35,045 bases of DNA from Archangiaceae bacterium (GTDB taxonomy: Bacteria > Myxococcota > Myxococcia > Myxococcales > Myxococcaceae): contig JAACJQ010000049.1 in NCBI GenBank assembly GCA_016879935.1, forward strand, positions 1-35,045, given 5' to 3'. Positions 1 to 35,045 of this stretch are shown here, piece by piece (the stretch's first letter is position 1; the number at the start of each line of letters is the position of its first letter). The notes beneath the pieces were generated by a model. It was given only the letters and a program-made list of their open reading frames with translations. It made no database searches and was not told the DNA's origin. Position numbers and translations under genes: made by a program.

Positions 1-1
1 C

Positions 2-679
2 GACCTGAGCGAAGCCGAGGCGAGCGCGCAGGCCGAGCGCACGGTGCCAACGGGCCGCTTCGTCGTGGCTGCGTCCAACGTCTTCGGCCGCCTGCACGTC
101 GCGCCGCTCATGTGCCGCTACCTCGTGAAGTACGCCGCGGTGCAGGGCGAGCTCATGCTCGGCGACCGCCCCTTGAACCTCGTCGAAGACGGCGTCGACG
201 CGGCGGTGCGCATCGGCAGGCTCGCCGACTCCACGCTGGTGGCGCGCGCCGTCGGAGCGACCCGCCGCGTCGTCGTCGCGTCACCGCAGTACCTCGAGCG
301 CCACAAGCCGAGTCGCCGGCCCGAGGCGCTCTCGTCGCATCAGCTCATTCACTTCACCGCGCTCGACGCTGCACCGGTGTGGAGCTTCGAGCGCAGAGGC
401 GAGACGACCACCGTTCCGCTCCGGCCGTCGTTCGCCACCAACCGCGCCGACGCCGCCATCGGTCACGCGCTGCTTGGTGGCGGCCTCACGATGGTGCTCG
501 GCTATCAAGTCGTCGACGCGGTGCGCGCGAAGCGCCTGCAGGTGGTGCTCGAGGACCATGAGCCGCCGCCGCTGCCGATTCACGTCGTCTACCCGTCGAC
601 GAAGCTGCTCTCGGCCAAGGTGCGCGCCTTCGTCGACCTCATCACCACGACCTGCGACTGGCAGTTCACCGACTTCTGA
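2..679 (+). CDS. LysR-type transcriptional regulator, C-terminal effector-binding part (5' truncated by window edge)
   Basis: The reading frame is open from the first bases of the window, so the gene begins upstream and the N-terminal winged-helix DNA-binding domain is not visible. What remains is about 225 residues with the course of a LysR substrate-binding domain: an entry segment ending in GRFVVAASNVFGR, then RLHVAPLM, the GVDAAVRIGRLADSTLVAR strand-helix region, the hinge around VVVASPQYLERH and a C-terminal VYPSTKLLSAKVRAFVDLI helix. Family knowledge: such proteins bind a small co-inducer here and regulate a nearby, often divergent, gene. That neighbour lies outside the window, so the effector cannot be guessed. 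The GTG at 44 is an internal codon, not the start. The gene converges on the glutamine synthetase gene. Confidence 0.9.
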   Translation, partial: DLSEAEASAQAERTVPTGRFVVAASNVFGRLHVAPLMCRYLVKYAAVQGELMLGDRPLNLVEDGVDAAVRIGRLADSTLVARAVGATRRVVVASPQYLERHKPSRRPEALSSHQLIHFTALDAAPVWSFERRGETTTVPLRPSFATNRADAAIGHALLGGGLTMVLGYQVVDAVRAKRLQVVLEDHEPPPLPIHVVYPSTKLLSAKVRAFVDLITTTCDWQFTDF

Positions 680-692
680 AACGAAACAGCCC

Positions 693-713
693 CCGCGCTC
701 GAGAAGAGCACGG
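693..713. terminator. Hairpin between convergent genes, possible bidirectional terminator
   Basis: CCGCGCTC (693-700) pairs with GAGCACGG (706-713) around the loop GAGAA, with one mismatch. It lies between the stop of the LysR gene (679) and the stop of the convergent glutamine synthetase gene (745). There is no T-tract on either side, so intrinsic termination is only a possibility. Confidence 0.3.
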
Positions 714-744
714 AGGCCGTTCGCTTCACCTTCGACTGATCAGC

Positions 745-2190
745 TCAGAACTGGTTCCACAGGAACTGGTTCGTCACCTCGTGGTGGAACTGAATCTCGG
801 GGATCTTGATCTGCGAGCCCAGCGCCTTCGGGCAGCGGTCGGCCTGCATCTGCTTGAGCTCGGCGAACTTGCCCTGCACCGCCTCGCCCAGCACCTCGGT
901 CATGAACTTCGAACCCTTGTAGAGGCGAATCGCGTCGTAGATGTTGTCGGGCAGGAAGCGCGTACGGCTGCGCTTGCTCTCGTCGGCCGTCGTCTCCGAG
1001 CCCGCGCCTTCGAGGGCGGTGCGCATGAGCGAGTAGAAGACGAGGTACGGGTTCGCGTCGGGCGCCACGCTGCGCACCTCGATGCGGGCCGAGCGCTCGT
1101 TGCCGGTGGGGATGCGCACCATCGCGCCGCGGTTGTTCGGCGACGCCTTGATCTGGTTCGGCGCCTCGTAGTGCGGGTCGAGCCGGCGGTACGCGTTCAC
1201 CGACGGGTTCAAGATGAGACAGAGGTCGTCGGCGTTCGTGAGAATGCGGTCGATGGCGTCCCAGCCCGACTTCGAGAGGCCGTCCTGGCCCTTCGCGTCC
1301 CAGTACTGGTTCTTGCCGGCCTTCGAGAACGACATGTTCGTGTGCATGCCGTTGCCGTTCACGCCCGTGACAGGCTTGGGCAGGAACGACGCGGTCATGC
1401 CGAGGTTCGCCGCGACCTGACGGCTGAGCAGCTTGTACAGCTGCACCTGGTCGGCGGTGATGAGCGCCTCGCTGTACGAGAAGTTCATCTCGAACTGGCT
1501 CGGAGCCACCTCAGGGTGGTCCTTCTCGTTGCCGAAGCCCATCGCGCGCTGCACCTCGGCGGCGCTGTCGATGAACGTGCGCAGCTTGTCGCCCGGCAAC
1601 GAGTGGTAATAGCCGCCCGTCGACACGTACTCGAACTGGCGCGTCTCGTAGTACCGGCGCTCGGCGTCTTTGCCCTGGAAGAGGAAGCCTTCGATCTCGG
1701 GCGCGACGTGACAGACGAGCTGCTCCTTCGCGAAGATCTGCTCGCCGTACTGCTTGAGACGGCTGCGCAGGTCGCTCGGGTACGTCGACCCATCACGCGA
1801 GAGCACCTCGCTGAACACCAGCACCTTGCCGGGGCCGAACACGTCGGCGGGCAGCCAGTAGAAGGCCGACCAGTCGATGTTCAGGCGAAGGTCAGACTCG
1901 TGCTGCGCCGAGAAGCCACGCACCGACGAGCCGTCGAACGTCAGGTTGTCCTGGCTCTTGAGGAGGAACTTCTTGTCGTAGTCCAGCATCTGCAGCCGGC
2001 CTTCGAGGTCGGTGAAGCACACCGTCACCGCCTTGATGCGGCGCTCGTCGGTGAGATACTTCATGCGGGCTTCGCGCAGCTTGTCGGGTGCTTCGCGGTT
2101 GAGTCGGGCCTGCTTCACCGACAGGTTCATCTCCTCGAGCTGCTCGTAGGGAATCTCGAGAAAGTCACGAAGTGGAGGGGTCGTCGTCAT
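745..2190 (-). CDS. glnA: Glutamine synthetase (type I-like), 481 aa
   Basis: ATP-dependent ligation of ammonia to glutamate, a cytoplasmic step of nitrogen assimilation. Visible family motifs, in order: beta-grasp N-terminal domain; FDGSSVRGF near residue 85; metal-ligand strand PEIEGFLF (about 164-171); HPEVAPSQFEMNF (225-237); the NGNGMHTNMS loop with its His near 283; NPSVNAYRRLDP (328-339); NNRGAMVRIPTG (352-363); and ANPYLVFYSLMRTALEG. The start is the ATG opening MTTTPPLRDF. The adenylylation-site motif NLYELP of enterobacterial GlnA is not visible. The matching C-terminal stretch reads DNIYDAIRLYKGSKFMTEVLGE, as in enzymes not controlled by that modification. An N-terminal extension of roughly 45 residues precedes the catalytic fold. 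It could be a glutamine-synthetase-like ligase acting on another amine, but the conserved active-site motifs favour a true glutamine synthetase. Confidence 0.93.
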   Translation of the reverse strand: MTTTPPLRDFLEIPYEQLEEMNLSVKQARLNREAPDKLREARMKYLTDERRIKAVTVCFTDLEGRLQMLDYDKKFLLKSQDNLTFDGSSVRGFSAQHESDLRLNIDWSAFYWLPADVFGPGKVLVFSEVLSRDGSTYPSDLRSRLKQYGEQIFAKEQLVCHVAPEIEGFLFQGKDAERRYYETRQFEYVSTGGYYHSLPGDKLRTFIDSAAEVQRAMGFGNEKDHPEVAPSQFEMNFSYSEALITADQVQLYKLLSRQVAANLGMTASFLPKPVTGVNGNGMHTNMSFSKAGKNQYWDAKGQDGLSKSGWDAIDRILTNADDLCLILNPSVNAYRRLDPHYEAPNQIKASPNNRGAMVRIPTGNERSARIEVRSVAPDANPYLVFYSLMRTALEGAGSETTADESKRSRTRFLPDNIYDAIRLYKGSKFMTEVLGEAVQGKFAELKQMQADRCPKALGSQIKIPEIQFHHEVTNQFLWNQF

Positions 2191-2369
2191 GTGGGCTCCG
2201 TCATCGAAGGGCCTTTGGTCGGCCGAGAAGTCAGGCCGAACTCGACGACCTGACGGTTGCGCTCCATGTCACAAACTGAAGGCTGAGTCGACGCAGGCGT
2301 AGCCTTGATTCACGCAGATTTAGGTCAATCCATTGTTAGTGAGTGATTTCGGGTTGTTGGGAGGCGGGC

Positions 2370-2840
2370 ATGGCGGTGGAGCGCGGTTTCCAGAGTGAGC
2401 ACCTGACGGCAGGTTCGGTCGGGCCGCTGGTGGTGGTCTCGTATCGCGGCGGAACGAAGGCCGAGCTCGAGCAGCTCGACGCGTTTCAGGCGCAGCTCGT
2501 GGCGAAGCACGGGCGCATCGCGTCGATGTCGCTGATGGACAACGTGAACTCGATGGTTCGCATGGACGAAGAGACGCGAAAGTTCAGCGCCGAGCTCGCG
2601 CAGAAGTACGCGAAGACGAACATCGGCGGCGCCATCGTCGTTCGCACCAGGGGCATCGGTGCCGTCATCGCGCGCACGAGTCTGTCGGCCGTCTTTCTCG
2701 TCACGCAGAACGGCGTCGAGATGAAGGTGTTCAAGGCCATCGACGAGGGGCTGACGTGGCTGCGCTCGTTGCCTGCGCCCAACCCGCTCGAGGGGCTGAG
2801 CGTCACCGCCGCCGACATCGAAGCGTTCGTGAAGCTGTGA
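2370..2840 (+). CDS. Small STAS/SpoIIAA-like protein of unknown function, 156 aa
   Basis: A soluble protein with no signal peptide or membrane segment. It alternates strands and helices (GPLVVVSYRGG, a helix rich in Leu/Ala/Gln, IASMSLMDNV, GGAIVVRTRG, SAVFLVTQNG) and ends with VEMKVFKAIDEGLTWLRSLP. That ending resembles the closing 'F.s.eeAl.WL' helix of SpoIIAA/STAS-like domains. This is a fold-level impression, not a firm family call. I chose ATG 2370 because GGGAGG (2359-2364) lies 5 bases upstream. The alternative ATG at 2343 has no ribosome-binding site and adds nine atypical residues. It is divergent from the glutamine synthetase gene across a 180-base region that holds both promoters, which may or may not imply a regulatory link. 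Confidence 0.75.
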   Translation: MAVERGFQSEHLTAGSVGPLVVVSYRGGTKAELEQLDAFQAQLVAKHGRIASMSLMDNVNSMVRMDEETRKFSAELAQKYAKTNIGGAIVVRTRGIGAVIARTSLSAVFLVTQNGVEMKVFKAIDEGLTWLRSLPAPNPLEGLSVTAADIEAFVKL

Positions 2841-2843
2841 CGG

Positions 2844-3944
2844 CTACTGCAGCGCGCCGGCGGCAATCCACGAGCGGAGCGTGACGATGTCGTTGTCGGG
2901 CACCGGCGAGCCGGGGAGCATGTACGGCATTCGCACGCCGCAAGCCGAAGGCAGAATCGCTGAACGGTCGACCTTGTTGATGAGCAACGAACCGCCTGGG
3001 TTCGCTGGCGACACCCGTGCGGTCGGGAAGCAGCCGGGCTTCGCGGTGTTCGCCAGAAGCGCCATCCGCGTTGCGCCGACGTCGAGCGGCTGCAGTCTCA
3101 TGGCGGTCGCGGCCGCGTTGGTCGGGCCAGGCGTGCCTCCGTGGCACGACGAGTTCGAGCACCCGCCCGATGTCGTCTTGCCGAGCACTCCGTTGAAGGC
3201 CATCAGCTCGAAGAGGAACGGCGCCCGCACCTGAATCGTCTGCTCGAAGGCCACTGGCGCGCTGTTGCCGTCGGTGACCGCCACGCGAACGCTGAACTCG
3301 GGGTACGGCGAGCTGATGGAGTTGACCTGCGGTGACGACCACTTCGCGGTGGCCAACGTCGCGTCGGTGAGCGTGCCGCCGTCGGGCGCGGTCCACTGGT
3401 AGGTGAGCGGGTCGTTCTCGGGGTCGAAGACGTTCGCCGTCACCTGCAGCTGCCGCCCCGCATAGACGACGCCGGTGATGGGGGTCGACGAGCCGACCGC
3501 CGTGACGACGATGCCCGAGACGACGGGCGGCATGTTGTTCGAGACCATGCCTCCGGCCGAGCCGCCTGCCGAAGCGCTGCCGCCCGCCGAGGGCGAACCA
3601 CCTGCGCTCGCGACGCCACCCGCCGACGCAGCACCACCTGCGCTCGCGAGCCCGCCAGCCAGGGCCGTTCCGCCGGCTGCATCACCACCGGCAACGGAGC
3701 CACCCGCCGCTCCGCCTGCCGTGACCGCACCACCTGCAGCACCACCGGCCGCCGAGCCGCCCGAGGAACCGGAGCCACCTGCGGCACCACCCGCCGACGC
3801 CGTGCCGCCGGCGCTGACGGAGCCTCCGCCCGAAGCGAGCCCGCCACCACTGCCTGCGTCAGGTGTGCCCGCGGGCGTTCCACAGGCCCAGGCGAACGAG
3901 AGAACGACGAGCGCGGCGACGAGGACGAAGAACGAACGGTTCAT
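2844..3944 (-). CDS. Lipoprotein with AGG linker, Ig/cadherin-like domain and CX4CH cytochrome-type domain, 366 aa
   Basis: Exported lipoprotein: MNRSFFVLVAALVVLSFAWA followed by Cys21. Residues of about 25-135 form a low-complexity Gly/Ala/Ser linker of AGG units. An Ig/cadherin-like module follows (VFDPENDPLTYQWTAPDGG ... FSVRVAVTDGNSAPVAFEQTIQV), about residues 140-245. The C-terminal part carries CSNSSCH (about 262-268), a CX4CH haem site rather than the usual CX2CH, then RMPYMLPGS with a possible axial Met, and DNDIVTLRSWIAAGAL. The last matches the end of planctomycete-type cytochrome c domains ('MPP...eei..l..WI..GA'). This suggests a cell-surface c-type cytochrome. Whether haem is attached to CX4CH here is inferred. 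It stops 3 bases after the convergent gene before it, and its start is 15 bases past the stop of the LRR gene on the same strand. Confidence 0.85.
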   Translation of the reverse strand: MNRSFFVLVAALVVLSFAWACGTPAGTPDAGSGGGLASGGGSVSAGGTASAGGAAGGSGSSGGSAAGGAAGGAVTAGGAAGGSVAGGDAAGGTALAGGLASAGGAASAGGVASAGGSPSAGGSASAGGSAGGMVSNNMPPVVSGIVVTAVGSSTPITGVVYAGRQLQVTANVFDPENDPLTYQWTAPDGGTLTDATLATAKWSSPQVNSISSPYPEFSVRVAVTDGNSAPVAFEQTIQVRAPFLFELMAFNGVLGKTTSGGCSNSSCHGGTPGPTNAAATAMRLQPLDVGATRMALLANTAKPGCFPTARVSPANPGGSLLINKVDRSAILPSACGVRMPYMLPGSPVPDNDIVTLRSWIAAGALQ

Positions 3945-3959
3945 GCGAAGGGCACCTTC

Positions 3960-5582
3960 TCACAGGCGGGCTTCGAGCGCCTCGAAGACGGCGGCATCGC
4001 AGGGCCGCTTCGGGTGCGTCGAGAGCGTCACGGGAACACCGAGCGCCACCAGGGCCTCGAGCGCCTGGCCCACCTCGCGCTCGCCAATCTGGTCCCACGT
4101 CTGGACGGCACGCGGCGGCGACTCGCGGGTCGACTTCGCGACGACGACGGTGGCCTTTCGGTCTCGAATGACGATGTCGGCTGCGACGTCGCGCGGGTCG
4201 TTGGCGTACAGCACTCGAAGCACGGTCTCGTCGGCCCGCACCGCGAGCAGGTGTTTGACGAACGCCTTCGCGGTGGCCTTGAGCTCACGGCGAACGCCTT
4301 CGTCCGAGTGCATCCACCCGCGGAGCAGCTCGCCTTCGACCACCAGGCGCTCGAGCCGGGGCAGCTTCACGCGCGCACAGAAGGCGCTGGCGTGGTCGAG
4401 CGAGTCCATCATGAGACGAAGCCGCTTCAGCGCGGGGAACGGCCTCGCGGGCAGGCGCTGGAGCGACGCAGCAAAGGTGTCGGCGAAGCCACGGAGCGTG
4501 AGTTCGACGTCGGTGAGTGAGGGCATCGCGGCCAGCACGCGCAGCTCGGCGCTGCTGGCGGCGCTCGAGACGAGCGAGCGCATCACCGGGTGCGCAATCA
4601 CCTCGTCGTCACCCGGCCCCTCGAGGTGCTGCACCGTCGCCCACGCCGGCAGGCCCACCGACTTCGAGATGGCCAGCTTGAGCGCGTTGCTCGAGCCCTG
4701 CTTCAGCGCCGCTCTCGACACGAAGCCCATGGCGAACGAGACGTCTGGCTTGAGCACCGGTTCGAGTTCGCCGAGCAGCACCGCGCGGTGCTGCTGTAGC
4801 AGGGCCTTCTCCGCCTTCTTCTCGGCAGCCGTCAGCTCACGGCCCGCGGCCGCAGTGTGCAGGGCGAGCAGCGCGCCTCGCGGGTGGTTCTGCTCGAGCA
4901 GCGTGTCCATCAACACGCGGCGCAGCGACTCGTCGTGCGGAGCCTCGAAGATGGCGCGCTCGAGTTCTTCGGCGCTGCGCACCGCCCTGGGCTTCTGGCC
5001 CGCGGCGGCGAGCTGGGCGTCGATGGCGGCGAGCGCGGCGGTCTGCGCAGGGGTGAGCGCGCGCGCGCCCGGCACCTTCGCCTGCTTCACCACGCGGTCG
5101 ACGTGCCCGCGGAGGAACTCCTGCCAGGGCACCGTGGTCGACCACTGCGTGCGGCACGCCTTCATCGCCTCGAGCGCGTCGACGTCTTGAACCTTCGCCG
5201 CGAGGGCGACGACGCCGGTCCAGAACGGCCGGGCGCCCGTGCTGGTGTACGGCGGGTTGGCGTAGGCGTGCGCGAGGAAGCGGTCGATGCGCGGGTCGGC
5301 GGGCCACGTCGCGAGCTGGTCGACCCGCTCCCGGAGCGTGGCCGACGGCGCGTCGAGCCCGATGGCGAGCAGGCCCGAGAGGTCAGCGCTGCGTCGCTTC
5401 GCAGCCACCTCGAGCCAGCGCTTCTTGTCGACGTCGCACGGCAGCGTGGCGCCGAGGCTGACGATTCGGTCGGCGACGTCGGGGTGCGGGGCTGCACGCC
5501 AGACCCCGAGCAGGTGTTCGAGCGCACGGGCGCGTTCATCGGCCTTCACGTCAGCGGCGGCGGCCTCGAGGGAGGGAGTCAT
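3960..5582 (-). CDS. Leucine-rich-repeat protein with TIGR02996 companion domain, 540 aa
   Basis: No signal peptide is seen, so it is probably cytoplasmic. The N-terminal about 190 residues are helical and HEAT-like (ALEHLLGVWRAAPHPDVADR ... LLAIGLDAPSATLRERVDQL). Residues of about 200-240 read EELERAIFEAPHDESLRRVL and continue to HPRGALLAL. This is the pattern of the TIGR02996 'repeat-companion' domain, which accompanies LRR repeats in myxobacteria and planctomycetes. Degenerate LRR segments follow (MPSLTDVELTLRGF, FPALKRLRLMMDSL, LPRLERLVVEGELL). The frame stays open far upstream to 6458, but that extension reads as low-quality antisense sequence. I chose ATG 5582 because MTPSLEAAAADVK begins the protein-like region; no strong ribosome-binding site precedes it. 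The role is unknown; protein-protein binding is likely. Confidence 0.8.
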   Translation of the reverse strand: MTPSLEAAAADVKADERARALEHLLGVWRAAPHPDVADRIVSLGATLPCDVDKKRWLEVAAKRRSADLSGLLAIGLDAPSATLRERVDQLATWPADPRIDRFLAHAYANPPYTSTGARPFWTGVVALAAKVQDVDALEAMKACRTQWSTTVPWQEFLRGHVDRVVKQAKVPGARALTPAQTAALAAIDAQLAAAGQKPRAVRSAEELERAIFEAPHDESLRRVLMDTLLEQNHPRGALLALHTAAAGRELTAAEKKAEKALLQQHRAVLLGELEPVLKPDVSFAMGFVSRAALKQGSSNALKLAISKSVGLPAWATVQHLEGPGDDEVIAHPVMRSLVSSAASSAELRVLAAMPSLTDVELTLRGFADTFAASLQRLPARPFPALKRLRLMMDSLDHASAFCARVKLPRLERLVVEGELLRGWMHSDEGVRRELKATAKAFVKHLLAVRADETVLRVLYANDPRDVAADIVIRDRKATVVVAKSTRESPPRAVQTWDQIGEREVGQALEALVALGVPVTLSTHPKRPCDAAVFEALEARL

Positions 5583-5635
5583 GGCGCGTGAGGATGCAGC
5601 GCAACCGCCGGCCGTGCACGTGCTTGCCACCGTGC

Positions 5636-5725
5636 GGGCTTCAGACCATGTCGTGCGCCGTGAGATGGCTCGTGATGGTGGTGATGTCGTTCGCTGAGAA
5701 GGTCGTGAGGCTCGGCGGCTTCGGC
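5636..5725 (+). repeat. Direct repeat copy 1 (duplicated gene start), partner at 8445-8549
   Basis: These 90 bases match 8445-8549 with five mismatches by my count and one 15-base deletion, at 5695/5696. The match begins 12 bases upstream of an ATG (5648, equivalent to 8457) and covers the signal-peptide region of the beta-barrel gene at 8457. It ends at GGCGGCTTCGGC. Offset of the two copies is 2809 bases. Confidence 0.9.
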
Positions 5726-5746
5726 GCATCAGCGCGGTTCGCGTGA
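5648..5746 (+). other. 32-codon open frame in the repeat: truncated signal-peptide duplicate, overlapping next start
   Basis: ATG 5648 opens a frame reading MSCAVRWLVMVVMSFAEKVV and then RLGGFGASARFA, ending at TGA 5744-5746. The N-terminal part copies the signal peptide of the 8457 gene without the PLAFA segment. The deletion is in frame, so translation reads on past it. The stop overlaps ATG 5746 of the next gene (TGATG), an arrangement typical of translational coupling. It may be a relic of duplication or a short translated leader that helps express the barrel gene. Nothing shows that the peptide itself has a function. Confidence 0.5.
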
Positions 5747-7141
5747 TGCTCTCGTTCGCTCTGGCGCTCGCGCTCGCTGCAGGCCCGACGGTTTCCGGTG
5801 CGGCGACCGCCGGTGTGTCGGTGAGCACGGCGAGCGAGGCGGTGGCAGTTCTTCCCATCGTCGCCCTCAGGCTGGGCGTGACGCAGGTGACGCCTGTCGG
5901 CATCGTCCGTGGCCGGCTCGCGGCGATGGTCCCCTTTCCGAGCACTGGCGTGGTGAGCGGACACTGGATGCCATGGACCCCAGTGGCGCCGAACGCGTGG
6001 TTTGGCATCGACCTGGGCTCCTTCGTCGAGTTCGAGCGGCCGTTCGCCGATGGTGGAGGCTGGCGCGTTCGGCTCGAGCCCTTCAACCCATCGATGCGGC
6101 TGGTCACCTTCGACTGGGCCAATGCACTGGGGCGGGTGTTTCCCGAGCAAACTGGCATTTCCCCTGTGCTCTCGGCTGACCTCGAGCGCGGCGCGTTCGC
6201 GGGTTTCGTGTCGCTTCGACCGACCTGGCGCCAGAACACGGTGAGCGGCCCTCGAGCGGCGTACGTCGACGTGATGGCAGGCGTGAAAGTGTCGTCCGCT
6301 GCATGGGCCATCGAAGGGCGCGCCGGACGATTCGCGTACGGGCCCATTCCGGGATTCGTTCCGTTGGACATCGTCGCGGAGCAGCTCGCCGTCTTCGGCG
6401 CCGCACGTCTCTCGTGGACGCTCGGAGGTGGGGTGGACGAGGCGCTCGACCTTGTCACCTACGCGCAAGACCCGCGCCGCTTCGAGCGCTTCTTCTCGAG
6501 GTTGCAGTTCGAGTCGCCCGTGGCTGCAACGCTCTCACTCGAGGCCGGTGCTGGAGGACAACCGCTTCTACCCGTCGCAATTCATGACGACCGTGCTCGT
6601 GCCGCTCGGCTACGCCGACCTTCAGGCCAGAGTGCGGTTGAACCAGACACGGCTGTTCGCGACCGCACGTCTGTCGAGCTTCTCGTTCCTTCAGGCCGAC
6701 GCGCTGGGCCTTCCACCGGGCTTTGCGCCACCGCCCGACGGGGTGCTGGCGCCAGCGCTCTCGGGCTTCCTGGGCGTCGATACGACGTTCCCTCGATGGA
6801 AGCTGACGCCTGGTCTCCTGATGCGAGTGGCACAGCCGGCGACGCTCACCCGGTCCCTCGACTTTGGTGGCAATGCACCGCCGCCAGGCTTCGCGCCCGG
6901 CACTTTCGTCACCGTGCTCGACGGGTTGAACGACGCGTCAGTCGTCGGGAGCGTGCCGGGCCCGCGCTTCGCCGCGAAGGCCTCACTGCGGTGGACTCCG
7001 GTTGATCAGCTTGCGGTCGTCGCCGAGTTCGAGTTGGTCCTCACCGGTCCACGCACGCCTGCGCCCGGCACGATGTTCGCCGCACGGCCGGTCAGCCCGC
7101 AGGCCACACAAACCCAGCTGTTCATCCAAGGGCGATTCTGA
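5746..7141 (+). pseudogene. Outer-membrane beta-barrel-like protein, interrupted by a frameshift near 6540-6556
   Basis: The first part (from ATG 5746, or GTG 5743) starts with a signal-peptide-like MLSFALALALAAGPTVSG. It continues with amphipathic strands (VAVLPIVALRLGVTQV, WRVRLEPFNPSMRLVTFDWA, LSADLERGAFAGFVSLRP) to ATLSLEAG near 6545. From there the same frame turns to Arg/Ala-rich shadow sequence. Protein-like sequence resumes one frame over at LEDNRFYPSQFMTTVLVPLG and runs to the stop at 7141, ending in LFIQGRF. A terminal Phe after an aromatic strand is typical of outer-membrane barrels. The total from 5746 is 1396 bases, one more than a multiple of three, so a single inserted base (or two lost) explains it. 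It is either a recent pseudogene, a sequencing or assembly error, or, less likely, programmed frameshifting. An intact product would be about 464 aa. Function unknown. Confidence 0.72.
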
Positions 7142-7196
7142 GTCGGCATTGCGCGAGGGTTTCGGCTGGCCTCTAGCGCTGCTTTGGTCTCACTCC

Positions 7197-8411
7197 ATGT
7201 CACGCGACCTCTCACCTGCCTGGTTCGTCGTGCTCCTGTTGGCCTGCGCTCCTCAGGTGACACGCCAGCCTCCGTGCACGCCGCCTTCCCCGAACATGGG
7301 TTTCGCGGCCTTCGATGCCGGCGATGCGCTTGGTGTCGACAGCATTCCCCTCGCAATCGCCGGCAGCCCGGTCGAGGTGTTCTTTCGAACGGAGATCTCG
7401 ACCTTCTGCGAGCCCTCGTGGCGCGTCGAGGGAGAGGTGCTTGACCCGGGAAACCAGCCGCTGGCGGCCGAGTTCGTACAGTTGCCTGGGGCAGACAGCG
7501 CCGGTGGAGCACGCGTGCGCTTCACGCCGCCGACCGCGGGCTCGTACCTCATCACCGTTCGCTTCGAGCCCTCGCTTGGGCAGTTCCAGCGTGTCCTCCG
7601 CGTTGGTCGAGATCGCAGAGCCGAGCCACGCATCGTCGACGCAATGCCATTTCCTTCGAGCGAATGCGTGTCGCTCGACCGCACGCTCGCCGGGTCGATC
7701 GTGTGTCTGCGCTCCCCGAGCGCGCTCGTGGTGGTGGTTCGCGCGGGACAGATCGCCGAGACGTTTCCCTACGGGCACGCGAGCGTCATTGGCAACACGG
7801 TCTGGCTGGTGACGGACCAACGACTCGAGCGGCGCGTCGACACGGGGGCTTCCCTCGTCCTCACTGGCTCGCTCAGCGCGAATCGTACCTGGTCGGTGAA
7901 CGCGAGCTTCTTCGACGAGGAGCGGGCCGTGCTCCTCGACGGCTCCCAACTCCGAGGCCCCGTCAGGTGGAATGGCACCGAGCTCGTCGACGACCGCCTG
8001 CTGAGCACGAGGGGAACTCCGATTGTCCTCGGCTCCGTCGTATTGACGTTCGACGGGCGGCAGGTCTGCGACAGAAGCGGCTCCTGCACTCCGCTCGTCC
8101 CGGTTGGCGTCGACGGCGATGGACTGTGGACCTTCGATGGCGTGCGAACGATGACCCTCATCACGGGTGCGACCGGGACGCCGTTCAACCTGCGCTTTGA
8201 TGGCTTCGCCTCCGAGTTCCCCTCCTCCATCTCCGGCTCGTTTACGCCTCAGCTGCACCCCGACAGGAACCAGGGGGAACTGTTCACGATCGTCCGCTCG
8301 GCCGAGGGGCCGGCGTTGGAGCAGTGGCCATACGCGACGAGGCTGACGCATGACTTTGCCTTCCTCGTCCTCGAGTCGTCCCCGACTTCTGTGACCTGGA
8401 TGCGCCGCTGA
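7197..8411 (+). CDS. Predicted lipoprotein of unknown function, 404 aa
   Basis: The protein starts MSRDLSPAWFVVLLLACAPQ: a short charged start, a hydrophobic stretch and a lipobox (LLAC) that would make Cys17 the lipidated residue. The mature part begins with an Ig-like or transthyretin-like module of about 120 residues (GSPVEVFFRTEISTFCEPSW ... FTPPTAGSYLITVRFEPS). It then becomes a series of strands with repeated G-N-W-x-V/T-D patterns (IGNTVWLVTDQRLERRV, VLTFDGRQVCDRSGSC, GVDGDGLWTFDGVRTMTLI) that look like propeller blades. The start is ATG 7197; the frame is open further upstream to 7002, but that part overlaps the previous gene and has no signal peptide. It begins 55 bases after the barrel gene and is probably co-transcribed with it. 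No family recognised. Confidence 0.8.
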   Translation: MSRDLSPAWFVVLLLACAPQVTRQPPCTPPSPNMGFAAFDAGDALGVDSIPLAIAGSPVEVFFRTEISTFCEPSWRVEGEVLDPGNQPLAAEFVQLPGADSAGGARVRFTPPTAGSYLITVRFEPSLGQFQRVLRVGRDRRAEPRIVDAMPFPSSECVSLDRTLAGSIVCLRSPSALVVVVRAGQIAETFPYGHASVIGNTVWLVTDQRLERRVDTGASLVLTGSLSANRTWSVNASFFDEERAVLLDGSQLRGPVRWNGTELVDDRLLSTRGTPIVLGSVVLTFDGRQVCDRSGSCTPLVPVGVDGDGLWTFDGVRTMTLITGATGTPFNLRFDGFASEFPSSISGSFTPQLHPDRNQGELFTIVRSAEGPALEQWPYATRLTHDFAFLVLESSPTSVTWMRR

Positions 8412-8444
8412 GGCACCGAAGCGTGCGCGGCCTTGCCTCGGCCT

Positions 8445-8549
8445 GGGCTTCAGACCATGTCGTGCGCCGTGAAATGGCTCCTGATGGTGGTGATGTCGTT
8501 CGCTCCGCTGGCCTTCGCTGAGCAGGTCGTGACGCTGGGCGGCTTCGGC
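8445..8549 (+). repeat. Direct repeat copy 2, partner at 5636-5725
   Basis: Full-length version of the repeat. It starts in the intergenic region 12 bases before ATG 8457 and covers the signal peptide and the first mature residues of the beta-barrel gene. It includes the 15 bases (about 8505-8519) that are missing from copy 1. Confidence 0.9.
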
Positions 8550-8996
8550 TCCACGACGCTCGCCTCGTTCAACTCGAGCCCCGGCGTCGGCGGCGTCGCG
8601 CTCGGCTGGCAGTACACGCGCGGCCACTTCGCGCTCGGAGCTGGCGTTCGCGCCTCGGCGCCTTCGCTCATCGCCCCGGTGCCGCTCGAAGGCTACGCCC
8701 GCGCGCTCTTCACGCTCGCCATCGGGCCATGGGAGCCGCAGCTCGGGCCCGAGTTCGGCATCAGCGGCCTGCAGGGGTTGTCGCGCCCGCTCCCGATGCG
8801 GCCGACCGACTTTGCGAGCGCCGAGAACTCGCTCACCGGCTTCTTCTACGTGGCGTTTCACACCGAGGCGGCGCGCTTTCGGTTCGGGCGCTTTCTGTTG
8901 AGCGTGCTCGGCGTCGACGTCGGCACCTCGCTCACGGCCGCGGGCACCACGCTGCGCCTGCAGCTCGACTACGCGACGGTGGGGGTCTCATGGTGA
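8457..8996 (+). CDS. Small outer-membrane beta-barrel-like protein, 179 aa
   Basis: Signal peptide MSCAVKWLLMVVMSFAPLAFA with cleavage before EQVV. The mature protein has alternating-hydrophobicity strands (VVTLGGFGSTTLASF, GVALGWQYTRGHFALGAGV, YARALFTLAIGPWEPQLGPE, FFYVAFHTEAARFRFGRFLL, TTLRLQLDYATVGVSW) and ends in an aromatic residue, as porin-like barrels do. About 160 mature residues fits an 8-strand barrel. The frame extends to 8433, but ATG 8457 gives a proper signal peptide and is where the repeat copies align. The stop codon overlaps the start of the M28 peptidase gene (ATG at 8990, TGA at 8994-8996), so the two are translationally coupled. Specific role unknown. Confidence 0.8.
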   Translation: MSCAVKWLLMVVMSFAPLAFAEQVVTLGGFGSTTLASFNSSPGVGGVALGWQYTRGHFALGAGVRASAPSLIAPVPLEGYARALFTLAIGPWEPQLGPEFGISGLQGLSRPLPMRPTDFASAENSLTGFFYVAFHTEAARFRFGRFLLSVLGVDVGTSLTAAGTTLRLQLDYATVGVSW

Positions 8997-9964
8997 GCCG
9001 GCTCCTCGTGGCAGCCTTCGCGCTCTCGGCCTGCGCGCCCGGCGTGGTCGATTCGGCGACCGTCGACAAAGCACGCGCTCTCGCGACCGAGGTCGACGGC
9101 AACCGCGTCTTCGCCGACATCGAAGCGCTCGCGGCCCTGCACGGCAAAGACACGCGCGTCGACTGTGCGGGCCTGAACACGAAGGCCGACACCTGGTGCA
9201 ACCTCACCAACACCGCGTCGCGCACCTTCGTCGCCGACCGCCTTCGTTCTCTCGGAATGACACCCGAGCTCGACACCATCGACACGCACCCTGCGACGAC
9301 CAACGTGTTCGCCGAGCTGCGCGGAACTTCGAAACCCGACGAGGTGATTCTGGTGGGCGCGCACTTCGACGCCTTCTTCATGGGCGCCGACGACAACTCG
9401 AGCGGCGTCTCGGTCATGCTCGAGGTCGCGCGGCTGCTGGCCAATCGCCCGCTCGCCCGCACGGTGCGCTTCGTCGGCTTCGACCACGAAGAGATTGGGC
9501 TCGTCGGCAGCACGAGGCACGTGAAGTCGCAGGCGAAGCCGAAGGCGTCGCTCGTGTTCGACTGTGTCGGGTTCGCCGACGACGCGCCGGGCTCGCAGGG
9601 CAGTCTGCCGGGCTTTCCCACGCCGTCGGCCGGCAACTTTCTCGCGGCCATCGCGAACGACGTCTCACGGCCGCAGGTCGAGCAGGTGCTGCAGACCGAA
9701 GGTGGCAAGAGCGGCATTCCCGTGCTGGCCATCATCGCGCCAGGCCTGGGAGCCGGGCCTCTCTCGGGAAACCTCATGCGCAGCGACCACGCGCCGTTCT
9801 GGCTCGCGGGCGAGAGCGCCGTCTTCTTCACCGACACCGCGAACTTCCGGAACAAGAACTACCACACGCGACAAGACACGCCCGAGACGCTGAGTCGGCC
9901 CTTCCTCACGGGCGCAGCGAAGGCGGCCGTGATGTCGGTCGTCGCGTGGGGAGACGCGCCATGA
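8990..9964 (+). CDS. M28-family metallopeptidase lipoprotein, 324 aa
   Basis: Zinc-dependent aminopeptidase-type hydrolase, predicted to be exported and lipidated: MVSRLLVAAFALSAC has a lipobox with Cys15. All the usual di-zinc ligand motifs of the M28 fold are visible: GAHFDAFF (His125, Asp127), MGADDNSSG (Asp134), FDHEEIGLVGS (Glu167/168, catalytic base and ligand), VFDCVGF (Asp191) and NYHTRQDTPE (His292). The order and spacing match secreted M28 aminopeptidases. A Cys pair (Cys59, Cys70) lies in the N-terminal segment. The start overlaps the end of the barrel gene, and the stop overlaps the next start (ATGA at 9961-9964), so the three genes form one translationally coupled unit. The natural substrate is unknown; peptides at the cell surface are likely. 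Confidence 0.93.
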   Translation: MVSRLLVAAFALSACAPGVVDSATVDKARALATEVDGNRVFADIEALAALHGKDTRVDCAGLNTKADTWCNLTNTASRTFVADRLRSLGMTPELDTIDTHPATTNVFAELRGTSKPDEVILVGAHFDAFFMGADDNSSGVSVMLEVARLLANRPLARTVRFVGFDHEEIGLVGSTRHVKSQAKPKASLVFDCVGFADDAPGSQGSLPGFPTPSAGNFLAAIANDVSRPQVEQVLQTEGGKSGIPVLAIIAPGLGAGPLSGNLMRSDHAPFWLAGESAVFFTDTANFRNKNYHTRQDTPETLSRPFLTGAAKAAVMSVVAWGDAP

Positions 9965-10473
9965 AGACGACGCTGCTCGTGGTGCTCGTCGCGCTCCCGG
10001 CTGCCGCCGAGGAGTCGGTGCTCTCGAAGCTCTCGCTCGGCCTCGACACGGTCGGCGCCATCTCGCTCACGCAGGCCCGCACGCAGGGCGGCATCGGTGG
10101 CGGCGTACAGGCGGCGTTCTCGTTCGACGAGCACTGGCTCGTGCACGCGCGCGCGGCGTGGCTGTGGGGTCTGGGCTCGCACACCTTGTTCCACGCGGGT
10201 GGCGGCTGGCAGCGCGCGGGCACGTGGCGGCCGCTGTTTCGCGGTGACGTGACGCTCGGCCTCGGCGGGTCGCTCGACTTCAGCGTGGGCTCGACGCCTC
10301 CAACGCGCGCGCCGACGGTGGGGCTCGTGGTGGGCGCGGCGCTGCTCCGCTTTCAGGTCGGGCGCGTCATCGTGTCGGGGCTCGAGCTCGAGGCCGGCGT
10401 GTCGACGGAGTTCGTCTCCGTTGGTCCGCGCGCGGGCGTGACGCTGCTCTCGCTGAGCGCGCTGCTGGAGTAG
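9961..10473 (+). CDS. Small exported beta-barrel-like protein, 170 aa
   Basis: Signal peptide MKTTLLVVLVALPAAAEESV. The mature chain consists of glycine-rich alternating strands: GLDTVGAISLTQARTQGGIG, GVQAAFSFDEHWLVHARAAW, PTVGLVVGAALLRFQVGRVI and RAGVTLLSLSALLE. The size and pattern resemble the preceding small barrel of the same operon, although I see no convincing sequence identity between the two. ATG 9961 overlaps the stop of the peptidase gene. The pairing of two small barrels with a lipid-anchored peptidase suggests a surface assembly, but no such complex is known to me. Confidence 0.75.
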   Translation: MKTTLLVVLVALPAAAEESVLSKLSLGLDTVGAISLTQARTQGGIGGGVQAAFSFDEHWLVHARAAWLWGLGSHTLFHAGGGWQRAGTWRPLFRGDVTLGLGGSLDFSVGSTPPTRAPTVGLVVGAALLRFQVGRVIVSGLELEAGVSTEFVSVGPRAGVTLLSLSALLE

Positions 10474-10536
10474 ACGAAAACGGCGGGTGCTGGCCACTCA
10501 GGCAGCATCTCCCCTAGAGTGTGCGGACTTCGGAGC

Positions 10537-10552
10537 CGACGCGGCCGCGTCG
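10537..10552. promoter_or_regulatory. Perfect 16-base palindrome in the 5' leader of the DUF2330 gene
   Basis: CGACGCGGCCGCGTCG is its own reverse complement and lies 12 bases before ATG 10565, immediately upstream of the ribosome-binding site GGAAGA (10555-10560). It could be a repressor site or an RNA structure that limits ribosome access. GC-rich palindromes also occur by chance in this composition. Confidence 0.35.
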
Positions 10553-10564
10553 TCGGAAGAAACA

Positions 10565-12247
10565 ATGATCAAACAGCTGAGCTGTGGAGCCGCGCTGCTG
10601 GCGGCGACTGTCGTGACGTTCAGTCCGCGGGCGGAGGCGTGTGGCTGCTTCGCTCCGCCTGACCCGGCGACGCCCGTCGTGCAGGCCGGTGAGCGCATTC
10701 TCTTCGCCGTCGAGAACGGGAAGGTCACCGCACACATTCAGATTCAGTACGCGGGCAGCGCGAAGGACTTCGGGTGGATCGTTCCGCTCCCGAGCGTGCC
10801 GGTGGTGAAGGCCGGCACCGACGAGCTCTTCACGCAGCTGCTCGCGACGACGACGCCGACGTACAAGGTCGAGAACGACTTCAGCGGCGCTCAGTGCGCG
10901 CAAGCGACTGGTGGCTTCTCGTTCGGCTGTGCTGGGTCGCCGGTGGCGCTTCGTTCGCAGGACTCGGGCGCGCCTACCACCGGGTTGAAGCCTTCACCAG
11001 TCGTCGTGCAGAGCACGGTCGGATCGTTCGAGTACGCGGTGCTGAAGGCCGATGACAAAGCCGAGATGCTCAAGTGGCTGGCCGACAACCGCTACTTCGT
11101 TCCGACCGGAACCGAGGACGTCATGGGGCCCTACGTGCGGCCTGGAGCGTACTTCCTCGCGCTCAAGCTGAAGTCGGGCGCGTCGACGGGAGACATCACG
11201 CCCATCGTGCTCGAGTACGCCTCGCAGCTGCCAATGGTGCCCATCATTCTCACGAGCGTCGCGGCGCAGCCGAACATGGGCATTCAAATCTGGCTGGTGG
11301 GCAACGGCCGCGCGGTGCCGCGCAACTACCACCACGTCGTGGTGAATGACGCCGAGCTGAACTGGCTCTCGGGCGTCGACAACTACGCCGCCGTCGTCAC
11401 GAAGGCCGTGGCCGAGACGCCCGAGAAGCACGCCTTCGTCACCGAGTACGCAGGCCCGTCGGCGCCCATGCGCGACAAGGTCGTGACGCGAGGTCAATTC
11501 GGAACGGTGGAGAACCTCGCGAGCGCGACGTCTCCGGGAGACTTCGTCACGAGGCTGCTGGTCGCAGGCTTCGCTCGCGACAACGTGCTGCCGCCTGTCG
11601 TGCGCTCGGTCTTCTTCACGCAGGTGCCCTACCCGCCCGCGCTCGAGCAGGCTGGCGTCTCGCAAGCGCGCTTCCTGCAGGACGTCGACTACTACCTCGG
11701 CACGTTCCGCCAGCAGCGCCCCGAGCTGTACACGGGCTACACCTCGACGTTCGACGCGCCCTCACTCGCACGTGAGGTGTTCGCGCAATACGTGACGCCG
11801 ATGAACGAGCTGAACGGGCTCTTCACGAAGTACCCGAAGCTGACGCGGCTGTTCACCACGCTCTCGCCGGCCGACATGACGAAAGACCCGGTGTTCTCGT
11901 TCAACGCGACGCTGCCCGACGTGCCGCTCGAGCACCTGGCGAAGCTGAAGATGGGGTGCGGTGGCTCGACGCTCAAGACCGAGCAGGGTGTCGAGCTGGA
12001 GGTCGTGGGCGCTCAACTCGAGCGGAAGCCGTCGCCCGTGGCGCTGCGCATCGAGACGGTGCTCGAGGAAGGCGCGCCGACGGTGATGACGGACAACGCG
12101 GGCGCCATCGTTGCCGCGTACACCCCGACGACGACGCAGCCAGCACCGCCCATGCAGGGCTGCTCCGTCATCGACCCGACCTCGCTTGGGCTGCTGGTGC
12201 TCGTCGCGAGGCTGCGTCGCGAGCGCAAGACCACCGGAGGCCGCTGA
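10565..12247 (+). CDS. DUF2330 family surface protein with MYXO-CTERM-like tail, 560 aa
   Basis: Exported: MIKQLSCGAALLAATVVTFSPRAEA, then CGCF at the mature start. The N-terminal region has the DUF2330 signature: a Cys-rich start, VVQAGERILFAVENGKVTAH, IQIQYAGSAKDFGWIVPLPS and VFFTQVPYP. Function of the family is unknown. The C-terminus is Pro/Thr-rich and then MQGCSVIDPTSLGLLVLVAR followed by LRRER: a Cys, a hydrophobic stretch and an Arg cluster, as in MYXO-CTERM tails. Such tails are known to be processed by a rhombosortase/myxosortase-type protease for surface anchoring. ATG 10565 is preferred over the upstream start at 10487 because GGAAGA sits 4 bases before it and a clean signal peptide follows. 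Confidence 0.88.
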   Translation: MIKQLSCGAALLAATVVTFSPRAEACGCFAPPDPATPVVQAGERILFAVENGKVTAHIQIQYAGSAKDFGWIVPLPSVPVVKAGTDELFTQLLATTTPTYKVENDFSGAQCAQATGGFSFGCAGSPVALRSQDSGAPTTGLKPSPVVVQSTVGSFEYAVLKADDKAEMLKWLADNRYFVPTGTEDVMGPYVRPGAYFLALKLKSGASTGDITPIVLEYASQLPMVPIILTSVAAQPNMGIQIWLVGNGRAVPRNYHHVVVNDAELNWLSGVDNYAAVVTKAVAETPEKHAFVTEYAGPSAPMRDKVVTRGQFGTVENLASATSPGDFVTRLLVAGFARDNVLPPVVRSVFFTQVPYPPALEQAGVSQARFLQDVDYYLGTFRQQRPELYTGYTSTFDAPSLAREVFAQYVTPMNELNGLFTKYPKLTRLFTTLSPADMTKDPVFSFNATLPDVPLEHLAKLKMGCGGSTLKTEQGVELEVVGAQLERKPSPVALRIETVLEEGAPTVMTDNAGAIVAAYTPTTTQPAPPMQGCSVIDPTSLGLLVLVARLRRERKTTGGR

Positions 12248-12296
12248 AGCACTTCACGCCGTTGCGCATCGAGGCTGCCCGGCGGGTTGTGTGGCG

Positions 12297-13550
12297 ATGA
12301 GTCCTTACGAGACGTTCACCGCCGAGTGGTCCACCTCGATTGAAGAGGCGCGAAAGACGAAGTCGACCGGTCTCATGCTTTCGGGAACCGTCGACCTCTC
12401 TGCGCTCGCAACCCTCAAGGGGCTCAAGGGCCTCTCCCTCTCCAACTGCGTTCAGCCGCTCGACGAAGTGCTTCACGTCGTCTCTGGTTTGCGTCTCGAA
12501 TACCTCGGGCTCCGCAGCCCGAAGCTGAAGAAGCTCCCCGAAGGGTTGCGCGAGCTGAAGACCGTCGAGCAGCTCGATCTCGACGGAGCCTTCGCGACGC
12601 TCAGTGACGACGAGCTCACCCTGCTGAAGGCGATGCCGGCGCTCGTTGGATTGACGCTGAAGAAGTCGCTCAAGACGGTGCCCCCGGCGCTGGCGCAGCT
12701 GACGCGACTGCGAGCGCTCGACCTCAGCTTCAATCGCCTCTCGGAGCTGCCCGAGCTGAGCGCCCTCGAGCACCTGGAGCAACTCTCACTGGGCGGCAAC
12801 CCGCTGCACGCGTTCCCTGAATGGGTGTTCGCGCTCGAGGAGCTGCGCCACTTCTCGTTCGGCGCTCAGCGGAAGTCCCCGGCTCCGCCACCGGTCCCCA
12901 GCGGCCTCGGCCGGCTCTCGAAGCTCGAGCGGGCGTGGCTCGATGGGGTCGCGTCCTTGCCCGATGAGGTCGGCGCGCTCGCTGCGCTCAAGGAGCTCCG
13001 CATCGCCGGCGTCCAAGAGCTGCCGGCAAGCATCGGGCGGCTGAAGAACCTCGAGGTGCTCCAGGTTGGGCGGCTCGGCCCGAAGGTCACGCTGCGCAGC
13101 ATGCCGGAGGAGGTCGCTCAGCTCAGCTCGCTGAAGGAGCTGACGGTGTGGGGGACGTTCAAGAAGTTCCCTGCCCTCGGTGGGCTCACCGCGCTGCACG
13201 AGCTGCGGATTTGCGGCTCTCTCAAGGTGCTCCCCTCGTTCGAAAAGCTCACCTCGCTGAAGACGCTTGGGGTGATGGAGCTCGGCGTCAGTGCGCTCCC
13301 CGAGTTCGCGGGGCTCCCTTCGCTCACCGCGCTGTACGCAAGCGGAAACGCGCTCACGGAGCTGCCCGAGTCGATCGGTACGTTGACCTCGCTCGAGGTG
13401 CTCGAGGTCGCGCGAAACAAGCTCAAGGCGCTGCCGGCGTCGCTTGCCGGGTGCACCAGGCTCACGCAGCTCGCTGTCGACAAGCCCGTGACCCTGCCCC
13501 CAGCACTGCTGAAGGCCGAGAAGCAGGGGCGGCTCTCCGTCTCGCGGTGA
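12297..13550 (+). CDS. Leucine-rich-repeat protein, 417 aa
   Basis: There is no signal peptide. Almost the whole chain consists of bacterial-type LRRs of about 23 residues with an 'L..L..LxLs.N.l..lP' core: LTRLRALDLSFNRLSELPEL, LEHLEQLSLGGNPLHAFPEW, LKNLEVLQVGRLGPKVTLRS, LPSLTALYASGNALTELPES, LTSLEVLEVARNKLKALPAS. This is a solenoid expected to bind another protein. No kinase, GTPase or other catalytic domain is attached. The start is ATG 12297 (MSPYETFTAEWSTS); the upstream extension to 12111 overlaps the DUF2330 gene. It lies 49 bases downstream of that gene, and its end is 15 bases from the convergent SRPBCC gene. This is the second LRR protein in the window (the other is at 3960-5582), but it lacks the TIGR02996 domain. 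Confidence 0.9.
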   Translation: MSPYETFTAEWSTSIEEARKTKSTGLMLSGTVDLSALATLKGLKGLSLSNCVQPLDEVLHVVSGLRLEYLGLRSPKLKKLPEGLRELKTVEQLDLDGAFATLSDDELTLLKAMPALVGLTLKKSLKTVPPALAQLTRLRALDLSFNRLSELPELSALEHLEQLSLGGNPLHAFPEWVFALEELRHFSFGAQRKSPAPPPVPSGLGRLSKLERAWLDGVASLPDEVGALAALKELRIAGVQELPASIGRLKNLEVLQVGRLGPKVTLRSMPEEVAQLSSLKELTVWGTFKKFPALGGLTALHELRICGSLKVLPSFEKLTSLKTLGVMELGVSALPEFAGLPSLTALYASGNALTELPESIGTLTSLEVLEVARNKLKALPASLAGCTRLTQLAVDKPVTLPPALLKAEKQGRLSVSR

Positions 13551-13565
13551 CGCTGCGCCGCTCGG

Positions 13566-14042
13566 CTACGAGAGGGTGACGAACAGCTCGTCGAGCTGGC
13601 CGAACGTCTCTTCGAAGGCGCCGGTGCTGCCCGACTCGAGCGCGGCGTCGAGCGCCTCCTTCGACGGGTAGCGGTCGACCATCGTCAACAGCGTCTGGCC
13701 GTCGCGCTCCTCGAAGGTGACGGTGGTGACGGAGCCGTCGGCGCTCTCTTCGTTCGTCCACACCAGGCGTGAAGGCGGCGTGACCTCGACGTACTTGCCG
13801 AAGAACGACATCGGCTTCGAGGGGTCATTCGTGAAGACGAAGGTGAAGCGGTAACTGCCGCCCGTTCTCACGTCCATCTCGCAGGCCGTCATCGCGATGC
13901 CGATGGACTTCGGCACCCACCAGCGCTTCATCAACTCGGGAGTCGTCCACGCCTGGAAGACCAGGCGCGCGGGGGCGTCGAAGGTTCGGGTGACGACGAG
14001 GTCGCGGTCGTTCGTTCGTTTCGTGGTGGTGGGGTGCTTCAT
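13566..14042 (-). CDS. SRPBCC/AHSA1 domain protein, 158 aa
   Basis: A START-like lipid or ligand-cavity protein of the AHSA1 type. The diagnostic sequence runs DLVVTRTFDAPARLVFQAWT, then TPELMKRWWVP, GGSYRFTFVF, FFGKYVEVTPPSRLVWT, VTFEERDGQTLLTMVDRYPS and a terminal helix ending FGQLDELFVTLS. Length fits the family. Its start codon overlaps the stop of the upstream ArsR gene (ATGA at 14039-14042), so the pair is translationally coupled. ArsR + AHSA1 operons are common in bacteria. The ligand of the SRPBCC partner is generally unknown and cannot be read from sequence. Confidence 0.92.
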   Translation of the reverse strand: MKHPTTTKRTNDRDLVVTRTFDAPARLVFQAWTTPELMKRWWVPKSIGIAMTACEMDVRTGGSYRFTFVFTNDPSKPMSFFGKYVEVTPPSRLVWTNEESADGSVTTVTFEERDGQTLLTMVDRYPSKEALDAALESGSTGAFEETFGQLDELFVTLS

Positions 14043-14401
14043 GGTTCTTTGCCTTTCGTCTTTCGTTCACTGCGTTTGAGGTCTTCGAGCACGTCGTCGA
14101 GGTCGTCGAAGCGCGCATCCCAGCGCTGACGGAACCGCTCGAGCCATGCGGTCTCCTCCTCGAGGCGGCGCGGGCCGAGCTTGCAGGTGCGCACGCGGCC
14201 GACCTTCTCGGTGACGACGAGGCCGGCCTGCTCGAGCACACCGACGTGCTTCTTCATGCCGGTCAGCGTCATGTGAAACCGGTCGGCGAGGTCGGTGATG
14301 GAGGCGTCGGAACGCCCGAGCTGCTCGAGCACCCCGCGGCGGGTGACGTCGGCGAGCGCTGCGAAGGAGGCGTCGAGGCGTGCGTTGGAATACTGAACCA
14401 T
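14039..14401 (-). CDS. ArsR-family winged-helix repressor, 120 aa
   Basis: Winged-helix regulator: LDASFAALADVTRRGVLEQL, ASITDLADRFHMTLTGMKKH (recognition helix), VGVLEQAGLVVTEKVGRVRT (wing), CKLGPRRLEEETAWLERF. No metal-binding CxC motif is seen in the recognition helix, so a metal sensor is unlikely; this fits the ArsR subgroup paired with SRPBCC proteins. The only ATG near the N-terminus is at 14401, and it sits in the centre of a perfect palindrome. A promoter ends so close upstream that the mRNA would be leaderless or nearly so. Together these suggest a repressor of its own operon (this gene plus the SRPBCC gene). Confidence 0.93.
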   Translation of the reverse strand: MVQYSNARLDASFAALADVTRRGVLEQLGRSDASITDLADRFHMTLTGMKKHVGVLEQAGLVVTEKVGRVRTCKLGPRRLEEETAWLERFRQRWDARFDDLDDVLEDLKRSERKTKGKEP

Positions 14402-14411
14402 ATGGTTCAGT
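14392..14411. promoter_or_regulatory. Perfect 20-base palindromic operator over the ArsR start codon
   Basis: ACTGAACCATATGGTTCAGT is its own reverse complement. It covers the ArsR start codon (14399-14401) and about three codons after it on the minus strand, and it touches the -10 element. Its length and symmetry suit a dimeric winged-helix repressor, so it is most simply the autoregulatory operator. Confidence 0.75.
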
Positions 14412-14439
14412 GTTTAGCCGCGCGTTCCATGACTGGCAA
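14411..14439 (-). promoter_or_regulatory. Promoter of the ArsR-SRPBCC operon
   Basis: On the minus strand, TTGCCA (14439-14434) and TAAACA (14416-14411) are separated by exactly 17 bases. The -10 ends 9 bases before the A of the ArsR ATG, so transcription would begin within about three bases of the start codon. No ribosome-binding site fits in that space, so a leaderless mRNA is inferred. The promoter lies in the 49-base gap after the stop of the lipoprotein gene at 14451. Confidence 0.6.
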
Positions 14440-14450
14440 GAGGTGGTTCT

Positions 14451-17264
14451 TCAGAACAGCGCGAGCTGGGCGACGGCGATGGAGCCGGTGACGGCTCCGA
14501 AGTCGAGGTTCGGCGGCGCGAGGATGAAGACGGAGCCGTTCGACACCGAGGTCGGCAGCGCCTGCACACCCGAGACACGTGTCGTCGTCGTCGGCAGCGC
14601 CAGCACCGCCCGCAGGGGAATGAGAGAGGGAGAGAGCCAGCGCAGCTCTCCGTCACTCATGAAGGCGATGCCGTCGGGCACGATGGCGACGCTCTGCGAC
14701 CAGACCGCTCCCGTCGCCGTTGGCAGGCTGAACGTGGCGGTGACGGCGTTCGACGCATCGACGCTGAGCACGTGACGCCGCCCCACGAGTGAACGACCCG
14801 CGATGCTCAGGTCGGCCGTGCTCGTCGCCATCAGCACCGTCGCCGAGGCCGTCGCGTGCAGCGACTGCACGGTCGCGCCGGGCAGCGCGAGGTTCTGAAG
14901 CTGGCCGTTGCTCCACTGGTACAGCGTGGCGCCAGAGCTGGTGTTCACCGCGAAGGCGATGCGGTTGGTGTCGACCGAGAAGACCTCGCCGCTGTTCGCG
15001 AACGGCCCCGCGAAGCCATGCACCGTTCGGGTTCCATCGGGCGCGACCCGCACGAGCGCGTTCGACTCGGGCACGCCGAGCCCCGTGAGCGGGCCATTTC
15101 CGCTCGCGACCGCGGCGGCGCTGCCATCGACACCGAGGCTCACGCCCGCAATGCCCACCGGCGCGTTCCGCGGAGACGACACCATCGTCACGTTGCGGTC
15201 GATGGTGCCCGACGAGGTGACGTGCACGAGCGCGAGCACGTTCGTCTGCGAGGCCCCCACCGTCACGCCGCCGACCTGCACGGCCTGGTTCGAGGTCGAC
15301 AGCGCCGCAAACAACCCACCGCTGCCGTCGGGCAACACGCGCTCGATGGAGACGCCCTTCGGCAACGCGACGAACAGCGCCTGCTTCGAGACACGGTTCA
15401 CCATCACGAGGCCGACGCTCTCGAAGCTGCCCGTGACGGGCACCACCACGTCGTCGAGCTGGTACTGCATGGCCGCGCCGGTGAAGAGGGTGCCGACGGC
15501 GACCCAGTCGCCCGAGACGCCGAGCGTGGTGGCGAGGCCCTGGCTGTTGGCGGCGACGAAGGCGTCTTTGAGCGGCGTCGCGCGCGTCTTCACCTGCACC
15601 GTGAAGGTCGTCACCGGAGCGGTCGAGGCGCTCGGCTGCGGCACCATCGTCGCCCAGCACGGCGCGCTCGAGGGCCGGCCCGGGCGGTCGCAGGTCTGCG
15701 CCGTCACCACCACGCCCGGCGTCTTCTCGACCTCGAAGGCGATGCGCTCACCCAGCGTCACGTCGAAGGTACAGCGCTGGTCACAGGTGAAGCGCCCATC
15801 GGCAGAGCGCACACGCGCGGGTGGCCCTTCGACGACGACCTCGAGCTTCCTCGGTGCGGGGTACAGCCGCCCCTTCGGAGAGCGCGTCACCACCGTCTCA
15901 CCCGTGAGCGACGCAGCGACCTCTCCACGAGGCCCGACGGCGGCGAAGGTGGTGTTGACGCCTGCGATGAAGTTGAACGACCCGCCCGCGACCTCGGCCT
16001 CGAGGCGCCCGTCGTCGTGCACGGTGATGAGCGTGGGCTGCAGCCATGGCGGCGCGGGCGAGTACGACGTCGTGAGCACCCGCCAGGGGCTGGTGCCGTG
16101 CGTGACGATGATGCCGGTGGTGTTGGAGTCGACGACGCGACGACGCCACGCCCCCTCGTGCAGCACCGCGTACTCGAGGCCCGACGACGTCGACATCAGC
16201 ACGTGCGGGTCTCCGACGGGGTCGAGGTACAACGAGTGCACCGGCCCCGGCGCCTGCGTCATCACGAAGTCGTTCTCACGCTCGACCCACAGCTCGTTGC
16301 CGATGGCCACCCACAGCCGCTGCTCCAGGTCGACGGCTGCGGGCCCGAGCGTCGTCATCGGTTGGCCGGTCGACTTCTTCTTCAGCTCACCCGCGACCCA
16401 CGCGCCGTTGGTGCGCCGGTACACCTGGTCTCCGCTGAGGAGCAGCGGCTCACCGCGCTGTTCGAGCAACTGCATCGACCGCGGGTTCACCAGGGTGGCG
16501 AGCGTCGTCTCGGTGAAGTCGCGGTCTCCGACGCGGCGCTCGCGCACGCGCAGGCTGTTGTCGAGGTGCAGGTACGCCAGGCGCAACACGTCGTCGGAGT
16601 GAACCCGCATGGCCGAGAGCCGGCCGTTGGGCGCGTCGAACTGCGCGGTGCCGCAGCCGCGCTGCACCTCGAGAAAGCCGGGCCCCGGAGGGCAGTTGAT
16701 GCCGGGCGCGAGCCCCGAGCCCGTGTAGACGTAGAGACGCCCCTGTTTGTCGAAGGCCGCCGAGCCGCCCGTCGCCAGCGAGGTCGGGCAAGCCGTCACG
16801 TTCACGAGGCCCCAGCCCTGGTCTTTCGAGCGCGGGCAGAAGTCGTAGAAGTCCCACGGGCGGCTGCCACCATCGAGCTTCTTCGACTCGAGCAGCATCG
16901 ACACGCCGCGCTCGAAGCCGTCGATGCGCGTCGAGAACTTCGTGCCCGGCGGGCTGCCCATGTCGGCGAGCACCGTCTGGTTCAGCGCGCGCTCGGTCGC
17001 TTCGAAGGTGGTGAGCTGCACGAGCTGGTCGAGCTGGTAGACGGCGCCGACGGGCTTCGTCTGCGGCTCCACCATGTTGCCCGACAGGTTGAAGAGCTCT
17101 TCGGCCTCGCTCGCAGGGGCGAAGGCGAACACGAGCTGCTCTCCGTCGCGCGGCCGCCAATGACCGAAGAGGCCATCGTTGCTCGCGACCTGCGTCGGTG
17201 ACGGGCACGCGCTCGCCACGGCGAGGAGGACTCCCACGGGGAAGGCACGCATGACGGAGATCAT
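14451..17264 (-). CDS. Large lipoprotein with propeller-like repeats and an InlB-B-repeat-like module, 937 aa
   Basis: MISVMRAFPVGVLLAVASAC carries a lipobox (ASAC), so the protein is exported and lipidated. About residues 30-480 hold blade-like repeats (KQGRLYVYTGSGLAPG, GEPLLLSGDQVYRRTNGAWV, QRLWVAIGNELWVERENDFV). Around residues 480-545 a short module with ARVRSADGRFTCDQRCTFDV and GERIAFEVEKTPGVVVTAQT resembles the divergent InlB B-repeat-like domains of myxobacterial surface proteins. The last about 390 residues are a second propeller-like array (DAFVAANSQGLATTLGVSGD, LPDGSGGLFAALSTSNQAVQ, FAVNTSSGATLYQWSNGQLQ). ATG 17264 is chosen; ATG 17252 (MRAFPVG) is equally plausible. The frame stays open to 18074, but that stretch is antisense to the next gene. 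Function unknown; it may bind a surface ligand. Confidence 0.82.
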   Translation of the reverse strand: MISVMRAFPVGVLLAVASACPSPTQVASNDGLFGHWRPRDGEQLVFAFAPASEAEELFNLSGNMVEPQTKPVGAVYQLDQLVQLTTFEATERALNQTVLADMGSPPGTKFSTRIDGFERGVSMLLESKKLDGGSRPWDFYDFCPRSKDQGWGLVNVTACPTSLATGGSAAFDKQGRLYVYTGSGLAPGINCPPGPGFLEVQRGCGTAQFDAPNGRLSAMRVHSDDVLRLAYLHLDNSLRVRERRVGDRDFTETTLATLVNPRSMQLLEQRGEPLLLSGDQVYRRTNGAWVAGELKKKSTGQPMTTLGPAAVDLEQRLWVAIGNELWVERENDFVMTQAPGPVHSLYLDPVGDPHVLMSTSSGLEYAVLHEGAWRRRVVDSNTTGIIVTHGTSPWRVLTTSYSPAPPWLQPTLITVHDDGRLEAEVAGGSFNFIAGVNTTFAAVGPRGEVAASLTGETVVTRSPKGRLYPAPRKLEVVVEGPPARVRSADGRFTCDQRCTFDVTLGERIAFEVEKTPGVVVTAQTCDRPGRPSSAPCWATMVPQPSASTAPVTTFTVQVKTRATPLKDAFVAANSQGLATTLGVSGDWVAVGTLFTGAAMQYQLDDVVVPVTGSFESVGLVMVNRVSKQALFVALPKGVSIERVLPDGSGGLFAALSTSNQAVQVGGVTVGASQTNVLALVHVTSSGTIDRNVTMVSSPRNAPVGIAGVSLGVDGSAAAVASGNGPLTGLGVPESNALVRVAPDGTRTVHGFAGPFANSGEVFSVDTNRIAFAVNTSSGATLYQWSNGQLQNLALPGATVQSLHATASATVLMATSTADLSIAGRSLVGRRHVLSVDASNAVTATFSLPTATGAVWSQSVAIVPDGIAFMSDGELRWLSPSLIPLRAVLALPTTTTRVSGVQALPTSVSNGSVFILAPPNLDFGAVTGSIAVAQLALF

Positions 17265-17309
17265 ATTCCGGCCGGGGCGCGTCACGAGTCCGCTTGCGTC
17301 GGAGCGCGC

Positions 17310-18080
17310 GTGTCTGCACAACGGCGAGCGGTGAAGGGCTTCCTGGCGTTGCTCCTCGTGTCGGGTGTGGCCTTCGCGGCCGAGACGCCGCTGCGTCGTG
17401 AGGGCGCGTGCGACTTCGTCATCGACGCCGCGTTTCAAGACAAGGGCGGGGTGCAGTACTTCTACGCGCTGCTGCCGTCGGAGCCGTCTCCCGAGAGCGA
17501 CGCGACCTTCTTGCGCTTCAGGCCGTTCGACGTGGCGGGAGTGTTCTCGGGGCTGTCGTCGCCGCCGCACGTGGTGCTGAGCCGGCTCGTCTACACGGTC
17601 GAGAAGGACGCCTCGTTCTTCAGCGAGGCCCGCGCGCGCGACGTCGGGTACATCAACGCGGTCGCGAAGGAGATGGACGTGACCAGGCGCGACGACGGCT
17701 CGTTCCGCGTGGGCGCGACGCCGTCGAACACCTTCACCATCGAGTACTACGACGCCGCGAAGCTGGCCGCGGGCGCCTCGTCGATGCCGGCCATCGTGCG
17801 GGCCGTCGAGCTCGCGGGCATGAAGGAGGCTCCCGTGTCGGTGGTGTTCCAGCAGAATCGGGACTTCTCGCGCGTCATGGGCATGCGCACGGCCGACGGC
17901 AGCTTCACGTGGACGCTGCACTTCGCCCTCGCTCCCGGCCGCACACGGCTGGTCGTCTTCACCATGAGCTACCTGCGCACGCTGCCGCCGTTCTTCCTCG
18001 GAGGCGCCCGGCGCGTGTTTCGTGAATCGACCGAAGGCGCTCGCGTGCTCATCGACAACCTGCGCGCGTACCAACCCTGA
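17310..18080 (+). CDS. Secreted protein of unknown function, 256 aa
   Basis: Signal peptide within RRAVKGFLALLLVSGVAFA, with cleavage before AETPLR. The mature chain mixes strands and helices: CDFVIDAAFQDKGGVQYFYA, FLRFRPFDVAGVFSGLSS, HVVLSRLVYTVEKDASFFSE, FTIEYYDAAKLAAGASSMPA and TWTLHFALAPGRTRLVVFTM. A hydrophobic stretch near the end (LRTLPPFFLGG) is too short for a membrane anchor. The start is GTG 17310, with GGAG at 17301-17304; a second GTG at 17331 would give a shorter, equally good signal peptide. It diverges from the large lipoprotein gene over only 45 bases, so the two share a compact promoter region. The repeated D/E and aromatic pattern suggests a lipid- or ligand-binding fold, but I do not recognise the family. 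Confidence 0.8.
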   Translation: MSAQRRAVKGFLALLLVSGVAFAAETPLRREGACDFVIDAAFQDKGGVQYFYALLPSEPSPESDATFLRFRPFDVAGVFSGLSSPPHVVLSRLVYTVEKDASFFSEARARDVGYINAVAKEMDVTRRDDGSFRVGATPSNTFTIEYYDAAKLAAGASSMPAIVRAVELAGMKEAPVSVVFQQNRDFSRVMGMRTADGSFTWTLHFALAPGRTRLVVFTMSYLRTLPPFFLGGARRVFRESTEGARVLIDNLRAYQP

Positions 18081-18093
18081 ACGAACCGGCGCA

Positions 18094-18110
18094 TCGCCTC
18101 AGCTGGTGAG
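18094..18110. terminator. Hairpin at a convergent gene junction
   Basis: GCCTCA (18094-18099), loop GCTGG, TGAGGC (18105-18110) form a perfect 6-bp stem. It lies between the stop of the secreted-protein gene (18080) and the last codons of the convergent DUF2378 gene. No T-tract follows in either direction, so a role in ending transcription is only suggested by position. Confidence 0.35.
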
Positions 18111-18710
18111 GCTCCACCGCACGTCGAGCACGACGTGATGCCTGCGGGGGTCGACGACCTCGAGTTCGAGGCGCGGCGTTCGGCCCGTGAGCTCTTCGAC
18201 GATGCCGCGAACGATGCCGCGCTGGAAGTGCACGGGCGCCAGCCGAGCGTCGGAGACGCGGCCAACGAAGTCGTCGTCGACGAAGCTGGTGAGCCGCACG
18301 TGCCCCGGGCTGAGGCGCTCCGACGTGGAGCGGTACAGGTTGTTGGTCGTGCGCGCGTTTCGGTCCATGCGGAGCAGCGTGCGCTCGACGCCGATGAGCC
18401 GTGAGGTCTGGAAGACGGCTCTCCCGATGAGCGTGTCGCGAAAGCCGTCGAGAAACGCGAGCCCCAGCCGCGCGATGCCTTCGGAGCGCTCGAGCTCGGG
18501 GAACAGCGTCTCGGCCGTGCACTCGAGGCAGCGCAGCCAGGTGTCGAACGAATACGCCGCGTGCAGTGGGCGCGAGAGGTCGAGGCCCAGCGCGGCGAGC
18601 TGCCGACGCAGACGTGGCGTGACCTCGTCACGCAGCCCCTGCAGATAGAGCGCCTCGAACGCGGGGCCGAAGAAGGCCGGTTCCTGCAGGGTGGCGGGAG
18701 CGGTGTTCAT
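18099..18710 (-). CDS. DUF2378 / TIGR02265 family protein (Myxococcales-restricted), 203 aa
   Basis: Soluble, no signal peptide. The chain has the TIGR02265 pattern: EPAFFGPAFEALYLQGLRDE at the N-terminus, a Leu/Arg helix LRRQLAALGLDLSRPLHAAY, WLRCLECTAETLFPELERSE, LGLAFLDGFRDTLIGRAVFQ in the centre and RTTNNLYRSTSERLSPGHVR leading to the C-terminal strands. Length (about 200 aa) is typical. The family is named as restricted to Myxococcales and occurs as many paralogs. Its function is unknown. The gene is a useful lineage marker here. ATG 18710 is chosen as the only start that precedes the conserved region. Confidence 0.9.
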   Translation of the reverse strand: MNTAPATLQEPAFFGPAFEALYLQGLRDEVTPRLRRQLAALGLDLSRPLHAAYSFDTWLRCLECTAETLFPELERSEGIARLGLAFLDGFRDTLIGRAVFQTSRLIGVERTLLRMDRNARTTNNLYRSTSERLSPGHVRLTSFVDDDFVGRVSDARLAPVHFQRGIVRGIVEELTGRTPRLELEVVDPRRHHVVLDVRWSLTS

Positions 18711-18839
18711 GGCGACGACGGTAGGGCCGTGGCGGCGACGGATTCATGAGGAGCCGACCAGTGGCGTGCAGCCACCGACGAGCGGCGGCAGTGGCGGCGC
18801 CTGTTGGTTCCTGATTGCCTCTCGTTCGGGGAGGCGCAG

Positions 18840-20114
18840 ATGAGACACGCGTGGCTCGGTCTGGTGGCAGCGCTGGTTGGTTGTGAGCGCACCGCCAGCT
18901 TCGAGGCGCCCGGGCAGCGGCAGCATGAAATCGTCGGCGGCATGCCCGACGACGGCGGGTTTCCCCAGACGCTCGGCGTGGCCGTCTTCTACGGCGCAGC
19001 GACTCCGACGCAGTACTACACCTGCACCGGCGTGCTGATTGCGCCGACCATCGCGCTCACGGCGGCGCACTGCCTCGATGAGACGCTCGAGGCCGATGCG
19101 GGAATTCGGCGGGTGCTCGTCACCGCGCGCCCCGTGATGACGTCGTCTGCGACGGGGAGCGATTGGCTCGAGGTCGTGCGCTGGCGGCGCACCCCGGAGT
19201 GGACGCCCCAGCTCGCGAAGGTGCGCGACCTCGGCGTGCTGCAGCTCGCGCAGCCCATTCCCGCCACGCCTGCGCCACCCATCTCTCGCCCACTCGACGT
19301 CGTCGACGTCGGACGACCCATGGAGGTGGTGGGCTACGGCCGCCGTGTTCCCACCGTCTCGTCGAGCGCGCGTCAACGCACCGTCGTCTCGCTGCCGCTG
19401 CGAGGTCTGACGCCAGAGCACATTCAGCTCGGTGAAGCGGGTGTGGCGGGCGTGTGCGCCGGCGACTCCGGAGGGCCGTCGTTCATGACCGACCGCGACG
19501 GCGTGCGCCGGGTGGTGGGCATTCACTCGTGGACGTTCAACGACGCTGGCTGCACGAACGGCCTCGACACCCGCGTCGACCTCTACCGCGACTTCATCGT
19601 CGACTTCGTCACCGACGCCGGAGCCCAGTCGTGTGCGAGCGACCTCGTGTGCGTGCCCGGCTGTCAGCCCATCGACCAGGACTGCGCGTGCGCCAGCGAT
19701 GGCCGGTGCAACCCCACGTGCGTGAACCCACGCGACGATGCCGACTGCCCGCTGTCGTGCGAGGCCGACGGCTTCTGCTCGACCCTCGACTGCGTGACGC
19801 CCGACCCCGACTGCCACGCCGAGCTCGACTCCTGCACGAGCGACCAGGAGTGCGCGTGGCGAACGTGCGCGACCGACACGCAGCGAGGCGAGCGCTACTG
19901 CTCACGCACCTGTCAGCAGGGCTGCGCCGAAGGCACGACCTGCGTCGGCGGTGCCTGCCTGATTCCCTATGTGCCACCCATCTCTCAGCCCCACATCACG
20001 GTCGAGGGCCCTGCGGTCGGGTGTCAGGTGGGCGGAGGAGCCGAGGTGGTGTTGCTGGCGCTCTGGGCGTTCACGCGTCGCCGGTGCGCCCGGTCGTTGC
20101 GGCGCCCGTGGTGA
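18840..20114 (+). CDS. Chymotrypsin-fold (S1) serine protease with lipobox and MYXO-CTERM-like tail, 424 aa
   Basis: Peptidase S1 with a complete triad: IALTAAHC (His77), VRDLGVLQL (Asp130) and VCAGDSGGP (Ser210). IVGG (31-34) marks the activation cleavage site, so it is made as a zymogen. The residue two before the active-site Cys is Gly204, not Asp, so trypsin-like Lys/Arg preference is not expected. A Cys-rich region follows (about 260-390) with repeated 'C.....C.P.C' spacing. The tail VGCQVGGGAEVVLLALWAFT then RRRCARSLRR is MYXO-CTERM-like. The N-terminus MRHAWLGLVAALVGC is also lipobox-like at Cys15, so the protein has two anchor signals. The start, ATG 18840, has GGGGAGG (18828-18834) 5 bases upstream. 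The stop overlaps a following ATG (TGATG). Confidence 0.93.
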   Translation: MRHAWLGLVAALVGCERTASFEAPGQRQHEIVGGMPDDGGFPQTLGVAVFYGAATPTQYYTCTGVLIAPTIALTAAHCLDETLEADAGIRRVLVTARPVMTSSATGSDWLEVVRWRRTPEWTPQLAKVRDLGVLQLAQPIPATPAPPISRPLDVVDVGRPMEVVGYGRRVPTVSSSARQRTVVSLPLRGLTPEHIQLGEAGVAGVCAGDSGGPSFMTDRDGVRRVVGIHSWTFNDAGCTNGLDTRVDLYRDFIVDFVTDAGAQSCASDLVCVPGCQPIDQDCACASDGRCNPTCVNPRDDADCPLSCEADGFCSTLDCVTPDPDCHAELDSCTSDQECAWRTCATDTQRGERYCSRTCQQGCAEGTTCVGGACLIPYVPPISQPHITVEGPAVGCQVGGGAEVVLLALWAFTRRRCARSLRRPW

Positions 20115-20236
20115 TGAACATCGACGCCCTCAACGCACGTCTCGCCCGGGAGCGCCGAGCCACCGCGCCATCGTCGAGCTGCAGGTCGAGGACCCCTCGG
20201 AGACGCTGGTGCCGAAGGCGCGGCGCTCGAAACCGA
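20114..20236 (+). pseudogene. Possible short decayed reading frame downstream of the protease gene
   Basis: ATG 20114 overlaps the protease stop codon and begins MNIDALNARLARERRA. After that the frame turns Arg/Ser-rich. Protein-like sequence continues in another frame as AIVELQVEDPSETLVPKARR and SKPNRANRP. This would fit a small gene broken by a frameshift near 20160-20170. The stretch is short and lies in a 138-base gap, so chance cannot be excluded. Confidence 0.25.
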
Positions 20237-20252
20237 ATCGTGCGAACCGGCC

Positions 20253-21647
20253 TCAGTGCCCCTCGGCCACGACACGAACGGTCTTCTTCGCATCGTCCAC
20301 GAGAACCTTCGACCCGCCGATGGTCCTCGCGGTCGGCTCACCTGGCTCGAGCCCGCACACCGTGCGCGCCAGCCGCCCCCGGTCGAGCGAGTCGATGGCC
20401 GCGTCGACGTCGAAGCGGTACGCGAGCCGGTCGAGCCTCGAGGGGCGGTCGCCGAAGCCCAGCTCGCGCTTGAGGCTCCACACCTGCACGCCGAACTCCG
20501 CCTTCAGACAGCTCGACGGGTAGGTCGTGCCACGCGTCACGCCATCGGCGACGGGCATGGTCAGCTTCAACCCTCGCCAGGTCGCGTCGCATACGCCCGC
20601 GAACCCATCGACCGGCACGTCGTCGAGGTCGATGCAGGAGAGCGAGTCTTGCGTCTTGTCGAACCACGCCGCGTCGGCGGCTGCGCACCGCTCACCGCGC
20701 TCGGCCGCACGTGCGAGGCCCAGCACCACGTGTGGCAACCGCTCGCCGGCTTCGACGAGCGCGCAGGCGAGCGCTCCGGCCTCGGGCTGCGCGCCGAAGC
20801 CATCACCGGCCAGCAACGTGCGCATCAAGGCGAGCTGGCGTTGGCGCCTGACGTTGGAGGCAGCGAGCGACTCCGGAGTCACCTGCCCAGCCGTCACCGC
20901 CTTCTCGCGGGCGGCCGCCATGGCGACGGCCCACACGCTGGCGCGAAGCGACGGGTCGTTCGCCGGCCCTCGTTCGTCGAGCGCGAGCAGGTGGAACACG
21001 CTCGCGAGCGTCGGTCGCGTGCGCACCTCTTCACGCACGAGCGCCGTCACGCGTTCGACGGCTTCGGGCGGGAGCTCGCGCACGGCCCCGACCCACGCAG
21101 CTGGAAGGTCGTCGTCACGGGCGGCGCCGCGCGCGTAGAGCGCTTCGACGGCAGCGTCGCCTTCGCGCAGACGCCAGAAGCCCCGAAACGTCGCCGTCTT
21201 TCGAACGAACGTGTCGGCCACCAGCGAGTCAAGGTCGACGGCGGCCAGCCCCAGCGGTGTGCCCTCGTCACGCTCGAGCGGAACAGCCTCGGTGTACGCT
21301 CCCGTCTTGCCGTCGACGAACCACACGTCCCACTGGCGGCGGTCTCTCGTCGCGGCGACGAGGTGACGCCCCGGGTCGACGTCGATGGCGACGTACATTC
21401 CGGTGCGCTTGCCGTCGAAGGACGGAAACGACGGCTGGTGGGCCCACCCCTCGACCTGCCAGGCGCCGCGACACACCTCGTGCGTGACCAGGTGTGGCAG
21501 CACATCACCCTGAAGCGCGCGCTCGGTGGCGCAGCGAATGGTGAGGGTGGCCTTCCCGTCTGGAGAGACCAGCCGCGTCTGGGCGGTGCTGCACGAGCAA
21601 CCAGAGGCCAGCAGGCAACCGACCACGACGCTCGAGAAGAAACGCAT
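20253..21647 (-). CDS. Predicted lipoprotein of unknown function, 464 aa
   Basis: MRFFSSVVVGCLLASGCSCS has a lipobox (ASGC, Cys17), so the protein is exported and lipidated. The first about 130 mature residues contain strands (DGKATLTIRCATERALQGDV, MYVAIDVDPGRHLVAATRDR, WDVWFVDGKTGAYTEAVPLE). The middle about 200 residues are helical and resemble a HEAT- or TPR-like array (ARDDDLPAAWVGAVRELPPE, LAASNVRRQRQLALMRTLLA, ACALVEAGERLPHVVLGLAR). Six or so Cys residues in the middle and C-terminal part may form disulfides. There is no recognised catalytic motif. It ends 50 bases upstream of the kinase gene's 3' end on the same strand. The long open frame on the opposite strand is a shadow. Confidence 0.82.
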   Translation of the reverse strand: MRFFSSVVVGCLLASGCSCSTAQTRLVSPDGKATLTIRCATERALQGDVLPHLVTHEVCRGAWQVEGWAHQPSFPSFDGKRTGMYVAIDVDPGRHLVAATRDRRQWDVWFVDGKTGAYTEAVPLERDEGTPLGLAAVDLDSLVADTFVRKTATFRGFWRLREGDAAVEALYARGAARDDDLPAAWVGAVRELPPEAVERVTALVREEVRTRPTLASVFHLLALDERGPANDPSLRASVWAVAMAAAREKAVTAGQVTPESLAASNVRRQRQLALMRTLLAGDGFGAQPEAGALACALVEAGERLPHVVLGLARAAERGERCAAADAAWFDKTQDSLSCIDLDDVPVDGFAGVCDATWRGLKLTMPVADGVTRGTTYPSSCLKAEFGVQVWSLKRELGFGDRPSRLDRLAYRFDVDAAIDSLDRGRLARTVCGLEPGEPTARTIGGSKVLVDDAKKTVRVVAEGH

Positions 21648-21698
21648 CTCGTCGAGCGTACCCGATTGCCCGCGCCAATTTTTCCGCTCGTCGCCTCG

Positions 21699-23594
21699 CT
21701 ACTTCTTCTTCGGCGGCGTCACGGGCGGCGGCGGCTTCTTCGCCGGCACGGGCGCGGGCTTCTGCGGCGGCACCGGCTTCGTCGAGGCGACGGTCGTCGG
21801 CTTCGGCGTTACGACGGGCTTCGCGACGGCCGGCTTCTTCGCCATGGGCTTCGCCACCGGCAGCGGCAGGTCTTCGACGTCGACCTCGAGCGGGGGCGTG
21901 GGCGGCGGCGTCAGCACCTTCGTCAGCGCGCGGCCCTCGAACACGATGGAGCGGAACGCACAGGTGCCATCGAGACAGCCGAGACCCGCGCGCGGAGATT
22001 CGGAGAACGAGTCACGCCAGTCGGTGCCCAGACGAAGGCTCTCGCCGAGCACACGCGCGTCGCGGCCTTCCCCCACGATGGCCACCAGCTCGCTCGTCAG
22101 CGGGTCGAGGTGGAGCTGCAGCAGCTGGTCCTTCGTCATCGTCGGTAGCGGCGCGCGCATGTGGCCCTGCTTGTCGGGCCCCAGGTTCCACTCGAGCTCG
22201 GGCTGCCCACCGGAACCCGAGATGATGAGCGCCACGTAGCGCCCGCCAGTGCCCAGCAGCATCAGCGCGCTGCGGGCTTCGGGCCTCGGCCCACGGAACA
22301 ACGCGAGCAGCGGCTCGAGGCGTGATGGCGCCCCGGCTTCGGTGTCGACGATGGCCGAGAGCCGCAGCCCGTCACCCTCGACCTGCGCGTCGACCAGCGT
22401 ACGGCCTGCGGTGAGGTCCTCGGGCTCGGGGAAACGCACGCCACCCTGCTCGAGCACGACCTTTCGGCCACGCGACATCACGGTGACGGTGTCAGGGCCT
22501 TCGCCCAACGTGACGACGCGGGTCGCCTTGTCGACGCGGCCGGGCGTGGTGAGCGCCTCTTGCGCGCCGTCGTCACTCATCAATTCGATGCCGGCCGGCC
22601 TGCGCTTCGACTCGAAACGCGCGCGAATGAAGACGGTGGCGATGATGATGGCTGCGAACGCGACGACCGCGAGCGCGACGACGCGGCCAACCTTCTGCGC
22701 CCGCTCCTTCACCTGTCGCAGCACCCGCCGCGCCTTCGTCTCTTTCGACGGAGCCGGGGTCGCCGTCATCGGCACCACGAGCTCGAGCTCGGCGAGGAAG
22801 GCGGCCACCGAGGGGTAACGGTCTTCGGGCGCGGGCTTGAGGCAGCGCGCGACGATGGGGTCGAGGCGTTTGTCGACGCCGGGCTTCTTCACCGAGGGCG
22901 GGTCGAACTGGCCGAGCGGCAGCTCTCCCGTCAGCAGCTCGTAGAGCATCACGCCCAGGGCGTAGAGGTCGGCGCGCGGCCCGGCCGACTTCGCGTCGAC
23001 GCGCTGCTCGGGCGCCATGTACGAGGCCGTGCCCATCGCGACGTTCGTCTGCGTGAGGTTCTGCTGCGCGACGCCGGCCTTCTCGTCGAAGCCCGCCAGC
23101 CCGAAGTCGGTCACCTTGGGAATGCTGCCGGCCTGGTCGTCGAAGAGAATGTTCTCGGGCTTGAGGTCTCGGTGAATGACGCCGCGGCCGTGCGCGTAGT
23201 CGATGGCGCGCGAGACCTGAATGAGCGTCTTCAGCGCTGTCATGGTGTCGAAGTCGGGGTCGCGCATGCGCTCGCGCAGCCCGGGCCCGTCGACGAACTC
23301 CATCACCAGGTAATAGGTCTCGTTCGACTTTCCGCGGTCGACGATGCTGACGATGTTCGGGTGCCTCAGTGTGGCCAGCGCCGCGGCCTCTTTCTCGAAG
23401 CGGGCCACGAACTGCTCGTCACGCGCGAGGTCGGCCTTCAGCAGCTTCACCGCCACCGTGCGGCCGAGCGACAGCTGCACCGCCTGGTGCACCTCACCCA
23501 TGCCGCCCTTGCCGACGAGCTGCACGAGCCGATAGCCGGCGATGAGGTCGTCCTGACGGGTGCGGCCTACTGCGGTGTCTGCCGGCGCGCTCAT
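21699..23594 (-). CDS. Membrane-anchored Ser/Thr protein kinase with extracytoplasmic domain, 631 aa
   Basis: Eukaryotic-like (PknB-type) kinase. Visible elements: Gly-rich loop VGKGGMGEV (27-35), VAVK with Lys50, an alpha-C Glu near 67-69, HRDLKPEN (141-148, catalytic Asp143), DFG (163-165) and APE (194-196). A single transmembrane helix (about 303-323, VGRVVALAVVAFAAIIIATV) separates the cytoplasmic kinase from about 300 residues outside. The outer part has lectin- or LamG-like strands (RYVALIISGSGGQPELEWNL) and ends in a Pro/Lys-rich tail (KPVPPQKPAPVPAKKPPPPV). The tail could thread through or bind peptidoglycan, but no PASTA repeat is present. ATG 23594 (MSAPADTAVG) is preferred to the upstream start at 23663. 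It diverges from the TetR gene, sharing 176 bases. Confidence 0.95.
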   Translation of the reverse strand: MSAPADTAVGRTRQDDLIAGYRLVQLVGKGGMGEVHQAVQLSLGRTVAVKLLKADLARDEQFVARFEKEAAALATLRHPNIVSIVDRGKSNETYYLVMEFVDGPGLRERMRDPDFDTMTALKTLIQVSRAIDYAHGRGVIHRDLKPENILFDDQAGSIPKVTDFGLAGFDEKAGVAQQNLTQTNVAMGTASYMAPEQRVDAKSAGPRADLYALGVMLYELLTGELPLGQFDPPSVKKPGVDKRLDPIVARCLKPAPEDRYPSVAAFLAELELVVPMTATPAPSKETKARRVLRQVKERAQKVGRVVALAVVAFAAIIIATVFIRARFESKRRPAGIELMSDDGAQEALTTPGRVDKATRVVTLGEGPDTVTVMSRGRKVVLEQGGVRFPEPEDLTAGRTLVDAQVEGDGLRLSAIVDTEAGAPSRLEPLLALFRGPRPEARSALMLLGTGGRYVALIISGSGGQPELEWNLGPDKQGHMRAPLPTMTKDQLLQLHLDPLTSELVAIVGEGRDARVLGESLRLGTDWRDSFSESPRAGLGCLDGTCAFRSIVFEGRALTKVLTPPPTPPLEVDVEDLPLPVAKPMAKKPAVAKPVVTPKPTTVASTKPVPPQKPAPVPAKKPPPPVTPPKKK

Positions 23595-23734
23595 GACGGT
23601 CGCAGCCTTTCTACGTCGAATCGCGCCCGCCGTGCGGCCGACTGCGTTCGTCACCAACCACACGCACGCACAGGTGGAACGAGGCGGTCGAGCGGAGGAG
23701 CGCCACGTGACGCGAACGTGACGAACACCTTCGG

Positions 23735-23762
23735 TTGCGCGCGCAGCGCACTTTCGTTAAAC
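23735..23762 (+). promoter_or_regulatory. Promoter of the TetR-hydrolase operon
   Basis: TTGCGC (23735-23740) and TTAAAC (23757-23762) are separated by 16 bases. The -10 ends 7 bases before GTG 23770 and 13 before ATG 23776, so the predicted transcript begins at or a few bases before the start codon. Confidence 0.45.
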
Positions 23763-23764
23763 AC

Positions 23765-23775
23765 GTTCAGTGAAC
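23765..23775. promoter_or_regulatory. TetR operator-like palindrome overlapping the TetR start codon
   Basis: GTTCAGTGAAC is an inverted repeat with 5-base arms around a central G. Flanking bases extend the symmetry imperfectly on both sides (4 of the next 6 positions pair). It lies just after the -10 element and covers GTG 23770, next to ATG 23776, where a bound dimer would block initiation. The half-site TGAAC recurs in the ArsR operator (CTGAAC at 14393), but these are different repressor families. Confidence 0.5.
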
Positions 23776-24402
23776 ATGATTGATGAAAATGAGCCCGGCG
23801 TTCGAGCCGCGCAGAAAGCGGCGACGCGCGAGGCGGTGCTCGAAGCGGCGCGGAGCGAGTTCGAGGCGGTCGGCTTCGAGGCGGCCAACGTGCGCAGCAT
23901 CGCGAAGCGGGCCGACGTGTCGGCCGGAACGGTGCTGCACCACTTCGGCGAGAAGAAGGAGCTGCTCTACGCGGCCCTCTTCGACGACCTCGAGGCCACC
24001 CTCGACCGGGCGCTGGCACGCAGCAGCGGCACCCTCGAGAAGCAGGCCTCGACACTCGGCGCCGCGGTCTTCGCGTACTACCAGAAGCGCCCTGCCCTCT
24101 CGCGAACGCTGCTGAAGGAGTCGCTCTTCGCCGAGGGCGCGTGGGCCGGGAAGTTCGTCGCGCAGACGCAGCGCGTGCACGTGGCGTTGACCGAGGCGGT
24201 GAAGCGCTCCGTCGACGAGGGCGCGCTGGTCTCGGGCACGAGCGCCGAAGCCGTCTCGGCTGCGTGGCTGTCGTTCTTCTATTTCGCCCTCATCGGGTGG
24301 GTGCAGGGCGCGCACGGCACGCCGCTCGCGCTCGTCGAGCATCTCTTCTCGCAGCACCTCGCAGGTCTTCGTCCCCCGCCGTCGAAACGGAGCCGCCGAT
24401 GA
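23776..24402 (+). CDS. TetR-family transcriptional repressor, 208 aa
   Basis: N-terminal HTH of the TetR type: AATREAVLEAARSEFEAVGF, EAANVRSIAKRADVSAGTVL (HTH with recognition helix) and HHFGEKKELLYAALFDDLEA. The C-terminal part is the variable helical ligand-binding and dimerisation domain (AWLSFFYFALIGWVQGAHG). Start is ATG 23776 or GTG 23770, two codons upstream; both lie in the operator-like palindrome. The stop overlaps the start of the alpha/beta hydrolase gene (ATGA at 24399-24402), so they form a coupled operon. The layout suggests that the hydrolase's substrate or product, or a related compound, is the inducer; this is inference. Confidence 0.92.
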   Translation: MIDENEPGVRAAQKAATREAVLEAARSEFEAVGFEAANVRSIAKRADVSAGTVLHHFGEKKELLYAALFDDLEATLDRALARSSGTLEKQASTLGAAVFAYYQKRPALSRTLLKESLFAEGAWAGKFVAQTQRVHVALTEAVKRSVDEGALVSGTSAEAVSAAWLSFFYFALIGWVQGAHGTPLALVEHLFSQHLAGLRPPPSKRSRR

Positions 24403-25301
24403 GCTCGTTGTTCACCAGCCCCGAAGGTAAAGCCGCGCTGCTCGACTGGTACGAGCGGTTCGCGAAGAAGCTCACGACACCGACGACGCGCCGCACCGTC
24501 ACCACCCGCTTCGGCGACGCGCATGTGCTGGTGGGCGGGCCCGAGAACGCGCCGCCGCTGGTGCTGCTCCATGGTGCGCTCGCGAGCTCGGCCCATCTGC
24601 TCGGAGAGCTCGAGCCACTGCTCTCTCGTTTTCGCGTCTACGCCGTCGACGTGGTGGGCCAGTCGGTGAAGAGCGCCGACCACCAGCCCTCGGTGAAGAA
24701 CGACGACTACGGGCTGTGGCTGCGCGACGTGTTCGATGCGCTCGCGCTGAAGCAGGCGCACCTGCTCGGCGTGAGCTGGGGCGGGTTCGTGTCGTTGCGG
24801 TTCGCGGCCGTCGCACCCGAGCGGCTGACGAAGCTGGTGCTGCTGGTGCCCGCGGGCATGGTGAACGGGCCGCTGTGGGCGGGCTTCACGAAGGTGGCGT
24901 GGCCCATCATGCGCTACCGGAAGAACCCGACGCCCGAGCGGCTCCAGGCGGCGATGGAGAACATGCTCACGACGATGACCGACGACTGGTTGCCGTACCT
25001 CGGCACCGCGCTCACCTCCTTCACGCCGGCGATGAGCATTCCGAAGCTGGCGAAGCCGGCGGAGCTGTCGCGTCTGCAGGCCCCGGTGCTCATCATGGGC
25101 GCGGAAGGCGACCTGAGCTTCCCGGGTCAGAAGGTCATCGAGCGCGCGAAGGCGTTGTTCACGGCGCCGGTCGAGGTCGAGCTGATTCCCAACTGCCGCC
25201 ACAGCCCGCCGACGACACCCGAGTTCCGCGCGTGGATGTCGAAGCGCGTCGGCGATTTCCTCGAGCGTGGTGAGGTCGAAGCCTCGCGGCGCTCGGCGTA
25301 G
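24399..25301 (+). CDS. Alpha/beta-hydrolase, 300 aa
   Basis: Alpha/beta-hydrolase fold: oxyanion HG at LLHGALASS (His58-Gly59), nucleophile elbow GVSWGGF (Ser126), acid GAEGDLSFP (Asp238) and catalytic His in NCRHSPPTT (His268). The sequence VYAVDVVGQSVKSAD, followed by LWLRDVFDALALKQAHLLGV, is typical of the C-C hydrolase/esterase group of soluble enzymes. No signal peptide. It follows the TetR gene with a 4-base overlap and is most likely its regulated target. The substrate is not apparent; ester, lactone or C-C bond hydrolysis are all possible. A degraded copy of its last codons lies about 175 bases downstream. Confidence 0.93.
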   Translation: MSSLFTSPEGKAALLDWYERFAKKLTTPTTRRTVTTRFGDAHVLVGGPENAPPLVLLHGALASSAHLLGELEPLLSRFRVYAVDVVGQSVKSADHQPSVKNDDYGLWLRDVFDALALKQAHLLGVSWGGFVSLRFAAVAPERLTKLVLLVPAGMVNGPLWAGFTKVAWPIMRYRKNPTPERLQAAMENMLTTMTDDWLPYLGTALTSFTPAMSIPKLAKPAELSRLQAPVLIMGAEGDLSFPGQKVIERAKALFTAPVEVELIPNCRHSPPTTPEFRAWMSKRVGDFLERGEVEASRRSA

Positions 25302-25419
25302 CCGCTCCAGCACAGTTCCCACCGACGGGCCCGAGTTGAGCCGGGTTGCCGCTGAAACCGAGGGCGAGCTCTGCGGTGCGATGAAAGTCGACGGGGCGCT
25401 GCGTTCGCTCGCGGACTCG

Positions 25420-25504
25420 GCGCGTCGCGGAGTTCCTGGAGCGCGGTGAATCGATGCCCTCCGCAGCGTCGCCGAGTTCGACCCGCACCCCGCGGTGGAC
25501 CCGA
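25420..25504 (+). pseudogene. Remnant resembling the C-terminus of the upstream alpha/beta-hydrolase
   Basis: Read from about 25420, this frame gives RRVAEFLERGESMPSAAS and continues to a TAA at 25504-25506. It matches the end of the hydrolase (KRVGDFLERGEVEAS). At DNA level 25420-25449 matches 25244-25273 at about 25 of 30 positions by my alignment. It is probably what is left of a tandem paralog after decay. Upstream of it, in the 216-base gap, there is no intact hydrolase sequence. Confidence 0.5.
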
Positions 25505-25517
25505 TAAGGTGCCGCGC

Positions 25518-26336
25518 ATGTCGGAGCAGGCCCTTCCCACCGAAGGCACCATCGAGCGCTGGGCGTGGGACTACGTCACAGCCACCTCGCTCGAGCTCAA
25601 GCTGTCACCACCCGCCCCGCCCGCGACGTGGAGCCCGGCTCCGCAGCGCTGGGTGCTCGAGCGCCCCGGCCGCCCACCCGAGCTCGTTCAACGCGCGGCC
25701 CGCAAGAAGGCGGCGAAGCCAGGCGCGATGAAGGACGTGACGAAGCGCGCCGAGGTGCTCCACACCTTCCTCCACCACGAACTCCAGGCGGCCGAGCTGA
25801 TGGCGTGGGCGCTGCTCGCGTTCCCCGAGACGCCAGCGGCCTTTCGTCGCGGCCTGCTCGGCATCTGTCAGGACGAAGTTCGCCACCTCGGGCTCTATCG
25901 CGAGCACCTCGTCACGCTCGGCCACCCGTTCGGCTCCATGCCCATCAAGGACTGGTTCTGGGAGCGCGTGCCCGGCCCCTCCATCACGCCCGCCCATTTC
26001 GTCGCCCGCATGGGCATCGCCTTCGAGGGCGGCAACCTCGACCACGGCGCGCGCTTCACCGGCTACTTCGAGGCGGCAGGCGACCCACGCGCCGCGGCGA
26101 TTCAGGCGCAGATCTGCGAGGAGGAAGTGGCGCACGCCGGCTTCGCGCTGCACTGGTTTCGCACCTTCACCGGCGGCGTCGACTTCGAGCAGTGGCGCGC
26201 GCACCTGCCCGAGCCCATCAGCCCGTCGATGACGCGCGGCACCCCGCTCAACCTCGAGGCCCGTCGGCGCGCCGGGTATCCCTCCGCGTTCCTCGACGCG
26301 CTCGCGGCCTGGGGCACCGAGCATGTCGAGCGCTGA
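25518..26336 (+). CDS. DUF455 ferritin-like protein, 272 aa
   Basis: Soluble helical protein of the DUF455 family (ferritin-like fold, Pfam PF04305). The matching pattern is AEVLHTFLHHELQAAELMAW (79-98), ICQDEVRHLGLYREHL (116-131), MGIAFEGGNLDHGARF (165-180) and QICEEEVAHAGFALHW (198-213). Conserved Glu and His of a diiron or dimetal site are visible: Glu88, Glu93, EVRH (Glu120-His123), Glu170 and EVAH (Glu203-His206). Family members are expected to be metal-dependent oxidoreductases or hydroxylases, but no reaction is established. ATG 25518 is chosen; AAGG at 25506-25509 is 8 bases upstream. The frame extends to 25446 without a ribosome-binding site. It overlaps the ATP-grasp gene by 14 bases and so probably works with it. 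Confidence 0.9.
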   Translation: MSEQALPTEGTIERWAWDYVTATSLELKLSPPAPPATWSPAPQRWVLERPGRPPELVQRAARKKAAKPGAMKDVTKRAEVLHTFLHHELQAAELMAWALLAFPETPAAFRRGLLGICQDEVRHLGLYREHLVTLGHPFGSMPIKDWFWERVPGPSITPAHFVARMGIAFEGGNLDHGARFTGYFEAAGDPRAAAIQAQICEEEVAHAGFALHWFRTFTGGVDFEQWRAHLPEPISPSMTRGTPLNLEARRRAGYPSAFLDALAAWGTEHVER

Positions 26337-27228
26337 GCCGGTCGCGTGGGTGCTGAACCTCGACGCTGAAGACGAGCTCGTGCGAGGCGGCGCGCACACG
26401 CCCACCGACGTGATGACCGAGCGCATCGAGGGCCTGCTGCCGCGGCTGCGCGGGCTCGTCCGCGAGGGTGACTGCATCGCCTGGCCGGGGAACGAACGCA
26501 CGGAGCGTGGCCGGTGGGGCCGCGCGTGGTGTGTGACCCGCTGGGCGCGAACGAAGCTGGAGCAGGCGGGCATGCAGGTGCCACGTGCTCCAGCCATCGA
26601 GGTGCTGCGCCACGTGAATCACCGGCGCTTCGCGCACGAGCTCGGCCAGGCGCTGCCCACCGCCGGCTGGGCCGCGACGATGGAGCAGCTCACCTCGTTG
26701 CTCGCGAACGCCGCGCTCGAGCAGGTCTCGGTGGAGCGCAGCTGGTTGATCAAACGACCGCTCGGCTACGCAGGCCGCGGGCGCAAGTTGCTGCGGCCGG
26801 GACGGCGCTCCGCGGCTGATCAGGCCTGGCTCGAGGCCTCGCTGCGCGACGGAGACGGCGTGCAGGTCGAGCCCCTCGTCGCACGAGAACTCGACTGCGC
26901 GCTCCACGGCTGGCTCGCCGAAGACGGGCAGTGCACCTTCGGTCAGCCGACGCTCCAGCGACTCGACGCGACCGGCGCCTGGCAGTCGACCGAGCTCGGC
27001 CCGCCGCTCACCCCCAGCGAGCTCGAGCTGCTCACGCGTGAGGCCCAGCGCACGGCAGAGGCGCTCCACGCGGCCGGCTACTTCGGCCCGTTCGGCCTCG
27101 ATGCGTTTCGTTGGCGCGCCCCCGACGGCACACTCCACTTTCAACCACGCAGTGAAGTGAACGCCCGCTACTCGATGGGCTGGGCCATCGGCATGGGCGA
27201 CTTCCGCCCGCCGCCTGGCGCGAACTGA
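26323..27228 (+). CDS. ATP-grasp domain protein, 301 aa
   Basis: Residues 1-90 form a pre-ATP-grasp-like Rossmann-type start (VAWVLNLDAEDELVRGG). The ATP-grasp core follows: LIKRPLGYAGRGRKLL (about 142-157, Lys144 as nucleotide-binding Lys), the hinge VQVEPLVARELDCALHGWL (180-198), GPFGLDAFRWRAPDG and the Mg-binding stretch FQPRSEVNARYSMGW (273-287, Glu278 and Asn280). Such enzymes join a carboxylate, activated as acyl phosphate, to an amine or similar nucleophile. The substrate cannot be deduced. ATG 26323 lies inside the end of the DUF455 gene, so translation is coupled. Its stop TGA directly abuts the convergent YebC-type gene's stop (TGATCA). Confidence 0.85.
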   Translation: MSSAEPVAWVLNLDAEDELVRGGAHTPTDVMTERIEGLLPRLRGLVREGDCIAWPGNERTERGRWGRAWCVTRWARTKLEQAGMQVPRAPAIEVLRHVNHRRFAHELGQALPTAGWAATMEQLTSLLANAALEQVSVERSWLIKRPLGYAGRGRKLLRPGRRSAADQAWLEASLRDGDGVQVEPLVARELDCALHGWLAEDGQCTFGQPTLQRLDATGAWQSTELGPPLTPSELELLTREAQRTAEALHAAGYFGPFGLDAFRWRAPDGTLHFQPRSEVNARYSMGWAIGMGDFRPPPGAN

Positions 27229-27954
27229 TCAGACGAGGTTGTGGAAGACGCGCTGCACGTCGTCGTCCTGCTCGAAGCGGTCGACCAGCTCGAGCACTTC
27301 TTTGGCCTTCTCTTCGTCGAGCGACACCGTCGTCGTGGGAATGTACTCGGACTCGCTCGACAGGGCATGCAGACCCTTCGCCTCGAGCGCCGTCTGCAGC
27401 TGGCCGAAGTCGGCAAAGTTGCAGTGCAGAATGATCAGCTTCTCGCCCTTCTCACCGGTGCCTTCGCCGAGGTCCTGCAGGCCGTGGTCGATGAGCTCGA
27501 GCTCGAGTTCGTCGAGCGGCGGCAACCCCTCGGGCGACAACTTGAACACGCCCATGCGGTTGAACATGAAGCTGACCGAGCCGTTCGAGGCGAGGTTGCC
27601 GTTGAACTTGTTGAAGTAGGCCCGCACGTTGCCGACCGTGCGCACGATGTTGTCGGTCGCCGTCTCGATGAGCAGCGGCACGCCGTGGGGCGCGTAGCCC
27701 TCGTACATCACCGTCTCGTAGTTCGCTGCGTCTGCACCCGAGGCGCGCTTGATGGCGCCTTCGACCTTGTCCTTCGGCATGTTCGCCGCGCGCGCGTTCA
27801 ACATCGCTCGCCGCAGCGCCGGGTTGCTCTCGGGGTTCGTGCCGCCCGTCTTCACCGCGATGGTGATGTCTTTCGCGATGCGCGTGAACGCCTTCGCCAT
27901 CTTGTTCCAGCGGGCGAACATGGTGGCTTTTCGGGTTTCGAAGATCCGTCCCAT
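27229..27954 (-). CDS. YebC/PmpR-type family protein, 241 aa
   Basis: Characteristic sequence: [110 protein letters not shown] and [14 protein letters not shown] at the C-terminus. The N-terminus [16 protein letters not shown] is closer to the Bacteroidota-type and YeeN-type members than to the MAGHSKW start of the main YebC line. Members have been described as transcription regulators, and more recently YebC-group proteins as ribosome-associated factors that help translate proline-rich stretches; which applies here is open. I chose ATG 27954; GTG 27972 is an alternative. It faces the ATP-grasp gene tail to tail. Confidence 0.92.
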
Positions 27955-28074
27955 GCGGCGGCGCCATAGCACGCTGATAGGCTTCGAGAAGGCATGCGCG
28001 ACCCTTTCAATCAGCCGGAATCACTGCCTCGAAAAAAGAGTGCGACGGTTTCCGGTGGTGGCCCTCTGAGGGGC

Positions 28075-29952
28075 ATGCGCTCGCTCGGAACCCTGCTCGC
28101 CCTCGCCCTGTCGGGCTGCCTCGACCTCGACGGCTCGAACTACCTCTTCACCCTCGATGCTGGCCGACGGCAGTGTGTGAGCACGCTCGACTGCGCGAGC
28201 GCCGACGTCTGTGACCAGACGTGCACCTGCGTCTCGCGCAGCTCGGCGAACGGCTTCTGTCAGTTCGTTCCCCAGGGCGGCGGCGCGGCTGGCGGAGCCA
28301 TCGGCGGCGGAGACGCAACGGCCGGAGGAGGCTCGACGGCGGGCGGATCGACGGCGGGCGGATCGACGGCGGGTGGCTCGACGGCAGGCGGCTCCACGGC
28401 GGGCGGATCCACGGCGGGTGGATCCACGGCGGGCGGATCCACAGCCGGCGGCGCGGCCGGTGGCAGGGCGGGCGGAGTCGCTGGCGGTGGCGCTGCGGGC
28501 GGCTCGTCGGGTGGCGCTGGTGGTGGCACCGCCTGCGTGGCTTCGTGCGCGGGAAAGACCTGCGGCGCGAGCGATGGCTGCGGAGGCACCTGTCAGAACG
28601 GAACCTGCACCCCGGGCCAGCGTTGCGTCGCGGGAACCTGCCAGTGCGACGCCACCTCGTGCGCGAGCGGCTGCTGCAGCGCGAGCGGGTGCGAGCTCGG
28701 CAACGTCACCAGCGCCTGCGGCTCGGGAGGCCAGTCGTGTGCCGCGTGTCAGAGCGGTTGGAGCTGCACGAGCAACGCCTGCGCCTGCGTGCCCGACTGC
28801 ACCGGCAAGGCGTGCGGCGCGAGCGACGGCTGCGGCGGTACCTGTCAGACCGGCACGTGCGGCAGCGGCACACGGTGCGTGAGCGGAAGCTGCGTCTGCG
28901 ACAGCACCTCGTGCGGCGGTTGCTGCTCGGCGGGCCAGTGTCGAACGGGCACCACCAACGCCACCTGCGGGAGCGGCGGCGCCGCGTGCACCACGTGTTC
29001 GGCGACGCAGGTCTGTGCTGGCGGGAGCGCCGGGCCCTGCATGAACGCCACGCTGCTGCAGGTCACCAACGGCGGCATCAGCACCAGCGGCCACAAGATC
29101 GTCATCGACCCTGCTGGCCAGTACGTCTACTTCCTCGATCAGAACAACAGCACCACCAACATGCAGATCTGGAAGGTGCCCACCTCGGGTGGCCCGGGCG
29201 TGGTGGTCGCAGGCGGGCTCAACTGGCCGGTGGCCATCGCGGTCGACTCCGCCAACCTCTATTGGACGAGCATCACCGACAGCACCGTGATGGCGCAGTC
29301 GCTCTCGACCGGCACGCGGCGCACGCTCGCGACCGGCCAGTACTTCCCGATGGACATCGTGGTGCGCGACGCCACCACCGTGTACTGGGCTGCCTGCGCG
29401 AGCTCGAACGGCACGAGTTGTTCGGTCTGGTCGATTCCCGTCGCGGGCGGCACGGCCACTTCGCTCTACCCGCTCAGCGGCGGAGGGAACCCCAGCCTCG
29501 CGCTGCTCCTGCCGAACCTCTACGTGACGTCGCCCGGCCTGCGGCAGGTGGTCTCCATCGCCGTCTCGACCGGAGGCTCGACGACCACCATCGACAGCAC
29601 GAGCCTGCCCTACGTCAGCGTCGACGCGAGGGCCGGCCGCGTGGCCTGGGTCGCGGCTCAGTCATCGAGCGGAGCCTTCAACGGCCTCGTGAAGGGCATG
29701 TCGGTTGGAGGCTCGAGCAGGACGATCGCCACGGGTCAGGCGCCGTTCGCGGTCGCGGTCGACGCAACGAACGCGTACTGGGTGACGGAGTCGGGCACCG
29801 GCCAGGCCATCTACAAGGCAGGCATCTCGTCGGGCAGCGCCACGCTCGTGCTCGACAACATCAGCACCTTCCACATCGCGGTCGACGCCAACTCCGTCTA
29901 CTTCCTCGGCAGCGCTGGCTGGTTCAACGGGCTCTTCAAGACTCCGAAGTGA
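28075..29952 (+). CDS. Lipoprotein with STAGG linker, Cys-rich modules and YWTD-like propeller, 625 aa
   Basis: MRSLGTLLALALSGC has a lipobox with Cys15. A Cys-rich stretch (CVSTLDCASADVCDQTCTC) precedes a Gly/Ala/Ser/Thr linker built of 15-base DNA repeats (GGSTA units, about residues 80-155). Then come Cys-rich modules of the form C-x-G-K-x-C-G-A-S-D-G-C-G-G-T-C (twice, CAGKTCGASDGCGGTC and CTGKACGASDGCGGTC). From about residue 325 a six-bladed-type propeller follows with LYWTSITDS, VYWAACAS, AYWVTESG and VYFLGSAG blades, close to the YWTD pattern. It is a surface-exposed binding protein of unknown ligand. The start is not certain: GAGGGG is only one base before ATG 28075, and an upstream in-frame ATG at 27994 exists without a signal peptide. 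A hairpin terminator follows the stop. Confidence 0.87.
   Translation: MRSLGTLLALALSGCLDLDGSNYLFTLDAGRRQCVSTLDCASADVCDQTCTCVSRSSANGFCQFVPQGGGAAGGAIGGGDATAGGGSTAGGSTAGGSTAGGSTAGGSTAGGSTAGGSTAGGSTAGGAAGGRAGGVAGGGAAGGSSGGAGGGTACVASCAGKTCGASDGCGGTCQNGTCTPGQRCVAGTCQCDATSCASGCCSASGCELGNVTSACGSGGQSCAACQSGWSCTSNACACVPDCTGKACGASDGCGGTCQTGTCGSGTRCVSGSCVCDSTSCGGCCSAGQCRTGTTNATCGSGGAACTTCSATQVCAGGSAGPCMNATLLQVTNGGISTSGHKIVIDPAGQYVYFLDQNNSTTNMQIWKVPTSGGPGVVVAGGLNWPVAIAVDSANLYWTSITDSTVMAQSLSTGTRRTLATGQYFPMDIVVRDATTVYWAACASSNGTSCSVWSIPVAGGTATSLYPLSGGGNPSLALLLPNLYVTSPGLRQVVSIAVSTGGSTTTIDSTSLPYVSVDARAGRVAWVAAQSSSGAFNGLVKGMSVGGSSRTIATGQAPFAVAVDATNAYWVTESGTGQAIYKAGISSGSATLVLDNISTFHIAVDANSVYFLGSAGWFNGLFKTPK
28336..28455. 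repeat. 15-base tandem repeat array encoding the (T-A-G-G-S) linker
   Basis: Eight units of the type ACGGCGGGCGGATCG with synonymous drift at wobble positions; the last units read ACGGCGGGCGGATCC and ACAGCCGGCGGCGCG. Each unit is five codons, so copy-number change keeps frame. It is inside the lipoprotein gene. Confidence 0.9.
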
Positions 29953-29969
29953 CCGAGGCGTGGCATGGG

Positions 29970-29998
29970 GCCGCGGTCTGACACGCGGCTCTTTCTTT
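29970..29998 (+). terminator. Intrinsic terminator after the propeller lipoprotein gene
   Basis: GCCGCG (29970-29975) pairs with CGCGGC (29984-29989) over an 8-base loop and is followed by TCTTTCTTT (29990-29998). Position, 17 bases after the stop codon at 29952, and the T-rich tail fit a Rho-independent terminator. Confidence 0.6.
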
Positions 29999-30062
29999 GC
30001 GCGCGCAGAGGAGCTCCCGGGTCATGCTCCTGACCTCTGCCTTCCGCTCACTGGAGCCCGCG

Positions 30063-32666
30063 ATGATTCGCCACGTCACCCTGCTGTCCTTCGTCGTTGC
30101 CGCGCTGTTCGCGTCGGCGTGCAGCCCGCCAATTCAACCCGCAGTCTGTGGCCCGACCACCTGCACGGGTTGTTGTGACTCGAACGACGTCTGCCAGGCC
30201 GGGGTGACGGACAACGCCTGCGGCCGCACGGGCGGTCTGTGCCAGCGCTGCGAAGGAAGTCTCGTGTGCTCGGTCGGCGCCTGCGTGCCGTCGGGCTCAT
30301 CGGGTGGCGGCTCGGCAGTCGGAGGCGGTTCTGCGACGGCGGGCGGCTCGGCTTCGGCGGGCGGAGCGGCAACGGCCGGTGGCGACGCGGGTGGCTCGGC
30401 GAGTGCTGGCGGCTCCGCGACGGCTGGCGGCTCGGCAGGTGGTGATGCTGGCGGGACGGCCACGGCTGGCGGAGACGCCGGTGGCGCGGCGACTGCGGGC
30501 GGGACTGCGACCGCGGGCGGTGCCGCGACGGCGGGCGGCACTGCGACGGCGGGTGGCACTGCGACGGCGGGTGGCACTGCGACGGCGGGTGGCGCTGCGA
30601 CGGCGGGTGGCGCTGCGACGGCGGGCGGCACTGCGACGGCGGGTGGAACCGCGACCGCGGGTGGAACCGCGACCGCGGGTGGAACCGCGACGGCCGGAGG
30701 CTCGGCGACCGCGGGTGGAACGGCCACGGCCGGAGGCTCTGCCACAGCGGGCGGCTCAGCGAGCGCGGGTGGTGCTGCAGGCGGTGGCTCCGCGGGCCAG
30801 GCGTGTCCCGGTGGGCCGGCGACGGCGTGCAACGGCTGCTGTGTCGGCCCGCTGTGCGTTCCCTTCTCGAACCAGAACAACAACGCGTGCGGGCTCGGCG
30901 GCGCGGCGTGCTCGACCTGCGCGGCGGGCACGTGCAACTCGGGCCAGTGCACCGTCGTCGCGACCTGCACTCCGACGTCGTGCCCGAACGGCTGCTGCCA
31001 GGGCAACCTCTGCGTTCCGTTCGGCGGCCAGAACGCCTCGCAGTGTGGTGGCGGCGGTCAGGCGTGCACCGTCTGTCCGATGAACAACTCCTGCACCATG
31101 GGCGCCTGCACGCCGCAGACGGCGTGTGACTTCTTCAGCTGCGCGGGCTGCTGCTCGAACGGCAACTGCCAGTCGACCGGCTCGCAGTCGCCCGTGTCGT
31201 GTGGCGTCAACGGCGCGACGTGCACGGCGTGCGGCCCGAGCCAGACCTGCACTGCGGGCGTGTGCACCGGCGGAGCGACCTGCAACTCGACGAACTGCAC
31301 CGGCTGCTGCAACGGCACCATGTGCGTGACGGCGACCAGCGCGACGTCGTGCGGTTTCTCGGGCAACTCCTGCACCGCGTGTGGCCCGGGTCAGGTCTGC
31401 TCGACGGGCGTGTGCGTGCCGCAGCAGAACCCGACGTGTCTCGTCTTCACGCCGTCTGACGTGAACTTCGGCACGGTGCAGACGAGCTGCCGCTCGGCGG
31501 TGACGCCGTTCTCGGTGCAGAACATCTGCGCGTTCCCCGTCACCATCTCGGCGCTCGGCGTCGCGGGGAACGGGTTCACCACCTCGGCCCTCTCGCTGCC
31601 CACCACGCTGGCCGCTGGCGCCTCGCTCAGCTTCGCCGTCACCTTCGCGCCGACGGCCGCAGGCCGGGTCGACAGCATTCTCGTCGTCGGCGCCACGCAC
31701 TCGAGCGGCACCTTCGCGTACCAGACGGCCGTCACCGGCACGGGCGCCGCGAGCGGCCTCAACCAGGACCGCTTCACGATTCCGACGAAGACCGACGTGG
31801 TGCTCATCGTCGACAACTCGGGCTCGATGCAGGACAAGCAGATGGCGCTCGGCAGCAGCGCGAACGCCTTCCTCGCGTACGCCTTCAGCGCGAACGTCGA
31901 CTTCAACCTCGGCGTCACCACCACCGACATGATGGCTGCCACCGACCAGGGGCGCTTCCAGGGGCCGATGGGCCTGCGCGTGCTTCGGAGCACGACGCCG
32001 AACCTGCTCCAGACGTTCAACAGCCGCGTCAACGTCGGCATCAGCGGCTCGGGCATCGAAGAGATGTTCTCTCCGGCGGTCGCGGCCCTGACGCAGCCGC
32101 TCATCACGACCAACAACTCGGGCTTCCTGCGTGAAGACGCTGCGCTCTCGGTGCTCGCGTTCACCGACGCCTCGGAGCAGAGCCCGCAGCCGACGGCCGA
32201 CTACCTGCGCCGGCTGCTGGCCGTGAAGGGGCAGCGCCGCCGCAACCAGTTCTCGTTCAGCTTCGTCGGGCCCACGCTGCCCGCTGCGAGCCGCCCCGTG
32301 GGCTGCTCGTACGACGGCAACGCGCCCGACGCGCGGCAGATCGAGATGACGTCGAGCACCGGCGGCATCACCTCTGAAATCTGCAACGTGGCCAACACGC
32401 AGGCGTGGCGCACCGAAGCGACGCGCGTGGGTCAGGCCGTCTTCGGCGCGCGCGGCACGTGGTTCCTCACCTCGCGGCCCGCGCCTGCGACGGCGGCGAG
32501 CGTCACCGTCAGCATCAACGGCACGACGGTGCCCGAGATGGCCGCTCCCAACCTGCGCAACTGGAGCTACGACGGCATGCGCAACGCGGTCATCTTCGAG
32601 GCGCGCTCACTGCCCGCGCCGGGGCAGACGGTGGGCTTCGACTACGCCGTCGCGTGCATGCCCTGA
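30063..32666 (+). CDS. Lipoprotein with AGG linker, Cys-rich repeats, ASH-type domain and von Willebrand A domain, 867 aa
   Basis: MIRHVTLLSFVVAALFASAC has a lipobox (ASAC, Cys20). One Cys-rich module follows (CGPTTCTGCCDSNDVCQAG ... CSVGACV), then about 150 residues of AGG linker encoded by 15- and 18-base repeats. About four to five further Cys modules (each around 45 aa, C-x4-C-x-G/N-G-CC ... C-G-x-x-G-x-x-C-x-x-C) occupy about residues 250-455. Residues of about 458-563 are an ASPM-SPD2-Hydin-like Ig module (FTPSDVNFGTVQTSCRSA, GASLSFAVTFAPTAAG). Then comes a vWA domain with DNSGSMQD (DxSxS metal site, near 584). It is probably a surface adhesin or binding protein. ATG 30063 is chosen; GGAG at 30053-30056 lies 6 bases upstream. 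Confidence 0.88.
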   Translation: MIRHVTLLSFVVAALFASACSPPIQPAVCGPTTCTGCCDSNDVCQAGVTDNACGRTGGLCQRCEGSLVCSVGACVPSGSSGGGSAVGGGSATAGGSASAGGAATAGGDAGGSASAGGSATAGGSAGGDAGGTATAGGDAGGAATAGGTATAGGAATAGGTATAGGTATAGGTATAGGAATAGGAATAGGTATAGGTATAGGTATAGGTATAGGSATAGGTATAGGSATAGGSASAGGAAGGGSAGQACPGGPATACNGCCVGPLCVPFSNQNNNACGLGGAACSTCAAGTCNSGQCTVVATCTPTSCPNGCCQGNLCVPFGGQNASQCGGGGQACTVCPMNNSCTMGACTPQTACDFFSCAGCCSNGNCQSTGSQSPVSCGVNGATCTACGPSQTCTAGVCTGGATCNSTNCTGCCNGTMCVTATSATSCGFSGNSCTACGPGQVCSTGVCVPQQNPTCLVFTPSDVNFGTVQTSCRSAVTPFSVQNICAFPVTISALGVAGNGFTTSALSLPTTLAAGASLSFAVTFAPTAAGRVDSILVVGATHSSGTFAYQTAVTGTGAASGLNQDRFTIPTKTDVVLIVDNSGSMQDKQMALGSSANAFLAYAFSANVDFNLGVTTTDMMAATDQGRFQGPMGLRVLRSTTPNLLQTFNSRVNVGISGSGIEEMFSPAVAALTQPLITTNNSGFLREDAALSVLAFTDASEQSPQPTADYLRRLLAVKGQRRRNQFSFSFVGPTLPAASRPVGCSYDGNAPDARQIEMTSSTGGITSEICNVANTQAWRTEATRVGQAVFGARGTWFLTSRPAPATAASVTVSINGTTVPEMAAPNLRNWSYDGMRNAVIFEARSLPAPGQTVGFDYAVACMP
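30330..30770. repeat. Array of 15- to 18-base repeats encoding the AGG linker
   Basis: Units such as ACGGCGGGTGGCACTGCG (18 bases) recur many times in tandem in 30530-30700, with less regular flanks. Each unit is in frame, so length change does not disrupt the gene. Several neighbouring units are near-identical, which points to recent slippage or recombination. Confidence 0.9.
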
Positions 32667-33016
32667 CGAAACGCGTCTGACACGCCAGCCCGCACGCGGT
32701 TCGATGAACACGTGCGGGGCCTCACGCTCGCCAAGCAGCGGCGTGATGAGCCGCGACGCCACCGCGTAGGCAGCGCTGCGGCTCCGCCAGGTGTTCGTGC
32801 ACGCCGCGCTCTTCGTCAGCGAAGAAGGGCTCAACGCGCGCTTCTCGCACTCCATCGATGGGCATGACGACGCGCAGCGACTCTTTGCGCCACTCATCGC
32901 GACCGAACTCTGGTGGTGGCGACGGTGGAAGCCGCAAGCAGCGGTTCGGCGCATCTCGTGAGGCTCGCGGTCGCGCAGCCGCGAGAAGAGCCTCCCGTCC
33001 GACGATTGCGCGCAGC
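32667..33016. other. 350-base gap without a confident gene
   Basis: It lies between the vWA lipoprotein gene and the 3' end of the lipoprotein gene on the minus strand. It holds a hairpin at 32689-32718. A short plus-strand frame after a TAG at 32767 reads VFVHAALFVSEEGLNARF and TELWWWRRWKPQAAVRRIS up to a TGA near 32959. A minus-strand frame over the same bases reads EWRKESLRVVMPIDGVRE. Neither has a start with a ribosome-binding site, and codon third positions favour neither clearly. It could be decayed coding sequence; I do not recognise a family. Confidence 0.4.
32689..32718. terminator. Hairpin after the vWA lipoprotein gene
   Basis: CCCGCACG (32689-32696) and CGTGCGGG (32711-32718) form a perfect 8-bp stem with a 14-base loop, 22 bases after the stop codon. 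No T-tract follows, so it may be a Rho-dependent end or a 3'-end stabiliser. Confidence 0.4.
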
Positions 33017-33577
33017 TCAGCGCTCACGAGGCTTGAGCGTATGGCCCCGCTCCGCAGGCAGCTTCTGCGCGCGCTGCGCCGCTTCGAGCAGCTTCGAGTT
33101 CGCCTCGGCCTCGGACGGCGTGAGGTCTGCGAGCTCACGCACCCGCTGCTCGGCCAGCCACTCGCTCGCGCCGTCGTCGACGATGGCCGATGCGACGCAC
33201 GCTCCGAGGAAGACGACGACCGAGCCGATGAGCACCGAGGCGGCGATGGTGCGGTCTCGTGTCTTGTTGTCAGCGGCGTACTGCTGCGCGCGCTCGGCGG
33301 CCGTCTGCAACCCCGCGAGCGAAGGGTCGGTCACCGTCGCGGCGCTCTGCGTCGGCTGAAGCTGGGAGCCCAGCAACACGACGCCACCGATGCCTGCCGC
33401 GATGCCGGCAATCGTGCCGCCCACTTCCCGAAACCGCGCGCCGAGCTTCGCCTGTCGCTCCGCCTTCGCGATGGCGTCCTGACTGGTGGCGAGGCCGAGC
33501 GGCGGCGGGCGTGTCGTGGCGCACGCCGAGCACACCAGACCGAGAGCCAGCCACCGGCGCATCGAGGTGCATCTCAT
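33017..33577 (-). CDS. Small lipoprotein or membrane protein of unknown function, 186 aa
   Basis: The N-terminus MRCTSMRRWLALGLVCSACA has positive charges, a hydrophobic stretch and a lipobox-like end (SAC), although the residue at -3 is Cys. The chain then has a helical region (IAKAERQAKLGARFREVGG) and two hydrophobic stretches (GTIAGIAAGIGGVVLLGS, near residues 53-70, and TIAASVLIGSVVVFLGACVA, near 108-127). It closes with a charged helix (ASEWLAEQRVRELADLTPSE ... LLEAAQRAQKLP). It may be a membrane protein with a lipid-modified or uncleaved N-terminus. The start could be ATG 33577, GTG 33580 or ATG 33562; none has a strong ribosome-binding site. No family recognised. Confidence 0.7.
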   Translation of the reverse strand: MRCTSMRRWLALGLVCSACATTRPPPLGLATSQDAIAKAERQAKLGARFREVGGTIAGIAAGIGGVVLLGSQLQPTQSAATVTDPSLAGLQTAAERAQQYAADNKTRDRTIAASVLIGSVVVFLGACVASAIVDDGASEWLAEQRVRELADLTPSEAEANSKLLEAAQRAQKLPAERGHTLKPRER

Positions 33578-33661
33578 CACGGCCGCGCCCGCTCTTGATT
33601 GCGCACCGCGACACCGCTCGACGCGCGTGCGCCCCAGAACGTGCAGCTACACTGCGCCGCC

Positions 33662-34171
33662 GTGAGTCGCCCACGCGCACGGCCCCGGTTCTCGTTCGAA
33701 GTGTCGCTGCCCGCCGACGACGTGAGCGCGAAGGTGAAGGCCGCGGTCGCGCAGGGCCACGAGAAGGTCGCTGGTTCGATTCACCCACGCACGCTCGCGC
33801 TGTGGATTCGCAAACCCCACGAGCACTTCTGGTCGCCACACCTCGACGCGCAGTTGTCGGAGCTGCCGGAAGGGCGCACCCGCATCGACGGCTTCTTCGC
33901 GCCGCACCCGCAAATCTGGACGGCCTTCGTCGCGGTGCAATTGTTGTTCGGCCTGCTCTCCATCGCGGCGGGCATTCTGCTCATCAGTCAGGTGACGTTG
34001 AACGGGCGCGTACTCGAGGCGGCGCTGCTGCTCATGGCCATGCTCGTGGGTGGCGGGCTCGCATACGGCGCGGCGTACATCGGGCAGGGCATCGGCTCGG
34101 AGCAGATGTACGAGCTGCGCTCCTTCCTCGACCACGCGCTCAGCGATGCAGCTCGAGCAGCGGGCCGGTGA
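33662..34171 (+). CDS. Membrane protein of unknown function with two transmembrane helices, 169 aa
   Basis: The N-terminal half is soluble (RPRFSFEVSLPADDVSAKVK, HEKVAGSIHPRTLALWIRKP, HFWSPHLDAQLSELPEGRTR). Two hydrophobic helices follow (WTAFVAVQLLFGLLSIAAGI and LEAALLLMAMLVGGGLAYGA, about residues 81-104 and 114-138), and then a short polar tail. The soluble part looks like a START/SRPBCC-like fragment (FEVSLPAD ... RIDGFFAP), but this is only a resemblance. GTG 33662 is preferred because it begins right before the conserved-looking region; ORF-extending starts at 33599 lie in the divergent promoter region. It diverges from the small lipoprotein gene, and its last 32 bases overlap the convergent DUF1552 gene. 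Confidence 0.7.
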   Translation: MSRPRARPRFSFEVSLPADDVSAKVKAAVAQGHEKVAGSIHPRTLALWIRKPHEHFWSPHLDAQLSELPEGRTRIDGFFAPHPQIWTAFVAVQLLFGLLSIAAGILLISQVTLNGRVLEAALLLMAMLVGGGLAYGAAYIGQGIGSEQMYELRSFLDHALSDAARAAGR

Positions 34172-35045
34172 GGTCGAGCACCTCGCCACTGCTCGACGTC
34201 GCGCGCGTGGTACCGAAGCTGGTGTCTCGCTGTCCCATCGCCTGCAGCAGGCTGACGAAGAGCTTGTTGTGCGAAGGCCCGATGCGCGGCCACTCCGAAG
34301 GGTTTCCGGTGACGGGGTTGTCGTGCAGCTCGGGGTAGCGCACGTACCGGCCCTGCTTGAAGAACCCGCTCGCGCTGCCAGCGACCACCGTGAAGGCGTC
34401 GTTGTGCCGATGCGTCGGCGTGCCCAGCTCGGTGAGCCACACCACCGCGGTGTGGTCGAGCAGCGTGCCATCGCCTTCCGAAACCGCGTCGAGCTCTGAC
34501 AAGAGAAACGCGAAGTGCTGCGCGTACCAGACGTTGAGGTCGGCCATCGCGCGCTCGGCGAGCGGCGTGTACGTCTGGCCGCACGAGGTCGCGCCATTCA
34601 CCGAGGCGTGGGCGTACGAGGCGTGAACGTCGGCGTTGGCCGGGTACCCGAACTCGGGGCACGGCGGCACGGGCGCCGCGTACGTCACCACCCGCGTCAG
34701 GTCGCACGCGAAGGCCATGCGCACCAGCCGCATGAACTGCCGCGTGAGGTGCCCAGAGGTGTCGAGCGTCGGCAGACACTGCGGCTGCTCGAGCTGCATC
34801 GACAACGACAGCTCGAGGTCACGCACCAGGGCGCGATGCGCCTCGAGCTTGAGCCTCCCTTCACGACCGAGCGTCGAGGCGACCAGCCGGTACTCCTCGG
34901 CGACCGAATCGAGCATCGAGAGCCGCGCGAGCTTCAGCTTCTCGCTGCGAAGGTCTGGCGGAGGCTGTGCACCGACGAGGTCGGCGAACGCGGCGGTGGG
35001 GCTCTTCACGAGCGGCGTCGGCTGCGAGGCCCCGAGGAACGAGAA
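34140..35045 (-). CDS. DUF1552 family protein, C-terminal part (5' truncated by window edge)
   Basis: Open to the window edge, beginning FSFLGASQPTPLVKSPTAAF, so the N-terminus is outside. Family-like elements: PTAAFADLVGAQPPPDLRSE, LARLSMLDSVAEEYRLVAST, KLEAHRALVRDLELSLSM, RLVRMAFACDLTRVVTYAAP, YAHASVNGATSCG, LAERAMADLNVWYAQHFAFL, LLDHTAVVWLTELGTPTHRH and FKQGRYVRYPELHDN. This is DUF1552, found in Planctomycetota and Myxococcota beside DUF1588/DUF1592/DUF1595 cytochrome-type proteins; the function is unknown. Those partners would be expected upstream of the window edge. The apparent GTG start at 35009 is internal. The last bases overlap the convergent membrane-protein gene. Confidence 0.9.
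   Translation of the reverse strand, partial: FSFLGASQPTPLVKSPTAAFADLVGAQPPPDLRSEKLKLARLSMLDSVAEEYRLVASTLGREGRLKLEAHRALVRDLELSLSMQLEQPQCLPTLDTSGHLTRQFMRLVRMAFACDLTRVVTYAAPVPPCPEFGYPANADVHASYAHASVNGATSCGQTYTPLAERAMADLNVWYAQHFAFLLSELDAVSEGDGTLLDHTAVVWLTELGTPTHRHNDAFTVVAGSASGFFKQGRYVRYPELHDNPVTGNPSEWPRIGPSHNKLFVSLLQAMGQRDTSFGTTRATSSSGEVLDLTGPLLELHR

Follow-up and report, generated by a model that had tools for sequence, protein, structure and literature searches.

The window analysed here, a stretch of 35,045 nucleotides, carries two overlapping genes on its forward strand. The first (25518..26336, +) starts with ATG and encodes a 272-aa ferritin-like protein of the DUF455 family (PF04305), predicted to be of the diiron type and belonging to a subfamily that we call paired, for reasons given below. 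The second (26323..27228, +) starts, also with ATG, inside the DUF455 gene and encodes a 301-aa putative ATP-grasp ligase, which its predicted fold and family profile place with BesA, LdmS and PGM1. As the first-pass annotation had described, the two reading frames share 14 bases, stop codon included (26323..26336, +), and a 14-nt overlap was also found in five relatives (L003, L004, L006, L007 and L145). Such an arrangement is compatible with translational coupling. A promoter and terminator scan returned neither element. Both genes evolve under purifying selection, with NG86 dN/dS ratios of ~0.15-0.25 for DUF455 and 0.22-0.28 for the ATP-grasp gene.

The DUF455 protein matches PF04305 with 138.3 bits over residues 44-259 (gathering cut-off 34.3), and its structure model (pLDDT 95.1) contains four long helices. 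Six residues (E88, E120, H123, E170, E203 and H206) occupy ferritin-type ligand positions following the bacterioferritin pattern, and they include the two ExxH motifs, E120/H123 and E203/H206, to which attention had already been drawn. All six are invariant in 63 paired homologues save for one H206P, and all are kept in six of six DUF455s found without the ATP-grasp partner (lone DUF455s hereafter). The H206P change, in the DUF455 of G004 (L004:1016-1831), is either a sequencing error or a real loss of a ligand. The modelled protein is hence a ferritin-like four-helix bundle of the diiron type, with the predicted ligand set E...ExxH...E...ExxH.

Comparison of the model with known structures gave as nearest full-length ferritin-like folds, among others, aldehyde deformylating oxygenase (ADO) and the azoxy synthase VlmB, both aligned over ~187 residues, versus ~140 for bacterioferritin-type bundles (Z 13.6-14.7). 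The best Foldseek match was weak (E 0.015) and, since a Z of ~14 is near background for helical bundles, these values support the fold class only, and not a particular substrate or reaction. Over the four-helix core, bacterioferritin-type proteins match as well as the oxygenases do, and the best PDB sequence matches are bacterioferritin and encapsulated-ferritin sequences, over parts of the protein. The ~50 residues that follow the bundle, on the other hand, align to ADO and VlmB and not to bacterioferritin. Together, fold and conserved residues suggest that this DUF455 is a diiron oxygenase or oxidase. No chemistry for DUF455 was found in the accessible portions of the literature naming it, and none of the literature found connects an ATP-grasp gene to DUF455 or COG2833.

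Paired DUF455s differ from lone ones in several respects. The DUF455s of Proteobacteria (Neisseria, Sphingomonas, Azospirillum) belong to the same Pfam family and have the same six ligand-type residues, but these and other lone DUF455s branch apart in the tree and score 79-124 bits against a profile of the paired proteins, whereas the first 31 paired DUF455s score 279-397 against this profile, which was built partly from many of them. Furthermore, all paired proteins have H87, E93 and N173, positions that most lone DUF455s fill with I, D and G. Since N173 follows the ligand E170 at a distance of one helical turn, the active site of the paired DUF455s has probably been remodelled. The gonococcal chromosome record contains a DUF455 gene and, over the whole record, no gene for this ATP-grasp protein.

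On its own, the partner protein found no match among Pfam, NCBIfam or PDB sequences. The Pfam ATP-grasp models left it unmatched and matched, weakly, at most 3 of its 27 relatives; likewise, it is not a member of the NCBIfam families for BesA (NF042917) and LdmS (NF047900), which recognise 2 and 4 of the 27 relatives with best E values of 3.6e-6 and 1.9e-5, respectively. An AlphaFold2 model based on the alignment of these 27 relatives (pLDDT 90.9, pTM 0.90) nevertheless retrieved 492 PDB chains at E <=0.001, with ATP-grasp enzymes in the top rows. The best structural matches were 3wvq, which we take to be the pheganomycin peptide ligase PGM1 (Z 19.8, rmsd 4.0, 268 aligned residues), BesA (8yi6; Z 18.5, rmsd 3.9, 268 residues) and a Streptomyces ATP-grasp peptide ligase (8ynd; Z 18.4, rmsd 3.7, 256 residues), followed by 8ynq (Z 17.5), after which values fall to 15.8. 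Searching the PDB with a profile of the relatives recovered BesA (E 1.8e-7) and 7r8p (E 1.8e-5); the latter, like 7r8q, is presumably LdmS. The motif residues align accordingly in 63 proteins: K144 is found in 60 (R in the rest), D260 and R282 in all, N280 in 62, and position 278 is E in 52 and D in 11. K144, E278 and N280 had been singled out in the first-pass annotation, and its assignment of the protein to the ATP-grasp superfamily is borne out by the predicted fold and the aligned motif. From the same features we infer an ATP-dependent amino-acid ligase, which would proceed through an acyl phosphate to an amide bond.

The pair is not confined to the Myxococcota: a search beyond this phylum, proposed along with the original reading, places it in at least three phyla. 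Among 195 genomes of the window's phylum, a strong DUF455 match is present in 25 and the ATP-grasp gene accompanies it in 25 of 25, while in three further genomes only the ATP-grasp gene was matched, weakly so in one (Fisher p 1.4e-28, phylogeny ignored). The two genes are adjacent on one strand in ~16 of these 25 genomes, joined in a single frame in five (G074, G075, G076, G077 and G171) and in separate places or on separate contigs in four. Relatives in named records come from Myxococcales, Sorangium and Polyangiaceae. Within the window's genus the distribution is patchy, with the pair in three of seven genomes, the window's own included. In a second phylum, reached via G329 and represented by 179 genomes, the paired DUF455 subfamily is found in 46, the ATP-grasp gene in 46 and both in 44 (p 6.7e-37, phylogeny again ignored); here the subfamily was delimited by a cut at 125 bits, drawn after a gap in the scores had been seen, with G552 and G506 just below it (122 and 116). 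The genes are adjacent in 25 of the 44 genomes, in a single frame in 8 and apart or on different contigs in 11. None of the 13 genomes of this phylum that carry only more distant DUF455s has the ATP-grasp gene. In a third, small phylum, four of five genomes carry the pair, with the genes adjacent in each case. The pairing is therefore a property of one DUF455 subfamily, and not of DUF455 as a whole. Co-occurrence is conserved in related genomes and so are the metal-site residues, the two points on which the first-pass annotation had staked its reading.

When adjacent, the genes lie on the same strand with DUF455 always upstream. Same-frame fusions number 13 in total, and two changes suffice to explain the 12 that were placed in the tree, giving about two fusion origins. 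The distances in the DUF455 and ATP-grasp trees are correlated (Mantel r 0.80 for 31 pairs and 0.69 for 63 pairs), no permutation giving a value as high. In quick trees with many weak inner branches, members of different phyla are intermingled in the clade of fusions as well as in that of the window, which points to joint transfer of the two genes. Even where the two are unlinked (~15 genomes, some with the genes on separate contigs), both genes are still kept. Our results show that DUF455 and its ATP-grasp partner form one evolutionary unit, co-inherited, transferred together, repeatedly overlapping or adjacent, and fused about twice. Presumably they are a functional unit too: the recurrence of the pair and its fusions across at least three phyla makes it very probable that both proteins carry out one two-step reaction. 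ATP-grasp relatives without any DUF455 (G066, G187, G284, G273, G367, G521 and G556) indicate that the ligase can also work alone.

Two further ATP-grasp relatives were recorded by their position. In G341 a lone one overlaps a miaA-like tRNA modification gene (L111:2949-3863), and in G542 a second, lone copy (L190:5665-6558) lies ~1.2 Mb from the DUF455 and ATP-grasp pair.

The neighbourhood of the pair was described as free of pathway genes. In the window itself this has to be qualified, as a TetR regulator gene lies 1.1 kb upstream, together with an alpha/beta hydrolase gene, and yebC is the convergent neighbour. An operon with the TetR and hydrolase genes was ruled out because neither adjoins the pair in relatives, and yebC is not conserved with the pair either, so that the absence of dedicated pathway genes holds across genomes. 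Indeed, an all-against-all comparison of the flanks revealed no recurrent third gene; the matches that it produced were antisense shadows of the pair, kinases, sigma factors, or synteny inside one genus or family. Within 1.5 kb of the locus, the window has no short ORF in common with its two nearest relatives, such as the linked precursor peptide gene of a graspetide-type RiPP system would be. No PADLOC match to anti-phage defence was obtained at E 0.01, and a plasmid search with the ATP-grasp protein gave 0 matches. Two apparent links were discarded. One, to heme, is limited to the genus of G329 and G508, in another phylum (L108:6150-7295 and 8464-9522; L178:4307-5512), where the ATP-grasp gene overlaps a gene for a HemN-like radical SAM protein and adjoins a divergent ferrochelatase-like gene, with DUF455 far off. 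The other, to fatty acids, is limited to one family, in which an unlinked DUF455 gene lies directly 3' of a fabG-like gene (G184, G185 and G186; L126:4729-5469, L142:6104-7891 and L144:6094-6720), preceded in L142 by a fabD-like gene. Elsewhere in the window, at 27994-29949, a predicted lipoprotein-like ORF without a Pfam match combines cysteine-rich segments with a long GGSTAGGS repeat.

The reading that we favour, and hold to be rather more probable than all others, is a self-contained pathway of two enzymes acting on the same amino-acid-like substrate, which the diiron DUF455 would oxidise and the ligase conjugate. The first-pass annotation had left the substrate as a small molecule, a peptide or RNA, and had supposed that it may be a common cellular metabolite. 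The nearest ligases join amino acids or peptides, which makes an amino-acid-type substrate the best reading; more precisely, the likeness to BesA, LdmS and PGM1 favours an amino acid or dipeptide and disfavours RNA. In the simplest order, DUF455 would use O2 to oxidise an amino-acid-type molecule, and the ATP-grasp partner would then activate a carboxylate as an acyl phosphate and couple it through an amide bond to another amino acid, in the manner of BesC and then BesA in a different pathway. Alternatively, ligation could come first, with DUF455 oxidising the dipeptide. The pair is accompanied by neither an exporter nor a precursor peptide or regulator gene, and its product is therefore likely to remain intracellular. 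Whether the whole amounts to an undescribed pathway, spread by transfer over at least three phyla, whose intracellular product is a novel dipeptide or amino-acid conjugate in oxidised form, we regard as an evenly balanced question. If it does, a DUF455 protein would for the first time have a function assigned to it. That one subfamily is strictly partnered with a putative amino-acid ligase offers the first strong handle on DUF455 chemistry, since the ligase indicates the class of substrate to test; two genes without accessory genes are easy to express whole, and in the natural fusions both putative activities could be examined in a single protein.

A different target for the same two activities would be a macromolecule, the pair ligating an amino acid to, and hydroxylating, a protein side chain or terminus or a tRNA, with no small metabolite involved. 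The lack of an accompanying precursor, exporter or regulator would fit this, MiaE is a tRNA hydroxylase with a related ferritin-like fold, and the overlap with miaA in G341 points the same way. We nonetheless consider it unlikely: the closest ligases act on free amino acids or peptides, patchy presence inside one genus is not what is expected of a core macromolecule modification, and no RNA-binding domain is annotated. Slightly less likely still is that DUF455 handles iron or removes peroxide instead of acting as an oxygenase, and so supplies or protects a metal site in the ligase or in the ligase's product. The partial bacterioferritin and encapsulated-ferritin matches and the fit of the four-helix core to bacterioferritin-type folds would agree with such a role, as would a peroxiredoxin gene that adjoins one proteobacterial DUF455. 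However, near the metal ligands the paired DUF455s carry three invariant residues of their own (H87, E93 and N173), the segment past the bundle can be aligned to ADO and VlmB but not to bacterioferritin, and we know of no need of an iron store for an ATP-grasp ligase. That adjacency is mere gene order without a common function is very improbable, as the genomes in which the genes lie apart, which might suggest it, retain both of them, and it is contradicted by the agreement of the trees, by the same-frame fusions and by the fact that the genes co-occur in two phyla independently.

The two-enzyme pathway that we propose has counterparts among known systems. In the beta-ethynylserine pathway, the diiron oxidase BesC acts on amino acids and works with the ATP-grasp amino-acid ligase BesA, whose fold resembles that of the window protein. 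BesC, however, is a heme-oxygenase-like diiron oxidase and not a DUF455, the bes genes form a larger cluster, and the window protein falls below the BesA family model. LdmS, the L-aspartate--L-methionine ligase of Staphylococcus aureus, is an ATP-grasp dipeptide ligase that the window model matches with Z 15.6; to our knowledge it has no DUF455 partner. PGM1 and the Streptomyces ligase 8ynd are chains of >400 aa from other pathways, with 16-18 percent identity to the window ligase. The same pairing logic is seen in mangotoxin biosynthesis, where MboA, a heme-oxygenase-like diiron oxidase, is encoded beside the ATP-grasp ligases MboC and MboD, and a survey of HDOs has mined diiron enzymes near ATP-grasp amino-acid ligases (PMC13185094). 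That survey concerns the HDO fold, whereas the diiron partner described here is ferritin-like and the system consists of two genes only. The pair is a variant of a known theme, that of a diiron enzyme with an ATP-grasp ligase, here with a ferritin-like DUF455 as the putative diiron partner.
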